In this document: piece after piece, positions 1 to 53,351 of the stretch | How the letters are laid out: each line of letters begins with the position of its first letter | Numbering within the stretch: position 1 is the first letter of the stretch | Source: Syntrophomonadaceae bacterium | GTDB lineage: Bacteria > Bacillota > Syntrophomonadia > Syntrophomonadales > Syntrophomonadaceae | Length of the DNA stretch: 53,351 nt | Assembly: GCA_012718855.1 (NCBI GenBank) | Contig: JAAYBS010000029.1 | Coordinates: 1-53,351, forward strand | Reading direction: 5' to 3' | The notes under the pieces: model-generated | Databases searched by the model: none | Told to the model about the DNA's origin: nothing | What the model saw: only the letters and a program-made list of their open reading frames with translations | Position numbers and translations under genes: made by a program

Positions 1-14
1 AAAACGGGCAAACA

Positions 15-60
15 AAAAAGGTGAATAGCTGTATTTTTTATAACAGCTATTCACCTTTTT
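15..60 (-). terminator. Rho-independent terminator after the SDR gene
   Basis: An 18-bp perfect inverted repeat (15-32 with 43-60) encloses a 10-nt AT loop. Its ends are A5 and T5, so it can terminate in both directions. It lies 29 nt past the stop codon of the minus-strand SDR gene. Confidence 0.9.
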
Positions 61-88
61 GACGCTCTTAAAAGCTTAATTTTACAGT

Positions 89-847
89 TTAAACATAACA
101 GGACATACCACCATCAATAATAAAAATATTTCCCGTCAGCCAGCGAGAGTCATCAGAAGCAAAGAATATGATACTTCCGTCCATATCTTCCGGATATCCT
201 ACTCTTTTCATGGGGAAGAGGCGATTTAATTTGTCCATTTTACCCGCTGCTTCCAAGCGGTCAATTTCCGGCTGCATCATTGGAGTTATAATATGAGAAG
301 GGCATAAACAATTTACTCTTATAGACGGTCCGATTTCAGAAGCCAGAGCTCTGGTAAATTGAACTACGCCACCCTTCATAGCGCAATAGGCCGTAGAGTA
401 TTTACCACCAAAAACGCCCAATATTGAAGAAACATTAATAATACTCCCCCCCTCATTCTTTTGCATAAGGGGAAGCATAACCTGCGTAACTGCAAATACA
501 CTGCGTAAATCAATTTTATATAAATAATCCAATTCATCCAGCGTGGTATCCATAAAAGCCTTGCGCATACCGGAGCCGGCATTATTAACCATAATATCCA
601 GGCGGCCCCATTCCCGGTCAATTATATCCCTAATCTGCTCCAGATCAGCCTGCTCAGTAACATCACCCGCAAAATACCTGGCAGTTCCGCCTGCCGCTTC
701 AATTTCCTTGACAGTTTCCTGTAATGGATCCGGACGACGCCCCATAACCATTACTTTTGCACCTTCTTTGGCCAAAGCAATAGCCGCTGATTTCCCGATT
801 CCAGTTCCCCCACCGGTAACAAAAGCTACTTTCCCTTCTAATTTCAT
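89..847 (-). CDS. Short-chain dehydrogenase/reductase (SDR)
   Basis: This is a 252-aa classical SDR, an NAD(P)-dependent oxidoreductase of the cytoplasm. The Rossmann motif TGGGTGIG is at residues 11-18, NNAG at 88-91, Ser140/141 precede the active site, and the YxxxK pair is Tyr154/Lys158. The C-terminus has the usual DGG motif. I chose the ATG at 847 rather than 862 because GGAG lies 9 nt upstream and the family normally begins MxLxGKxAxVTGG. The substrate cannot be read from sequence. A 3-oxoacyl or hydroxyacyl reductase is plausible given the fatty-acid genes nearby. The gene appears monocistronic and ends at the 15-60 terminator. Confidence 0.9.
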   Translation of the reverse strand: MKLEGKVAFVTGGGTGIGKSAAIALAKEGAKVMVMGRRPDPLQETVKEIEAAGGTARYFAGDVTEQADLEQIRDIIDREWGRLDIMVNNAGSGMRKAFMDTTLDELDYLYKIDLRSVFAVTQVMLPLMQKNEGGSIINVSSILGVFGGKYSTAYCAMKGGVVQFTRALASEIGPSIRVNCLCPSHIITPMMQPEIDRLEAAGKMDKLNRLFPMKRVGYPEDMDGSIIFFASDDSRWLTGNIFIIDGGMSCYV

Positions 848-952
848 CTTTTTCCACTCCATTTCATTATTTTTTCCCGATCCTGAAATATAAATTAGAA
901 TTTAAAATTCCACACCCGGGTATTAAATCCTTTGACCGGTCTTTATGATGTT

Positions 953-2746
953 TCAGCCTAAGTTAATATTCTTCATAAACAGCTCCTGGAACTGCGGTTC
1001 CAGAGCCAAATCTATATATTTGATACGTTGTTGATAATCTACAGCACGTCTGGCATAATCTTTATCTAATAAAGCAGCAATTGCTCCTGTCATAGCAGCA
1101 TTCCCCAACAGTTTTACTTTTGATGGCAAAACTGGTGGCAGTAATCCTATTTCTATAACATTTAAAATATCAACTGCCTGACCAAATGCACCGGCCAGAT
1201 AAATATGGTCTAAATCCTGCCAGTTCATTTGGGCTCTATTTAATAATATATCGATGCCGGTACGAATAGCTGCTTTAGCCAATTGCACCTGCCTGATATC
1301 TTCAATAGTAAAAACCAGACGTTCATCACTATGCTCATTGCTATCAGTCAGGGAAAAACCATTTGCATATAAAGCATAACTTTCACCCTTTTCAGTTACT
1401 GCTCCTGACTGATCAATGTAACCAGCCCTCAGTAGAACTGCCAGCATATCTAAAATTGCTGATCCGCAAATACCACGAGGTACTCCCGAACCCAAAACAT
1501 TGAACTGTATTTCTTCTGTTTCCGTAAGCCAAATCCGATCTATAGCCCCGCTGGTGGCTCTCATGCCACAACTTATATTGCCACCTTCCAAAGCCGGGCC
1601 TGCAGCAGTCGATGTAGCCCACATAGCCTTTCCATCTGCCAGAATAATTTCACCATTGGTTCCAATATCAATAAATATATATCTTTTTGCTTTAGAAGGC
1701 AGCGCCAATAACCCTGCTACTGCATCGGCTCCCACAAATCCTCCCGCCTGAGGAAGAATTATAAGCGGTGATTGTCCCCCGGCCTGAAGACCTAAAGAAG
1801 CAGCAGACATTTCAATACTATCCAGGAATAATCCCGCATAAGGCGCAGATGCAAAACCATTTACCTTAAGATTCATAAACAGATGCAGCATCACTGGATT
1901 ACCTGCCACTGTATAACGATAAACATCATCACCGGTAGCCTCAGCCTGTTTTAAAACATCTTCAATCATGCTGTTAACATTATTGAGTAAAATCTGATGT
2001 AATTTCTCCAATCCATCCTCATGTTCCAAACAGTAACTTACACGACTTATAATATCAGCACCATAAATCCTTTGCATATTAGTCTTTGATATTACCCCCA
2101 CTACCTGACCATCAACCAGATTAATTAATGAAACTAATAAACTGGTAGTTCCCAAATCCAGAGCAATGCCATAGGCAGGTTTTTCATAGCGACCAGCATA
2201 CAACAAATACTTATTATCCAATATCAACCCAATTAACTCTAAAGAAGGCCGACCTTCCCGGTCTAATCCGGCTAACTCATTCAGATTATTGACTGTAATC
2301 TGAAACTCCAGTTCAGGTAAAGCTTGACGAATACGCTGATAAATAGGTTGGGGATTTTGCTTATCCAGACCCGGTATAAAGAAATTACGAAACTGAGCTG
2401 CCTTTTTGCCGGTTGCTATTTTAGCCATTGAATTTGCAGATATATCATCCGTCATATAGGGAAGTTGAACATCTACCGTTCCCATTACCCTGCTATAACA
2501 GGCTAATCTATCTCCGCTGCTTAATTCATCCGGTAATAATTTGGCTTTTTCTTCCTCAGTAATAGGACTAAGTTCACCACTTACACGCACTTTGCATTTT
2601 CCGCAGGTTCCCCTACCCCCACACTCAGTTGCAAAACCTGAAACTGAAACAGCCAGTACCTCCCAGAGACTTTTACCAATCGGAGCCCATTGCGAGTAAC
2701 TAGTGCCATCAGCAGCTATTAAATTTACTTTCACCTGTTCCTGCAT
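953..2746 (-). CDS. RACo-like [2Fe-2S] ferredoxin fused to an ASKHA domain
   Basis: This 597-aa protein starts with a plant-type ferredoxin domain. Cys42, Cys48 and Cys51 (C-x5-C-x2-C) and Cys83 are the likely cluster ligands. A linker (about 100-190) is followed by an actin-like ATPase fold: ALDLGTTS near 195, FIDIGTNGE near 357 and an AGAFG loop near 515. Known members (RACo, DUF4445 family) use ATP to drive electrons to the cobalt of corrinoid methyltransferases. No corrinoid protein or methyltransferase is encoded in this window, so its partner is unknown. GGGGG lies upstream of the ATG. It is cytoplasmic and probably monocistronic. Confidence 0.87.
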   Translation of the reverse strand: MQEQVKVNLIAADGTSYSQWAPIGKSLWEVLAVSVSGFATECGGRGTCGKCKVRVSGELSPITEEEKAKLLPDELSSGDRLACYSRVMGTVDVQLPYMTDDISANSMAKIATGKKAAQFRNFFIPGLDKQNPQPIYQRIRQALPELEFQITVNNLNELAGLDREGRPSLELIGLILDNKYLLYAGRYEKPAYGIALDLGTTSLLVSLINLVDGQVVGVISKTNMQRIYGADIISRVSYCLEHEDGLEKLHQILLNNVNSMIEDVLKQAEATGDDVYRYTVAGNPVMLHLFMNLKVNGFASAPYAGLFLDSIEMSAASLGLQAGGQSPLIILPQAGGFVGADAVAGLLALPSKAKRYIFIDIGTNGEIILADGKAMWATSTAAGPALEGGNISCGMRATSGAIDRIWLTETEEIQFNVLGSGVPRGICGSAILDMLAVLLRAGYIDQSGAVTEKGESYALYANGFSLTDSNEHSDERLVFTIEDIRQVQLAKAAIRTGIDILLNRAQMNWQDLDHIYLAGAFGQAVDILNVIEIGLLPPVLPSKVKLLGNAAMTGAIAALLDKDYARRAVDYQQRIKYIDLALEPQFQELFMKNINLG

Positions 2747-2794
2747 TAATTTATTCCCCCGTCAATACACTGATATGATTGTCTTCAAAATAAC

Positions 2795-2818
2795 AAAAAG
2801 GCGGCTATACGCCGCCTA
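2795..2818 (-). terminator. Rho-independent terminator
   Basis: A GGCGGC/GCCGCC stem with a 5-nt loop is followed on the minus strand by TTTTTG. It lies 13 nt beyond the stop codon of the small membrane protein gene at 2831. Confidence 0.85.
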
Positions 2819-2830
2819 TTCCGTTCATGA

Positions 2831-3160
2831 TTATTCAGCTTTAGTCTCCGCCATTAAGGCAAAGGCAAAGATAAATACCCATACTAAAGATAACAAAAGT
2901 GCATTGGTAGCAGTTGACCAGTTATTACTTTCTAAAATCGCTTTATTCCCCATCGAATAATAAACATTAAATCCGACCATACCAATTCCGGTAAGAATAT
3001 AGATAGCCTTTTTTGCCCCTGCGGATAGCTCAAATTTCTTTGCCCAACTACAAAACTTTAGGAAAATGAATATCCCCAACGCTACCATCAATAAAGTGAC
3101 AAGCGGATTGGAAAACAGGCCAGAACCTCCTGCTGAAGCCGAACCAAAAATTGCCAACAC
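2831..3160 (-). CDS. Small hydrophobic membrane protein, function unknown
   Basis: I do not recognise this 109-aa protein. It has three likely membrane segments, at about residues 17-36, 48-66 and 86-104. A short basic stretch (WAKKFELSAGAKK) joins the first two, and the end is acidic (AETKAE). The start is GTG at 3160, supported by a G-rich Shine-Dalgarno (GAGGGGGGTG) 5-6 nt away. It has its own terminator and lies divergent from rnpB. Composition and ribosome binding site make it a convincing gene, but no catalytic motif is visible. Confidence 0.75.
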   Translation of the reverse strand: MLAIFGSASAGGSGLFSNPLVTLLMVALGIFIFLKFCSWAKKFELSAGAKKAIYILTGIGMVGFNVYYSMGNKAILESNNWSTATNALLLSLVWVFIFAFALMAETKAE

Positions 3161-3326
3161 TCTTTCACCCCCCTCTTACCAGTTTTTAATATTGTATTAC
3201 TTTTGCCAGGGCAATACAAGAAACCAAAGGGTCCCCTCTCCTACTTGTCAAGTATTCGCTATTAACATTATATTTCCTGCCTGTAAAAAATAATAATTAA
3301 CTTAAAAAGGTATAAATTTCTCTGAC

Positions 3327-3355
3327 TTTACAGCAGCGCCTTACTCATATATAAT
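3327..3355 (+). promoter_or_regulatory. Vegetative promoter of rnpB
   Basis: TTTACA (3327-3332) and TATAAT (3350-3355) are separated by 17 nt, a near-consensus sigma-A promoter. Transcription would begin about 16 nt before the first P1 helix base of RNase P RNA. Confidence 0.8.
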
Positions 3356-3377
3356 GACATAGCATAATCAATAAATA

Positions 3378-3797
3378 AAGTAAGTAAATCGGATAGTCGC
3401 GGGCTGGAAACAGTCTGAGGAAAGTCGGAGCTCCACAGGGCAGGGTGCTGGATAACGTCCAGTGGGGGTGACCTCAAGGAAAGTGCCACAGAAATAAACC
3501 GCCCGGCACTCAAAAGAATTTAATTGTTAAAAAAACAACAAATTAACCATTTCAGTCATTGTTTTTAGCAAATTAAATTGCTTTGAGTGCCGGGTAAGGG
3601 TGGAACGGTGAGGTAAGAGCTCACCAGCATTTAGGTGACTAAATGGCTAGGCAAACCCCACCTGGAGCAAGACCAAATAGAGGAACCATGGAATTGCCCG
3701 TTCCGTTCCCGGGTTAGGTCGCTTGAAGTACCAGGCAACTGGTATTCCAGATAGATGACTATCGAAAACAGAACTCCGCTTACAGATTTACTTACTT
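3378..3797 (+). ncRNA. rnpB: RNase P RNA, bacterial type A
   Basis: This is the catalytic RNA of RNase P, which matures tRNA 5' ends. The conserved core GAGGAAAGTC is at 3416-3425. Other signature blocks are present, including GGTAAGAGCTCACC, GGCAAACCCC, AGAGGAACCATGG and ACAGAACTCCGCTTA. The ends 3378-3390 and 3785-3797 are complementary over 13 bp and form P1. The P12 region is long and AT-rich: GGCACTCAAA near 3505 pairs with TTTGAGTGCC near 3583-3593, extending into further AT pairs. A promoter and terminator flank the gene, so it is an independent unit. Confidence 0.97.
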
Positions 3798-3810
3798 TAA
3801 AAATTTAGAT

Positions 3811-3850
3811 AACCAGTAGTGCTTGCTCGACATGCACTACTGGTTTTTTT
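3811..3850 (+). terminator. Rho-independent terminator of rnpB
   Basis: AACCAGTAGTGC (3811-3822) pairs perfectly with GCACTACTGGTT (3834-3845) and is followed by a T-run. It begins 14 nt after the end of P1. Confidence 0.92.
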
Positions 3851-3993
3851 ATGTAATACCATACTGAATTCATCTTAAATGTCTTTTTGCTTTTCCCCTT
3901 ATTGAATAGTTTAATATGATATAAGCCATTTTTATATGATATATTATTATGAGGGGAATTTTTTTTGCTATGACTAAAGGGGGGGGTAATAGC

Positions 3994-5352
3994 ATGAAAA
4001 TTAATGATCAGGAAATGCTTAATATTGTTGAACATATGATAGATAATCCATATATGGGAGTTATCTATGTTAATGCCAAATGCGAAATACTGGTAGTAAA
4101 TGAAACTTTTGCTGAAATATTAAGCGTAAAGACAGATGCTTTGTTGGGTAAACATATCAATGAAATAATTCCAGACTCAAGATTACCACACACAATAAAA
4201 ACTGGAGAAACCAATCTCTGTGAATTATGCATTGTGAATAACCAAAAACTAATCTCTATGCGGGTACCTATTTATAATAACGGTAAAATTGTAGGCGCTA
4301 TGTCCAAGACTCTGTTCCTGGATATCTCAACTGCCCGTAATATGATGGAATTAATTGAACCTGATAATCAATCTGCACCCATATCATCAAATAAATTTTT
4401 CGGAAAATATTGCCTGGATGATATTATCGGCAATAATGCCAAACTTTGCCGAGCCAAATCTCTTTCCTTACAAGTAGCCAACAATAACTCCAATGTTCTT
4501 ATTATTGGAGAAAGCGGAACTGGTAAAGAATTATTTGCTCATGCCATACATAATGCCGGGCAACGTAAGGATTACCCTTTTGTACGCATCAACTGTACCT
4601 GCATACCTGAGAATCTGCTGGAATCAGAACTGTTCGGCTATGAAGAAGGAGCCTTTACCGGTGCTCGTAAAGGGGGTAAAAAAGGTAAGTTTGAACTAGC
4701 CGATCGGGGAACTATTTTTTTGGATGAAATTGGTGAGATGCCTCTAAACATGCAAACCAAACTGCTTAGTTTTCTACAGGAAAAAGAATTTGAGCCGGTT
4801 GGAGCTAATTATACCATTCAATCCAACGCACGAGTTATTGCAGCTACCAATACTGATTTGGAAAAAGCCGTAGCGGAAGGTAGATTCCGTGAAGACTTGT
4901 ATTACCGCTTAAACGTAGTGTCTTTGATGTTGCCTCCTTTGCGGGATCGAATAGATGATATCTCTTTGTTAACCGAATTTCTTATAAAGAAGCTTAACCG
5001 TCAGCTGTTAACCAACATTGAAGGTATTGATATTGAAGCTTTGAAATTACTGGAAAAGTATTCCTGGCCAGGAAACATTCGCGAACTGGAAAACTTACTG
5101 GAAAGAGCTATCAACCTTGCACTTCTGGAATGTGAAAAGCGTATTATTCCTACCCACTTCCCTACTCTGCAGAATAACAAGATTGAATCCAAAACTACTC
5201 TTTCCTTAAATGAAGCAGTGGAAAACCTGGAATACCAATTAATAATGAAAACTTTGCGTTCCAATAATAACAATAAAACTGTAACTGCCAGAATGCTGGA
5301 CATACATCCTTCCGTATTATACCGCAAACTTAAAAAGTATAATTTGGCTTAA
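3994..5352 (+). CDS. Sigma-54-dependent transcriptional activator (PAS-AAA-Fis)
   Basis: This 452-aa enhancer-binding protein has an N-terminal PAS sensor domain (about residues 10-115) and an AAA+ domain (about 140-370) with Walker A GESGTGKE, the GAFTGA sigma-54 contact loop and a FLDEIGEM Walker B. It ends in a Fis-type helix-turn-helix (TVTARMLDIHPSVLYRKL). I chose ATG 3994 because a run of eight G lies 7 nt upstream. An upstream in-frame ATG at 3949 lacks such a site. It lies just before a gene pair preceded by a sigma-54 promoter, so it very likely controls thiolase and acyl-CoA dehydrogenase expression. The PAS ligand is not evident. Confidence 0.93.
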   Translation: MKINDQEMLNIVEHMIDNPYMGVIYVNAKCEILVVNETFAEILSVKTDALLGKHINEIIPDSRLPHTIKTGETNLCELCIVNNQKLISMRVPIYNNGKIVGAMSKTLFLDISTARNMMELIEPDNQSAPISSNKFFGKYCLDDIIGNNAKLCRAKSLSLQVANNNSNVLIIGESGTGKELFAHAIHNAGQRKDYPFVRINCTCIPENLLESELFGYEEGAFTGARKGGKKGKFELADRGTIFLDEIGEMPLNMQTKLLSFLQEKEFEPVGANYTIQSNARVIAATNTDLEKAVAEGRFREDLYYRLNVVSLMLPPLRDRIDDISLLTEFLIKKLNRQLLTNIEGIDIEALKLLEKYSWPGNIRELENLLERAINLALLECEKRIIPTHFPTLQNNKIESKTTLSLNEAVENLEYQLIMKTLRSNNNNKTVTARMLDIHPSVLYRKLKKYNLA

Positions 5353-5471
5353 CCGGGGCAATTTTGCATTACTATTATACCTTAACGGTCTATCTTCACA
5401 TTGGTTTTTGCAATTATGCAAAATAATATTGTTATACTGCAATAAACGTATAATTATTTTGTATCCTATCA

Positions 5472-5510
5472 GAAACGCATCCTCTCATTTTGAGAGACAT
5501 GCGTTTTTTG
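5472..5510 (+). terminator. Rho-independent terminator of the sigma-54 activator gene
   Basis: AAACGCAT and CTCTC pair with GAGAG and ATGCGTTT around an ATTTT loop, with a small internal bulge. A T6 run follows. Confidence 0.85.
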
Positions 5511-5570
5511 TTAGTTTTCTTTTATAGTCCTTCTCCTGCCTTGATAAGCCTAATTACCCATCTCTCATAT

Positions 5571-5631
5571 TGCGAATATTCAGATATTTGTTAATGCTCA
5601 ATTATTGTGCCTAAATGTCTGTATATTCGTA
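5571..5631. promoter_or_regulatory. Candidate enhancer pair for the sigma-54 activator
   Basis: TGCGAATATTCAGA (5571-5584) and TCTGTATATTCGTA (5618-5631) are inverted copies of one another, matching at 12 of 14 positions. Their centres are 47 bp apart. The nearer copy ends about 48 bp before the estimated transcription start, which is close for an upstream activating site. The pair sits between the activator gene terminator and the -24/-12 promoter. Confidence 0.5.
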
Positions 5632-5652
5632 TTTTTCTGTTATTCGAAATAA

Positions 5653-5668
5653 TGGCATAAATATTGCT
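5653..5668 (+). promoter_or_regulatory. Sigma-54 (-24/-12) promoter
   Basis: TGGCATAAATATTGCT keeps the invariant GG and GC elements exactly 10 nt apart and the flanking TGGCA/TTGCT bases. Transcription would start near 5679. A sigma-54 activator gene directly upstream supports the call. Confidence 0.8.
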
Positions 5669-5720
5669 ATGTAATTAATACATTAAAAGGGAGGTGGTAA
5701 TAATAAAAAACTTTTAAACT

Positions 5721-5761
5721 TTGCGTAGTAATCCCAAAAAGAGAGAGCGGATACTGCGCAA
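5721..5761 (+). other. Stem-loop in the thiolase mRNA leader
   Basis: TTGCGTAGTAATCC (5721-5734) pairs with GGATACTGCGCAA (5749-5761) apart from one bulged A and a G-T pair. The loop is about 14 nt and purine-rich. No T-run follows, so it is not a terminator. RNA stability or regulation is possible. Confidence 0.4.
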
Positions 5762-5863
5762 CCCGATTAATTTCAGGTTTGTGTTGATCCCCATACCATC
5801 AATAGATTAGAGATAGAAAGTATTTTGAAGCGTTTTTTATGGAGGGAAGGAGTTGATATTTTA

Positions 5864-7063
5864 GTGAATGAAGTTGTAATCGTTAGTGCATGCAGAACTG
5901 CTATCGGTAAGTTCATGGGAAGTCTTAAAGATGTCTCCGCCAAGGAACTGGCTATCACTGTCGGCAAGGCAGCAATCGAACGGGCGGGTATCTCCGCAGA
6001 TATAGTGGACGAGATAGTGGTTGGTCAGGTCTATCAACATTTACAGGGTTCGTTGGTTTCACGCCAGATTGCTATGGCAGTTGGACTGCCCGTAAGCAGT
6101 AATGCCTGTAATGTTAATCAAAACTGCGCCTCGGGAATGAGGGCGCTGGAAATTGCCTGTAATAATATAATCCTGGGTAAAACCGAAATTGGTCTGGTAA
6201 TTGGGGTGGAAAATATGACCAATACCCCCTATTTACTCCCCAAAGCCCGCATGGGATATCGTATGGGCCCTGGAACCATCGAGGACAGCATGATTCATGA
6301 CGGTCTGTATGATGGAATGGTTCCTGGTCATATGGGTATTACCGCTGAGAATATTGCTGAACAATATGGAATTACACGTGAAGAGTGTGATCAATTGGCA
6401 GTAATGAGTCATCAAAGAGCTACGCGGGCAGTTCAGGAAGGTATTTTTAAACGCGAAATAGTTCCGGTCGAAATCAAGAGTAAAAAAGGTGTGCTTTTAT
6501 ATGAGACCGATGAACACATGATTCCTGATGCTAACCTTGAAACTATGGCCAAATTGCCTTCCGCTTTCAAAAAAGGTGGCGTTGTAACTGCAGCTAATGC
6601 TTCGGGAATTAATGATGCCGCTGCAGCTGTAGTAGTCATGTCCAAACAGAAAGCAATAGAATTAGGCATCACTCCCCTTATGAAAATGCTTACCATTAGT
6701 GCCGAAGGTGTAGACCCCAAAGTGATGGGACTCGGACCCGCAGTTGCTATTCCCAAAGCTTTAAAAGCCGCCGGATTAAAATTTGAAGATATTGAGTATT
6801 GGGAAATTAATGAGGCTTTTGCAGCCCAGTTCCTGGGAGTCGGACTTATGCTCAAGCAGGATTTTGGCATAGATCTGGATATGGAAAAATGTAACCATAA
6901 CGGTTCCGGTATTGCATTGGGTCACCCGGTTGGCTGTACTGCACTTCGTATAGTAGTATCACTTTACTATGAAATGGAGCGTCTGGGACTTACCGTCGGA
7001 GGCGCCTCCCTGTGCGTGGGTGGAGGACCCGCACTTGCCTCTCTGTGGACCAGAGATATATAA
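5864..7063 (+). CDS. Acetyl-CoA acetyltransferase (thiolase)
   Basis: This 399-aa thiolase carries out the last step of beta-oxidation (3-ketoacyl-CoA + CoA to acetyl-CoA), or the reverse condensation. Nucleophile Cys88 is in NQNCASG, His354 in ALGHPVG and Cys384 in SLCVGGG. The start is GTG 5864, which gives the normal N-terminus (NEVVIVSACRTAIGKF). AAGGAG lies 11 nt upstream. An in-frame TTG at 5825 would add 13 residues unlike the family. It is the first gene of the sigma-54-preceded pair with acyl-CoA dehydrogenase, 78 nt upstream of it. The usual C-terminal GGGxG element reads GGGPALASLW, a minor deviation. Confidence 0.93.
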   Translation: MNEVVIVSACRTAIGKFMGSLKDVSAKELAITVGKAAIERAGISADIVDEIVVGQVYQHLQGSLVSRQIAMAVGLPVSSNACNVNQNCASGMRALEIACNNIILGKTEIGLVIGVENMTNTPYLLPKARMGYRMGPGTIEDSMIHDGLYDGMVPGHMGITAENIAEQYGITREECDQLAVMSHQRATRAVQEGIFKREIVPVEIKSKKGVLLYETDEHMIPDANLETMAKLPSAFKKGGVVTAANASGINDAAAAVVVMSKQKAIELGITPLMKMLTISAEGVDPKVMGLGPAVAIPKALKAAGLKFEDIEYWEINEAFAAQFLGVGLMLKQDFGIDLDMEKCNHNGSGIALGHPVGCTALRIVVSLYYEMERLGLTVGGASLCVGGGPALASLWTRDI

Positions 7064-7074
7064 AGGTCTGCAGC

Positions 7075-7092
7075 TTCCGCTTTAAAGCGGAA
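7075..7092. other. Perfect 18-nt palindrome between thiolase and acyl-CoA dehydrogenase
   Basis: TTCCGCTTTAAAGCGGAA is fully self-complementary. It lies 11 nt after the thiolase stop, and the RNA could form a hairpin with a tight loop. The following AAATTATT is not a good termination tract, so it may be an mRNA processing or stability element, or a protein site. Confidence 0.4.
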
Positions 7093-7141
7093 AAATTATT
7101 CCGGTAAGCTATAAATTTTATGATTATGAGGAGGAGAAACA

Positions 7142-8977
7142 ATGACTGCCAATTTTGCTTATATGAATACCAGAGATCTGGAGTTTATTATTCAGGAATG
7201 GCTTCCCAGTGAAAGAGTTTTTAATTATGAGAAATTCAGGGATTACTATTCCAAGGATGATATTCGGGCCTTTCTGGCACCAATCTTAAAAATGGCCAAA
7301 GAAGTAGTAGAACCGACCAATACTGATGGTGATCAGAATCCGGTAAGATTAGTTAATGGTAAGGTTGAGCTGCCCAGAAGCTTTGGGCCGTTATTTAAAA
7401 AACTGCAGTCAGAAGGCTGGGGTACCAGTAATATAGACCGGTCTGAAGACTCCTATGTAATGCCTCATCTGCTGAATGGAGCAGTAATGGAATTGTTATG
7501 TGCTGCCAATCCTACTTTTTATCCCTACATTTTGCTGACCAGCGGTTCAGCTGATTTGATACAAACTTTTGGTACAGAGGAACTAAAAGAAAAGTTTTTA
7601 CCCAAAATGATGGATGGTACCTGGGCCGGCACCATGTGTTTGACTGAACCCAGTGCCGGTTCTGATGTTGGAGATATTCTCTCCAAAGCTTATCCAACTG
7701 ATGAACCCGGAATTTTTAAAATCAAAGGGCAAAAAATATTTATCACCGGTGGTGATAATGACTTTACCGAAAATATTATTCATCTATATCTGGCCCGGGT
7801 TGAAGGAGCCAAAGCTGGTACCGGCGGTATTTCATTATTCGTTGTTCCCAAGTTCTGGGTCAATGCTGACGGGACTCTGTCCGATAATGATGTAATTACT
7901 ACCGGGGTAGAGCATAAACTGGGTCAGCATGGATCCTGTACTGCTGCCCTGTCCTTTGGTGAGAATGGAAGTTGCCGCGGCTGGTTGCTGGGTAAAAACC
8001 CTCTGGAAAATGAAGGTCGTGGAGAAGGTATGGCGCAAATGTTCCAAATGATGAACCTGGCCCGCATGGAAACCGGGCATATGGCCCACTGCTGTGTTGC
8101 CAATGCCTTTTATAATGTCCGTGATTATGCGCGGGATAGAATTCAGGGCAGGCCTTTTACCAATCCCCGTGGTGAAAGAATAGCCATTATTAATCATGAA
8201 GACATTCGTCGTACCCTGATTATGGGTAAAGCTCACACTGAAGCATTCCGAGCTATGATAATGAAGGCCATGTTCTTCTTTGACGTTCGTGAACATGATC
8301 CTGACCCGCAGGAGAGGGAAAAAGCCCAGCAATATCTGGATGTTATTACGCCTCTATGTAAAGCTTATCCCAGTGATGAAGGCTGGTGGCTTTGTGGTGA
8401 AGCTATCCAGGCTTATGGAGGATATGGGTATTGTGAAGAGTATCCGGTAGCCCAGATTGCCCGTGATATTAAAATATATTCCATCTGGGAAGGAACCAAC
8501 TTCATTCAATCTATGGATTTAATTGGCCGTAAGATGGGTATGGGAAGAGGAGCAGTCTTCGCCGCCTTCCTTTCCGAAGCCAGAAATTTCACCACTGAAA
8601 ACCGTTATACAACCGGATTGGAAAAAGAATTCCGTAATTTGGACCGGGCCCTGGTAAGTGCTGACAAGATGCTTACCTGTCTGGTCGACTTTAGAAATAA
8701 CAATCCCACCATGATACCAGTTTTCGGCCGACGGGTATTAACTGCCATATCTCAATTACATTGTTCACATATACTGCTGGATATGGCCTGTGTTGCTCTA
8801 CGGAGGATAAAAGAAACAGGTACAGAACATCATGATTACAATTTCTATGTAGGTAAAATCGAGGCCGCCAAATGGTATCTGCGCAATGTTACTCCCAGCA
8901 TTGAATATATTTCCCATATTATTTGTGACCGTGATACCTCTGCTCTTGATATACCTCTCGAAGCTTTTGATTATTAA
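7142..8977 (+). CDS. Acyl-CoA dehydrogenase, long form
   Basis: This is a 611-aa FAD-dependent acyl-CoA dehydrogenase (acyl-CoA to 2-enoyl-CoA). The flavin/substrate motif MCLTEPSAGSD is at 165-175. The late motif IWEGTNFIQ holds Glu450, where family members place the catalytic base. About 150 residues follow, so it belongs to the long class with an extra C-terminal helical domain rather than the roughly 380-aa short-chain class. AGGAGGAG lies just before the ATG. It is cotranscribed with thiolase and closed by a strong terminator. No electron-transfer flavoprotein gene is present here, so the acceptor is not visible. Confidence 0.93.
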   Translation: MTANFAYMNTRDLEFIIQEWLPSERVFNYEKFRDYYSKDDIRAFLAPILKMAKEVVEPTNTDGDQNPVRLVNGKVELPRSFGPLFKKLQSEGWGTSNIDRSEDSYVMPHLLNGAVMELLCAANPTFYPYILLTSGSADLIQTFGTEELKEKFLPKMMDGTWAGTMCLTEPSAGSDVGDILSKAYPTDEPGIFKIKGQKIFITGGDNDFTENIIHLYLARVEGAKAGTGGISLFVVPKFWVNADGTLSDNDVITTGVEHKLGQHGSCTAALSFGENGSCRGWLLGKNPLENEGRGEGMAQMFQMMNLARMETGHMAHCCVANAFYNVRDYARDRIQGRPFTNPRGERIAIINHEDIRRTLIMGKAHTEAFRAMIMKAMFFFDVREHDPDPQEREKAQQYLDVITPLCKAYPSDEGWWLCGEAIQAYGGYGYCEEYPVAQIARDIKIYSIWEGTNFIQSMDLIGRKMGMGRGAVFAAFLSEARNFTTENRYTTGLEKEFRNLDRALVSADKMLTCLVDFRNNNPTMIPVFGRRVLTAISQLHCSHILLDMACVALRRIKETGTEHHDYNFYVGKIEAAKWYLRNVTPSIEYISHIICDRDTSALDIPLEAFDY

Positions 8978-8992
8978 AATTTAATTACATGT

Positions 8993-9030
8993 AACGAGGC
9001 AGGAGTTCAAAACTCCTGCCTCGTTTTATT
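8993..9030 (+). terminator. Rho-independent terminator of the thiolase/acyl-CoA dehydrogenase operon
   Basis: A 15-bp perfect stem (8993-9007 with 9011-9025) with a 3-nt loop is followed by TTTTATT. Confidence 0.95.
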
Positions 9031-9038
9031 ATTAAAAC

Positions 9039-9075
9039 CGTCAGGTTCATTCAGTTAAAAATCAGGAAAGTCAGT
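9039..9075. repeat. Decamer-phased CTGAC/GTCAG repeat cluster, copy 1
   Basis: TCAG occurs at 9041, 9051, 9062 and 9071, close to a 10-bp spacing, in AT-rich intergenic DNA. It begins AAAACCGTCAG, as does the cluster near 37426. See the copies near 29411 and 37213-37470. Confidence 0.55.
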
Positions 9076-9131
9076 TTCAAGATTTAATACTAAACTCAAT
9101 AAAATATTTAAACTCGCAGCCGACTTCCTAT

Positions 9132-10481
9132 TTAAATCCGGTTAGTGCGACGCCAGATATTCATGCGGTTTGCTTCCTGAATTAATTGGTCACGAAATTG
9201 TGGATGAGCTATTTCTATTAACATTTCAGCCCTTTCCCAGGTGGGTTTACCTTTGAGCCGGGCTTTACCATATTCAGTTACGATAAAATCAACTGCTGTA
9301 CGCGGTGTGGTAACGATACTGCCCGGAGTCAATATAGGAGCTATACGGGAATGTATCTCCCCATTGCGGTCTTTATAGGTACTGCTCAAACACAAGAAGC
9401 TTTTGCCGCCCCTTGAATACCAGGCACCGGTTATAAAATCCAATTGACCACCTGTTCCTGATATATGGCGAGTACCCGCGCTTTCTGAACATATCTGGCT
9501 AAATAAATCTACCTGAACTATATTGTTGATTGCCACCACGCGATCATTCATGGCGATTACTTTGGGATTATTGGTATATCGGCCACAATGACTGGCCATT
9601 AAAGGATTTTGATGCATAAAATCATAGGTCTTACGGGTTCCTAAAACAAAGGAAAAGGCAATTTTCCCCCTATCAGTAGTCTTATACTTCCCGGTTGCTA
9701 CTCCTTCCTGAAATAAGCGAGTCATTGAATCGGTATACATCTCGGTATGAATCCCCAGGTCTTTTAAACCTGCCTCACATAATAGTTCTCCCAATAGGTT
9801 AGGTAATGCTCCTATTCCTAATTGCAGACAGGAACGATCACCAATTTCCTCCAAAATGAGCCTGGCCATCTTTTGATCTATTTCCGTTGGTTGTTTGGCG
9901 GGCGGAAGCTCAAATAAAGGTGTATTGTTGCCTTCAATAATATAATCAACCATGGAAATATGCACTGAATCCTCAGAACCTCCTGGTATACGGGGAATGT
10001 TCTCGTTAACTTCCAGAATAACCTTGGTTGCCTTCAGGCAACCTTCAAAACTATATGTATTAGCCGGACCAAAGGAGAAAAAACCATATTGATCCATAGG
10101 GCTGACCTGTTGAACATAATAATCAATTCGAAAAGTTTCATTGGAAATAACGTCCTGCAACTGGCTGAATTGAATAGGCATATAGAACATATTACCCTGA
10201 TCATGCAACCTTCTGTCCTGAACACCAAAAAACCAATTGTTACAGGTGAATTTTTCCGGTCCCTGTAGAGGTGTTTGCATTATTGGTTCAGCCATGGTGC
10301 CGCAACAAAATATTTGAACATCATTAATTTCCTGACCTCGTTTAGCTAATTCGTTATCAAATTCGACTGGCCGACCTAAAAAAGTCGCATAGAGTAAAAC
10401 ATCACCTGATTGAATCAATTTTGCCGCCTGCTCAGCATTAATAAGCTTGTCCCGGTATTGAGAATTAAAATCTTTATTCAA
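9132..10481 (-). CDS. Acetyl-CoA hydrolase/CoA-transferase family protein
   Basis: This 449-aa protein belongs to the family of 4-hydroxybutyrate CoA-transferase and butyryl-CoA:acetate CoA-transferase (ACH1/Cat1 fold). Glu247 in GIHTEM matches the catalytic glutamate that forms the glutamyl-CoA thioester. LQLGIGALPN (219-228) and SGTGGQLDF (about 344) form the CoA-binding loops. In a fatty-acid oxidiser it could activate butyrate with acetyl-CoA, but the exact acyl donor cannot be read. The start is TTG 10481, with AGGGGGG about 8 nt upstream. It is convergent with the acyl-CoA dehydrogenase operon and probably monocistronic. Confidence 0.9.
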   Translation of the reverse strand: MNKDFNSQYRDKLINAEQAAKLIQSGDVLLYATFLGRPVEFDNELAKRGQEINDVQIFCCGTMAEPIMQTPLQGPEKFTCNNWFFGVQDRRLHDQGNMFYMPIQFSQLQDVISNETFRIDYYVQQVSPMDQYGFFSFGPANTYSFEGCLKATKVILEVNENIPRIPGGSEDSVHISMVDYIIEGNNTPLFELPPAKQPTEIDQKMARLILEEIGDRSCLQLGIGALPNLLGELLCEAGLKDLGIHTEMYTDSMTRLFQEGVATGKYKTTDRGKIAFSFVLGTRKTYDFMHQNPLMASHCGRYTNNPKVIAMNDRVVAINNIVQVDLFSQICSESAGTRHISGTGGQLDFITGAWYSRGGKSFLCLSSTYKDRNGEIHSRIAPILTPGSIVTTPRTAVDFIVTEYGKARLKGKPTWERAEMLIEIAHPQFRDQLIQEANRMNIWRRTNRI

Positions 10482-10612
10482 AATATAATCCCCCCTATTA
10501 AGAAAATCTTAAACCACATACATTATACCTGTAAATAATCCTAAATATTTCTAAATATTAATTTAGTTTATTATTCATAAAAAAGATTGTCGAAATAGAT
10601 TTAATAAAAGAA

Positions 10613-10644
10613 ATAGGGGTATGCAAAAATAACATACCCCTTTT
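10613..10644 (-). terminator. Rho-independent terminator of the HU gene
   Basis: AGGGGTATG (10615-10623) pairs with CATACCCCT (10633-10641) around a 9-nt loop. On the minus strand ATTTCTTTTATT follows. Confidence 0.8.
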
Positions 10645-10667
10645 ACCAAGTCAAATAGTTTCAAAGA

Positions 10668-10997
10668 CTATTTTTTCTTAGCAGCCTTTGCAGGCTTAGC
10701 CGGCTTCTTTGCAGCCTTTTTGTCAGCTGCTACTGCTTCCTTCAAGGATTTTCCAGGCTTAAATGCAGGGACTCTGGTGGCAGGAACATTAATTTCTTTG
10801 CCAGTTGCCGGGCTGATAACTTTTCTTTCTTTCCGGTCACGCACCTCAAAACTTCCAAAACCGATGATCTGTACTTTGTCTCCCTTGGCAAGAGCCTGCT
10901 GAATTGTCTCTACCATGGCATCTAGAGTCTTGGCAGCATCCTTTTGAGTAATCTCAGCCTTCTCCGCTAACGCTTTGACAAGTTCCGATTTGTTCAC
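10668..10997 (-). CDS. hup: HU-family DNA-binding protein with a Lys/Ala/Pro-rich tail
   Basis: This 109-aa nucleoid protein bends and compacts DNA as a dimer. Residues 1-89 are a normal HU fold: NKSELVKALAEKA at the start, the GFGSFEV strand, and the DNA-binding arm around ATGKEINVPATRVPAFKPG. Residues 90-109 are an extra tail rich in Lys, Ala and Pro (KKAAKKPAKPAKAAKKK), like histone H1 or actinobacterial HupB tails. The start is GTG 10997, with GGGAGG 8 nt upstream. The longer ORF from 11018 would place that Shine-Dalgarno inside the coding region and give an atypical N-terminus. Confidence 0.94.
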   Translation of the reverse strand: MNKSELVKALAEKAEITQKDAAKTLDAMVETIQQALAKGDKVQIIGFGSFEVRDRKERKVISPATGKEINVPATRVPAFKPGKSLKEAVAADKKAAKKPAKPAKAAKKK

Positions 10998-11212
10998 TAC
11001 ATAGTCCTCCCTTTGCATTAAAATATTAGAAACACTATTTTACATTCCCCAAAAAATCGGCAAATCCTGCTATAAACCTAAAATTTTTATAATTTTTTTA
11101 AATTTATTATTTTTTTGACCGGATGTTGATAGTTTACCAAGTTAATCCGCAAATTATTCATATAATCCCACCGTTAAGGGGCTTACCATATTATGTAATT
11201 TATGCAACAAAT

Positions 11213-12238
11213 TTAATCAATAATTTCTATAATTTGAATATTGCGTTCCAATAACAGATTGTAAAATTTATCTTGTACTCTTACTATTGGCCTGGTAGGT
11301 TGAGCAGGGTCAACAAAGATAACCACGCCAACTTCATTATTTGATAATAGAACTTCATTACCAATATAAAAATTAGCGATTTTATCATAAAATACTTTAG
11401 TAATGCGGGGATCAAGTCTTCCAAAAGACTCCTGCCACAAAATTTCTGCTGCTACATAGGGGGAAGAACGAGTTGAATAGCTGCGGGTGGAAGTAATCGC
11501 ATCATAAACATCTGCCACTGCTACAACTGCAGCATGGAAATGGGCATTATAGCCCTTGTTTCCCATTGGATAACCTGAACCATCTGCTCTTTCATGATGT
11601 AAAAGTATGGCATTGGCAATATCATAATTAACCTCAGGATTCTCAATTGCCAGTTGATAGCCAATTTTAGGATGTTTTTTTATCTCATTGAATTCATCTT
11701 CTGTTAGTTTGCCGGGCTTGTTTAAAATTTCGTCTTTAATAAATACTTTACCCAGGTCATGTAGCAAGCCAGCCGTACCTAATTCCTTAATAGTTTTTTC
11801 ATCGCATTTTAACCAGCGGCCGATCAATATACTTAACATAGCTACATTTACAGAATGTGTAAATAGATAATCATCCTTATCTTTCATAAGCCGCATCTGA
11901 CGAAACAAATCATTTTCATCAAAGACCTGATTAAACAATATATCGGTAGTCTGAACAATTTCCTCCATTTCAAGAGGTTTACCCAATTTGGCTTCCAACA
12001 TAAATGATCTGACTACATGCAGGGAATGCTGATATACTTCCGGGAAAGGTTTTTCAGAGCGGGGGCGTGCAGTAGTTTCATTAATATATACTTCTGAAAT
12101 ATTTCGGGCAGCAAGGCTATTAAGATGCTCATCGGTAACTACTGTACCCCGGGGTAGTAATAGCTGAGAATCATAACTATATAAATCTTTTCCCAATTTG
12201 GCACCCGGTTTCAAATTGCTAACCTTTATTTTTAACAT
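11213..12238 (-). CDS. HD-GYP domain protein, probable cyclic-di-GMP phosphodiesterase
   Basis: This 341-aa protein has an N-terminal domain (about 1-110) without recognisable catalytic residues and an HD-GYP domain (about 115-300). The metal ligands and signature are intact: His128, HD at 160-161, HHE from 214, and GYP at 222-224. This suggests hydrolysis of cyclic di-GMP or a related dinucleotide. There is no transmembrane segment or receiver domain, so the input signal is unknown. AGAGGGG lies 7 nt before the ATG. It stands between hup and the Nif3/TrmK pair with gaps on both sides, so it is likely monocistronic. Confidence 0.9.
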   Translation of the reverse strand: MLKIKVSNLKPGAKLGKDLYSYDSQLLLPRGTVVTDEHLNSLAARNISEVYINETTARPRSEKPFPEVYQHSLHVVRSFMLEAKLGKPLEMEEIVQTTDILFNQVFDENDLFRQMRLMKDKDDYLFTHSVNVAMLSILIGRWLKCDEKTIKELGTAGLLHDLGKVFIKDEILNKPGKLTEDEFNEIKKHPKIGYQLAIENPEVNYDIANAILLHHERADGSGYPMGNKGYNAHFHAAVVAVADVYDAITSTRSYSTRSSPYVAAEILWQESFGRLDPRITKVFYDKIANFYIGNEVLLSNNEVGVVIFVDPAQPTRPIVRVQDKFYNLLLERNIQIIEIID

Positions 12239-12321
12239 CTACATTCCCCTCTGTTACTATATTACCCCTTTTATTCTACACCAAATATTGGTTTCCCTGC
12301 TTTAATCCCAAAAAATGTCGT

Positions 12322-13437
12322 TTATATAGTTTTTATGGTTGGCGAAATAAACAGGCTGTCAACCATTATCTCGTTTCCCTGCCGTTTACATTCCTGGCGT
12401 AATAATTCCGTCAGATGAGTAATAATGAATTCTTCAGTTTCCTGGTGTCCGGCATCAATTATTCCAATCCCTATTTCTTCAGCATCCCGGGCTTCATGAT
12501 ACTTAACATCTCCGGTAATCAGGCAATCAATTTTCTGACGAGCTGCCGCTGGTATCATACTGGCTCCGGATCCACTGACAACTGCCACATTTTTAATCTT
12601 TTTCTCCGGATTACCGATTATTCTTATTGATGAAATATCCATTCTGTTTTTCACCTGTTCTGCCAGGGCTTGTATAGTCAACTCAGGGTTTAAAACGCCT
12701 TTACGCCCAAAACTGTATATTTTGCCTCCATTTTTAAGCTGTAATAAATCATAGGCTACCTCTTCATACGGATGTGAAGCATGCATGGCCTCCAATACCT
12801 TATTCAAATCCCGCTCCAGACATACGGTTTCCAGCCGAATTTCTTCAACCTGTTCCAATTGCCCCACTTTACCCAAAAAAGGATTTGTACCTGCCCCGGG
12901 CTTAAAGCTGCCTGTACCCGGGGATTGAAAACTGCATTCGGAATAATCTCCGGTTTGTCCAGCTCCGGCTGTATGAATAGCTTGTCTGACCTGTTCAACG
13001 TGAGTTAAGGGAACAAACACCGCCAGTTTATACAGCGATTCAACTTCGTCATTATTTAAAGGCATAATTTCCTGTAACCCTATTTTTTCAGCCAATAATT
13101 GGTTAATACCCCGCTCAGCCATATCCAGATTAGTATGGGCTGCATACAGACTGATATCGTTTTTTATTAATTTAGCAATCAGATTGCCGGGAAAACGGTC
13201 AATATTAATATTTTTCAGGGCTTTAAAAAATAGCGGGTGGTGAGTAATAATCAGATTGTATTTTCCGGCTATTGCTGCCTGAACTACTTCGGAGGTCAAA
13301 TCCAGGGCTACCAGGATCTTATTTACCGGTTGTTGCGCAGAGCCTAATTGTAAACCAACATTATCCCATTCCTGAGCCAGGAAAAGAGGAAAATTTCGCT
13401 CCATAATGGCAATTATATCTCCTACTTTAACCTTCAT
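12322..13437 (-). CDS. Nif3-like dinuclear metal centre protein (YqfO type)
   Basis: This 371-aa protein belongs to the Nif3/DUF34 family, annotated in some members as GTP cyclohydrolase I type 2. The N- and C-terminal Nif3 parts carry conserved metal-site histidines and acids (ITHHPLFF, AHTNLDMA, SGSGAS, DVKYHEA, DAGHQETE). A central insert of the PII-like/CutA-like YqfO type (about 125-250) separates them. The start is ATG 13437, with GGAGG 9 nt upstream. It overlaps the trmK stop by 11 bp, so the two are coupled. The physiological role of the family is still unclear. Confidence 0.92.
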   Translation of the reverse strand: MKVKVGDIIAIMERNFPLFLAQEWDNVGLQLGSAQQPVNKILVALDLTSEVVQAAIAGKYNLIITHHPLFFKALKNINIDRFPGNLIAKLIKNDISLYAAHTNLDMAERGINQLLAEKIGLQEIMPLNNDEVESLYKLAVFVPLTHVEQVRQAIHTAGAGQTGDYSECSFQSPGTGSFKPGAGTNPFLGKVGQLEQVEEIRLETVCLERDLNKVLEAMHASHPYEEVAYDLLQLKNGGKIYSFGRKGVLNPELTIQALAEQVKNRMDISSIRIIGNPEKKIKNVAVVSGSGASMIPAAARQKIDCLITGDVKYHEARDAEEIGIGIIDAGHQETEEFIITHLTELLRQECKRQGNEIMVDSLFISPTIKTI

Positions 13438-14110
13438 ATAATATCGCCTCCAAACTTGCAATTTTTTGTTCTGTTTCTGCCAGCAACTCATTATATTGCT
13501 TGGATTTTTGCAAACTATCTCTTAATTGACAGTATTTATTAAGATGGTATAACAAATAACTTTTATACTGGCTGCTTTGTTGCAATATAATTGGACCTAA
13601 TTCCATCTCCAACGGTGATAAGCTATATGTCTCAGTTCCAGGCACTGCCAGTATTACTACAAAATAGCGTCTATTTTCACGGATTATAACCTCATTCACA
13701 ATTGGCCATCCCTGCCGGCATAAAGCTTCCCGTAAAACTGCCGGACGGCTCATCGGTTGAAGTACAAAACGCTTAAAACTGGCAGCCTTCTGCCAATCAT
13801 TGGCCAGGATATAAGTTATAGTATCTCCCCCCAGACCGGCAATAACTACATTAGCTACTTCCCCCGGGTTCAGCGCCTGCAAACCATCACCCCTGCGAAC
13901 CTCAATCTTATCTGCTTGTAAACTGATACCTGCCGATTGATGTGCTCTGGCAAATGGCGCTTCACCTAATTCGGTTGCTATTACCCGCGGAACCATACCC
14001 GTTTCTACTAAATATCTGGCTAATCGGGCATGATCAGAACCAATATCAGCAGTCGGCTGATCCTTTTCTATGAGGTTGGCAATGGTTTTTAACCGTACGC
14101 TTTGATTCAT
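13427..14110 (-). CDS. trmK: tRNA (adenine-22-N1)-methyltransferase
   Basis: This 227-aa SAM-dependent methyltransferase makes m1A22 in tRNA. The SAM motif ADIGSDHARLARYL is near residue 20, ATELGEAPFARA near 40, and the catalytic region VIAGLGGDTI near 88. FVLQPMSRPAVLREAL and NRRYFVVILA are typical of TrmK. The neighbouring Nif3/YqfO gene overlaps it, a pairing common across Firmicutes. Confidence 0.93.
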   Translation of the reverse strand: MNQSVRLKTIANLIEKDQPTADIGSDHARLARYLVETGMVPRVIATELGEAPFARAHQSAGISLQADKIEVRRGDGLQALNPGEVANVVIAGLGGDTITYILANDWQKAASFKRFVLQPMSRPAVLREALCRQGWPIVNEVIIRENRRYFVVILAVPGTETYSLSPLEMELGPIILQQSSQYKSYLLYHLNKYCQLRDSLQKSKQYNELLAETEQKIASLEAILYEG

Positions 14111-14197
14111 TTTTTTAATTACTCTTTCCTTGATTCATTTTAATCATAACCGTGATATTTACATAGGGCAAATTTTCCTTAAGAGGCTTAAACCATA

Positions 14198-14232
14198 CAA
14201 AAAGCCCGACACCTTATATAAAGTATCGGGCT
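14198..14232 (-). terminator. Rho-independent terminator of the trpB-like gene
   Basis: AGCCCGA and TCGGGCT (14203-14209, 14226-14232) form the base of a stem continued by AT pairs. On the minus strand the stem ends in GGGCTTTTTG. Confidence 0.88.
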
Positions 14233-14258
14233 GATATTAATTAATTATAAAAAATCGG

Positions 14259-15620
14259 TTAGATACGGGGCAGATCTTTTAAACTCTCCTGCAGCTCTTT
14301 ATCTGAAAACTCCACATCTTCAGTATCTCCTGACAGATAACGATCATAGGAATATAAATCCAACTGTCCATGACCGCTGAGATTAAACAGGATAGTTTTT
14401 TTAACCCCTTCCTGCTTAGCCTTTAAAGCTTCATCAATTGCTACCCTGATAGCATGAGCAGACTCAGGCGCCGGAACTATACTTTCGGTCCGGGCAAATA
14501 ATACTGCTGCTTCAAAAGTCGGGTTCTGTTTAACAGCTACCGCCTCTAAAAGACCATCATGATAAAGCTGACTTACCAGAGGTGATTCCCCATGATAACG
14601 CAACCCGCCGGCATGAATACCGGAGGGGGTAAAACCATGCCCCAGGGTATACATTTTCATTATAGGGGTATATCCGGATGAGTCACCATAGTCATAAGCA
14701 AATACCCCCTTGGTCATAGTCGGACAGGCGGCTGGTTCAACTCCAATAAGGCGGATATTTTTCCCGGCTAATTTATCAGGAATAAAAGGAAAGGCAATTC
14801 CGGCAAAATTACTTCCGCCACCGCAACAACCAATAATTATATCCGGATAATCATCGGCCATTTCCATCTGCATACGGGCTTCCTGACCAATAACACTTTG
14901 GTGCAGACAAACATGATTCAGCACACTGCCTAACGAATAATTGGTATCATCCCGTTTCAGGGCATCTTCAACTGCTTCACTGATAGCAATAGCCAGTGTA
15001 CCCGGTGTATCAGGATTCTTTTCCAGTTCTTTGCGGCCACTTTCGGTTAAAGTACTGGGACTGGCCACACAGGTCCCTCCATAAAGCTCCATTATGGAGC
15101 GACGATAAGGTTTTTGGGTAAAACTGACTTTAACCATATATATCATGGCTTCAATACCGAAATGTTTACAGGCTAGTGACAAGGCTGTTCCCCACTGACC
15201 TGCTCCCGTTTCAGTAGTAATGCGTTTTATTCCCTGCTGCTTGTTAAAGAAAACCTGCGGTAATGAAGAGTTTAATTTATGACTGCCCACCGGACTGACT
15301 CCCTCATATTTATAATAAATATGACAATCGGTTCCGATAGCTTTTTCCAAATTCCTGGCGCGGAATAACGGAGAAGGTCGGTACTGTTTGTACAGTTGCC
15401 TTACTGGTTCCGGTATTTCAATATAACGCTCGGTTGATACTTCCTGCATGATTAATTCCCGTGCAAAAATAGGCTCCAGATCAGATGGCGCTAAAGGTTC
15501 ATGAGTCTTGGGATTTAAACCTGGTTCCAGGGGATTGGGCATATCAGCCTGAACATTGTACCAGAATTTGGGGATTTTATCCTCGGGTAAAATGAATTTG
15601 GTGAGCTCTTCTCTACTCAT
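14259..15620 (-). CDS. Tryptophan synthase beta-like protein (TrpB2 type)
   Basis: This 453-aa PLP enzyme condenses indole with serine. Lys in GSHKLNSSL is the Schiff-base residue and GCCGGGSN the phosphate-binding loop. It is longer at the N-terminus than TrpB1 (about 400 aa) and has the TrpB2 features SPVGSHKLN and TGAGQWGTALS. No trpA or other trp gene is in the window, so it may salvage indole alone. GAGGAGAG precedes the ATG. A terminator closes it and the riboswitch promoter runs divergently, so it is a single-gene unit. Confidence 0.93.
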   Translation of the reverse strand: MSREELTKFILPEDKIPKFWYNVQADMPNPLEPGLNPKTHEPLAPSDLEPIFARELIMQEVSTERYIEIPEPVRQLYKQYRPSPLFRARNLEKAIGTDCHIYYKYEGVSPVGSHKLNSSLPQVFFNKQQGIKRITTETGAGQWGTALSLACKHFGIEAMIYMVKVSFTQKPYRRSIMELYGGTCVASPSTLTESGRKELEKNPDTPGTLAIAISEAVEDALKRDDTNYSLGSVLNHVCLHQSVIGQEARMQMEMADDYPDIIIGCCGGGSNFAGIAFPFIPDKLAGKNIRLIGVEPAACPTMTKGVFAYDYGDSSGYTPIMKMYTLGHGFTPSGIHAGGLRYHGESPLVSQLYHDGLLEAVAVKQNPTFEAAVLFARTESIVPAPESAHAIRVAIDEALKAKQEGVKKTILFNLSGHGQLDLYSYDRYLSGDTEDVEFSDKELQESLKDLPRI

Positions 15621-15743
15621 CTCGACTAATCTCTCCTCTCTTTATTTAAAGAATTCTATTTATTTTAACACAGCTATCGGCCTTACACAACCAGCAATCC
15701 AGCCGTGTTGTCTCTTTAAAAACATTCGCATCACATTATCCGG

Positions 15744-15772
15744 TTGACCGATATAATCCGGATAGCTATAAT
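15744..15772 (+). promoter_or_regulatory. Sigma-A promoter of the thiamine transport operon
   Basis: TTGACC (15744-15749) and TATAAT (15767-15772) are separated by 17 nt, a near-perfect vegetative promoter. Transcription would start near 15779, just before the riboswitch. Confidence 0.88.
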
Positions 15773-15783
15773 GGATTAACGAG

Positions 15784-15872
15784 ACAAAGGGGAGCTGAAC
15801 TAATTCGGCTGAGAGTGGACTGGTTGGTCCTGACCCTAAACCTGATCTGGGTAATGCCAGCGTAGGGATCAA
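15784..15872 (+). promoter_or_regulatory. TPP (THI element) riboswitch aptamer
   Basis: The aptamer is recognised by the THI-box blocks GGGGAGC, GGCTGAGAG, GACCCT, ACCTGATCTGGGTAATGCCA and GCGTAGGGA in canonical order. It binds thiamine pyrophosphate. The bases ACAAA at 15784 and TTTTGT at 15875-15880 can extend helix P1. It stands before a thiamine-binding protein and ABC transporter, which fits repression of thiamine uptake when TPP is plentiful. Confidence 0.97.
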
Positions 15873-15885
15873 TATTTTGTGATTC

Positions 15886-15927
15886 AATACGACTGTATAC
15901 CCGTTATGCAGTCGTATTAATTTTTTA
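15886..15927 (+). terminator. Expression-platform terminator of the TPP riboswitch
   Basis: A 14-bp stem (AATACGACTG pairing with CAGTCGTATT, extended by four inner pairs) with loop CCCGT is followed by AATTTTTTAATTT. Its position 14 nt after the aptamer indicates control by transcription attenuation. Confidence 0.92.
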
Positions 15928-15946
15928 ATTTAAGGAGGTGGATATA

Positions 15947-16234
15947 ATGGCTGATACTAACCTGAGTCTGCAAATCATACCTCGCGTGGAGGATGAAAGA
16001 ATTTATCCTGTAGTTGATGAGGTAATTGCCATGATTGCCGCTAGCGGGTTACCCTATAGCGTAGGCCCTATGGAAACAACTATTGAAGGTGACCTTGATA
16101 TACTGCTGGATATAGTTAAAAAAGCTCATCAAATTTGCGTTGATGCCAATGCCAGGAGGGTTTTTTCGGTAATAAAAATAGATTTCAGGCCGGACGGAGT
16201 TAGTATAGATGAAAAAATTCATAAATACCGCTAA
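15947..16234 (+). CDS. Thiamine-binding protein (MTH1187/YkoF-like)
   Basis: This 95-aa single-domain protein is of the family with a ferredoxin-like fold that binds thiamine or its precursors, seen in YkoF and MTH1187 proteins. The visible core pattern is the opening strand LSLQIIPRV, then GLPYSVGPMETTIEGD, which holds ligand-contact residues. AAGGAGG lies 8 nt before ATG 15947. A GTG at 15938 is less well placed. It is the first gene after the TPP riboswitch and overlaps the permease gene by 26 bp. A role as a cytoplasmic thiamine or pyrimidine carrier for the transporter is inferred. Confidence 0.85.
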   Translation: MADTNLSLQIIPRVEDERIYPVVDEVIAMIAASGLPYSVGPMETTIEGDLDILLDIVKKAHQICVDANARRVFSVIKIDFRPDGVSIDEKIHKYR

Positions 16235-16979
16235 AAAAAGTTCAGCCCTATTTACGCTGGGATTACTTTTGTTGTTATGGGAAAAAGGGGTAAGCTGGTA
16301 TGAGATACCTGCTTATATATTGCCTGCTCCTACACAAATATTGGACGGCCTCCTAAAGCATCACCAATTACTGATCTATCATACCAGCACTACCCTGCTG
16401 GAAGCAGTAGCAGGTTTGTCACTGGCAGTAATCCTGGCTCTGATTATCGGGTTTTTATTGCATAACCTGCGGGTATTATATACAGCCGTTTATCCTTTAT
16501 TGGTTTTTTCCCAAACTATTCCCCTCATAGTTCTGGCCGTACTGTTGCCTTTATGGTTTGGCTGGGGAGTGTTGCCCAAAATAATTATCATTGTATTAGT
16601 ATGTTTTTTCCCGATTGTTATTAGTTTCTTAAACGGATTGGACCTGGTTGACCCCGATCAGATTAACCTGTTTCGCAGTATGGGGGCTACCAAATGGGCA
16701 ACTTTTAAAATGGTAAAGCTGCCGACGGCTTTACCGGCTTTCTTTTCAGGACTTCGTATTTCAGCCACTTATAGCATTATGGCAGCCGTAATAAGTGAAT
16801 GGGTAGGGGCGCAAAGAGGTTTAGGCTATTATATGACCCTGCAGCAAAAAAGCTTTGCCATAGATCAAGTCTTGGGCGCGGTAGTAGTAATTTGTGTGCT
16901 TAGTTTCATAATGGTAAAAATAGTGGATTTACTTAATTTTCTTTTAATGCCCTGGAATCGCAATCAATTGGTACGATAA
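16209..16979 (+). CDS. thiX: Thiamine-precursor ABC transporter permease (ThiX-like)
   Basis: This 256-aa membrane protein has about six helices (near residues 12-28, 63-85, 91-115, 119-140, 180-200 and 219-243). The inner-membrane loop carrying the ATPase contact (EAA-like motif) reads RSMGATKWATFKMVKLPTALPAFFSGLR. It is a BPD_transp_1 permease of the SsuC/ThiX branch. It lies between the thiamine-binding protein and the ThiY-like lipoprotein under TPP riboswitch control. It most likely transports thiamine or the pyrimidine precursor (formylaminopyrimidine/HMP type). Confidence 0.88.
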   Translation: MKKFINTAKKSSALFTLGLLLLLWEKGVSWYEIPAYILPAPTQILDGLLKHHQLLIYHTSTTLLEAVAGLSLAVILALIIGFLLHNLRVLYTAVYPLLVFSQTIPLIVLAVLLPLWFGWGVLPKIIIIVLVCFFPIVISFLNGLDLVDPDQINLFRSMGATKWATFKMVKLPTALPAFFSGLRISATYSIMAAVISEWVGAQRGLGYYMTLQQKSFAIDQVLGAVVVICVLSFIMVKIVDLLNFLLMPWNRNQLVR

Positions 16980-17013
16980 TGGTTCAAAATTTTTTTAAGG
17001 AGGAATCGAAAAA

Positions 17014-18006
17014 ATGAAAAATCGATTATCCATTTTATTAGTTTTATTGTTATTAGTTATGCCTCTGGCCGGGTGCCAAAGCTCTGAATCTGCAACCACA
17101 GACACAACCGAAGTCACCGTAATTCTGGACTGGGTTCCCAATACTAACCATACCGGAATGTATGTAGCCCAGGATAAAGGCTTTTATGAAGCCGAAGGTC
17201 TTAACGTTAAAATTATCCAGCCTTCGGAAGGTGGCGCTTCATCCCTAATAGCTGCCGGACAGGGTGATATTGGTATCAGTTATCAGGAAGAAATAACTAT
17301 TGCCCGTTCCAAAGGTATTCCGGTAGTAGGACTGGCGGCAATTATTCAGCATAATACATCCGGTTTTGCCTCCCCAAAGGACAGAAATATACTAACTCCT
17401 AAAGATTTTGAAGGTAAAACTTACGGTGGATGGGGCTCACCGGCTGAAACTGCCGTAATTAAAGCCATGATGGACAAATATGATGCTGATATCAATAAGG
17501 TTAATATGTTAAATATTGGAGATACCGATTATTTTACCAGTATCAAAACTGGTACGGACTTTGCCTGGATATACTGGGGCTGGACCGGAATTGAATCTGA
17601 ATTAAAAAATATTGACCTTAATTTTATACCGGTTCGTGATGAATACCCGGCTCTGGATTTTTACACTCCGGTAATTATAGCCAGTGAAAGCAAAATAGCT
17701 GCTGAACCTTTGCTGATTGAAAAGTTTATGCGGGCTACCACGCGGGGTTATGAGTATGCCATCCAAAATCCGGAAGAATCGGCTGAAATTCTGTTAAAAG
17801 CAATTCCTGAACTGGACCGTGAACTGGTTCTGGCCAGTCAGGCTTATCTGTCCAAAGAATACCAGTCTGATGCCCCCCGCTGGGGTGAAATGAAACTTTC
17901 CGTCTGGAAAGATTATGCTGATTTTATGTTTAACAACAGCTTAATTGAGAAAAATATTGAACCTGAAAAAGCATATACCAATAAATTTTTACCTGAACAG
18001 GAGTAA
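17014..18006 (+). CDS. thiY: ABC transporter substrate-binding lipoprotein (ThiY/NMT1-like)
   Basis: This 330-aa lipoprotein has a signal peptide that ends at lipobox LAGC (Cys21). The mature part is an NMT1/THI5-like periplasmic-binding fold: VILDWVPNTNHTGMYVAQDKG near 33, then GGASSLIAAGQGDIG. Such proteins bind thiamine pyrimidine precursors, and the riboswitch context agrees. AAGGAGG precedes the ATG. It is anchored outside the membrane beside the ThiX permease, 34 nt downstream of thiX and 6 nt before thiZ. Confidence 0.9.
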   Translation: MKNRLSILLVLLLLVMPLAGCQSSESATTDTTEVTVILDWVPNTNHTGMYVAQDKGFYEAEGLNVKIIQPSEGGASSLIAAGQGDIGISYQEEITIARSKGIPVVGLAAIIQHNTSGFASPKDRNILTPKDFEGKTYGGWGSPAETAVIKAMMDKYDADINKVNMLNIGDTDYFTSIKTGTDFAWIYWGWTGIESELKNIDLNFIPVRDEYPALDFYTPVIIASESKIAAEPLLIEKFMRATTRGYEYAIQNPEESAEILLKAIPELDRELVLASQAYLSKEYQSDAPRWGEMKLSVWKDYADFMFNNSLIEKNIEPEKAYTNKFLPEQE

Positions 18007-18012
18007 TCAATT

Positions 18013-18744
18013 TTGGCTCAAATAAGATTAAGCTCCATATCCAAATCAATAGATGGATTGCATACGCTTAATAATGTGACCATAGAAGCAGCGGCAGGTG
18101 AAAGCGTAGTAATTTTAGGGCCCAGCGGTTGTGGTAAAAGCACCTTGCTAAATATTTTAGCCGGACTTATCCCTCCGGATGAAGGTCAGGTTATTATTGA
18201 CGGACAGGATTGGACTAACCGCACCGGTCGTGTAAGCTATATGCAGCAAAAAGACTTGCTGTTGCCTTCGCGCACCATCTTGGACAATGTGTCAATTCCG
18301 CTGGTTTTAAAAGGAACAAACACGAAGAAATCACGAACACTAGCCCAACAACATATGGAGGAATTCGGACTGCTGGGTTTTGAAAATTACTACCCCCGCC
18401 AGTTGTCGGGAGGCATGAAACAAAGAGCCGCTTTGCTCAGGACCTATTTGTTTGCCAGTGATATACTGCTGCTGGATGAACCGTTTGCATCTTTGGATGC
18501 CATCACCGCCAGAAAAATGCAAATATGGCTGAAAGATTTTGCTCATAAACATAGTTGTACAATTATATTTGTAACCCATGATATTGAAGAGGCCCTGCTG
18601 CTGGCAAACCGCATCTATGTTTTATCCGCCCGCCCGGCCCGGGTCTTAAAAGAAATAGCTTTGGATGATTCGGCTAACTCAACTATGGTTAAAGAAGAAA
18701 TATTATCTATTTTAGATTCTGAAACCGGGGATACTTATAATTAA
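18013..18744 (+). CDS. thiZ: ABC transporter ATP-binding protein (ThiZ-like)
   Basis: This 243-aa ATPase energises the ThiX/ThiY importer. Walker A GPSGCGKST is near residue 36, the signature LSGGMKQR near 131, Walker B ILLLDEP near 153, and the H-loop FVTHD near 187. The start codon is TTG 18013, with CAGGAG 9 nt upstream. It is the last gene of the riboswitch operon. It ends 4 bp inside the end of the convergent activase gene, and no separate terminator is visible. Confidence 0.9.
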   Translation: MAQIRLSSISKSIDGLHTLNNVTIEAAAGESVVILGPSGCGKSTLLNILAGLIPPDEGQVIIDGQDWTNRTGRVSYMQQKDLLLPSRTILDNVSIPLVLKGTNTKKSRTLAQQHMEEFGLLGFENYYPRQLSGGMKQRAALLRTYLFASDILLLDEPFASLDAITARKMQIWLKDFAHKHSCTIIFVTHDIEEALLLANRIYVLSARPARVLKEIALDDSANSTMVKEEILSILDSETGDTYN

Positions 18745-19745
18745 ATGGCCATAGTATCCCCGGCTGCTTTTTTACTGGACGGCTGTAAACTGTTTTCCCA
18801 CTTTTTACAGCGGTCACCCCAATAAGCCAGAGCTTCTCCATCCCGGCGTATACATACTACTTCACACATATTGGCACAACCACTGCACTCCCGGCTTATG
18901 GAACTAAATTTGCCCTGAAGTACAAAATCATCTCCCCGGAAACTTGTAGCTTGGCGATTATGTTCAATAGTCTCACCGGCCAGATAAGCTGCTCCAATAG
19001 CACCCATTACATCATAATGCTCCGGTACCATTACCTGCATGCCAAGGATTTTTTCAAAGGCCTTTTTTATTCCCAGATTAGCGGCTACCCCGCCTTGAAA
19101 CACCAAGGGTTCTTCAATCTTTTTACCTTTGCCAACATTATTCAGGTAATTGCGTGCCAGGGCCTCACATAAGCCCATAATAATATCCTCCAGCGGGTAT
19201 CCCATTTGCTGTTTGTGTATCATGTCTGATTCGGCAAATACGCCGCAACGACCAGCAATACGAACCGGGCCAGACGAATCCAGGGCTCTATCTCCAAACT
19301 GCTCAATAGGTACTCCCAGTCGGGCGGCCTGCTGGTCTAAAAATGAACCAGTACCGGCTGCACAAACTGTATTCATGGCAAAATCATTTACAATACCATG
19401 TTTTAATAAAATCATCTTGGAATCCTGACCGCCAATTTCAATAATGGTTCTTACTTCGGGATATAAATTGGATGCTGCTACCGCATGGGCAGTAATTTCA
19501 TTTTTAACAACATCGGCTCCCAGCATTACTGCAGCCAGAAGTCTTCCACTACCGGTAGTTCCTACTCCCTTAATCTGTTGGTTTTGGGTCATGTCCTTTT
19601 TCAATATACTATAACCGGTGCTGATTGCCCGAACCGGATTACCTTCTGTTCTCAGATAAACTTTTTCATGAATTTTCCCTTGTGAATCCATTAAAACAAA
19701 ATTACTGCTTACCGAACCAATATCTACTCCCAGATAAAAGTCCAT
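18741..19745 (-). CDS. Acyl-CoA dehydratase activase (HgdC/BadF-type ATPase)
   Basis: This 334-aa ASKHA ATPase is of the BcrAD/BadFG family. It has GVDIGSVSSNF (7-17), IEIGGQDSK (about 92), NTVCAAGTGSF and AGRCGVFAESD. The last two motifs carry the cysteines that hold the [4Fe-4S] cluster between subunits. The C-terminus adds an unusual Cys-rich tail (ECSGCANMCEVVC, then DRCKKW), possibly a second cluster. Relatives power one-electron reduction in 2-hydroxyacyl-CoA dehydratases and benzoyl-CoA reductases. It follows the two HgdB-like genes with no gap. GGGAGG lies before the ATG. The substrate is unknown. Confidence 0.87.
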   Translation of the reverse strand: MDFYLGVDIGSVSSNFVLMDSQGKIHEKVYLRTEGNPVRAISTGYSILKKDMTQNQQIKGVGTTGSGRLLAAVMLGADVVKNEITAHAVAASNLYPEVRTIIEIGGQDSKMILLKHGIVNDFAMNTVCAAGTGSFLDQQAARLGVPIEQFGDRALDSSGPVRIAGRCGVFAESDMIHKQQMGYPLEDIIMGLCEALARNYLNNVGKGKKIEEPLVFQGGVAANLGIKKAFEKILGMQVMVPEHYDVMGAIGAAYLAGETIEHNRQATSFRGDDFVLQGKFSSISRECSGCANMCEVVCIRRDGEALAYWGDRCKKWENSLQPSSKKAAGDTMAI

Positions 19746-20849
19746 CTAGAATCCTCCCTCTGATATTATTTGCTGGCCCACCTGCTTGCGGCCAAGCATA
19801 TCAACAAATGCCTCCAGGCGTGTACTGATACCGGCCGTACCGGAATGTTCGTCAAAATACAGAGTCATACAGGGAATACCCTGCTCAATTGATACTTTCC
19901 CTAAAATCGATTGAGCCACAATCTCCGGCATACAGGTTAGCGGACCAATCTGGATTAAACCATCATATTTTTGTCGGGCAAAATCTACTGCATAACCGAT
20001 AGTTTCCTGTCCGTGCCCCCCCACCCAGTAATTCAGATAAGGTTCGGCACAATTAACAATATGTTTATGATTTGACTTAATCACCATTCCCTTGAGCAAA
20101 TGATCGTTAACCCAGTCACTCATATAAATTGAACGACTGATGGTAACATTCAATTCTCCCAGCTGGCGGATAATATTGTAGTTAGTAGCCGGTTCAAGAA
20201 TAGTATATACCTCGCCTATCAGACCAATATTCAGAACCGGTTTATTATGCTGTGGTATCTGCTTTATTTGGGTTTCCAATTCCTGCAGCGTCCGGGTTAC
20301 TTTCTGTTTGGTATCTGCCTCATCAATTTGCTGAAGACCCTGATTATATAAATCGTTTACTGCTTGTTTGTCCAAAGCCGGACCTAGATAACGCTCATAA
20401 CATTTTTCCCAATAATCTATAGCTTTCAGCTTATGCCAGGTATAATTAACTGCTTTTACCATCTGCCATATACTAACGTTTTCACCTATTAATCGCAGTT
20501 GATTAAGCAGATCAGTTACACGTGACTCGGGGGCTTCCAAAATAATCATGTCAAATGAAAAACCCAGGTCATTTAGAATATCCCGTTCAATCTGAGCATA
20601 ATAGCCAAAGCGGCAGGGCCCCCAACCGCCAGCCATTAATATGGTATCCGCCCCTATTTCCATGGCTTCAATAAAGTTGCCCACATTTACTTTAAGGGGT
20701 AAACAGGCAAACTCAGGGGAATATTTTACTCCTAATTCCAAAGTCCTCTGACTAACTGGCGGCGGGGGTATGGTCTCTATTTTTAATTCTTTAAATAGTG
20801 CTTTGACGGCAATATGCATATTGCCCATGTGCGGAAATGTTATCTTCAT
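19746..20849 (-). CDS. HgdB/DUF2229-like CoA-dehydratase-related protein
   Basis: This 367-aa cytoplasmic protein resembles the HgdB-like half of activase-associated 2-hydroxyacyl-CoA dehydratase-related proteins. It has FACLPLKVNVGNF and GWGPCRFGYYA with likely cluster cysteines, IGPLTCMPEIVAQ, and a DEHSGTAGISTRLEAF ending shared with its neighbour. It is followed immediately by the activase gene. Its start overlaps the upstream gene by 59 bp, and the Shine-Dalgarno GGAGG is 13 nt from the ATG, an unusually long spacing. The reaction is unknown. In many clostridia these parts form one very long protein, whereas here they are separate. Confidence 0.8.
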   Translation of the reverse strand: MKITFPHMGNMHIAVKALFKELKIETIPPPPVSQRTLELGVKYSPEFACLPLKVNVGNFIEAMEIGADTILMAGGWGPCRFGYYAQIERDILNDLGFSFDMIILEAPESRVTDLLNQLRLIGENVSIWQMVKAVNYTWHKLKAIDYWEKCYERYLGPALDKQAVNDLYNQGLQQIDEADTKQKVTRTLQELETQIKQIPQHNKPVLNIGLIGEVYTILEPATNYNIIRQLGELNVTISRSIYMSDWVNDHLLKGMVIKSNHKHIVNCAEPYLNYWVGGHGQETIGYAVDFARQKYDGLIQIGPLTCMPEIVAQSILGKVSIEQGIPCMTLYFDEHSGTAGISTRLEAFVDMLGRKQVGQQIISEGGF

Positions 20850-21813
20850 TGCCGGTATTTTTCCTCCTTAGCAACATATCACAAAAAGCTTCCAACCGTG
20901 TAATCATACCGGTTTCACCGCTATGTTCATCAACGGTCAGCAACATATAGGGCTTATCGTTTATTTGACGCTCAATTATTTCTCCGATCAGAGAATCCGG
21001 TCCACAGCCAAAACAAGCCAGATAAATTATTCCGTCTATCTCAGGCTGTTGGGACAAATGTATGGCACTGCCAACCATCTTGCGTCCTAAAGTCCAGAAT
21101 ACCCTTTTGGGAATAGTAGCTGCTGAGGTTTCAACGTCATCTGCATCAAGAGATTCAGGAAACCATAGTCGACATCCCATATTACGCAGATGATTAATCA
21201 GATTCATGTTAATAACTGCATCATACAGTGAATAACCATGCCCCAGAACGCCCAGATTTAGTATCGGCGCCTGGAAAGAATGGGTAGCTTTACCTTCCCA
21301 TAATTGAATGGCTTCTTCCCGGGTATATCCCTGACTGGCCAGGGTATCACAAAAATTTTGTTCTTCCCGGGCACGTTTGATGGCTTCTCTAATCCTGGAT
21401 TCACGGGAGGTAAAGAGTTTTCCCAGTTGTAACAAATCCCGTTTTAAAATTCGATTGCTCTGACTTACATCAACAGTAATATCGATTATAGGCGGCAAAT
21501 CAGGAATTGATGCCCGTATCATATCCGGTAATCCCATAAACTTGGGGCAGATATAACTTCTATGCTCCACACTCACCATCCGGGGGATAAATATCCAATC
21601 CAGTTCATAGCGTTTGAGCTCCAAAACATGTCCGAAATATACTTTAAGCGGAAAACAGATTTCATCTACTGCCGCTCCTATTCCCTGGTCAACAGTTAAT
21701 CGCGTTGTAGGGTTGGAACAGACTACTTCTGCTCCCAGATAATTAAAAAAAGTTTTCCACCAGGGATAATAATAGTAATAGAATAAACCATGTGGAATGC
21801 CTACTCGGGTCAT
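20791..21813 (-). CDS. HgdB/DUF2229-like CoA-dehydratase-related protein, second paralogue
   Basis: This 340-aa protein begins VGIPHGLFYYYYYPWWKTFF, the usual opening of DUF2229/CoA-substrate-specific activase regions. It carries EICFPLKVYFGH, PKFMGLPDM, YLACFGCGPDS with paired cysteines, and the DEHSGETGMITRLEAF motif also found in the next gene, so the two are distant paralogues. The ATG overlaps the spoVAF stop as ATGA, which implies coupling to the spoVA operon. The function is unknown. An iron-sulfur redox role with the downstream activase is inferred from the cysteines and context. Confidence 0.8.
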   Translation of the reverse strand: MTRVGIPHGLFYYYYYPWWKTFFNYLGAEVVCSNPTTRLTVDQGIGAAVDEICFPLKVYFGHVLELKRYELDWIFIPRMVSVEHRSYICPKFMGLPDMIRASIPDLPPIIDITVDVSQSNRILKRDLLQLGKLFTSRESRIREAIKRAREEQNFCDTLASQGYTREEAIQLWEGKATHSFQAPILNLGVLGHGYSLYDAVINMNLINHLRNMGCRLWFPESLDADDVETSAATIPKRVFWTLGRKMVGSAIHLSQQPEIDGIIYLACFGCGPDSLIGEIIERQINDKPYMLLTVDEHSGETGMITRLEAFCDMLLRRKNTGNEDNISAHGQYAYCRQSTI

Positions 21814-23315
21814 TTTCTCCCACCTCCTCTTTTAAATGCCGGTCCAGGCTGTCGCCAACTGTCTCGGGGATTTAATATCCCGGGCCGAATATTCTGCATT
21901 GGTACCGGCGATCGTATCAATATGCTCTTCAGAGCACCATAATTAAAAGGAATTAACGGCCATAAATATGGTACCCCAAAAGACTTGGTTAGTACTGTGC
22001 CCAACAATACTATTAATAATGCAATGATTAAACCGGGTAAACGGAAAATCCCGGTGGCCAGCAATAAAAATAATCTAATCAACCGATTGGCCATAGCCAT
22101 TTCATAGCTGGGGGTAGTGAAAGAACCAACGGCCACCACCGCTGTATACATAATTACTTCCGGTATAAACAAGCCGATTTTTACAGCTACATCTCCAATT
22201 AACAAGGCAGCAATAACTCCCAGGGCAGTAGCCATTGGCGAAGGGGTATGGATTGCTGCCATGCGCATTAAATCTATGGCCAGTTCTCCAAGAACAAACT
22301 GAAATAACAGCGGAACTTCTCCCATCTCACGCGGGCCAATAAAATCCAGGCTCGGGGGAAGTAATTCCGGAGACAGGGCAAATAATAGCCACAGCGGAGT
22401 TAAAAATAGTGAAGCACCAATGGCTATAAACCGTACCCACCTGATATATACTCCCACTGACGGGTTTTGCCGGTATTCCTCAGCATGTTGTAAATGATGA
22501 AAATAGGTACACGGTGCAATCATGACACTGGGTGAAGTATCCACAAGGATGATAATATGTCCTTCGGCCAGATGAACTGCAGCTACATCAGGCCTTTCAG
22601 TATATCTAACCTTGGGATAGGGATTCCACCAACTGCCTGGCATAATTAATTCCTCAACAGCTTTTTCAGCCATGGGGATAGCATCAATATCAATCTGTTC
22701 AATTCGGTCGGTGATTTGTCTGACCAACTCCTGATCAGCAATGTCACTGATATACATTACCACTACATCAGTTTTGGATCTTTTTCCGACCCGCAGCATT
22801 CTGACACGTAATTTAGGGTCCCTTATCCGCCGCCTGATAGCCGCTGTATTAAAAACCATGGTTTCGGTAAAACCATCCCGGGAACCCCTTACCACCCTTT
22901 CAATATCAGGCTCTTCCGGACTGCGGGCCGGATATTGGCGGGCATCAACAATATATCCCTCATCAATTCCATCTACTATAAGCAGAATTGACCCGGATAG
23001 AACTGCATATAACAGTTGATCAACATTTTGTTCAGCAGTTAACTCTATGTAGGGCAGCGTCTTTTTAAGTCGGCTTTTTAAGTTGGAGTTTAAGAGTCCT
23101 TCTTTTTTTAATTCGGTCAGTGATTGCATAACGTGAGTAAGCATTTCATCCTTTATTAACCCGTCCAAACAAATTAAGGCACTTTTACTTCCGGCAACAG
23201 CAAACTCACGAAAGATTACATCAAAGCTTTCTTCCGCCCCCAGTTCCTGGCTGAACATTTCAATATTTTTTTCAAAGTGGCGGCTTAAAAAAGTGTTTTT
23301 TCCTTTTTTAATCAC
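21810..23315 (-). CDS. spoVAF: Spore germination protein of the GerA family (SpoVAF)
   Basis: This 501-aa inner-membrane protein of the GerA/SpoVAF family has a long hydrophilic N-terminal part (1-270). The family motif GSRDGFTETMVFNTAAIRRRIRDPKL is near 145-170. About five or six membrane helices follow (near 290-440). It ends with the family PFNYG stretch and a basic tail. The start is GTG 23315, with GGGAGG 8 nt upstream. The longer ORF from 23414 would overlap spoVAEa by over 100 bp. The operon position after spoVAEa matches B. subtilis spoVAF. It is probably made in the forespore. Confidence 0.9.
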   Translation of the reverse strand: MIKKGKNTFLSRHFEKNIEMFSQELGAEESFDVIFREFAVAGSKSALICLDGLIKDEMLTHVMQSLTELKKEGLLNSNLKSRLKKTLPYIELTAEQNVDQLLYAVLSGSILLIVDGIDEGYIVDARQYPARSPEEPDIERVVRGSRDGFTETMVFNTAAIRRRIRDPKLRVRMLRVGKRSKTDVVVMYISDIADQELVRQITDRIEQIDIDAIPMAEKAVEELIMPGSWWNPYPKVRYTERPDVAAVHLAEGHIIILVDTSPSVMIAPCTYFHHLQHAEEYRQNPSVGVYIRWVRFIAIGASLFLTPLWLLFALSPELLPPSLDFIGPREMGEVPLLFQFVLGELAIDLMRMAAIHTPSPMATALGVIAALLIGDVAVKIGLFIPEVIMYTAVVAVGSFTTPSYEMAMANRLIRLFLLLATGIFRLPGLIIALLIVLLGTVLTKSFGVPYLWPLIPFNYGALKSILIRSPVPMQNIRPGILNPRDSWRQPGPAFKRGGGRK

Positions 23316-23886
23316 GCTTTCCGCCTCCCTGCAGAATATATTCCAGGCAGCGTCGGGTAACAGTTGCCCCGCGTTCCAAACTGTCAAAACCGGCCATTTT
23401 CCCGGGGTCTCCACAACCTACTACCATTACATCAGGATAACGGGACAATATTTCCACCGTATCACCCTTTAAATTAAACTCCCCGGATACAGGAATCCCC
23501 TCCTTGTCAACCGGCAGATACTCAATCAGTTTCCCATCTGCTGTAATTGAACAATCAATCGGAACACCTTTTACACGGGTTTGTGAGGCTACTGCTACCA
23601 CACCTAAAATTTCTATCTTATCAGTCTGGCTCATCAGATAGCAGATAATTTCCTCTCCAGGTCCAGTGCCCTTTTCACCATGGTCATCCACCATAACTAC
23701 AACCGGTTCACGGGGGGCCTGTAAAATATAACTGCTTAATTCAGGCCCTTTTATTTGCTCGGCATCCAGTTTAGAAATGATCAGCGGATACAGTTTTAAT
23801 TCCTGTGCAGCCACTTGTACTGCCCGTTGGGCAGTTGGATCTCCATCAGTAACTATAATTACTCGCACTCTTTTATCCGGACACAT
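23308..23886 (-). CDS. spoVAEA: Stage V sporulation protein AEa
   Basis: This 192-aa soluble protein has no membrane segment. The SpoVAEa family pattern is visible: VRVIIVTDGDPTAQRAV at the start, VVVMVDDHGEKGTGPGE in the middle, then VASQTRVKGVPIDCSIT and VVGCGDPGKM near the end. It lies 6 nt after spoVAEb and overlaps spoVAF by 8 bp. Its role in dipicolinate uptake or germination is not established. The ATG at 23886 has only a weak Shine-Dalgarno and is probably coupled to spoVAEb. Confidence 0.87.
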   Translation of the reverse strand: MCPDKRVRVIIVTDGDPTAQRAVQVAAQELKLYPLIISKLDAEQIKGPELSSYILQAPREPVVVMVDDHGEKGTGPGEEIICYLMSQTDKIEILGVVAVASQTRVKGVPIDCSITADGKLIEYLPVDKEGIPVSGEFNLKGDTVEILSRYPDVMVVGCGDPGKMAGFDSLERGATVTRRCLEYILQGGGKRD

Positions 23887-23892
23887 ACTTAA

Positions 23893-24252
23893 TTAACCAC
23901 GGGGATTAAACAATACCGCCGCCAGATATCCAAAAACAATTGCTGCGGTAATGCCTGCTGCCGCAGCTTCCACTCCTCCGCTCAAAGCCCCCAGTAAACC
24001 TTTTTGCTGCACGGCAGTTATAGTTCCCTGGGTTAATAAATGCCCAAATCCTGAAAGCGGGACAGTTGCTCCAGCACCGGCAAAATCAACGATGGGCTGA
24101 TATATTCCTAATCCGCTGAGAATTGCTCCTATGGTAATATAACCAACCAGAATATGTCCCGGAGTAATAGCCGGCTTGGTCAAATCCATTATTAATTGTC
24201 CAATTATACAAAATGCTCCACCTACCAGGAATGCCATAAACAATGAATTCAT
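23893..24252 (-). CDS. spoVAEB: Stage V sporulation protein AEb (membrane channel subunit)
   Basis: This 119-aa membrane protein has about three or four helices and the SpoVAC/AEb family motif GAGATVPLSGFGHLL near 60-75. With SpoVAC it belongs to the complex that moves calcium dipicolinate across the forespore inner membrane. GGAGG lies 8 nt before the ATG. It sits between spoVAD and spoVAEa. Confidence 0.92.
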   Translation of the reverse strand: MNSLFMAFLVGGAFCIIGQLIMDLTKPAITPGHILVGYITIGAILSGLGIYQPIVDFAGAGATVPLSGFGHLLTQGTITAVQQKGLLGALSGGVEAAAAGITAAIVFGYLAAVLFNPRG

Positions 24253-24267
24253 ATTTCAAGCCTCCAT

Positions 24268-25278
24268 TTAAATATTTTCCAACGCTACCGCATGAGCAAT
24301 TGATGGAATAGTCTCTCCCTGAAATGACGTAGTTGGACTCATTAAGGCACCGGTAGCTACCAGTAACAATTTATTTATTTTGCCTTCGCTCATCTTTTTT
24401 AATAAAGGCCCGCATAACATGGCTGCTGAAGAGCCGCATCCACTCCCCCCGGAATTTACATCCTGGCGGTCATTATATAACAATACCCCGCAATCACTGT
24501 AATTAGGTTGCGGCAACAACCCTTCTTTAATGAACAGCTCCTGAGCCAAAGCCATACCAACTTTACCCAAATCGCCGGTTACAATTAAATCATAATAATC
24601 CGGACTGCGATTCAAGTCATCGAAATGAGCTTTTATAGTTTTTACAGCTGCCGGCGCCATAGCACTTCCCATATTGGCTGCATCACTCTGTCCCATATCA
24701 ATAACCTGTCCAATTGTAGCGCTGGTAATACGGGGATTACCTCCTGGAACAGCTTCCAACAAAACTGCTCCGGCAGCAGTAGCAGTCCATTGTGAAGTTG
24801 CCGATTTCTGCACTCCCTGTTCAATCGGGGTACGAAACTGCCTTTCGGCAGTATAATGATGGCTGCTCACCGCCGCCACCACCCGGGAAAAAAAACCGCC
24901 GTCAACCGCCATGGCCGCTGTCAACATACTCTCGGCCATAGTTGAGCAAGCTCCGTACATACCTAAAAAAGGAATACTAAGCTCCCGGGCTGCATAATTA
25001 GCTGAAACAATTTGATTTAATAGATCTCCGGAAATTAAAAGTTCAATTTCCGAAGGTTGATAATATCTCTTGCTTATTGCCTGTTTTACAGCCTCTCTTA
25101 ACATTTTGCTTTCAGCCTTTTCCCAGGTTTGTTCATCATACAGATAATCATCTAAAACCTGGTCAAAATCTTCCCCCCAGGGACCCTGCCCCTCCTTGGG
25201 TCCCACCAATGATGCCCAGCTGGAAATTAGAGGCGGAGAGGTGAAAACTATAGTTTGTTGGCCCTGTTTTTTACTCAT
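24268..25278 (-). CDS. spoVAD: Stage V sporulation protein AD (dipicolinate-binding)
   Basis: This 336-aa protein has a thiolase-like fold without the active-site set of true thiolases. FLGMYGACSTMAESM (near 104-118) contains the Cys at the nucleophile position, and a late GGSGCGSSAAM loop is present. SpoVAD of Bacillus binds dipicolinic acid and faces the outside of the spore inner membrane. It lies between spoVAC and spoVAEb as in B. subtilis. GGGAGG is 11 nt from the ATG. Confidence 0.94.
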   Translation of the reverse strand: MSKKQGQQTIVFTSPPLISSWASLVGPKEGQGPWGEDFDQVLDDYLYDEQTWEKAESKMLREAVKQAISKRYYQPSEIELLISGDLLNQIVSANYAARELSIPFLGMYGACSTMAESMLTAAMAVDGGFFSRVVAAVSSHHYTAERQFRTPIEQGVQKSATSQWTATAAGAVLLEAVPGGNPRITSATIGQVIDMGQSDAANMGSAMAPAAVKTIKAHFDDLNRSPDYYDLIVTGDLGKVGMALAQELFIKEGLLPQPNYSDCGVLLYNDRQDVNSGGSGCGSSAAMLCGPLLKKMSEGKINKLLLVATGALMSPTTSFQGETIPSIAHAVALENI

Positions 25279-25294
25279 ACCTTAACACGCCTCC

Positions 25295-25759
25295 CTAACT
25301 CGTAAATATTATCTTTAAAAGTCCAACCAGCACCGCTACAGTAAAACCGAATACCAGTGTAGGTCCGGCTACACTAAATATTCTGGCTCCTACGCCAAAT
25401 ATGTAACCTTCACGCCTGAATTCCATAGCCGAGGCAACAATAGCATTGGCAAATCCGGTTATAGGAACAATTGAGCCTGCTCCGGCATATTTACCCAGTT
25501 CATCATATAAACCTAAACCGGTAAACAAGGTGGCTAAAAAAATCAGAATAACTGAAGTCCCTGAACCGGCATCACTTTGATTTAAACCGTTGCTCATCAG
25601 AAAATTTATTAATAGCTGTCCAAAAGCACAGATTAATCCTCCCACTACAAAAGCCCATATACAATTTTTTACCACTGGCGGTTTAGGTTCTATTTTTTTA
25701 ACTAATTGATCGTACTCATCAATTTCAGCCTGTTTAAGCTGTTCAGATGCACTATCCAC
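25295..25759 (-). CDS. spoVAC: Stage V sporulation protein AC (membrane channel subunit)
   Basis: This 154-aa protein has a soluble N-terminus (1-28) and four hydrophobic segments, with GAGSIVPITGFANAIV near 100-115 as the family signature. SpoVAC forms a mechanosensitive channel for dipicolinate in B. subtilis. The start is GTG 25759, with GGGAGG 8 nt upstream. No spoVAA or spoVAB precedes it, so this is the short clostridial operon (AC-AD-AEb-AEa-AF). A sigma-G promoter is expected, but I could not identify one. Confidence 0.93.
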   Translation of the reverse strand: MDSASEQLKQAEIDEYDQLVKKIEPKPPVVKNCIWAFVVGGLICAFGQLLINFLMSNGLNQSDAGSGTSVILIFLATLFTGLGLYDELGKYAGAGSIVPITGFANAIVASAMEFRREGYIFGVGARIFSVAGPTLVFGFTVAVLVGLLKIIFTS

Positions 25760-25803
25760 CTAAGTTTCCTCCCAATAGTGAATTTACATACACCTAGTTG
25801 GTA

Positions 25804-25840
25804 AAGGCAGAAGGTATCCTGCCTGCATACCTTCTGCCTT
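25804..25840. terminator. Hairpin terminator after the dodecin gene
   Basis: AAGGCAGAAGGTAT (25804-25817) pairs perfectly with ATACCTTCTGCCTT (25827-25840). The T-run is short on both strands, so efficiency is uncertain. It separates dodecin from spoVAC. Confidence 0.65.
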
Positions 25841-25846
25841 CTCACA

Positions 25847-26041
25847 CTAATCTACATAGGCAATTTTTATATTGGCCTTGTATTCAACAATTTTGTTATC
25901 AGAACAATCGGCCGTCCAATTATATACTTCTACACCGGTAATATTACGCATGGTTCGGGAAGCTTCCGCAACAGCATTTTCAATAGCGTCCTGCCAACCT
26001 TTGCGGGACTCTCCTACAAACTCAGCTACTTTAACCTGCAA
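25847..26041 (-). CDS. Dodecin family flavin-binding protein
   Basis: This 64-aa protein matches dodecin along its whole length: KVAEFVGESRKGWQDAIENAV, the RNITGVEVYNWTA segment and a closing KANIKIAYVD strand. Dodecins form hollow 12-mers that store flavin, and the conserved Trp in GWQDA stacks on it. The start is TTG 26041, with AAGGAGG 8 nt upstream. An in-frame ATG at 26104 would add 21 residues foreign to the family. It lies between sigF and spoVAC, with hairpins on both sides. A link to sporulation is possible but unproven. Confidence 0.9.
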   Translation of the reverse strand: MQVKVAEFVGESRKGWQDAIENAVAEASRTMRNITGVEVYNWTADCSDNKIVEYKANIKIAYVD

Positions 26042-26413
26042 GTTGAATTCCTCCTTTACGTTATGTTCATATTTATAATGCCAAAACTGATATTTTTTAT
26101 TCATTATTTAATGGACACAGATAACACATATTATTATGGATTTACATGGATTTTTAATAATTTGGGGGCAGGACATTTATAGTGAATGAGGTTTTGGCTA
26201 CGAAGGACTATACCATGCTTTTTATCCGAGCTTGATAAGAGTAAAAAATTGTACAAGACCACGGGAAAAAGTCTCATAAATGTCATCTTGAGGAGCTGCA
26301 GGCTAGGAAGGGTCTCTTTTGGGATAGAACTCGAATGGGATTTTTATAAGCAAAAGAACGTCCCCTGATTTGAGAACGTTCATTTTACTTTATTACCTGT
26401 CATGTTTATTGGT
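26042..26413. other. Intergenic region sigF-dodecin with degenerate repeat relics
   Basis: No convincing gene lies in these 372 nt. The start (about 26108-26155) resembles the left end of the inverted-repeat element at 29291: GACACAGAT, then GGATTTACATGGATT. A second piece (about 26275-26310, TGTCATCTTGAGGAGC) resembles widespread dispersed bacterial intergenic repeats. Confidence 0.45.
26352..26381 (-). terminator. Probable terminator of the spoIIA operon
   Basis: GAACGT and ACGTTC pair around a 14-nt loop and on the minus strand are followed by TTTT. The stem is short, but it lies 33 nt after the sigF stop. Confidence 0.5.
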
Positions 26414-27142
26414 TTATATCAATACTGCCTTTAATTTATGTATAGCAGCTTTTTCAATTCGGGAAACCTGTACCTGGGAAACTCCTAAGTCATCTGCTAT
26501 TTTCGTCTGGGTTTCTTCTTTGAAATAACGCCGTAAAATAACTTGCCTTTCCCGATCATCAAGTTTTCCCAGTGCTTCACGCAGGGCTAAATGTTCCAAA
26601 ATCATAGCCCCTGAATCTTCCGAAGCTATTTTATCCAAAAGAGAAAGTTGGTTTTTTTCATCAGTTGGAATCAGGTCATGAATATAAGCTGGAGCCTGAC
26701 AGGCTTCCATCGCCATTACAACTTCTTCCCGGTCTATTTCCAGACAGGCGGCTATTTCTCCGATATTTGGTTCGCGTCCCAGCTCACCTCTAAGTTTATC
26801 CTGCGCCCATCTTATACGGGAAAATAATTCTTTATGACCTCTTTGTACTTTTATTATGCCGTCATCACGTAAAAATTTCTTTATTTCACCTATTATCATC
26901 GGAACCGCATAAGTTGAAAAACGTACATTAAAGCTAAAATCGAATTTTTCTATGGATTTTAGCAGACCAATGGACCCCACCTGAAAAAGGTCATCATATT
27001 CATAAGCAGTACTTTTAAAACGCTCCAATACCATATAAATAAGGCCGACATTAGCTTCATAGATTTGGGATTTGGCTTCTTCATCCCCCTGCTGCGCCCG
27101 AATTAATAATTTTTCATTATCCTGATAGCCGGAAAAGGTCAT
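26414..27142 (-). CDS. sigF: RNA polymerase sporulation sigma factor F
   Basis: This is the 242-aa forespore sigma factor. Region 2 carries the core-binding and -10 reading part (DDLFQVGSIGLLKSIEKFD near 46, then FSTYAVPMIIGEIKKFLRDDG). Region 3 contains RVQRGHKELFS-type sequence, and region 4 ends in the helix-turn-helix TKIADDLGVSQVQVSRIEKAA. SpoIIAB holds it inactive until septation. It is last in the operon dacF-spoIIAA-spoIIAB-sigF, 14 nt after spoIIAB. It would be expected to drive forespore genes, possibly including nearby ones, after polar division. Confidence 0.96.
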   Translation of the reverse strand: MTFSGYQDNEKLLIRAQQGDEEAKSQIYEANVGLIYMVLERFKSTAYEYDDLFQVGSIGLLKSIEKFDFSFNVRFSTYAVPMIIGEIKKFLRDDGIIKVQRGHKELFSRIRWAQDKLRGELGREPNIGEIAACLEIDREEVVMAMEACQAPAYIHDLIPTDEKNQLSLLDKIASEDSGAMILEHLALREALGKLDDRERQVILRRYFKEETQTKIADDLGVSQVQVSRIEKAAIHKLKAVLI

Positions 27143-27156
27143 TATTCCCTCCCCCT

Positions 27157-27606
27157 TCAGGCAAGAACTGATTCATCACGGACACGAAAATTACGTTTAA
27201 GTCGAACGCTTGTCCCTTCTCCGGGCTGACTTATTACTTCCATTTCATCCATGAAAGAGCGCATAAAAGTAAATCCCATTCCCATTCGGCCTGGTTCACT
27301 TGAATAAGCAGGTTCCAGGGCTTGTTCCAGGTTGGATATTCCTTTGCCATAATCCTTTACAATAATCTCCAAAGTATCGTGGTCGATAATAGTAACCATT
27401 ATCTCCACTTTTTCCCCGCGACGATTGTTATAACCATGGATAATGCTGTTTGAAACGGCTTCCGATACCACTAATCTGATTTCTTCAATATCATCAAGAG
27501 TACATTCAATTTGAGAGGCAAATGCTCCCACACAGGCTCGCGCAAAAGCCACATTTTCGGGTAAACTCTGAAATTCAAATTTTACAAAATTGGTTACATT
27601 CATCAT
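27157..27606 (-). CDS. spoIIAB: Anti-sigma-F factor and SpoIIAA kinase
   Basis: This 149-aa GHKL-fold kinase has VVSEAVSNSIIHGY as the N box near 40 and the G1 box VKDYGKGI near 75. GMGFTFMRSFMD is the ATP lid. It binds sigma-F when ATP is bound and phosphorylates SpoIIAA. ATG 27606 (or 27603) fits alignment to B. subtilis SpoIIAB, which is a few residues longer before FEF. A Shine-Dalgarno and a hairpin precede it (see the separate entry). The gene begins 29 nt after the spoIIAA stop. Confidence 0.94.
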   Translation of the reverse strand: MMNVTNFVKFEFQSLPENVAFARACVGAFASQIECTLDDIEEIRLVVSEAVSNSIIHGYNNRRGEKVEIMVTIIDHDTLEIIVKDYGKGISNLEQALEPAYSSEPGRMGMGFTFMRSFMDEMEVISQPGEGTSVRLKRNFRVRDESVLA

Positions 27607-27635
27607 GATTCCAGCTAACAGCTGGTCACCTCCCC
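27607..27635 (-). promoter_or_regulatory. spoIIAB ribosome binding site with an inserted hairpin
   Basis: On the minus strand GGGGAGGTG (27635-27627) is separated from the first ATG by 20 nt, which is too far for normal initiation. A perfect hairpin CCAGCT-GTT-AGCTGG (27625-27611) fills most of this gap. If folded, the effective spacing falls to about 7 nt. An in-frame CTG within the hairpin at normal distance is the alternative start. Confidence 0.55.
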
Positions 27636-27967
27636 TAGATATTAATAATATCCTGTTCACTATTATACATAGGCACCAGCTTATTAACCCCCGAAAAATG
27701 CAGAATCTTATCTACCGGAGGGTGAGCACCAACAATAAATATTTTTCCTCCCAAAGCTTTCAGTTTTTTATATCGTCCGATAATTAATCCTAATCCGGAA
27801 CTATCAATAAATGAAACCTTTTCCAGATTTAAAATTAGATTGCGCACCCCTGATTGTTCAAGTCGCGTATCAATCTCTTCTCTCAGGTAGTCTGACAGCA
27901 GCATATCAAGTTCACCGCCCATACGAACAACTAATGTATTTCCCACCTGCCTCAAATCTACATCCAC
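27635..27967 (-). CDS. spoIIAA: Anti-anti-sigma-F factor
   Basis: This 110-aa STAS domain protein has the DSSGLGLIIGRYK loop from residue 55 carrying the Ser that SpoIIAB phosphorylates. Dephosphorylated SpoIIAA frees sigma-F. It is the second gene of the dacF-spoIIA cluster and precedes spoIIAB. The stop codon TAG touches the SpoIIAB Shine-Dalgarno, so translation of the two may be coupled. Confidence 0.95.
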   Translation of the reverse strand: MDVDLRQVGNTLVVRMGGELDMLLSDYLREEIDTRLEQSGVRNLILNLEKVSFIDSSGLGLIIGRYKKLKALGGKIFIVGAHPPVDKILHFSGVNKLVPMYNSEQDIINI

Positions 27968-28045
27968 CTGAATATCCCCTTCCGTCAGTTAGCTCATTAA
28001 AAGTTTTCTACACTGACGGCTATATTACCTTCCACAAAATTCCAT

Positions 28046-29188
28046 TTATAATAGATATGTTTCGGCAAACATTTTAACTAGATGTCTAATAATTCCGCAA
28101 CGATCAACATCATCAGCAGCAATCATATTGACTTCTTTTACCAGGTTACCATCCGAATATACCTTTAATTCCCCCAGCTTTTGTCCTTTTATTACCGGGG
28201 CGTCAACATAATTTGCCTGGCTCTTCTTCATGGTTATTTTCTTTTCCTGGCCTTTACGAACAATTGACCCTACTTCTTCCTCAGCTACCACTTCAATATT
28301 ATCAATTATCCCTTTACCTACGGTGACCGTTCCACAAACACCATTTCGGGAGAAAAAACTTTTATAAGTATATTGGGCAAAACCATAATTGAATAATTGC
28401 ATACTATCGCGAAAATGACCACTCTTTTCAGGAGTCGCCATTACTACACCTATCAAACGAAGTCCATCGCGTTTTACTGTAGCAGTCAGACAATATTTGG
28501 CTTCATTGGTCCATCCGGTTTTCAATCCATCAGCACCCTGATACCACCAAAGCAGCTTATTAGTATTATATAACTTGAATGCTCCCTCACGCAGGTTATA
28601 TTCTTTGATTGATGTATATTCAACTATTTTGGGGTAATTAAGTGCATAGCGGGCCATTACTGCCATATCATACGCACTTGAATAGTGGCCCTCGGCTGGC
28701 AAGCCATAGGAGTTAACAAAATGAGTATTTTTTAATCCCATTAGTCTGGCCTTGCGATTCATGCGGTCAATAAAGTTTTTATGAGTTCCTTCCAGATGTT
28801 CTGCAACAGCTACACAGGCATCATTTGCTGATCCCACTGCTATAGCTATCATCATCTCCTCAAAAGTCATCTCTTCACCAGGTTCCAGATATATTTGTGA
28901 ACCTCCCAATTTCCAGGCTTCTTCACTGGCAATTACCTTGTCTCCACTTTTAACCTTGCCTGCCTGTAAATCCTCAGCAGCTAAAATCATAGTCATTAAT
29001 TTAGTCATACTGGCAGGAGCCAGTCGCTTATTTTCGTTCTTGCTCAGTAATACCTTCCCTGAATCTGCATCCATTAAAACGAATGAATCTGCTTTAACAT
29101 CAACTTCATCACCCAGAGCTAACGGCGGAGTTATAAGAGTCAGCATAAACACTACCAATAAACCGGCTAACCATTTCCTGAGCAACAT
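28046..29188 (-). CDS. dacF: D-alanyl-D-alanine carboxypeptidase DacF (PBP5-like)
   Basis: This 380-aa secreted serine peptidase trims peptidoglycan stem peptides, probably in the forespore. A signal peptide covers residues 1-26. The active site has the three PBP motifs: SMTK (about 57-60), SAN (about 117-119) and KTG (about 222-224). A C-terminal PBP5 beta domain follows. The start is ATG 29188, with GGGAGG 10 nt upstream; an earlier ATG at 29206 is worse placed. It is first of dacF-spoIIAA-spoIIAB-sigF, the same order as B. subtilis. Confidence 0.94.
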   Translation of the reverse strand: MLLRKWLAGLLVVFMLTLITPPLALGDEVDVKADSFVLMDADSGKVLLSKNENKRLAPASMTKLMTMILAAEDLQAGKVKSGDKVIASEEAWKLGGSQIYLEPGEEMTFEEMMIAIAVGSANDACVAVAEHLEGTHKNFIDRMNRKARLMGLKNTHFVNSYGLPAEGHYSSAYDMAVMARYALNYPKIVEYTSIKEYNLREGAFKLYNTNKLLWWYQGADGLKTGWTNEAKYCLTATVKRDGLRLIGVVMATPEKSGHFRDSMQLFNYGFAQYTYKSFFSRNGVCGTVTVGKGIIDNIEVVAEEEVGSIVRKGQEKKITMKKSQANYVDAPVIKGQKLGELKVYSDGNLVKEVNMIAADDVDRCGIIRHLVKMFAETYLL

Positions 29189-29290
29189 TTCTGCTGCACC
29201 TCCCAAAATTAATCTTTATCCATCTATATTTAGCCGGTTACTCTATTATGCTATATTAAATTAACCCCGAGCACTTGGGTATGACAATTG

Positions 29291-29677
29291 TAATAGACGC
29301 AGATTACGCAGATTAAACGGATTTACGCGGAATGTTCTAATTATAATGTTGCACATTATAATTTATGAAGAGTTGCATAATAACGATTGAGATGAGCTTA
29401 AAAACTTGAACCTGACTTTTCCTGATTCTTCCTGACTAAATCTGACGATAAAATTATAAATAATAATTATATACTCCGGTCCGGTCATTCTAAGTTCTAA
29501 AAATAACCTGTTACCCCTTTTGAAAAAACCAACTCACCATGAACAGCCTATCTACAAATTAATCCAAAAGAATCTGTGTAAATCCTCCTTTCGGGGACTT
29601 CATAAGTGTTCAAGCCTCGGCTATGAACACAATTGAGGTTGCTGCGCCCGCAGGGTCTGCGTAATCTGCGTCTATTA
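29291..29677. mobile_element. MITE-like element with 22-bp perfect terminal inverted repeats
   Basis: Bases 29291-29312 are exactly complementary to 29656-29677 (TAATAGACGCAGATTACGCA... at the left end). The 387-bp unit has no ORF over 60 codons. Inside it lie a CTGAC tetrad (29411-29446) and a hairpin (GTGTTCA...TGAACAC, 29606-29630). A related, degenerate left-end sequence occurs near 26108. No transposase or clear target duplication is visible, so non-autonomous mobility is inferred from structure. Confidence 0.5.
29411..29446. repeat. Decamer-phased CTGAC repeat cluster, copy 2
   Basis: CTGAC or CTGAT begins at 29412, 29422, 29432 and 29442, an exact 10-bp period. It is in the opposite orientation to the 9039 cluster and lies inside the MITE-like unit. 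Confidence 0.6.
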
Positions 29678-29689
29678 TTAATCCATATC

Positions 29690-30997
29690 CTAGGTGACTA
29701 TATCAATTATTAAAGGAGTTGGCTCCGGTTTTTCCGGGCCGATTTCGTAAGCTGCCCTGATTCCTGCCTCGGCATCACTCAGATGTTTTTCCTGGCTGGC
29801 ATGGATAACGGCAATAGTTTCTCCTGCCTGCACATAGTCCCCGCGTTTTTTTAATAACTGAATGCCTACCGAATGGTCAATTACATCATTAATCTGTTCC
29901 CGACCTGCGCCTAGACTCATAGCGGTATGGCCCACTTGATAAGCGTCCAGCTGATTAACATAGCCACTGATAGCGCTTTGAACCGGTTGCTGTATTGCTG
30001 CCATTTTCAGTCCCCGATCAGCTTTATTAAGCTTGATAATGCCCCCTTGAGCAGTTATCATTTCCATAAACTTGTCCAGAGCCTTGCCGGAGGTTAAAAG
30101 TTCAGCAGCATAATTACGAGCTTCGGCTACCTGGTCAAACTTTTTCCCCAGTACCATCATGTGGGCGGCTAATTCCAAACTGATTTCCAACAGATCAGTC
30201 GGACCATCGCCGGCTAATAAATCAACGGCTTCGATTACCTCCAATGAATTGCCAATATTAAAACCTAATGGTTGACTCATATCAGTTAATATAGCCACTA
30301 CCTGTCTTCCGGCCCCTTTACCTATGGACACCATAATTTCAGCCAGTTGCAATGCCTGTTGACGATTTTTCATGAATGCTCCGCTGCCAACCTTGACATC
30401 CAGCACTATACCCTCGGCACCGGAAGCCAATTTTTTGCTCATAATACTGGAAGCTATAAGAGGAATACTATCTACGGTAGCAGTTACATCACGAATAGCA
30501 TATAACCGTTTATCAGCCGGAACCAGATTTCCGGTCTGTGATATAACAGCTGCTTTAACAACATTTACCTGGGCAATAAAATCAGTAAAATTCTTTTCCA
30601 CCTTCATCCCGGGTATGGATTCAAATTTATCAATGGTTCCTCCTGTGTGACCCAATCCGCGTCCTGACATCTTAGCTACCGGAATTCCGGCAGCAGCAAC
30701 TAATGGAATTACTGCCAGGGTAGTCTTGTCACCTACTCCTCCGGTACTATGTTTATCTACCGTTATACCCTGTATAGACGACAGGTCTACTACATCGCCG
30801 GAATTGGCCATGGCCACAGCCAGATCCCGAGTCTCACGTTCGTCCATACCCTGAAAATATACCGCCATAGCCCAGGCAGAAATTTGATAATCCGAGATTT
30901 CACCCGAACTGATACCTCCGATCAGAAACTCAATTTCCTCCCGGCTTAAAACCTGGCCGTCTCTTTTCTTCCTTATTAAATCCTGAACGCTTATCAT
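29690..30997 (-). CDS. pdp: Pyrimidine-nucleoside phosphorylase
   Basis: This 435-aa enzyme splits uridine or thymidine with phosphate into base and (deoxy)ribose-1-phosphate. The phosphate/nucleoside site motif is KHSTGGVGDKT near 81. AKMSGRGLGHTGGTIDK (about 108) and DVKVGSGAFM (about 190) are typical of the type II family (Pdp/DeoA). It follows deoB by 14 nt, and the product pentose phosphate goes to DeoB. It occupies the place held by a purine phosphorylase in B. subtilis. GAGGTG precedes the ATG. Confidence 0.94.
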   Translation of the reverse strand: MISVQDLIRKKRDGQVLSREEIEFLIGGISSGEISDYQISAWAMAVYFQGMDERETRDLAVAMANSGDVVDLSSIQGITVDKHSTGGVGDKTTLAVIPLVAAAGIPVAKMSGRGLGHTGGTIDKFESIPGMKVEKNFTDFIAQVNVVKAAVISQTGNLVPADKRLYAIRDVTATVDSIPLIASSIMSKKLASGAEGIVLDVKVGSGAFMKNRQQALQLAEIMVSIGKGAGRQVVAILTDMSQPLGFNIGNSLEVIEAVDLLAGDGPTDLLEISLELAAHMMVLGKKFDQVAEARNYAAELLTSGKALDKFMEMITAQGGIIKLNKADRGLKMAAIQQPVQSAISGYVNQLDAYQVGHTAMSLGAGREQINDVIDHSVGIQLLKKRGDYVQAGETIAVIHASQEKHLSDAEAGIRAAYEIGPEKPEPTPLIIDIVT

Positions 30998-31011
30998 GAT
31001 AGCACCTCATT

Positions 31012-32166
31012 TTATAAAAAACTGTTGCCCGGTAAACCCTCAACCTTTACCCTCAGATAACCGGCTAAACTCTGTCCAATATCAGCAAAAGTTGTTCTGA
31101 TACCCAGATCCTGCGGTTGTACAGCAGTACCGTAAACCAGCAAAGGTACATATTCACGCGTATGATCAGTACCTGCAAAGGTTGGATCACAGCCATGATC
31201 TGCGGTAAGTATCAGAATATCCTCATCCTGCATGGTATTTATAATATCCGGTAAACGGCGATCAAAAGCCTCCAGGGCTGCAGCATAGCCATGGGGGTCA
31301 TTACGATGACCATATAATTGATCAAAATCAATCAGATTGGCAAAAATCAGCCCGCTTTCATGCATCTGCATAGCCTGAATAATCTTATCAACCCCATCAT
31401 CATTGTTTTCGATGGCATAAGAACTGGTAATCCCCCGACCGGCAAAAATATCTTTAATTTTACCTACTCCAATTACAGATTCGCCGGATTCCTGAATATA
31501 GTCCAATATATTTTTTTCAGGTTGCAGAGAATAATCATGGCGATGAGCTGTACGGACAAAATTACCTGGTTGTCCAATAAAGGGGCGGGCAATAACCCGA
31601 CCTACTGCATGTTCACCCTGCAACAAATTACGGGCTGTCTGGCACATCTCATATAACTGCGGCAGCGGAATTATCTCTTCGTGGGCGGCAATCTGAAATA
31701 CGCTGTCAGCCGAAGTATAGACAATGGGATAACCGGTCTTCATATGGTATTCCCCTAATTCTTTAATTATTTCAGTCCCTGAAGCAGCTTTGTTACCTAT
31801 GGCAGGCCTGCCAATCAGTTGCTCAAATTTTTGCAGTAAATCTATAGGGAAACCCTGCGGGTAGGTAGGAAAAGGACGTTCAAGAATAATCCCCATCATT
31901 TCCCAATGACCGGTAGTAGTATCCTTGCCGGCCGATTGTTCCTCCATCTTGCCATAAGCTGCCTGAGGTGATTCAACGGGCGCTGTCCCGTCAATAAGAG
32001 TAATATTTCCTATTCCCAGTTGCTGCAGATTAGGTATTTTTAAGCCCCCTACCGCCCGGGCAGTGTTTACCAGCGTGTTACATCCCCCGTCACCATATTG
32101 GCAACTATCGGGCATTTCTCCAATACCTACACTATCCAGAACTATTAATATAACTCTTCTTTTCAT
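31012..32166 (-). CDS. deoB: Phosphopentomutase
   Basis: This 384-aa Mn-dependent enzyme of the alkaline phosphatase superfamily interconverts (deoxy)ribose-1-phosphate and -5-phosphate. Metal-binding motifs are [13 protein letters not shown] at the start, [11 protein letters not shown] with the phospho-Thr, and the late [21 protein letters not shown]. It lies between xerD and pdp in one transcription unit, forming a nucleoside salvage pair. GGGGGAC lies before the ATG. Confidence 0.96.
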
Positions 32167-32187
32167 GCTTGTCCCCCTATCCTGGTT

Positions 32188-33078
32188 TTAACTGCGAGGA
32201 TGATAGATTTTATAGACTTCCCGTAATCTTGATTTGGTTAAATGAGTATAAATCTGGGTGGTTGAAATATCTGCATGGCCTAATAATTCCTGTACCGCCC
32301 TTAAATCAGCCCCATTCTCAAGAAGATGCGTAGCAAAAGAATGCCTGAGTGTATGAGGACTAATTTCCTTGTTAATTTCCGCCTCTTTAACATGTTCTTT
32401 CAGTATCTTGAAGAAACCCTGCCGTGACAGTGCTCTGCCGTGAGCATTAACAAAAAGGGTCCTCTCGTGATGACTTTTTACCAGCATAGGTCGGGAACGA
32501 TTAAGATAACGTTCCACCCAAATAATTGCAGAATTATTAACCGGAGAAATCCTTTCTTTTCTGCCTTTGCCGATGCAGCGCATGAAACCAGCTGTCAAGT
32601 TTATATCTTCAACCTGCAAAGATAATAATTCTGATACTCGTACCCCGGTACCATACATTAACTCCAACATGGCCCGATCGCGAAGCCCCAAAGGTGTAAT
32701 TACAGAGGGTTCTTCCATCAGCCTGTCCACTTCTTCAATAGTAAGCACCGCTGGAAGTTTTCGTTTAATTTTAGGGGTTTCCAAATCAACGGTAGGATTA
32801 ATTTCCGTATAGCCTTCCAGGATAAGAAACTTGTAAAAAGCCTTTATGCTGGACAAACAGCGGGCAATAGTAGCATAAGACCTGTCCTGATCCAGTTCCC
32901 CGCTCAGAAAGTTCATGATATCATGTTTGGTAACTTCCCAGGGTATTTCACTCAGGTGATTTTGCTTTATATAGACATGAAATTTATTCAAATCATTTTC
33001 ATAGGCAGCATTGGTATGATCGGAAAGACCCTTCTCATACCTTAAATACTCCAAAAAAGCCTTAATATATGTTTCCAT
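32188..33078 (-). CDS. xerD: Site-specific tyrosine recombinase XerD
   Basis: This 296-aa recombinase resolves chromosome dimers at dif with XerC. A SAM-like N-terminal domain (1-90) is followed by the catalytic domain. Its residues are Arg in GTGVRVSELL (about 148), Lys near 172, HTLRHSF (about 244-250), His in LLGHADIST and the nucleophile Tyr in TQIYTH. The neighbours (YqzK-like gene and deoB) match the B. subtilis xerD/ripX locus, which supports XerD rather than XerC or a phage integrase. The Shine-Dalgarno GGGAGCG precedes the ATG. Confidence 0.94.
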   Translation of the reverse strand: METYIKAFLEYLRYEKGLSDHTNAAYENDLNKFHVYIKQNHLSEIPWEVTKHDIMNFLSGELDQDRSYATIARCLSSIKAFYKFLILEGYTEINPTVDLETPKIKRKLPAVLTIEEVDRLMEEPSVITPLGLRDRAMLELMYGTGVRVSELLSLQVEDINLTAGFMRCIGKGRKERISPVNNSAIIWVERYLNRSRPMLVKSHHERTLFVNAHGRALSRQGFFKILKEHVKEAEINKEISPHTLRHSFATHLLENGADLRAVQELLGHADISTTQIYTHLTKSRLREVYKIYHPRS

Positions 33079-33134
33079 TATTTCGCTCCCTGAGCTTTTT
33101 CTATTACTTCTTATATACTGGCTTTTTTCCTGCT

Positions 33135-33171
33135 AAAAGTACAGGGGCATAATAATCAAATTATCCCCCTG
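33135..33171 (-). terminator. Possible terminator after the YqzK-like gene
   Basis: CAGGGG and CCCCTG with adjoining ATAAT/ATTAT form a bulged stem. On the minus strand TACTTTT follows. It lies in the xerD-yqzK gap and would only partly stop readthrough. Confidence 0.4.
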
Positions 33172-33180
33172 ATTAATATT

Positions 33181-33438
33181 TTACTCTTTTTCTTCATAAT
33201 AAAAATCCTGCAAGTGAATTACAAATTGCTCCATAGCCCCTTCAACATTCTGTTTTCTTTCCACCCGTAAGGGATTGCCACTGGGATGCTCCTCGTCTAC
33301 CCATCCCCCCAGGACCGGAATCTGATAATACATTATACCGGTAATAATCGGCAATATTGCGGCTACTACTGCTATAACCACTAGAACTGCCACTATTCTC
33401 ACCAGTTTTTTCTTCCAATTGCTGATTACGATAATCAT
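33181..33438 (-). CDS. YqzK-like (DUF4227) membrane protein
   Basis: This 85-aa protein has one membrane segment (about residues 13-37), a positively charged N-terminus (NWKKKLVR) and an acidic C-terminus (DFYYEEKE). Size, topology and position between spoIIM and xerD match the B. subtilis yqzK gene (DUF4227). Sequence identity to YqzK was not measured here. GGAGGGG precedes the ATG. The function of the family is unknown. Confidence 0.7.
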   Translation of the reverse strand: MIIVISNWKKKLVRIVAVLVVIAVVAAILPIITGIMYYQIPVLGGWVDEEHPSGNPLRVERKQNVEGAMEQFVIHLQDFYYEEKE

Positions 33439-33456
33439 AAAACCCCTCCCCTAAAA

Positions 33457-34068
33457 TTATAAAACCAGCGTTAACAGATACGGATTTAAATATGCTTCCA
33501 CAAAAGCACCCAGCATAAAAATCAGCATAAATAACACCAGTAACAAACTAAAAGATAAAATAATTCTCCCCAGGTTTTTACCTATCATAAATCTGCCCCG
33601 AACAATCTGCAGAGAAAATTTAATGGCAATAACCGACCATAAAATCAAGAATGGTATATAAATTATATGCTGAGGTAAAATAGTCAGAACTGATAATACA
33701 ATACCTCCCACTGCTTTTTCCTGGATCAGAAAACCAAGTGTAAATCCGAGAGAATACCCACGCAGAAATATTACTCCCAGGATTAATGGCAGTCCTATAA
33801 CTGATAACCCCAGCAGATAAATTACTCCCAAACTCTTAACCTGACCTATCCAAGCCGTTATAAAAATGCTGTAGCTATCCATACCACCGCTCTGTTCTCC
33901 GAGCAGATAGCCATCCAACATATTGGCCAGGTTTTGTCTCACTCCGGATGCCAGACTATTTACCTTCCCATACCCCATCAACATCCCGGCAGCAAAAAAG
34001 AGCAGGATCAGGATATACTGCCAACGGTTTTCATAAAAATGCTGTTTGATACGCTGCCTGATTGTCAT
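33457..34068 (-). CDS. spoIIM: Stage II sporulation protein M
   Basis: This 203-aa integral membrane protein has about five helices (near 16-34, 74-95, 97-115, 118-146 and 170-195) after a basic N-terminus (RQRIKQHFYENRWQY). With SpoIID and SpoIIP it forms the machine that removes septal peptidoglycan during engulfment. Its partner genes are elsewhere. The position before the YqzK-like gene and xerD is conserved in Firmicutes. GAGGAG lies 7 nt from the ATG. Confidence 0.93.
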   Translation of the reverse strand: MTIRQRIKQHFYENRWQYILILLFFAAGMLMGYGKVNSLASGVRQNLANMLDGYLLGEQSGGMDSYSIFITAWIGQVKSLGVIYLLGLSVIGLPLILGVIFLRGYSLGFTLGFLIQEKAVGGIVLSVLTILPQHIIYIPFLILWSVIAIKFSLQIVRGRFMIGKNLGRIILSFSLLLVLFMLIFMLGAFVEAYLNPYLLTLVL

Positions 34069-34222
34069 GAATCGTCTCCTCAGGAAGTTCTGCTTACGGG
34101 CTTGGGATCTTAACTATCCATCTCCTGTTATAAATTATTTGTACATGTTCCATGAATATTTTTCCGGCAGTTCTTTTATGACTGCCTTTAAAAATATTAA
34201 CTGGATACTTAGCTCCAAAATA

Positions 34223-34252
34223 TAAAAAAGCCAACCTGGAAATGGTCGGCTT
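34223..34252 (-). terminator. Rho-independent terminator of the pyrophosphatase gene
   Basis: A GCCGACC/GGTTGGC stem, with G-T wobble, has a 7-nt loop. On the minus strand it is followed by T6. Confidence 0.85.
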
Positions 34253-34360
34253 ATTATTTATCCCGCTAAAAAAATCAACGGCTCCTGCATATTTATTCAC
34301 TCAAACAAGTGATTTTTATCTTTTTACAGTGAAACTATTATTACCACTGTTAAGAGATTA

Positions 34361-35710
34361 TCAGACCATATATTCTTTTCTGATTACTTCGTATAATGCC
34401 GGTACTACCTGTTTCTTGCGGGACATAATTCCTTTCAGAAAAACACTTCCCTCTGAAGTTGTGCCAAAAGCCTTTTCTACCAGACCACTTTTTTCTCCGG
34501 CTACCAGAAGTTCAGTTTCTTCTTCGAAAACATTGGTAATCATAAGTCCCAAAAACAGATAACCTCGTTTTTGGCATATTTCGTTCATTACCTGCATTAA
34601 CGAATCGCGCCGTTCCAGTATCTTACTATTATCAATAGTTTCAATTTGTGAAATGGCAAACACTTCTTCCCCACTGACATATTCCTTGAGATCTTCGCTA
34701 ATCAATTCATAATCAGTATGATCATCCGGATTATTCATTTGTTCAAAAATTGTCCTGCCCCAAACACGTGGGTCCAAACCGCTTACCGTTTCCAATTCTT
34801 TTGCTATGCTGACATCTTTTCCGGTAGTTGTAGGAGATTTGAAAATCATAGTATCAGACAGAATTCCTGACAGTAAAAGTCCGGCTATTTCCTTGGTAAT
34901 ATAAATCCTTTTGTACAGAAATTTTTCTGCTACCAGAGTACAGGTTGACCCTACTGGTTCATTATGAAAGTATATGGGTGATATAGTCTGCAAATCCCCT
35001 ACCCGATGATGGTCAATGATTTCCAGTATCTCTGTATCTTCTATTCCATCTACGGCTTGCTTTTTCTCATTGTGATCAACCAGAATTACCTGTTTGCGTT
35101 TCATTTGCAGCAGGTTATAACGGGATATCATCCCCAGAAAATTGTTTTTTTCATCTACTACCGGATAGTTTCTATATCTGCTGGCCAGCATATGCTTGCG
35201 GGCTTCATCAACTGATTCGTCTTTTTCAAACAATATCAAATCACGGGTTTTCATAATATCAGCTACTTTTTGGTTAAAAATTCCGCGTAGAATTTCTGGA
35301 CTTCTGTCAATTTCACGCCCTCCACCCAGACTATCCATAAAGATCATGGCTAAATCACCCACGGTTATTAACCCCAGAAAACGGTGTTTGTTATCCAGAA
35401 CCGGTATGGTTTTCAAATCATGTTTGCGTACCAGGTTGCCCAGTTCCACCAGAGTCATATCAGTTGTAACATATAGAATATCCTTTTCTTCCAACAGGTC
35501 TTCCACTGTAGTACCTACATTTTTTAGTACCAACGGTGCCTCAAATCCCAATGTATCAAGGATAAAACTTATATCATGGGTTATTTCTCCTGCTGCTGCG
35601 GCTATGTAAATACCCTTATCAGTACTTTGTTTATAAACTTTGTAACTTATGGCTGCTGCCACTGAATCAACATCGGGGTTCTTGTGTCCAATAACATATA
35701 CCGGTTTCAT
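34361..35710 (-). CDS. ppaC: Manganese-dependent inorganic pyrophosphatase with CBS pair
   Basis: This 449-aa family II pyrophosphatase hydrolyses PPi. GHKNPDVDS (8-16), VDHNEK (from 211) and DHH (233-235) hold the metal site, and a DHHA2 domain follows. A CBS-domain pair (about 70-205, VTTDMTLVEL and FEKDESVDEA repeats) is inserted after the first strands. CBS-pyrophosphatases are regulated by adenine nucleotides. The DRTGG insert seen in the longer type is absent. The start is ATG 35710, with GAGGAGG 6 nt upstream. It begins 2 nt after the upstream gene ends. Confidence 0.94.
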   Translation of the reverse strand: MKPVYVIGHKNPDVDSVAAAISYKVYKQSTDKGIYIAAAAGEITHDISFILDTLGFEAPLVLKNVGTTVEDLLEEKDILYVTTDMTLVELGNLVRKHDLKTIPVLDNKHRFLGLITVGDLAMIFMDSLGGGREIDRSPEILRGIFNQKVADIMKTRDLILFEKDESVDEARKHMLASRYRNYPVVDEKNNFLGMISRYNLLQMKRKQVILVDHNEKKQAVDGIEDTEILEIIDHHRVGDLQTISPIYFHNEPVGSTCTLVAEKFLYKRIYITKEIAGLLLSGILSDTMIFKSPTTTGKDVSIAKELETVSGLDPRVWGRTIFEQMNNPDDHTDYELISEDLKEYVSGEEVFAISQIETIDNSKILERRDSLMQVMNEICQKRGYLFLGLMITNVFEEETELLVAGEKSGLVEKAFGTTSEGSVFLKGIMSRKKQVVPALYEVIRKEYMV

Positions 35711-35711
35711 A

Positions 35712-36386
35712 TTATTCCTCCTCACCTTGTCCGCCTATCAGCAGATTCGCAATAAACTGGGCCGCCAGCATATCTTCCATGGAATTCCTGCTGGCAGCTA
35801 CTATGGCGATTCCCCTATTATATTCCCGACTAAGTTTTTTGGCCCGCTTTACTGCCTGCCGGGCAGGTTCCATTCCTCTCATCGACAGGGTTCGGGCGAC
35901 TGTCCCAATAAACACTACGCCGCCCTCATTAAAAGCAGCATCGTAGGCTACCCCCCCTGTATCAGTAACTGCCACAATAACACGGTTTTTCATATCAAAT
36001 AATTTAGGAGTTTCAGCCCCCAGATTAGGTACAATAGCATCAATCGAAACTTTTTCTCTTTCCAGACTGGCGACCAGCTTTTGACACCGGGCTATTCGCT
36101 CTTCATCCGTCCCCACCCGCGGTTCTGTAACCAGCACTATTCCCTGGCCAGTTTCACGAGCCAGTCGGGCCGCTTCCCGTCCTATTTTATGAGGGTCAAG
36201 CGGAACGGGAGCCCGGGAATAATCAGGGCTGCAACCTAAAACAGCATACGCACCGGCATCCAGGGCGCTCTCCAGTGTAGTCGACATATCAATTACATCA
36301 ACAATCATTGCCAGCAGGTTTTCCCGTACCGCTTGTCGGGCACCGGAGGCATCAGTAGTTACTATTATGCTTTTTAACCGATCCAT
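35712..36386 (-). CDS. Conserved protein of unknown function
   Basis: I do not recognise this 224-aa soluble protein. It reads like a tandem Rossmann-type sequence. The N-terminal half has IIVTTDASGARQAV and AVLGCSPDYSRAPVPLDPHK. The centre has GIVLVTEPRVGTDEERIARC, and the C-terminal half has VIVAVTDTGGVAYDAAF and GVVFIGTVARTLSMRG. There are no membrane helices, and no metal-binding cluster stands out. ATG 36386 with GGGGAG upstream is preferred to ATG 36410. It lies between nudF and ppaC with tiny gaps, so a role in nucleotide or phosphate metabolism is only a guess. Confidence 0.75.
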   Translation of the reverse strand: MDRLKSIIVTTDASGARQAVRENLLAMIVDVIDMSTTLESALDAGAYAVLGCSPDYSRAPVPLDPHKIGREAARLARETGQGIVLVTEPRVGTDEERIARCQKLVASLEREKVSIDAIVPNLGAETPKLFDMKNRVIVAVTDTGGVAYDAAFNEGGVVFIGTVARTLSMRGMEPARQAVKRAKKLSREYNRGIAIVAASRNSMEDMLAAQFIANLLIGGQGEEE

Positions 36387-36453
36387 GGTATTCTCCCCTT
36401 CTATAGGCATACTTTAAAACCAAAGTTGCAGCAGCCGAAAGCATAATCGCTAC

Positions 36454-36993
36454 TTATTTCTTTCCCTGCAAATGATAAAGATATTGAATGGCTATTATAC
36501 TTTTTCCGTCTACTATTTGTCCAGCAAATATTGCCTGGTAGGCTTCTTCCAAAGGCATTTTTACCGGCTGTACAAACTCATCCTGATCCAGATTCATTTT
36601 TCCTGGGGAGAGTTCCCTGGCCAGATAAAGATGCAGGTATTCATCACAAAATCCCGGGGCACTGTGATACCCTAAAATCCTCTCCCATTGCCCGGCATGC
36701 AGGCCAGTCTCTTCTTCCAGTTCACGGATCGCACAATCCAGCGGATTTTCACCTGGTTCCAGGGTTCCTGCCGGTATTTCCAACAAGACTCTTTCCAGGG
36801 GTTTACGATATTGACGAACCAGCCAGACCATTTCCTCGTTATCTACCGGTAAAATTCCCACTGCACCGGCATGTTCCACAATCTCCCGCGTGCTGGTTTT
36901 GCCGTTGGGCAGTTCCACCGTATCTACTCTAAGCTTTACAATTCTGCCGGAAAATATTTTTTCAGAAGTAATAGTTTTTTCTTCAAAGTTCAT
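36454..36993 (-). CDS. nudF: ADP-ribose pyrophosphatase, Nudix family
   Basis: This 179-aa enzyme cleaves ADP-ribose to AMP and ribose-5-phosphate. The Nudix box runs from Gly76 to Leu98 with REL.EE.TG intact (GTLEPGE, then REL.EEETGL). The upstream PVDNEEMVWLVRQYR and downstream YHSAPGFCDEYLHLYLA are typical of the ADPRase/NudF group. GAGGG lies 6 nt before the ATG. It is the first gene of a short unit with the unknown protein and the CBS-pyrophosphatase, whose reactions remove nucleotide and PPi by-products. Confidence 0.94.
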   Translation of the reverse strand: MNFEEKTITSEKIFSGRIVKLRVDTVELPNGKTSTREIVEHAGAVGILPVDNEEMVWLVRQYRKPLERVLLEIPAGTLEPGENPLDCAIRELEEETGLHAGQWERILGYHSAPGFCDEYLHLYLARELSPGKMNLDQDEFVQPVKMPLEEAYQAIFAGQIVDGKSIIAIQYLYHLQGKK

Positions 36994-37056
36994 GGCAAAC
37001 CCTCCTGCATAATCCTCCCAATAACAGCATAAACTGCACCGGAGGAGGTATTTATC

Positions 37057-37182
37057 ATGTATATATCTGTAACCCCCCAGGGGTTTTTACTAACCGGTTC
37101 ACTATTTGATTTACAGGCCCTTATTAAACAGTATCCACCTGATACCACCCTGCGCGACTTTCTGCGCCTCAACCTGCACTGA
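37057..37182 (+). CDS. 41-residue ORF of unknown function with very strong ribosome binding site
   Basis: An ATG at 37057 follows GGAGGAGGT (37041-37049) at 7 nt and reads 41 codons to TGA at 37180. It begins MYISVTPQGFLLTGSLFDLQ and ends LRDFLRLNLH. The peptide has mixed polar and hydrophobic content with no clear membrane helix and no cysteine. It runs divergently from nudF with no overlapping gene. Codon use and the Shine-Dalgarno look genuine, but there is no homologue I recognise. Confidence 0.6.
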   Translation: MYISVTPQGFLLTGSLFDLQALIKQYPPDTTLRDFLRLNLH

Positions 37183-37212
37183 TTTGTTACCGGGTCCAGG
37201 ACCAGGTTTTTT

Positions 37213-37470
37213 AGAACCTGACTCCTCCTGACTTAACAGACCTTACCTGACTATATTAATTTAATACTGCAGAGGACTGTGGTTTCAGGTAGTGCTGGAA
37301 TAATATCGATACTCAATCCGCTTATAAATATTAGCATTCCGGTTATATCAGGGTAATAAAAAAAATCATATAGATAAATCAAAAAATAACAAATCTGTGG
37401 TATTTATTTTAAAACCAAATACTAAAAACCGTCAGATCAAGTCAGAAATAGTCAGGTAGAGTCAGGTTCT
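37213..37470. repeat. Inverted-repeat element bounded by CTGAC/GTCAG tetrads, copies 3 and 4
   Basis: The left end 37213-37233 (AGAACCTGACTC...) matches the complement of the right end 37450-37470 at 19 of 21 positions. The left arm has CTGAC at 37218, 37228 and 37247, with a degenerate CAGAC at 37237. The right arm has GTCAG at exactly 37431, 37441, 37451 and 37461. Between the arms is about 180 nt of AT-rich DNA without a gene. Confidence 0.6.
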
Positions 37471-37495
37471 GAAAATCTGTATACTCCTTATCAAT

Positions 37496-38593
37496 TTACA
37501 CCAATTCCAGGCGGGGCAGGCTTTTGCCCTGCAAGAGCAACTCAGCTGCTTTGGCAGCTGCTCCTGCTGCCAGGAAAAAACTACGTTCAGCGTCTATTCC
37601 CCTGCCCATTGTAGTTATGTTCATACCGCTATTCTGTATTATTGATATAATCTCTTCACCATCTACCAGGCAAATATCATGCTTACCGAATAAACTTTCT
37701 TCAGTAATTTGTTGCAATATATAGTTTAACTCAGTTTCACATAACTCTGGCAGAGGCACAATACATTTGGTCAGGCAAACCTGTGATAATACGGTCAAAC
37801 TATGATGGCTAATACCGCGGTGCCGAGGCCGGTTATCGGCAAAACTTATCCTTGGTACTGCTATCGGCACTCCCTTCAGGGTATGAACAGCATTTAGAAC
37901 CTGACCCTGCTCAATACCTGTAAATCCCCATTTGGTTCCGGTACCAACAATTCCCGGTCCCATTGATACCACAATTACATCCGGCTTAAAGGCCTCCCGG
38001 GCGGCCAACAGACCGGAATAGATATTGACTGCTTCCAGATCTCCGCCAAAGGCATGTCCAATAGTAACTGTACCAGCTATTCTATTTTCCGCTTTCAATT
38101 GGCTGACGGTCTGACTGAATGCAATAGGCAGGGCTGCACCATCAGTCATCATATAAGCAACTTTATAACCGGCATTGGATAAATAAAGTACCAGCGGTGC
38201 CAGCATGGAATGTAAGGTAGCTGCCAGTACCGGTGTGCCCAAAAGACTATCAGCCGTTTTCAACGCTTCATGATAAGGACTATCTTCTTCCTCGGCACTG
38301 AGTACTTTTACCTGCATAGGTGTATAGCGCATTTTCATAATATGACCACCAGGAACGCTTGATTGACCGCTGCTGTTTAATCGGGCTATAACATAATGAT
38401 AGCCTCCACTTCCCAGCTTCAAAGAGACCGCCGTGGTATTTAATAAAACCTCATCCCCGGTTTCTACTTCCCCGGTCAGAGCAGGATATACTATACACTT
38501 TTCCTCCCGTCCTTCAACCAGAACGGAATATCCTCTGATATCGTTACGGGAAAACAGTTGCCTGCCTATTAAACCTATTTTACTTTCCAGCAT
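37496..38593 (-). CDS. DUF3866 family protein
   Basis: This 365-aa soluble protein is of the DUF3866 family. It opens with a small beta-barrel-like segment (IGRQLFSRNDIRGYSVLVEGREEK) and has VSMGPGIVGTGTKWGFTGIEQG near the centre. It ends in TTMGRGIDAERSFFLAAGAAA, rich in Gly and Ala. The family function is unknown. GGGGAGG precedes the ATG. It follows the peptidase gene by 23 nt, so it probably belongs to the steA-steB-glycosyltransferase-peptidase unit. Confidence 0.85.
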   Translation of the reverse strand: MLESKIGLIGRQLFSRNDIRGYSVLVEGREEKCIVYPALTGEVETGDEVLLNTTAVSLKLGSGGYHYVIARLNSSGQSSVPGGHIMKMRYTPMQVKVLSAEEEDSPYHEALKTADSLLGTPVLAATLHSMLAPLVLYLSNAGYKVAYMMTDGAALPIAFSQTVSQLKAENRIAGTVTIGHAFGGDLEAVNIYSGLLAAREAFKPDVIVVSMGPGIVGTGTKWGFTGIEQGQVLNAVHTLKGVPIAVPRISFADNRPRHRGISHHSLTVLSQVCLTKCIVPLPELCETELNYILQQITEESLFGKHDICLVDGEEIISIIQNSGMNITTMGRGIDAERSFFLAAGAAAKAAELLLQGKSLPRLELV

Positions 38594-38616
38594 TATTCTG
38601 CCTCCCCGCTATGGGA

Positions 38617-39726
38617 TTATATCTCCCTTATAATAGCTAATATAAGCTCAACATCCTTAACCAGATCATCAACTTCAATATATTCATCAATAGTATGGAC
38701 ATTACTCATACCAATACCCAGATTCACACAGGCTATTCCATGTCCATTTATTATACTGGCATCACTGCCCCCGCCAGTTCCGGTAAGCACAGGCTCCAGT
38801 CCTATGCTTTGTGCCGCCTTTACAGCTAATACCACCACTTTATCCTGCACATTAAGCTGGATTTCAGGATAAAGGAATTTCACCTTCACCTGGGCTTGAG
38901 CACCATGTTTTTCAACTTCTGATATAAAAGTTGATTGCAATTGGTCGGTTAGCGCATCCAGTTTAACCCGTTGTAAACTCCTGGCTTCCCCTTTTATACG
39001 GCAACTATCAGCTACAATATTGCGGGCAGTTCCCCCCTCGATAATACCAAAATTACAGGTTGTCTCTTCATCAATTCGCCCACAGGGCATAGCAGCCAGG
39101 GCTTGGGCTGCAATATGAATGGCATTAATACCATCCTGAGGGTTTATACCGGCATGAGCAGCTTTGCCAAACACCTGATATTCAATTTCATTCTGACAGG
39201 GAGATTGAACAATAATATTACCTGGAGGGCCGCCGGCATCCAATACATAAGCAATTGATGAGGATAAGCGTGAATAATTAAATAGTTTGGCCCCTTGCAA
39301 ACCCTGTTCTTCACCTACCGTAAACAATAATTCCAGCGGTGCATGAGGCTCACCATTGGCCTTTAATACATCTACTGCCTCCAACAGAGCTGCAATAGCA
39401 GCTTTATCGTCTGAACCCAGTATCGTATTACCGGTACTGACAATACGTCCCTGTTTGACAATTGCTTCTATATTATTTCCCGGTTCTACTGTATCCATAT
39501 GTGCAGCAAACAGCAAAGAAGGTTTGTCAGGCATGCCAGGAATTTTTATCAGCAAATTACCCGACTCGGTGCCTAAAACTTTACCCGCTTCATCTTCCTG
39601 TACCTGATAACCGCGGGCAGAAAATTCAGCCGTCAGATAATCTCTGAACTGGCCTTCTTTTCCGGATACTGAATCAATGCCCACCATATGAATAAATGAT
39701 TCGATCAATCGTTCCTTATTCACCAT
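38617..39726 (-). CDS. M20-family metallopeptidase (tripeptidase/PepT-like)
   Basis: This 369-aa di-zinc peptidase has zinc ligands in AHMDTVEPG (His, Asp) and GSDDKAAIAAL (bridging Asp). Glu in VGEEQGLQGA is the base, followed by DAGGPPG and a late VHTIDEYIEVDDL. A dimerisation domain separates the halves. It probably releases N-terminal residues from di- or tripeptides. ATG 39726 with AAGGAG upstream is preferred. It overlaps the preceding gene by 11 bp. Confidence 0.9.
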   Translation of the reverse strand: MVNKERLIESFIHMVGIDSVSGKEGQFRDYLTAEFSARGYQVQEDEAGKVLGTESGNLLIKIPGMPDKPSLLFAAHMDTVEPGNNIEAIVKQGRIVSTGNTILGSDDKAAIAALLEAVDVLKANGEPHAPLELLFTVGEEQGLQGAKLFNYSRLSSSIAYVLDAGGPPGNIIVQSPCQNEIEYQVFGKAAHAGINPQDGINAIHIAAQALAAMPCGRIDEETTCNFGIIEGGTARNIVADSCRIKGEARSLQRVKLDALTDQLQSTFISEVEKHGAQAQVKVKFLYPEIQLNVQDKVVVLAVKAAQSIGLEPVLTGTGGGSDASIINGHGIACVNLGIGMSNVHTIDEYIEVDDLVKDVELILAIIREI

Positions 39727-40558
39727 TAGATTGACTCCTTCCCAGTTGGTCAAAAAATCTAAGTACACCCACCCGCTCAATAGTGGAACTTATTGAATAT
39801 TTTTCTGTAAAAAGATGTATAGCGATTAAAAATAGTAAAACCCCTATACGAAATGTCATGGGTAGAAAAGCTGCCGCCAGGTATCCCAGTAGTAGGCCAA
39901 GCACATTGGACCCTGCATCCCCCATCATAGCCAGAGCTTTAAGATCAAAATAAAAATAATACAAAACCGCCCCCAGCAGCGGAGCAATTAATAAAAGATC
40001 AACCTTACCTCCGGCCATTAAGACTATTATTATCAAAAATAATAAAAATCCTTTTATGGCCCTTCCCGGTCGTAAGTCCAGCAGATTAAGTAAATTGGTA
40101 AATAAGGCTATGATAAAAGTATTTAATACTATTTCTCCAGCACTGCCACCAATAAATAATGCCATAAGGAAAGCTATGAAGCCTCCTCCCAGCGCTTTTA
40201 GACCTCCGGTAGTAAGCCTGCCTTTCATTAAAGCACCAAAATGGCCCTTAAATCCACGTCGATCGCTTCCACCCAGCATGTCATCCAGAAATCCCAGAAA
40301 ACCAATCGCGGTGAGTCCTAAAGCCAACAGATAAAACTGCGGTTCAAAAACCGGAAGCAACAATTTATAACCAGCCATGATAATAAGAAAAGTAAATATA
40401 AAGGTAATACCGGCACTTACCGGGATATCTTTGCCCTGATAGTTTGGACGAACTGCTTTGCTTTCCTGCAGCATGGGCAATATTAGATAAAGAATAAGGG
40501 CCTCAAAGAAAAAAGAGGCTACCAGACTGATGCCGGCTGCCACATAGATATCCACCAC
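39716..40558 (-). CDS. MraY/WecA-like glycosyltransferase family 4 membrane protein
   Basis: This 280-aa membrane protein has about nine helices. It has PNYQGKDIPVSAGI near 36-50, GFLDDMLGG near 90 and GDAGSNVLGLLLGYLAAA near 215, the Asp-rich motifs of prenyl-phosphate sugar-phosphate transferases. It is shorter than MraY (about 320 aa), so its substrate is open. The GTG start at 40558 shares a base with the stop codon of the glycosyltransferase 2 gene. GAGGAGG precedes it. A cell-envelope role is inferred. Confidence 0.85.
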   Translation of the reverse strand: MVDIYVAAGISLVASFFFEALILYLILPMLQESKAVRPNYQGKDIPVSAGITFIFTFLIIMAGYKLLLPVFEPQFYLLALGLTAIGFLGFLDDMLGGSDRRGFKGHFGALMKGRLTTGGLKALGGGFIAFLMALFIGGSAGEIVLNTFIIALFTNLLNLLDLRPGRAIKGFLLFLIIIVLMAGGKVDLLLIAPLLGAVLYYFYFDLKALAMMGDAGSNVLGLLLGYLAAAFLPMTFRIGVLLFLIAIHLFTEKYSISSTIERVGVLRFFDQLGRSQSNGE

Positions 40559-41229
40559 TATTTCCTCCTCTTTTCCAACCAGACTACTTTAAGTACATCT
40601 ACAAACTGCTTGCCCCGATGAATAAATCCGGATAAATCTCTTCCGGTTTCATTATGGGTCATGTTGGTGGGTACCTCCACCACCCGAAACCCCTGGCGCA
40701 AAGCCCTGATAGTCATGCCCAATTCTACCCCATAGGCTTCATTGAATGGTGTCACTGCTTCCAATACGTCTCTCGTCATAACCCGCTGTCCACTCAAAGG
40801 AGCATTTACCTGCATATCTCCAGCCTTTTTAATTGCCCGGGCAGCAGTTTTTTTAACCAGACCAAACCCGCCTTTTTTTTTCGCCGGAGGAAAGGCTGCA
40901 ATAGCCAGATCAGCATGGCCTGCCAGTACCGGCGCCATAACTTTTTGCACCTCAGCTGCTGAATCGCCTAAATCAGCATCCAGGAATACCACCACATCAC
41001 CTTTAATATACGGCAGGGAATAATTCATGGCCCCGCCTTTACCCCGGTTTTTATCTACTTCCAGTACCTCTACCCCCAGCTGTTTAGCCTGATAAGAAGT
41101 GTGGTCGGTAGAACCATCATTTACTACTAAAATTTGCTCAAACGCGTCCAGAGCCAATACTGCCTGCAGGGTACTGACAATACGCATTTCTTCATTATAA
41201 GCGGGAATAACCAGACTAACCCTTGCCAT
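40558..41229 (-). CDS. Glycosyltransferase family 2 protein
   Basis: This 223-aa cytoplasmic enzyme has a GT-A fold. It has VIPAYNEEMRIVSTL (7-21), VVNDGSTDHT (37-46) and the metal-binding FLDADLGD (about 82-89). No membrane anchor is seen. It resembles the dolichol-phosphate-mannose/glucosyl-3-phosphoglycerate synthase group by size, but acceptor and donor cannot be read. Its ATG overlaps the SteB-like stop as TAATG, and the following gene overlaps it by one base. This implies tight coupling. Confidence 0.87.
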   Translation of the reverse strand: MARVSLVIPAYNEEMRIVSTLQAVLALDAFEQILVVNDGSTDHTSYQAKQLGVEVLEVDKNRGKGGAMNYSLPYIKGDVVVFLDADLGDSAAEVQKVMAPVLAGHADLAIAAFPPAKKKGGFGLVKKTAARAIKKAGDMQVNAPLSGQRVMTRDVLEAVTPFNEAYGVELGMTIRALRQGFRVVEVPTNMTHNETGRDLSGFIHRGKQFVDVLKVVWLEKRRK

Positions 41230-42128
41230 TAAGGTTGCCCTCCAATTTTCTCTATTGGCAGTGTAGGAATAAATCTTTTAGCCGTTGGTTTAATTCCATA
41301 ATGACCCGGTTCACCTTCCATAGCCAGAACAAGTGAAATTTGTCCCGGGCTAAGGTCAATATTATCTATAGTACTAATATTCTGCTTCTGATATTCCTCC
41401 ATATAAGAAGTAAGTATTTCGGAACTTTCAACTCCATATACCTTCTTCCCTCCGTTTAGCAGTGCCATAATTAATCCCTGATCAAAACTGTAGGGATAAG
41501 CAAGATTATCATCATTAGTACCACCAACTATAATTACTCCATCCAGAGTTTCATTAATTAAACCATCCAACTTAATTAAGCCAAGTTCCTGCAAAATATT
41601 AAGCACTGATGAATCTGCCTGCCCTAGCAAAATAGATGCTACACTATTTGCTATCTGCATACGAATAGTATCAACAGAAGTTTTTGAATCCAGATTATAG
41701 AACTGAATTAACCGAGCCCGTACCTCTTCATTTTTTAAATTAATTTCGCTTAAAACTACGGTCTTGGATACTACATTTACTCCGGCAATTGATAGGGAAT
41801 TAAGCATTCCGGCTGGAATATCACTACCACCGGTAACTACTATCCCCGCTTTGTATCCTTCCAGACGCTGCTTGATTAATATTGGCAGCATGCTCTGACT
41901 GTAATTCTCATACTGACTTATGATCTTATCCTGATACTGATTCTGTGCCTTTAATTCATCTTCACTTTCACGTAAAGCGGTAAACTGTTCCTCCAGCCGA
42001 TCAATTAATTTTTTTTGCTGATCAACCAGCAAGTTATCCCCTACGATGGTACTGCCAATCAGGATTCCTATTGCCAATGCCAGGAATACAGCCACAATGG
42101 ATGTAATATGATAACGTAAATCAATCAT
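41229..42128 (-). CDS. steB: SteB/MctB-like protein (DUF3186, copper-transporter family name)
   Basis: This 299-aa protein has one N-terminal membrane helix (MIDLRYHITSIVAVFLALAIG, residues 1-25). A coiled-coil (about 32-75, rich in Glu, Gln and Lys) and an external alpha/beta domain follow. It matches the family of mycobacterial MctB (Rv1698) and corynebacterial SteB. SteB works with SteA in cell separation. Its gene follows steA by 12 nt. AGAGGTG lies just before the ATG. Confidence 0.85.
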   Translation of the reverse strand: MIDLRYHITSIVAVFLALAIGILIGSTIVGDNLLVDQQKKLIDRLEEQFTALRESEDELKAQNQYQDKIISQYENYSQSMLPILIKQRLEGYKAGIVVTGGSDIPAGMLNSLSIAGVNVVSKTVVLSEINLKNEEVRARLIQFYNLDSKTSVDTIRMQIANSVASILLGQADSSVLNILQELGLIKLDGLINETLDGVIIVGGTNDDNLAYPYSFDQGLIMALLNGGKKVYGVESSEILTSYMEEYQKQNISTIDNIDLSPGQISLVLAMEGEPGHYGIKPTAKRFIPTLPIEKIGGQP

Positions 42129-42140
42129 TATTTCACCTCT

Positions 42141-43265
42141 TTATAAACTAAACAGCAACTTTAACTGCAACAGTATCAATCTGAAAAAGGGTTTGGTAGC
42201 CGGAGATACCATAAGGATAATTACTATTGGAACCAGGGCTGCGGCAAATAATTGCAGCAGATATTTGGTCTTGGGGCTCTGATTATATAATTGACTTACC
42301 CCCCGGGCATCAACCAGAATAGATCCCACCTTTAAACGTACTAAAAAGGTACTGCCCATTCCTTTACGACCTTTTTCCATAAAATCAATCATATTGGAAT
42401 GTGTTCCTACTGCTACAATAAGACTTGCTCCATACTCCCAGGCTAGAATCATGGCGACATCCTCGCTGGTACCAGGCATCGGGAAAACGTGGCAATCAAG
42501 GCCAATCTCCCGGACCCTTTCCAAACCTGGCGCATGACCATTCGCATAAGCATGAACGATTATTTCTGCCCCACAGGTTAAAGCCTCATCGCTTACACTA
42601 TCCATATCGCCTACAATTATATCCGGGGTTATACCGAATTCCAATAAAGCATCAGCACCACCGTCTACCCCAATTATCACCGGATTCTCTTCATGAATGT
42701 AAGAGTTGATCGCCCGTAAATCTTCCTTGTAACTACTGCCTCTAACCACAATTAAAGCGTGACGCCCTAATATTTCAGTAGTCAGAACGGGCACCTCCAG
42801 ATTCCCGAGAAGAATATCTTTCTCCTTTTTGGCATACTCCAGAGTATTTTCCACAAATCTATCTAATTCTTCCTGGCTATTTTCATTGGCAATAACAAGT
42901 TTTTGATTAACATCTTCCAGAGTCAGCAGATTGCCTTTAGCCACCAGCTTGTCGCCCCAGTAAAGCTCATTATCCCTGATTTCCAGCCAGCTTCCTTCCC
43001 TGACCATTCCAAAAATTTCGTCTCCCACGTTATCCAAAATGGGAATACCAGCTTTAAGAATTTTATAAGCCCCCCGGGCTGAATAACGACCGGTAATTGA
43101 TTCCTGGACATTTACAATTGCCTGGGGACGAATGTCGATAAGAGAATTTGCTGCCACTTCATCAATATCATCATGATCAATGATGGCAATATCACCCTTT
43201 TTTAACCGTTGTACCAGGTTTTTAGTGCGTCGATCCATTCGGGCTCTGCCTCTGGAAATCATGGG
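42141..43265 (-). CDS. steA: SteA-like cytokinesis protein (thiamine pyrophosphokinase-like fold)
   Basis: This 374-aa protein starts RGRARMDRRTKNLVQRLKKGD and has IVNVQESITGRYSARGAYK. A thiamine-pyrophosphokinase-like domain has GVDGGADALLEFGITPDIIVGDMDSVSD near 200-230. One C-terminal membrane helix lies at about 341-362. It matches SteA/Rv1697, which couples cell-wall remodelling to division in corynebacteria. The start is ATG 43265, with AGAGGTG 5 nt upstream, rather than TTG 43286. It lies between spo0A and steB. Confidence 0.88.
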   Translation of the reverse strand, partial: PMISRGRARMDRRTKNLVQRLKKGDIAIIDHDDIDEVAANSLIDIRPQAIVNVQESITGRYSARGAYKILKAGIPILDNVGDEIFGMVREGSWLEIRDNELYWGDKLVAKGNLLTLEDVNQKLVIANENSQEELDRFVENTLEYAKKEKDILLGNLEVPVLTTEILGRHALIVVRGSSYKEDLRAINSYIHEENPVIIGVDGGADALLEFGITPDIIVGDMDSVSDEALTCGAEIIVHAYANGHAPGLERVREIGLDCHVFPMPGTSEDVAMILAWEYGASLIVAVGTHSNMIDFMEKGRKGMGSTFLVRLKVGSILVDARGVSQLYNQSPKTKYLLQLFAAALVPIVIILMVSPATKPFFRLILLQLKLLFSL

Positions 43266-43371
43266 AACACCTCTAATCAATTCCAAATACTTAACGAATA
43301 TATATTAACACAATACTATTACAAAAAGACTCACCGGTGCAAACCGTTCACTATAGTTTAAATTAAAAAAA

Positions 43372-43418
43372 TAAAAAACCTCTTGCTTATTTATAAAAAA
43401 CAAATAAACAAGAGGTTT
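43372..43418 (-). terminator. Rho-independent terminator of spo0A
   Basis: A long stem (43377-43392 with 43402-43417) with one mismatch is followed on the minus strand by TTTTTTATTTTTTT. Confidence 0.92.
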
Positions 43419-43434
43419 CTTTATCTATCGGAGA

Positions 43435-44238
43435 TTAACTAACCTTATTTTCCAATCTTAAGCGATCAGCAATTATGGCAATAAACTCGGAATTGGTAGG
43501 TTTTCCTTTTTCCCCATTAATAGTATAACCAAAAAATTTATTGATTTTATCTAAATCACCCCGATCCCAGGCTAACTCAATAGCATGGCGAATAGCTCTT
43601 TCTACACGACTGGGGGTAGTATCATACTTCTGGGCAATAGTAGGATATAACTCTTTCGTAACTGCTCCCAGATAATTTATTTCTCCTACTACCAACATAA
43701 TAGCATCACGCAAATATTGATAACCTTTTACATGTGCGGGTACACCAATCTCATGAATAACTCTGGTAACCTCAACTTCCAAATTTTTAGGAGAGGATGG
43801 GCTGGCAATTGTAAAATTAGTTACTGTTCCACGGGATTCAACCTTAACCTTGTTATTAGCTATTTGCCGTACACGTTCACCCAATACCGGTAAATTGAAC
43901 GGCTTCAATATGTAATAATCTGCACCTAATTGTACTGCCTTCTGAGTAATATTTTCCTGTCCAAAAGCAGTTAGAATAATAATTTTGGGCCGCTGGGGTA
44001 AATTTAACTCATTTAGTTTTTCTAAAACCCCTATACCATCCATATAAGGCATAATGAGGTCCAGGATCAGTACATCAACCTCGTCCTTTTCCAAAACTTC
44101 CAGGGCGTCCATACCATTCATACAGACATCTACGATATCAAAATCATTGTCATTGCTGAAATAATCCTTTAAAATACCACAGAACTCACGGTTATCATCC
44201 GCTATAAGTATTCTAATCTTACCCGTTTCATTGAACAT
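43435..44238 (-). CDS. spo0A: Sporulation master response regulator Spo0A
   Basis: This 267-aa protein has a receiver domain (1-125) with acidic pair Asp14/Asp15 and phospho-acceptor Asp60 in [12 protein letters not shown]. The Lys in ILKPF lies near 110. After a linker, the Spo0A DNA-binding domain (about 150-265) ends the protein. It contains [24 protein letters not shown], the recognition helix region. It controls entry into sporulation. AAGGAGGGG lies upstream of the ATG. It has its own promoter region and terminator, with spoIVB directly upstream as in Bacillus. Confidence 0.97.
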
Positions 44239-44386
44239 AAACTGATGTCCCCTCCTTATTTAAATTAAATTATATAATTTTAAATTTATTAAGCCTTTTC
44301 GACGATACACCAACTATTACCTGCTTTTTTTTTCCATCAAATTATTCTATAATCCAGCATACAAATTGATAATAACTCTTATAGTA

Positions 44387-44413
44387 AATTGTTTCAAATT
44401 ACAAAATATTTCC
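44387..44413 (-). promoter_or_regulatory. Possible sigma-H promoter of spo0A
   Basis: On the minus strand AGGAAAT (about 44413-44407) and AAACAATTT (44395-44387) resemble the sigma-H -35 and -10 elements, with at least one mismatch in the -10 box. A weak sigma-A alternative (TTATCA, 17 nt, TAGAAT) lies closer to the gene. Confidence 0.25.
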
Positions 44414-44470
44414 TCAACTGGCTGATTGCATGGTAATTAACTTCCTGGCATTGCAACTTACAAATTTTAT

Positions 44471-44481
44471 TTTGTCGAAAA
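44471..44481 (+). promoter_or_regulatory. Candidate Spo0A box upstream of spo0A
   Basis: TTTGTCGAAAA contains the complete 0A-box core TGTCGAA. It lies about 230 bp before spo0A and 5 bp from the spoIVB stop. A second, partial box (TCGTCGAA on the minus strand, about 44299-44306) is nearer the gene. Confidence 0.45.
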
Positions 44482-44485
44482 CTTA

Positions 44486-45796
44486 TTAGCTAACATAATC
44501 CATTATTGACATTTCTGATAACAGATTATCGATAAATATTCCGTAACCCCTTTGTGGATCATTTAAAAAAACATGGGTAACTGCTCCAATAATTCGGTTA
44601 TTCTGTATAATTGGGCTACCACTCATTCCCTGAATAATTCCTCCGGTAGTATTTAATAATCTGGGGTCCGTTACCTTTAACAGCATACCTTTGCCACCTT
44701 GACGACCAGGGTAAACCTTCTCAATTGAAATATCAAAACTTTCAATATCCTCACCGTTAATAACCGTACATATTTTTGCCGGACCGGTTTTTACCTGATG
44801 AGCATAACCAACCTCCATAGCATATTCATAGAGAGGATTTGTTAAGTCAGATTTGGTATAACCGAAAATACCGCAATCAGTATTGGAAACTATATTCCCA
44901 TTTATTGCCCCATCATTATTAAACACTCCTATTTTTTCACCCGGTCTGCCTGGTTTTCCCGGTTTTACTGTCTGTACCGAGGCACTTACTATTTTACCCT
45001 GCATCACATCGATACCCTGCCTGGTATCTGCATCAATTATTATATGTCCCAGAGCGGCAAATTGTTTATTGCCTGGTTCCCAAAAAGTTAAAGTACCCAC
45101 CCCTACTACCCCGTCACGAACATATAATCCAATTCGGTAACGCCTGGTTTCAGCACAATAATAAGGTTTTACCGGTACATTAATAACATCTTCCTTGCGC
45201 TTAATTTTTAAACTTAAGGATTTATCTTTATTAATGTCAATTATACGGGCTAGATCATTCTCACTGTTTATAGTCCTGCCGTTAACACTCAAAATTACAT
45301 CACCAATTTCCACACCTTCATCACGGGCAGGACACATTTTAGCTCCGTCAGAACTGATCATAGGTGCAAAACCCACCACCATAATACCATTCGATTGGAG
45401 TAACACTCCGATCGAATGCCCGCCTACCACTACCCTGCGGGGAGGAATGGCTTCCACTGCCATAGATTTAAGGGGTATATAACCCAGAAGTTTTAGATTG
45501 ACATCTACCTTTCCAGGCTTCAGAGCCACAATCTCATATCCGGACGAATTGCGGTTAATTAAAACTGGTGACTCGTAAGGAGTTGCAAAAACACTGCGGG
45601 AAGGTTTGGCCACCTGCATCTGTATTTTATCTTTAAACTGCTTTGGGATACTAAGTTTAATCGCACTGGATTCTCCAACTACCAGAGTTTTATGTTCCGG
45701 TAAATCAAGTACCGTACGTGCACCGGGTGAAAAACATATTGCCAGTAATAAACCAGCTAAAAAAGTCCCTATACAGGTACGAATATTCCAATTCAC
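44486..45796 (-). CDS. spoIVB: SpoIVB peptidase (stage IV sporulation protein B)
   Basis: This 436-aa secreted serine protease activates pro-sigma-K processing in the mother cell. A membrane/signal segment (about 8-27) is followed by a PDZ domain with DEGVEIGDVILSVNG and the S55 peptidase domain. The catalytic His is in ALGHIIID and Ser in GMSGSPI, followed by GAVTHVFLNDP. The start is GTG 45796, with GGGGAG 8 nt upstream. It lies between recN and spo0A, the conserved firmicute order. Confidence 0.94.
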   Translation of the reverse strand: MNWNIRTCIGTFLAGLLLAICFSPGARTVLDLPEHKTLVVGESSAIKLSIPKQFKDKIQMQVAKPSRSVFATPYESPVLINRNSSGYEIVALKPGKVDVNLKLLGYIPLKSMAVEAIPPRRVVVGGHSIGVLLQSNGIMVVGFAPMISSDGAKMCPARDEGVEIGDVILSVNGRTINSENDLARIIDINKDKSLSLKIKRKEDVINVPVKPYYCAETRRYRIGLYVRDGVVGVGTLTFWEPGNKQFAALGHIIIDADTRQGIDVMQGKIVSASVQTVKPGKPGRPGEKIGVFNNDGAINGNIVSNTDCGIFGYTKSDLTNPLYEYAMEVGYAHQVKTGPAKICTVINGEDIESFDISIEKVYPGRQGGKGMLLKVTDPRLLNTTGGIIQGMSGSPIIQNNRIIGAVTHVFLNDPQRGYGIFIDNLLSEMSIMDYVS

Positions 45797-45884
45797 TAAT
45801 ATCACTCCCCGTAACCTGATAGAATTTATTCTCCCCGACGGGATAACAAACTATACCAGAGGCATACGGGATAAAAGTGTGCAA

Positions 45885-45918
45885 AGAAAAAGGCCATTGA
45901 CATGTTTTTGTCAATAGC
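45885..45918 (-). terminator. Rho-independent terminator of recN
   Basis: GCTATTGACA and TGTCAATGGC (minus strand, with one wobble pair) form a 10-bp stem followed by CTTTTTCTTT. It separates the recN operon from spoIVB. Confidence 0.85.
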
Positions 45919-45950
45919 ACTGTCTTCTGGCAGCAATTAATGCAGATGAT

Positions 45951-47618
45951 TTAATTTCGCTTTAAAAGTTCGCGGGCGTGTTGCAGGGTTATATCTGAAT
46001 ACTGGTAGCCTCCCAGCATACGGGCAATTTCCTGTTCACGGGTTTCCTGCTGAAGACGGGTGACCTGGACAAAAGTGGAGTTGTTTTCCACCTGTTTGTC
46101 GATTAGATAATGACAGTGCGCATAGCTGGCTACCTGAGCTGCATGAGTAACCAGGATTACCTGGTGATCAGCAGCTATCTGGTAGAGTTTATCAGCCATA
46201 GCCCCCAGGGCTGTGCCACCAACTCCAACATCTATTTCATCAAATACCAGGGTTGGTATACGATAGGTAGAGGCCAGAGCCGATTTTAAAGCCAGAATAA
46301 AACGGGATATTTCTCCTCCTGAGGCAACTTTGGATAGTGGTCGGGGAGATTCTCCCGGATTAGCTGAGAACATAAATTCAATATCATCATAACCATTAGC
46401 AGCAGGAGATGCCTTTTGAATTACTATAACTTCAAATGTAATATGGGGCATATGTAAATCAACCAATTCCCGGCGGACCATTTCCTGCAATCTACTGGCT
46501 GCTTCACGACGTATAGCTGACAATTGATCAGCTATAAGGTAATATTCCTGCTGCAACTTATCTGCTTCAGAACGGAGATTATTTTCCACCTGTTCATAAT
46601 TCTCCAGCTCCTCCAGTTCTTGTTGAGCTTGCCGGTAAAAAGCCAGAACTTCTTCTATGTTGGAACCATATTTACTCTTTAATCTTTCGATAAGATAAAG
46701 ACGATTCTCTATTTCATCCAGGGCACTAGGCTGAAAATCCAGCGAGTCCTGCAGGTCGGAAACCGTACCGGCCATTTCCTGAAGACTGAATAGAATTTCT
46801 TCCAGGGGTTCTTTTAACCCGGCTATATCAGGTTCATCCATCAGGCTTCGTACTACATCCAGAGATAATGAGATTAAATCATGGGCACTATTTCCATCTT
46901 CGTGCCTATATAACATATTTATCAGCTGCCGACTACCGGCAGATATTTTTTCAGCATTGCGGATTCTTGATCGCAAAGATTGCAGCTCTTCCTCTTCTCC
47001 GGGATATAGTTTGGCCGCATCAATTTCCTTAACCTGAAAAGATAAAAAATCGATTTTTTGCAGACGATGGTTCTCTTCCTGTTGCCACTGGAGCAATTTT
47101 TGCTCTTTTTCCTGCCACTGATGATAAACACTGGCAATCCGGTTTCGCATAGAATCAGCTTCAGGGGCGAAATCATCAACAATGTGCAGATATTTTTCAT
47201 TTTCAAAAAGAGAAGAACGTTCATTCTGGACATGCATATCCAATAGCCAGGCAGTTATTTCTTTTAAATAGGCTGCTGATACAATACGATTATTTATACG
47301 TACAATATTTCTGCCGCCAGGAGATATTTCTCGGCTGACGATCAGCATTGATTCATCTTCAGCCAGAATTCCCTGTTCCTGTAGTAGATTCCGAAATTCT
47401 TCGAGGTTAATTTCAAACGAAGCTTCAACTAATGCCTTTTTACTGCTATCACGAATAAATTCATTTTTTACGCGTTCTCCCATAACCAAGCCCAGCGCAT
47501 CAATAATAATTGATTTACCTGCTCCGGTTTCCCCGGTTAATACATTAAGTCCGGGTTCAAACTCCATGCGCAATTCATCAATCAGGACAAAATTTTGAAT
47601 ATAAATCTCCACCAACAT
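45951..47618 (-). CDS. recN: DNA repair protein RecN
   Basis: This 555-aa SMC-like ATPase acts early in double-strand-break repair. The N-terminal head has Walker A GETGAGKS near 30. Long coiled-coil arms (about 150-390) follow. The C-terminal head has LSKVASGGEISR (signature) and Walker B TLVFDEIDVGVGG. ATG 47618 is chosen because AGAGGG lies 6 nt upstream; ATG 47624 lacks this. It is last in the dxs-tlyA-nadK-mnmM-argR-recN series. Confidence 0.96.
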   Translation of the reverse strand: MLVEIYIQNFVLIDELRMEFEPGLNVLTGETGAGKSIIIDALGLVMGERVKNEFIRDSSKKALVEASFEINLEEFRNLLQEQGILAEDESMLIVSREISPGGRNIVRINNRIVSAAYLKEITAWLLDMHVQNERSSLFENEKYLHIVDDFAPEADSMRNRIASVYHQWQEKEQKLLQWQQEENHRLQKIDFLSFQVKEIDAAKLYPGEEEELQSLRSRIRNAEKISAGSRQLINMLYRHEDGNSAHDLISLSLDVVRSLMDEPDIAGLKEPLEEILFSLQEMAGTVSDLQDSLDFQPSALDEIENRLYLIERLKSKYGSNIEEVLAFYRQAQQELEELENYEQVENNLRSEADKLQQEYYLIADQLSAIRREAASRLQEMVRRELVDLHMPHITFEVIVIQKASPAANGYDDIEFMFSANPGESPRPLSKVASGGEISRFILALKSALASTYRIPTLVFDEIDVGVGGTALGAMADKLYQIAADHQVILVTHAAQVASYAHCHYLIDKQVENNSTFVQVTRLQQETREQEIARMLGGYQYSDITLQHARELLKRN

Positions 47619-47639
47619 GGACATCCCTCTTTTTATCCG

Positions 47640-48086
47640 CTATATCAATTCCTGAAATCCTTTTAACACTTCCGGTACTGCTCCTATAGCCTTTACTACC
47701 ACAAAAATCGTATCGTCACCGGCTACTGTGCCCAGGATATTGGGAATATCTGAGGAATCTATTACTGAAGCTACCGATTGGGCACCACCTGGCAAGGTTT
47801 TAATAACAATCAGGTTTTCACTGTAATCCATGGTAATGACTGAATCACTGAAAATCCGGCGTAACCTTTCCTGGGAACGGGTAATGTTAGCCGCATCCGG
47901 CAGAGCATAACGATAACCTTCATCATCGGGGATCTTGATTAATTGCAATTCTTTTATATCTCGCGATACGGTTGCCTGTGTTACGGCAAAGCCATTTTCC
48001 TGCAGGGCTTCACATAATTCATCCTGGGTGGCGATTCGCTGGTTGGAAATAATCTCGGTAATGGTGAAATGTCGTTTAAGTTTCAT
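47640..48086 (-). CDS. argR: Arginine repressor ArgR/AhrC
   Basis: This 148-aa regulator has a winged helix-turn-helix (1-70) with QATVSRDIKELQL and a C-terminal arginine-binding, hexamerising domain. That domain contains GTVAGDDTIFVV (the GTIAGDDT-like signature) near 120. It represses arginine synthesis and activates catabolism. The ATG overlaps the mnmM stop codon as TAATG, and its Shine-Dalgarno GGAGG lies in the last mnmM codons. No arg genes lie in the window. Confidence 0.95.
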   Translation of the reverse strand: MKLKRHFTITEIISNQRIATQDELCEALQENGFAVTQATVSRDIKELQLIKIPDDEGYRYALPDAANITRSQERLRRIFSDSVITMDYSENLIVIKTLPGGAQSVASVIDSSDIPNILGTVAGDDTIFVVVKAIGAVPEVLKGFQELI

Positions 48087-48667
48087 TATATACCTCCATT
48101 AATCCGGGAACAAACCAGTATCTGAGGTGGATTATTCCGCTGGTTAATCGCTTTTATATTTATAATTTCAAAATTTTTTTGGGTTAAACCAGACAGATAT
48201 TTGCTTATCTCATTTAGTTCCTGTTGTCCGGCATCATATCCCGGATACCCCACAATGGTAACTACCCCTCCCAAAACCAGATTATCCATTATGGTCTTTA
48301 AAGCAGCTATGGTATCATTACTGCTGGTTATAATATTGTGATCTCCTCCGGGCAGATAGCCCAGGTTAAACATTGCTGCTTTAATTTTTTCCGGCTTGTA
48401 TGCCCCCAGATTGGCATGGCTATCTTCTATTAGAATTACCTGTTCAAGGCATTGGTGTTTTAATAATAATTGCCGTGTCTTTTCTATAGCCTCCGCCTGT
48501 ATATCAAAAGCCATAACCTTTCCCTGTCGCCCGGTTAATTGGGCCAGAAATACTGTGTCCTGACCATTACCACAGGTAGCATCGATTACAAAATCTCCCG
48601 GACTAATTACAGAATGCAAAATCTTATGAGAGTAAGCAACCGCATTATGAAAATAGCCGCTTATCAG
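48086..48667 (-). CDS. mnmM: tRNA-modifying SAM methyltransferase (MnmM/YtqB-like)
   Basis: This 193-aa class I methyltransferase has the SAM motif IDATCGNGQDT near 30 and AMFNLGYLPGGDH near 105-117. NLGYLPGGD is diagnostic of the YtqB/MnmM family, which methylates 5-aminomethyl-2-thiouridine at tRNA U34. The ORF has no usual start before a TTG that would cut into the fold. A CTG at 48667 has AAGGAG 6 nt upstream and overlaps the nadK stop as CTGA. That start gives 193 residues, close to the 194 of B. subtilis YtqB. Confidence 0.85.
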   Translation of the reverse strand: MISGYFHNAVAYSHKILHSVISPGDFVIDATCGNGQDTVFLAQLTGRQGKVMAFDIQAEAIEKTRQLLLKHQCLEQVILIEDSHANLGAYKPEKIKAAMFNLGYLPGGDHNIITSSNDTIAALKTIMDNLVLGGVVTIVGYPGYDAGQQELNEISKYLSGLTQKNFEIINIKAINQRNNPPQILVCSRINGGI

Positions 48668-49482
48668 TCTTCACTCCTTCTGATGCGAGCTTCTATTTGA
48701 TAAAAGAACAAGCTTGGTTTAAGTTTAATCATTTTCAGTTTAAAAGGAGCCGGTGAAACTTTTATTACCTGATCGATTTCCAATGCGGTTTGCACCTGAC
48801 CATCCACACATACTGCCGCATCAACCCCTGACAAATATTTTATTGCCACCCGTTTGGAAGCATCCAAAACCATGGGACGTTTATATGAAGCATGTGGGGC
48901 TATAGGAGTGATAAGAAGTACTTCAATATCAGGATCAGTTATTGGTCCTCCACAGGATAAGGAATAACCGGTCGAGCCGGTAGGAGTTGATACAATCATT
49001 CCATCACCGCGATAATTGGCAGTTAATTGTCCATCTATTTCCAGATCAAAACCTACCATGAGCGGGGATGTGGAGCGAAAGGCGACTTCATTAAGACAGT
49101 AGGACTGAAAAACAACTTCTCCGTGTTTTAAAACCTGGCAATCAAGCATCAGCCTTTCACTGAAACTATATTGGCCTTTGATTAAAGGCTCCAGATATTC
49201 GTCTACCTCTGATAATTCCAGTTTACTTAAAAATCCGATCCGGCCCATATTAATACCTAATAGCGGAATTCCCATGACTGCATAATAACGTGCAGTACGT
49301 AATATAGTGCCATCACCGCCTAAAACTATTGCCAAATCAGCATCTTCTATCTGCACCGGCGGACTGAAAGCGTGTCGCCGTATAACTTCAAGATTATACT
49401 TTGCCAGCTTCCCTGCCATTTCCTGAGCTACTGACTCGGTTTCCGGCCTATTCTGATTATTAATCAGGAGTACTTTTTTCAC
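48664..49482 (-). CDS. nadK: NAD kinase
   Basis: This 272-aa enzyme makes NADP from NAD. GGDGTILR (near 58) holds the catalytic Asp, and later motifs are FRSTSPLMVGFDLEI and YRGDGMIVSTPTGSTGYSLS. The start is GTG 49482, with GGAGG 8 nt upstream. It overlaps tlyA by 23 bp and the following mnmM by 4 bp. The product NADPH supports isoprenoid and nucleotide synthesis. Confidence 0.95.
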   Translation of the reverse strand: MKKVLLINNQNRPETESVAQEMAGKLAKYNLEVIRRHAFSPPVQIEDADLAIVLGGDGTILRTARYYAVMGIPLLGINMGRIGFLSKLELSEVDEYLEPLIKGQYSFSERLMLDCQVLKHGEVVFQSYCLNEVAFRSTSPLMVGFDLEIDGQLTANYRGDGMIVSTPTGSTGYSLSCGGPITDPDIEVLLITPIAPHASYKRPMVLDASKRVAIKYLSGVDAAVCVDGQVQTALEIDQVIKVSPAPFKLKMIKLKPSLFFYQIEARIRRSED

Positions 49483-50293
49483 TACCCTTACCTCCAAGTT
49501 GCAAATGAGCATGCTCTACTACCTGGTCGATAATACCACCAATATTATCCAGAGGGGACTCAGCTGCTGTCAATTTTAGAAAATACTCTATATTCCCCTG
49601 TGGTCCCTTAATAGGTGAATAAGTTATCCCCGTACAATTAAGACCGGCAACTGATGCACTATTTACACAGGACTTGAGAACTTCCCGATGAATTTCAGGC
49701 TCTCTTACGACTCCCTTTTTCCCTACCCGGTCTTTACCGGCTTCAAACTGCGGCTTCACGAGGCAAATGACTATTCCGGTTTTATTCAATAACCCTGGGA
49801 TTACCGGAAATACCAGTCCCAGTGAAATAAAGGAAACATCTATGGTAATCAAATCAGCCAACTCAGGAATTAGTTCAGGTTCTATGTATCGGATATTGGT
49901 TCTTTCCAGGTTTACCACCCGGGGATCATTTCTGAGCGTCCAATCAAGTTGTCCATAACCGACATCTACAGCGTAAACCTTACGGGCACCTGACTGCAGA
50001 ATACAATCTGTGTAGCCGCCGGTTGAAGCGCCTATATCTATTACTACCTTATCCTTTGCATCGATCTGAAATTCATGCAAAGCTTTTTCCAGTTTAAATC
50101 CTCCCCGACTGACAAACCTTCGTCCGGTAGAAATAATCTCCACCTGCGCCTCTTCATCAACTGATGTGCCTGGCTTATCAACTCTTTGCCCATTTACATG
50201 TACCTGTCCGGCTAAAATATAAGCGCGGGCCTTTTCTCTGCTGGAGGCCAGCCCCTGGGAATATAGCAGTGTATCCAGCCTAACTTTCGCCAA
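49460..50293 (-). CDS. tlyA: TlyA family rRNA (cytidine-2'-O)-methyltransferase
   Basis: This 277-aa protein joins an N-terminal S4 RNA-binding domain (1-60) to an FtsJ/RrmJ-like methyltransferase. Motif I is IDIGASTGGYTDCILQ near 85, then VDVGYGQL, and LVKPQFEAGKD near 180. TlyA makes 2'-O-methylcytidine in rRNA and is known as hemolysin A in older annotation. It starts at TTG 50293, inside the end of dxs (14-bp overlap) and without a clear Shine-Dalgarno, so it is translationally coupled. Confidence 0.93.
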   Translation of the reverse strand: MAKVRLDTLLYSQGLASSREKARAYILAGQVHVNGQRVDKPGTSVDEEAQVEIISTGRRFVSRGGFKLEKALHEFQIDAKDKVVIDIGASTGGYTDCILQSGARKVYAVDVGYGQLDWTLRNDPRVVNLERTNIRYIEPELIPELADLITIDVSFISLGLVFPVIPGLLNKTGIVICLVKPQFEAGKDRVGKKGVVREPEIHREVLKSCVNSASVAGLNCTGITYSPIKGPQGNIEYFLKLTAAESPLDNIGGIIDQVVEHAHLQLGGKGSEKSTPD

Positions 50294-52196
50294 ATTTGAG
50301 CAACTCCCAACCAGCAGAATTATTTACCAGTTCCGGCCAGCGGTTAATGACCTTTTCCAGCAAAGCTTCCGCATTCATATCCAGATAATCAAATAATATA
50401 TCTACTCTGCCATGTTCCACAAACTCATCCGGTATTCCTGCCCTTAATATCTGGGAAGGCAAACCTTCCTCCTGTAATATTTCCAGAACTGTACTTCCAA
50501 AACCTCCCTGCAGGACATTGTCTTCAATGGTAACTATACGCCCACATTTTTGAGCAATTGATTTTATACAGGGTTTATCTATCGGTTTAACAAAACGTGC
50601 ATCAACCAGAGTAGCTGAAATATTATACTCCGCAGCCAACTGTACCAAATCCCGGGCAAAAGAAACTCCCCGGCCAATTCCAATAACGGCCAGATCGTCT
50701 CCCGTAGCTAAAATTTTTGCTTGTCCAATGGGAATAGTTTCTTCTTCATCAGTTGCTGCTGCCCCCTGTCCAATTCCACGCGGATAGCGAATAGCTACCG
50801 GACCTGATATCGTAAATGCAGTATTAAACATTTTTATCAATTCATTTTCATCTGCTGGAGCCATAACCGTTAAATTAGGAATACTGCGTAGATACGATAA
50901 ATCAAAAACCCCATGATGGGTGGCTCCATCCTCACCCACCAAACCTGCCCGATCAATGGCCAGAATAACCGGCAGATTCTGCAGGGCTACATCCTGTACA
51001 ATCTGATCATAGGCTCGCTGTAAAAAAGTTGAGTAAATTGCTACTACCGGACGCAAACCTGCCCTTGCCATACCTGCTGCCAGAGTGACTGCATGAGGTT
51101 CACAAATACCAACATCAAAAAATCTATCCGGATATTGCCGGGCAAATGGTGCCAGCCCGGTTCCGCTTGCCATTGCAGCAGTAATGGCAATTACTCTGGG
51201 ATCAATGGCCGCCCGGTTAAGCATAAACTCGCCAAATATTTCCGTATAAGTTTTAACACTTTTCCTGGGCTGCTGTCCGGTGTTAATATCAAAGGGCCCA
51301 ATACCATGAAACACATCCGGTTTTTCCAGAGCCGGAGCATAACCCCTGCCCTTCTGGGTGATTACATGTATAAAAACCGGGCCTTTCATTTTTGCCGCAT
51401 TGGTCAAAACCTGAATAAGTTCTTCCAAATTATGTCCATTTACCGGTCCAATGTACGTAAAACCGAGTTCCTCAAATAATATACCCGGAACCATTAAATA
51501 TTTAACCATATCCTTAAATCTACCTGCAGCCCTGGCAATATTGGGACCTATAGCTGGAATGCGATGCAGAGCGGTTTCAATTTCATCTTTAGTACGGGAA
51601 TATGAGGGGTCAGTACGCAACCGATTCAAATAAGCTGACATAGCCCCAACATTACGGGAAATGGACATCTCATTATCATTTAATATTACCGTAAAATCAT
51701 GATCTTCCTGTCCAGCATGATTCAAGGCTTCAAAAGCCATGCCTCCAGTTAAAGCCCCATCGCCAATCACTGCCAGCACCGAATGTTTCTCTTTCTTTAT
51801 ATCCCGGGCAATGGCCATGCCCAGGGCAGCTGATATGGAAGTACTGCTATGTCCGGTATTATAAGCATCATGTTCGGATTCTTCATTTTTGGGAAAGCCA
51901 CTTATGCCGCCGTATTGTCTTAAAGTAGGCATTTGATGTTGTCTGCCGGTTAATATTTTATGCACATAACTCTGGTGTCCTACATCCCAAATGATTTTAT
52001 CTGTGGGAGTATTATAAACGTAGTGAAGTGCCAGAGTTAATTCTACCACGCCAAGGTTAGCTGCCAGATGTCCCCCACATTGAGAAACACTGTTAACCAG
52101 AAGTTGCCTGATTTCTTCTGCCAGCATATTAATGGAAGCCATATCCATACCTTTTAAGTCTTGTGGAGAGTTAATTGATTGCAAAATACTGTTCAT
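50280..52196 (-). CDS. dxs: 1-deoxy-D-xylulose-5-phosphate synthase
   Basis: This 638-aa TPP enzyme carries out the first step of the MEP isoprenoid pathway (pyruvate + glyceraldehyde-3-phosphate). AVIGDGALTGGMAFEALNHAG near 145-165 is the TPP motif. VGHQSYVHKILTGR (about 76) and a transketolase pyrimidine-binding domain, including DRAGLVGEDGATHHG (about 420), follow. The preferred start is ATG 52196, with AAAGG 8 nt upstream. A GTG at 52205, overlapping the oapA stop as GTGA, is possible. It follows the OLE RNA and oapA, the usual OLE context. Confidence 0.97.
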   Translation of the reverse strand: MNSILQSINSPQDLKGMDMASINMLAEEIRQLLVNSVSQCGGHLAANLGVVELTLALHYVYNTPTDKIIWDVGHQSYVHKILTGRQHQMPTLRQYGGISGFPKNEESEHDAYNTGHSSTSISAALGMAIARDIKKEKHSVLAVIGDGALTGGMAFEALNHAGQEDHDFTVILNDNEMSISRNVGAMSAYLNRLRTDPSYSRTKDEIETALHRIPAIGPNIARAAGRFKDMVKYLMVPGILFEELGFTYIGPVNGHNLEELIQVLTNAAKMKGPVFIHVITQKGRGYAPALEKPDVFHGIGPFDINTGQQPRKSVKTYTEIFGEFMLNRAAIDPRVIAITAAMASGTGLAPFARQYPDRFFDVGICEPHAVTLAAGMARAGLRPVVAIYSTFLQRAYDQIVQDVALQNLPVILAIDRAGLVGEDGATHHGVFDLSYLRSIPNLTVMAPADENELIKMFNTAFTISGPVAIRYPRGIGQGAAATDEEETIPIGQAKILATGDDLAVIGIGRGVSFARDLVQLAAEYNISATLVDARFVKPIDKPCIKSIAQKCGRIVTIEDNVLQGGFGSTVLEILQEEGLPSQILRAGIPDEFVEHGRVDILFDYLDMNAEALLEKVINRWPELVNNSAGWELLKFGES

Positions 52197-52201
52197 AACT
52201 T

Positions 52202-52849
52202 TCACCTTTTATCATTAAACAATTCCATACCGGTAAGGTCCTCCCACCGGGCCATAATCACTGCGACTCTAAAAATAATAGCATTGGCATGATCAATGGC
52301 TACTTTCTTTCCAGCCGCTTTACCACCTACAGTTAAGGCAGCTATAAGACTGGTCATCATTCCCCCCAATATAAACAGATCGACGGTACCAAACCAGTCG
52401 ACCAGACTTAAAACTATACCTGCTCCGATAGCTCCACTTAGAGTACCAGCTATATCACCAATTACATCATTGCAAAAGTTAGCCACTTTGCTGGCGTTCC
52501 TGGTTATTTTAACCGCCTGCCGGGCACCATATACTTTTTTGGCTGCCCTGGCATTAAACGGCGGTAAAACTGCTGCCGTCGCAGCCGTTCCAATCATATC
52601 AAAAAATACCCCAACCAGAATTATTAATATTAACAACGGAATAGATACCAATACACTGTTAACAGCACTTACCAGACTTTCTGCTCCGATACTGACCAGT
52701 AAGGCAATGAAAAAAGTAAAAAAGGTAACTGTCAGTGCTGATATCAAAACATTTTTATCATTAAAAATATGGGTCCGCAACAATAAGTAATTTACCTCCA
52801 TAAAAAACAATCTGGCAAAAGGTTGTCTGTTGAGTAAACGCTGCGACAT
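52202..52849 (-). CDS. oapA: OLE-associated membrane protein OapA
   Basis: The open frame codes up to 215 aa with four membrane helices, near 35-58, 64-84, 136-156 and 163-185. A strongly basic stretch between helices 2 and 3 (PPFNARAAKKVYGARQAVKI, then TRNASKVANFCNDVIGDI) is well suited to RNA binding. Four helices, size, and the position between a large structured RNA and dxs identify OapA. The real start may be ATG 52801 or TTG 52783. GGAGG at 52799-52795 precedes the latter and would give 193 aa, near the known 21 kDa. The ATG at 52849 lies at the RNA end without a good Shine-Dalgarno. Confidence 0.85.
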   Translation of the reverse strand: MSQRLLNRQPFARLFFMEVNYLLLRTHIFNDKNVLISALTVTFFTFFIALLVSIGAESLVSAVNSVLVSIPLLILIILVGVFFDMIGTAATAAVLPPFNARAAKKVYGARQAVKITRNASKVANFCNDVIGDIAGTLSGAIGAGIVLSLVDWFGTVDLFILGGMMTSLIAALTVGGKAAGKKVAIDHANAIIFRVAVIMARWEDLTGMELFNDKR

Positions 52850-52857
52850 AGGTCCAG

Positions 52858-53351
52858 CAGGTTTTCCCCGTGGAGCTCCCGACTGTTGCCAGAGGGGCGG
52901 TTTCCCTTTATGTCCACATTACCGCGTCACCGCAAGTAAGGCTGGATTACCACTTAGTGCACACTTTAATCCTCAACAAACCGTGCCAAAGCACACAGTC
53001 TAGGAGTTTTCCTCAACAACCCACATTAATTTCTAGCCTCTTTTGCAGTATACGGTTTCAAAGCAGATAACAAATCCTTGGCCGAGGTATTTGGTACCCA
53101 TTAATGCTTATCCGCCGCCACCACTCAAGGCAGGCTACACTGCACCCAGCTTTCACCAAATGCAGGTTTTCTTAGTAAAGCTTAAAACTTACTAAGCCTC
53201 CACGGGTGCGGGGTCAGACTCCACATGCCGTTGCGGAATGCCCCATCACCCTTAACTCCCAGCAAAGACCCCTGACTGGGCGTCAAAAGCCGATACCAGA
53301 ATCTTCATCGATGTGCCATTTACGGATTTTTAGGCCCGTCTTTGAAATTAA
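52858..53351 (-). ncRNA. ole: OLE RNA (ornate, large, extremophilic), 5' end outside window
   Basis: The last 494 nt have no credible ORF on the minus strand and are denser in GC-rich helices than the rest of the window. A long-range helix pairs CCCGTGGAG (minus strand, + coordinates 53198-53206) with CTCCACGGG (52867-52875). Local hairpins include CTTAGTAA/TTACTAAG (about 53171-53196) and CTGCA/TGCAG (about 53140-53165). OLE RNA is about 600 nt and lies upstream of a 4-helix protein and dxs in Firmicutes, exactly as here. About 100 or more nt of the 5' part must lie past the window end. I identify it from context and structure, not from an alignment. Confidence 0.85.

Follow-up and report, generated by a model that had tools for sequence, protein, structure and literature searches.

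A sigma-54 promoter of a thiolase and acyl-CoA dehydrogenase operon in a Syntrophomonadaceae bacterium, with candidate sites for two activators

The thiolase and acyl-CoA dehydrogenase genes analysed here lie behind a sigma-54 promoter, at positions 5653-5668 of a 53,351-base stretch of DNA (hereafter the window, meaning this whole stretch) from a bacterium of the Syntrophomonas group, whose members degrade butyrate. The window is contig C229 of an assembly that comprises 2.09 Mb in 231 contigs and is 82.66% complete. The best explanation of the data as a whole, which we consider reasonably likely, is that two activators (EBPs) feed into this one operon promoter and that the transcript carries an orphan Shine-Dalgarno (SD) sequence at its 5′ end. 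RNA polymerase with sigma-54 would wait at the promoter, which would be opened by an ATP-driven EBP looping over from its site upstream. The local PAS-EBP, encoded at 3994-5352, would act through a palindrome at 5563-5575 (U3), and perhaps also through a similar palindrome in the tip of a terminator hairpin (5483-5495). A CBS-PAS-PAS EBP encoded in trans on contig C35 would act through a second palindrome at 5408-5421 (U4) and would also switch on a CoA-transferase gene, which would tie substrate activation to beta-oxidation. Transcription would begin near 5679, and the orphan SD, at about +12, might hold a 30S subunit and thereby protect the mRNA. The hypothesis that the window and its relatives yield is a concrete one, in which two activators act on one operon through two palindromes of defined sequence.

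The promoter and its operon

The promoter, TGGCATAAATATTGCT on the plus strand, fits the sigma-54 consensus TGGCAYRNNNNTTGCW and keeps the spacing between the -24 GG and the -12 GC, in the frame TGGCAYR-N4-TTGCW. It is the sole consensus match on either strand of the window, where 0.07 would be expected, and one of seven exact matches in the assembly. With one mismatch allowed, the genome holds 82 matches versus 35 for a reversed-pattern control, and many of the single-mismatch sites elsewhere are therefore noise. An earlier note on this DNA had proposed the promoter from its GG/GC spacing, had placed it ahead of thiolase and acyl-CoA dehydrogenase with an activator gene adjoining, and had named absence of rpoN as one finding that would overturn it. 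Both proposals were borne out, and a profile search of the assembly finds rpoN elsewhere in the genome (PF04552, E = 2.7e-61). Judged by its sequence and by the conservation described below, 5653-5668 is confirmed as the sigma-54 promoter of the operon. An excerpt of PMC6615313 prints the consensus as TTGGCATNNNNNTTGCT.

The first gene of the operon encodes a thiolase of the acetyl-CoA C-acyltransferase family (399 aa; 5864-7063, plus strand), with a likely GTG start and an SD at 5847-5852, and the second an acyl-CoA dehydrogenase of 611 aa (7142-8977, plus strand; PF00441 and PF12806). These enzymes probably serve fatty-acid breakdown, oxidation being the presumed direction rather than synthesis. 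Convergent with the dehydrogenase gene, a CoA-transferase gene occupies 9132-10481 on the minus strand, its match to TIGR03948 lying under the cut-off.

The order of EBP gene, consensus sigma-54 promoter and thiolase gene is conserved in relatives, across genera. At a threshold of E <= 1e-142, orthologs of the window EBP occur in 10 of 54 sampled genomes of the family (the window's own genome counted in both figures), and the closest named relative, from a Syntrophomonadaceae MAG, is 91% identical. An exact-consensus promoter follows the EBP gene in all nine orthologs with a readable stretch; the tenth (G077) consists of N there. The contig of G001 stops past the promoter, its thiolase lying on another contig. 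The 611-aa dehydrogenase comes after thiolase in the window as well as in G012, G030, G061, G062, G027 and G075; G002 has a shorter dehydrogenase of a different kind (28% match) in that place. G011 (locus L212) and G029 (L211) retain promoter, thiolase and dehydrogenase with no EBP adjoining. Of the loci selected for annotation, 19 have hydroxyacyl-CoA dehydrogenase, enoyl-CoA hydratase or thiolase genes downstream of an EBP, and 18 of these carry a sigma-54 match with zero or one mismatch between the EBP and those genes, the exception being L209. Two such loci, L309 and L310, share one single-contig genome.

The operon might instead be transcribed mainly by read-through or by way of a sigma-A promoter located in its leader, with the sigma-54 site playing a minor part, and three weak sigma-70-like matches do lie within 5300-5880. 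That number, however, is the shuffle mean (3 versus 3.1), the EBP gene is followed by a hairpin with a T-run, and the sigma-54 site is the element conserved across genera; we regard this explanation as very improbable. The hairpin (5473-5509, plus strand; z = -5.3) was missed by a strict terminator scan and probably terminates transcription of the EBP gene. The tip of the hairpin, at 5483-5495, is itself a palindrome, TCTCA-N3-TGAGA.

Activators and their candidate sites

The local EBP (plus strand, 452 aa from a probable ATG at 3994; the longest ORF runs from 3949) has a sigma-54 AAA+ domain (PF00158, Sigma54_activat, 1.8e-69) with a clear lid and a Fis-type HTH (HTH_8, 6.5e-13). Its GAFTGA motif is intact; three orthologs have GSFTGA and one GAFSGA. 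The PAS-AAA-Fis architecture given in the earlier note holds for the AAA+ domain, the HTH and the motif, and the PAS domain is a putative one: the N-terminal PAS_9 score of 26.0 lies under the Pfam cut-off of 27, a profile built from the family hits the cytoplasmic PAS domain of CitA at 1.8e-18, and strands and helices follow one another in a PAS-like order in the predicted model (mean pLDDT 80.3, pTM 0.56). Compared with known structures, the model aligns with FleQ (Z 30.9, rmsd 1.5, 251 aligned); the structural matches listed are to the AAA+ domain and carry no information on the PAS part. The protein falls short of PrdR (NF041552), scoring 420.5 bits against a curated 795. Just 5′ of the EBP gene, Rfam places a class A RNase P RNA at 3381-3798.

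Two cysteines in a CxxC arrangement, C76 and C79 as counted from the Met at 3994, are invariant in all 10 EBP orthologs and are not found at that place in 10 other compared EBPs that cover the position, hinting at a possible thiol, redox or metal role. Residues i and i+3 of a strand normally face opposite sides, and because both cysteines lie on one predicted strand (74-81), an intramolecular disulphide between them is not favoured.

A self-contained switch had been proposed earlier, in which this EBP binds an inverted pair close to the promoter. The pair exists: its arms match at 12 of 14 positions and, extended to 5573-5589 and 5613-5629, at 15 of 17. It is somewhat above chance in the window sequence alone, since Markov shuffles of the 143-bp stretch reached 12/14 in 5 of 200 cases and 15/17 in none of 200. 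Nevertheless, we reject it as the main activator site because it is not conserved outside the genus. In a same-genus relative the left arm is unchanged but the right arm is altered (13/17), and in the remaining nine thiolase promoters, other genera among them, the best 17-nt pair reaches 10-12/17 and is placed elsewhere. Moreover, the conserved element at the left arm is U3, with which that arm overlaps. The inverted pair is thus probably not an activator site, and the switch as first proposed seems improbable.

U3 itself (TCTCATATTGCGA, of the form TCKCA-N3-TGCGA, 9/10 in the window) is the candidate site of the local EBP; the pattern TCKCANNNTGCGA has one match genome-wide, that in the window. 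At a match of at least 9/10, U3 occurs in seven of the nine thiolase promoters with an adjacent EBP, in neither of the two that lack one, and in none of 11 CoA-transferase promoters, counts that come from related and hence not independent genomes and, for both palindromes, from the same sequences that yielded them. Most of its sites in thiolase promoters lie near -90 and -170, counted from the -24 element; in both thiolase promoters of genus g9 it falls under 9/10. All 5+5 palindromes with spacers of 0-12 were also scanned against 200 shuffle sets. In the thiolase set U3 ties for first place (7/9; shuffle maximum 6) with the AT-rich ATATT-N10-AATAT, and in the CoA-transferase set U4 comes first (all 11 of the 11 promoters given; shuffle maximum 9), tied with its own other register, TGCAA-N2-TTGCA. 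On the simplest reading, U3 would be the site of the local EBP.

U4 (TTGCAATTATGCAA, of the form TTGCA-N4-TGCAA) has a companion site of 8/10 at 5429-5442 in the window. The pattern TTGCANNNNTGCAA occurs at four places in the genome: at 5408 in the window, twice on contig C35, and once within coding sequence. Both C35 copies lie 5′ of a CoA-transferase sigma-54 promoter, the 14-mer being identical to that of the window or to its complement, and this CoA-transferase gene is convergent with the gene of a CBS-PAS-PAS EBP, as it is in those relatives where both genes are seen. Against TIGR03948 (butyryl-CoA:acetate CoA-transferase) the C35 enzyme scores 582.8 bits, under the curated 674.8, and is a related enzyme of putative substrate range. 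At a match of at least 9/10, U4 is found in 11 of the 12 CoA-transferase promoters of the family that have a recognised sigma-54 site; in most of these it forms arrays with sites about 50-56 and 21-23 bp apart. Five genomes (G029, G023, G031, G013 and G009) have two to four U4 sites per CoA-transferase promoter and no window-EBP hit at the ortholog threshold, yet they have hits to the C35 EBP.

Because U4 occurs at CoA-transferase promoters even where there is no ortholog of the window EBP, we assign it, as its probable owner, to the second, CBS-PAS EBP. Likewise, because its 14-mer stands twice at the C35 CoA-transferase promoter, near a different EBP, the switch is probably not self-contained, and that part of the earlier proposal was not sustained. 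At thiolase promoters U4 is more scattered, being present at 9/10 or better in five of the nine with an adjacent EBP and in one of the two without (G029 has two U4-like sites, G011 none). It is missing from the thiolase promoters of G012, G030, G061, G062 and G011; of these, G012 and G062 possess the second EBP, with a weak U4 at the CoA-transferase promoter.

Alternatively, the local EBP could be the sole activator, binding both palindromes or U4 alone, with the C35 CoA-transferase as its target in trans. The presence of U4 in the window promoter, the same 14-mer at C35, and the statement in excerpted text of PMC6615313 that EBP genes usually adjoin their targets would all fit. However, U4 sites stand at the CoA-transferase promoters of the five genomes named above, which have hits to the C35 EBP and, at the ortholog threshold, none to the local one, and the thiolase promoters of genus g12 have the EBP and U3 without U4. 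We judge a sole activator unlikely, and prefer that the two EBPs act through separate palindromes. A fuller version, in which a local PAS-EBP with a CxxC (possibly a thiol or redox sensor) at TCKCA-N3-TGCGA, a CBS-PAS EBP at TTGCA-N4-TGCAA and a STAB-SD operate together in syntrophic fatty-acid oxidisers, is offered tentatively. CBS domains commonly bind adenylates, and if this version were true, redox and energy state would jointly license beta-oxidation at the thermodynamic limit.

The genome as a whole gives 10 matches to PF00158, six of them strong EBP matches. At one other locus (L238, contig C48) a different EBP gene precedes a consensus sigma-54 promoter, after which come three CoA-transferase-like genes in a row. 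At another (L236, contig C3) a consensus sigma-54 promoter lies about 5.8 kb 5′ of a further EBP, before unassigned ORFs.

Relation to known systems

An EBP beside sigma-54-driven acyl-CoA genes is already described in Clostridia. The predicted CrbR, XcgR and YctR regulons of Clostridiales cover butyrate-type acyl-CoA genes and, as presented in excerpts of PMC6615313, likewise have the EBP gene near a sigma-54 promoter, there driving thl/hbd/crt/bcd-type genes from upstream activator sites (UAS) 100-250 bp upstream. For those regulons the text names butyrate or butanol synthesis, whereas the pair in the window is a thiolase and a 611-aa dehydrogenase; and CrbR is set apart by its reported UAS, TGT-N10-12-ACA, the best palindromes of the window being TTGCA-N4-TGCAA and TCKCA-N3-TGCGA. 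The main text of PMC6615313 does not mention Syntrophomonas. A cross-phylum survey, in the portion of PMC12316311 available, predicts that sigma-54 targets include COGs of beta-oxidation (acyl-CoA dehydrogenase, thiolase, CoA-transferase), with an enrichment in Clostridia and Bacilli; that survey is one of promoter prediction, to which our analysis adds candidate EBP sites.

Two EBPs acting on one sigma-54 promoter have been described in Vibrio fischeri (excerpt of PMC10162802), although there the organism and the EBPs are different and the target is a regulatory RNA. Syntrophomonas wolfei Swol_0456, described in part of PMC4324140 as a PAS, sigma-54 and DNA-binding protein, resembles the window EBP by description, and the same text calls the regulation of metabolism in syntrophic consortia little known. 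In the library searched, no paper was found that links sigma54 with butyrate oxidation and syntrophy, and none that links sigma-54 and an enhancer binding protein with acyl-CoA dehydrogenase and beta-oxidation. The details that would be new are the input from two EBPs and the STAB-SD, both of which we infer from the window and its relatives.

The leader and its orphan Shine-Dalgarno sequence

The orphan SD, GGAGGTG at 5690-5696 on the plus strand, is not followed by an ORF and lies about 150 nt ahead of the thiolase gene's own SD. It recurs in 10 of 11 THL leaders and in 8 of 10 leaders of hydroxyacyl-CoA dehydrogenase operons, and the leader of G077 carries it too. It is present in one of 11 CoA-transferase leaders, which rules out a general trait of sigma-54 leaders, and in one of four further leaders of the same genome; the SD core occurs in 41 of 250 control genes without a sigma-54 site. 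When nine leaders are aligned, two elements alone stand out, the SD of the gene itself and the orphan SD, the latter being the best conserved part of the leader. A leader-peptide start is not favoured, as nine of 10 have no start codon at a usable spacing; the exception, G001, has an ATG, one further codon and a stop after the orphan SD.

A STAB-SD is recognised as an SD-like sequence near the 5′ end with no ORF behind it, and the orphan SD has these features relative to the predicted start. It may stabilise the mRNA by way of the 30S subunit. In Bacillus thuringiensis the STAB-SD of cry3A, according to an excerpt of PMC4113751, binds 30S and blocks RNase J1, and is similarly SD-like, near the mRNA 5′ end and not a place where translation starts. 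Unlike it, the element in the window, a putative stabiliser, follows a sigma-54 promoter that serves beta-oxidation genes.

A further conserved RNA element was considered for the leader and set aside: Rfam gives no match there, and the alignment of nine leaders brings out the two SDs only. Elsewhere in the window, Rfam identifies a TPP riboswitch at 15778-15885 and, on the minus strand at 52803-53351, an OLE RNA (RF01071, 438 bits) that runs off the window end.

Follow-up and report, generated by a model that had tools for sequence, protein, structure and literature searches.

OLE is a large, intricately folded bacterial RNA whose biochemical role is still unknown. Members of its Rfam family, such as those of Halalkalibacterium halodurans, Clostridium acetobutylicum and C. 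botulinum, lie 5' of oapA within a folD/xse/ispA...dxs/tlyA/argR/recN run of genes, and the locus described here has the same arrangement. A survey of GTDB species found OLE in 2,822 Bacillota species, the Syntrophomonadaceae clade very likely among them, and the relation between OapA and the MpfA transporters has also been published (PMC11332333). None of the papers searched links OLE RNA with Syntrophomonas. The only one among them to mention both OLE RNA and Syntrophomonadaceae describes a soda-lake metatranscriptome in which OLE reads account for about 1% of ncRNA, and in the excerpt consulted it leaves these reads unassigned to that family (PMC6704655).

The DNA analysed here, called the window, is a stretch of 53,351 nt that forms the entire contig C229 of a metagenome-assembled genome (83% complete, 231 contigs) from a Syntrophomonadaceae bacterium. 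A cmscan search against Rfam matched OLE (RF01071) at 52803-53351 on the minus strand with 438.2 bits (E=2e-125, model positions 43-616), far above the gathering cut-off of 50 bits. A preliminary description of this DNA had proposed that a structured, ORF-poor stretch before oapA encodes OLE. The stretch is real and its identity is supported by covariance score, covariation and gene linkage, while its boundary lies at 52803, about 47 nt nearer oapA than the 52850 given before. The window RNA is 549 nt long and lacks the first 42 model positions, since the window takes up an entire contig of an incomplete assembly. Judged from the 590-nt OLE of a sister species of the same genus (L002), its true 5' end lies about 41 nt past the contig edge. 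The same RF01071 search gave no second OLE locus elsewhere in the genome and no OLE in any of 14 control genomes. A coding gene instead of the RNA was considered, namely a 66-aa ORF at 52870-53070 on the other strand, and rejected as this ORF overlies strongly covarying helices. We are highly confident that the locus pairs a genuine OLE RNA gene of the ordinary kind with the gene for OapA, its membrane partner; the RNA adds one unexceptional new member to a known family, and the OLE-oapA locus is probably functional. The protein-coding part of the locus comprises:

52795-52799, minus strand: oapA Shine-Dalgarno (GGAGG), some 12 nt past helix P1
52202-52783, minus strand: oapA, UUG start, 193 aa, four predicted transmembrane helices, suggested CNNM-like fold
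50280-52205, minus strand: dxs (TIGR00204, E=1.1e-253), overlapping the oapA stop
49460-50293, minus strand: tlyA (TIGR00478, E=9.3e-83)
47640-48086, minus strand: argR, assigned by reading the ORF list

Within the dxs-tlyA-nadK-mnmM-argR-recN run named in the preliminary description, dxs and tlyA are thus backed by family models, and nadK, mnmM, argR and recN by reading of the ORF list. For dxs, the ATG two codons inside the listed GTG is the likelier start. ArgR has been mentioned as an unpublished OLE-binding candidate (PMC12265935).

Further information about the RNA was obtained by aligning it with 43 complete OLE RNAs from the same family (n=44). The Rfam structure was laid on this alignment, and P1, P2, P3.1 and P3, unpaired in the Rfam structure line, were added. 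These helices are named in the published OLE model (PMC12265935); the strands that would form them here are our own assignment. Standard pairs occupy 92.2% of 7,943 cells, compared with 38-44% for slid structures, a control that preserves the relatedness of the sequences. Double changes occur in 93 of 183 pairs against a shuffled mean of 60.8, and 0 of 500 shuffles reach 93, counts that should not be read as probabilities, given that the RNAs are related. P3 and P3.1 together are paired in 98.6% of cells, with 9 of 15 pairs doubly changed, and P1 in 97.3%, with 8 of 12 pairs changed on both sides; the family-level alignment of 44 RNAs independently supports P1 and P3/P3.1. The 9-bp helix joining bases about 330 nt apart, noticed in the earlier reading, is real and covaries. 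It is P3, the stem proposed by Lyon and Breaker to cross the membrane (PMC12265935), but only 8 bp of it lie inside the window, and the base missing from the ninth pair is supplied in relatives. The 5' strands of P1, P2 and P3.1 fall past the contig end. The elements located in the window are:

53344-53351, minus strand: 5' strand of P3, pairing with 53026-53033
53324-53334, minus strand: A-rich loop of P4, CCUAAAAAUCC, all 44 sequences agreeing in 10 of 11 columns
53274-53284, minus strand: loop of the P5 region, GACGCCCAGUC, GCCC invariant in 44 sequences
53224-53233, minus strand: loop of the P6 region, CAACGGCAUG, GGC invariant in 44 sequences
53077-53084, minus strand: terminal loop of P9 with palindromic GGCC, invariant in 44 sequences
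53026-53033, minus strand: 3' strand of P3, a covarying long-range helix
53017-53022, minus strand: 3' strand of P3.1, its 5' strand past the contig and present in L102
52884-52891, minus strand: GNRA-type loop of P13, UGGCAACA, in the region of the published OapB site
52812-52823, minus strand: 3' strand of P1, 12 bp with the RNA 5' end past the contig

We matched the window loops by eye to the published dimer contacts, of which the A-rich loop of P4 is one in cryo-EM models (PMC12265935/PMC12286853). GCC in the P5 loop is complementary to GGC in the P6 loop, a candidate intermolecular kissing pair, and the GGCC loop of P9 is a candidate self-kissing contact. All of these candidate dimer-contact loops are present and essentially invariant (n=44), and the P13 loop follows the pattern U-GG[CU][AG]AC-[AG] in 44 of 44 sequences. 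The window RNA therefore shares fold, conserved loops and OapB-site loop with Rfam OLE, and differs from it by the loss of its 5' end at the contig edge. Other differences are found throughout Syntrophomonadaceae: P7 has about 8 bp where the Rfam consensus stem is longer (the whole RNA measuring 582-600 nt), P1 reaches 12 bp, and P3 plus P3.1 amount to 15 pairs, whereas "typically 12" is given for published OLE (PMC12265935).

The protein encoded downstream is OapA, as argued by its adjacency to OLE, its homologues, its four helices and its predicted CNNM-like fold. Its earlier description as a four-helix protein with a basic loop is borne out, but the start is UUG 52783, and AUG 52849 lies inside OLE. 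Since the sister species L002 has compensating indels between the equivalents of these two codons, the stretch from AUG 52849 to UUG 52783 is non-coding. An AlphaFold model built on a 46-member alignment (pLDDT 82) contains four long helices, of which the second and third flank the basic KK/RK-rich segment. OapA shares 46% identity with an Alteribacillus protein linked to OLE and 39% with a Carboxydothermus homologue, and homologues adjoin OLE in the loci of relatives, including these two. When the model was compared with the PDB by Foldseek, the top four matches were chains of the archaeal CNNM protein MtCorB (7m1t; prob 1.00, TMq 0.47-0.54), at weak E values of 0.05-0.35, and the remaining matches had prob <=0.1. 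A CNNM-like fold closest to MtCorB is thus suggested by the model. The Pfam CNNM model matches 34 of 46 OapA relatives (best E 6e-8); the window protein itself gives nothing above threshold in Pfam or NCBIfam, neither of which holds a dedicated OapA model. An OapA profile run against PDB sequences returned only chance matches to viral spike coiled coils and was set aside. With MpfA/CorC/CNNM transporters OapA would share the transmembrane fold, but it lacks CBS and CorC_HlyC domains: MpfA proteins combine CNNM, CBS and CorC_HlyC, whereas OapA is a 193-aa transmembrane domain alone.

The UUG start of oapA is conserved. Assigning starts by Shine-Dalgarno and alignment (L030-L048, L095-L115 and window 52783), we found UUG at 37 of the 38 family loci whose start is clean, and at 47 of 52 once outgroups are counted too; for dxs at these loci the figure is 3 of 26 (Fisher p 4e-13, a value that ignores shared ancestry). 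A strong Shine-Dalgarno precedes the oapA UUG in family loci. Such a conserved weak start codon predicts dosage control, by which OapA may be limited relative to the RNA.

How the RNA and protein might act together is suggested by work on H. halodurans and by cryo-EM of clostridial OLE. Two OLE RNAs would dimerise via the conserved P4, P5/P6 and P9 loops; OapA would anchor the dimer to the membrane beside P3, with OapB gripping P13 and OapC binding a k-turn. The particle may then modulate divalent-metal handling and other responses under membrane or energy-state stress. To these steps we add that the OLE-OapA pair would act in trans, and that translation of oapA from a weak UUG just behind the closing helix P1 would keep OapA scarce in relation to the RNA. 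As a whole, this mechanism is proposed tentatively, at somewhat less than an even chance of being right.

The same layout could be read as a chiefly cis-acting leader that controls oapA-dxs expression, without any trans particle. Indeed, about 12 nt separate the end of P1 from the oapA Shine-Dalgarno, OLE lies directly 5' of oapA in almost all family loci, and the whole run of genes points in one direction, with genes overlapping. However, two species of one genus (g9) keep an intact OLE directly before dxs (L116, L117), while their oapA has been relocated beside an enoyl-CoA hydratase-like gene (L122:1379-1945, L123:1110-1676), where it appears to begin with UUG too. Invariance also extends to candidate dimer and protein sites that lie a long way from the 3' end, and trans phenotypes and protein partners have been published for H. 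halodurans. We consider it very unlikely that the RNA works chiefly as a leader. A trans-acting OLE-OapA pair is supported, since g9 retains an intact OLE with oapA unlinked.

OLE species typically carry none or one MpfA-type transporter, OLE and MpfA tending to exclude each other (PMC11332333). Two full-length CNNM-CBS-CorC (MpfA-type) proteins are encoded in the present genome (L026:1465-2814 and L027:781-1962), and by our count at least one full-length CNNM protein occurs in 27 of 44 OLE-positive and 9 of 10 OLE-negative family genomes. This coexistence argues mildly against simple replacement. It could instead be taken to mean that the OLE copy is decaying, dispensable thanks to these transporters, were it not that the window RNA keeps its conserved elements, covariation is strong and retention in the family near-universal. 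Decay is accordingly extremely unlikely, and we keep to a maintained OLE-OapA pair. A TerC/YkoY(MeeY)-like gene (L027:2468-3241) adjoins the second CNNM gene; in H. halodurans, OLE defects are suppressed when YkoY (MeeY) is overexpressed (PMC11332333, PMC10898510).

That the OLE match runs to the last base of a metagenome contig might raise the thought of an assembly artefact or chimeric edge, which has next to no chance of being correct given 90% DNA identity to L002 over 4.66 kb spanning the junction, a gene order common to the family, and the end of contig C41 inside xseA, as the L002 order predicts for the missing piece. In L002, whose OapA is 91% identical to that of the window, the order is folD-xseA-xseB-ispA-OLE-oapA-dxs-tlyA-nadK (upstream names read from sequence). 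C41, the upstream part in the window genome, ends at base 11583, precisely where the match stops, and the L002 layout implies an unassembled gap of about 2.1 kb between C229 and C41. Elsewhere, the window contains a class A RNase P RNA (3381-3798, plus strand, 313 bits) and a TPP riboswitch (15778-15885, plus strand, 63 bits).

A complete OLE ribonucleoprotein had also been claimed for this organism. OapA and OapB are present, the latter on contig C93 in the order map-oapB-infA. Its best PDB match is 7k9b, "OLE-associated protein B" (E=2e-11), followed by eL14 (E 0.011), and each of the 28 good genomes of the family has OapB. OapB was located through the infA neighbourhood; the KOW Pfam model missed it, returning only an L24-like protein and noise. 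OapC (YbxF) was not found in the 83%-complete assembly, where the L7Ae match proved to be a YlxQ-type paralogue beside infB. In the sister species G011 a YbxF-type gene lies between rpoC and rpsL, and our assembly lacks this rpoC-ybxF-rpsL-rpsG-fusA block altogether, its one match being an EF-G paralogue of 69% identity. We know of no bacterium that can do without rpsL, so the missing block is an assembly gap. The OLE particle also counts bS21 among its protein partners. A complete particle in this organism is probable. The infB frame (L025:423-1853) carries in its N-terminal part a long Q/P/R-rich near-tandem repeat (QQRPQQGQ...).

OLE was found in 44 of 54 family genomes, and in 26 of the 28 of good quality; the homologues in the 43 family genomes other than ours are full-length. 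At the order level it is present in two families and absent from a third, f3, in 4 of 4 genomes (G058-G061). All four f3 genomes are good, one being a single contig, and this clade-wise absence is useful for profiling. The suggestion that the present copy extends the ecological range of OLE carries little weight, because the RNA is near-universal in the family and already published from so many Bacillota species (PMC11332333). As to the probable syntrophic fatty-acid oxidiser proposed as its host, oxidation is plausible from its Syntrophomonadaceae relatives and the enzymes on the contig, and syntrophy is putative. A cluster resembling fatty-acid oxidation genes occupies 953-8977 and 9132-10481 of the window, with an AcsV-like corrinoid activator, a sigma-54 regulator, a thiolase, a 611-aa acyl-CoA dehydrogenase and a butyryl-CoA:acetate CoA-transferase-like protein.

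In summary, the biochemical function of OLE does not follow from these results by themselves, and for any mechanism past its place in the family we depend on studies of other species. The two natural unlinkings of OLE and oapA are useful for separating cis from trans roles. It is tempting to propose, as a possible but rather unlikely reading, that in Syntrophomonadaceae the OLE particle, acting in trans, belongs to the core equipment for syntrophic life at low energy, working beside MpfA and not in its place, with OapA held down by a near-invariant UUG behind P1.
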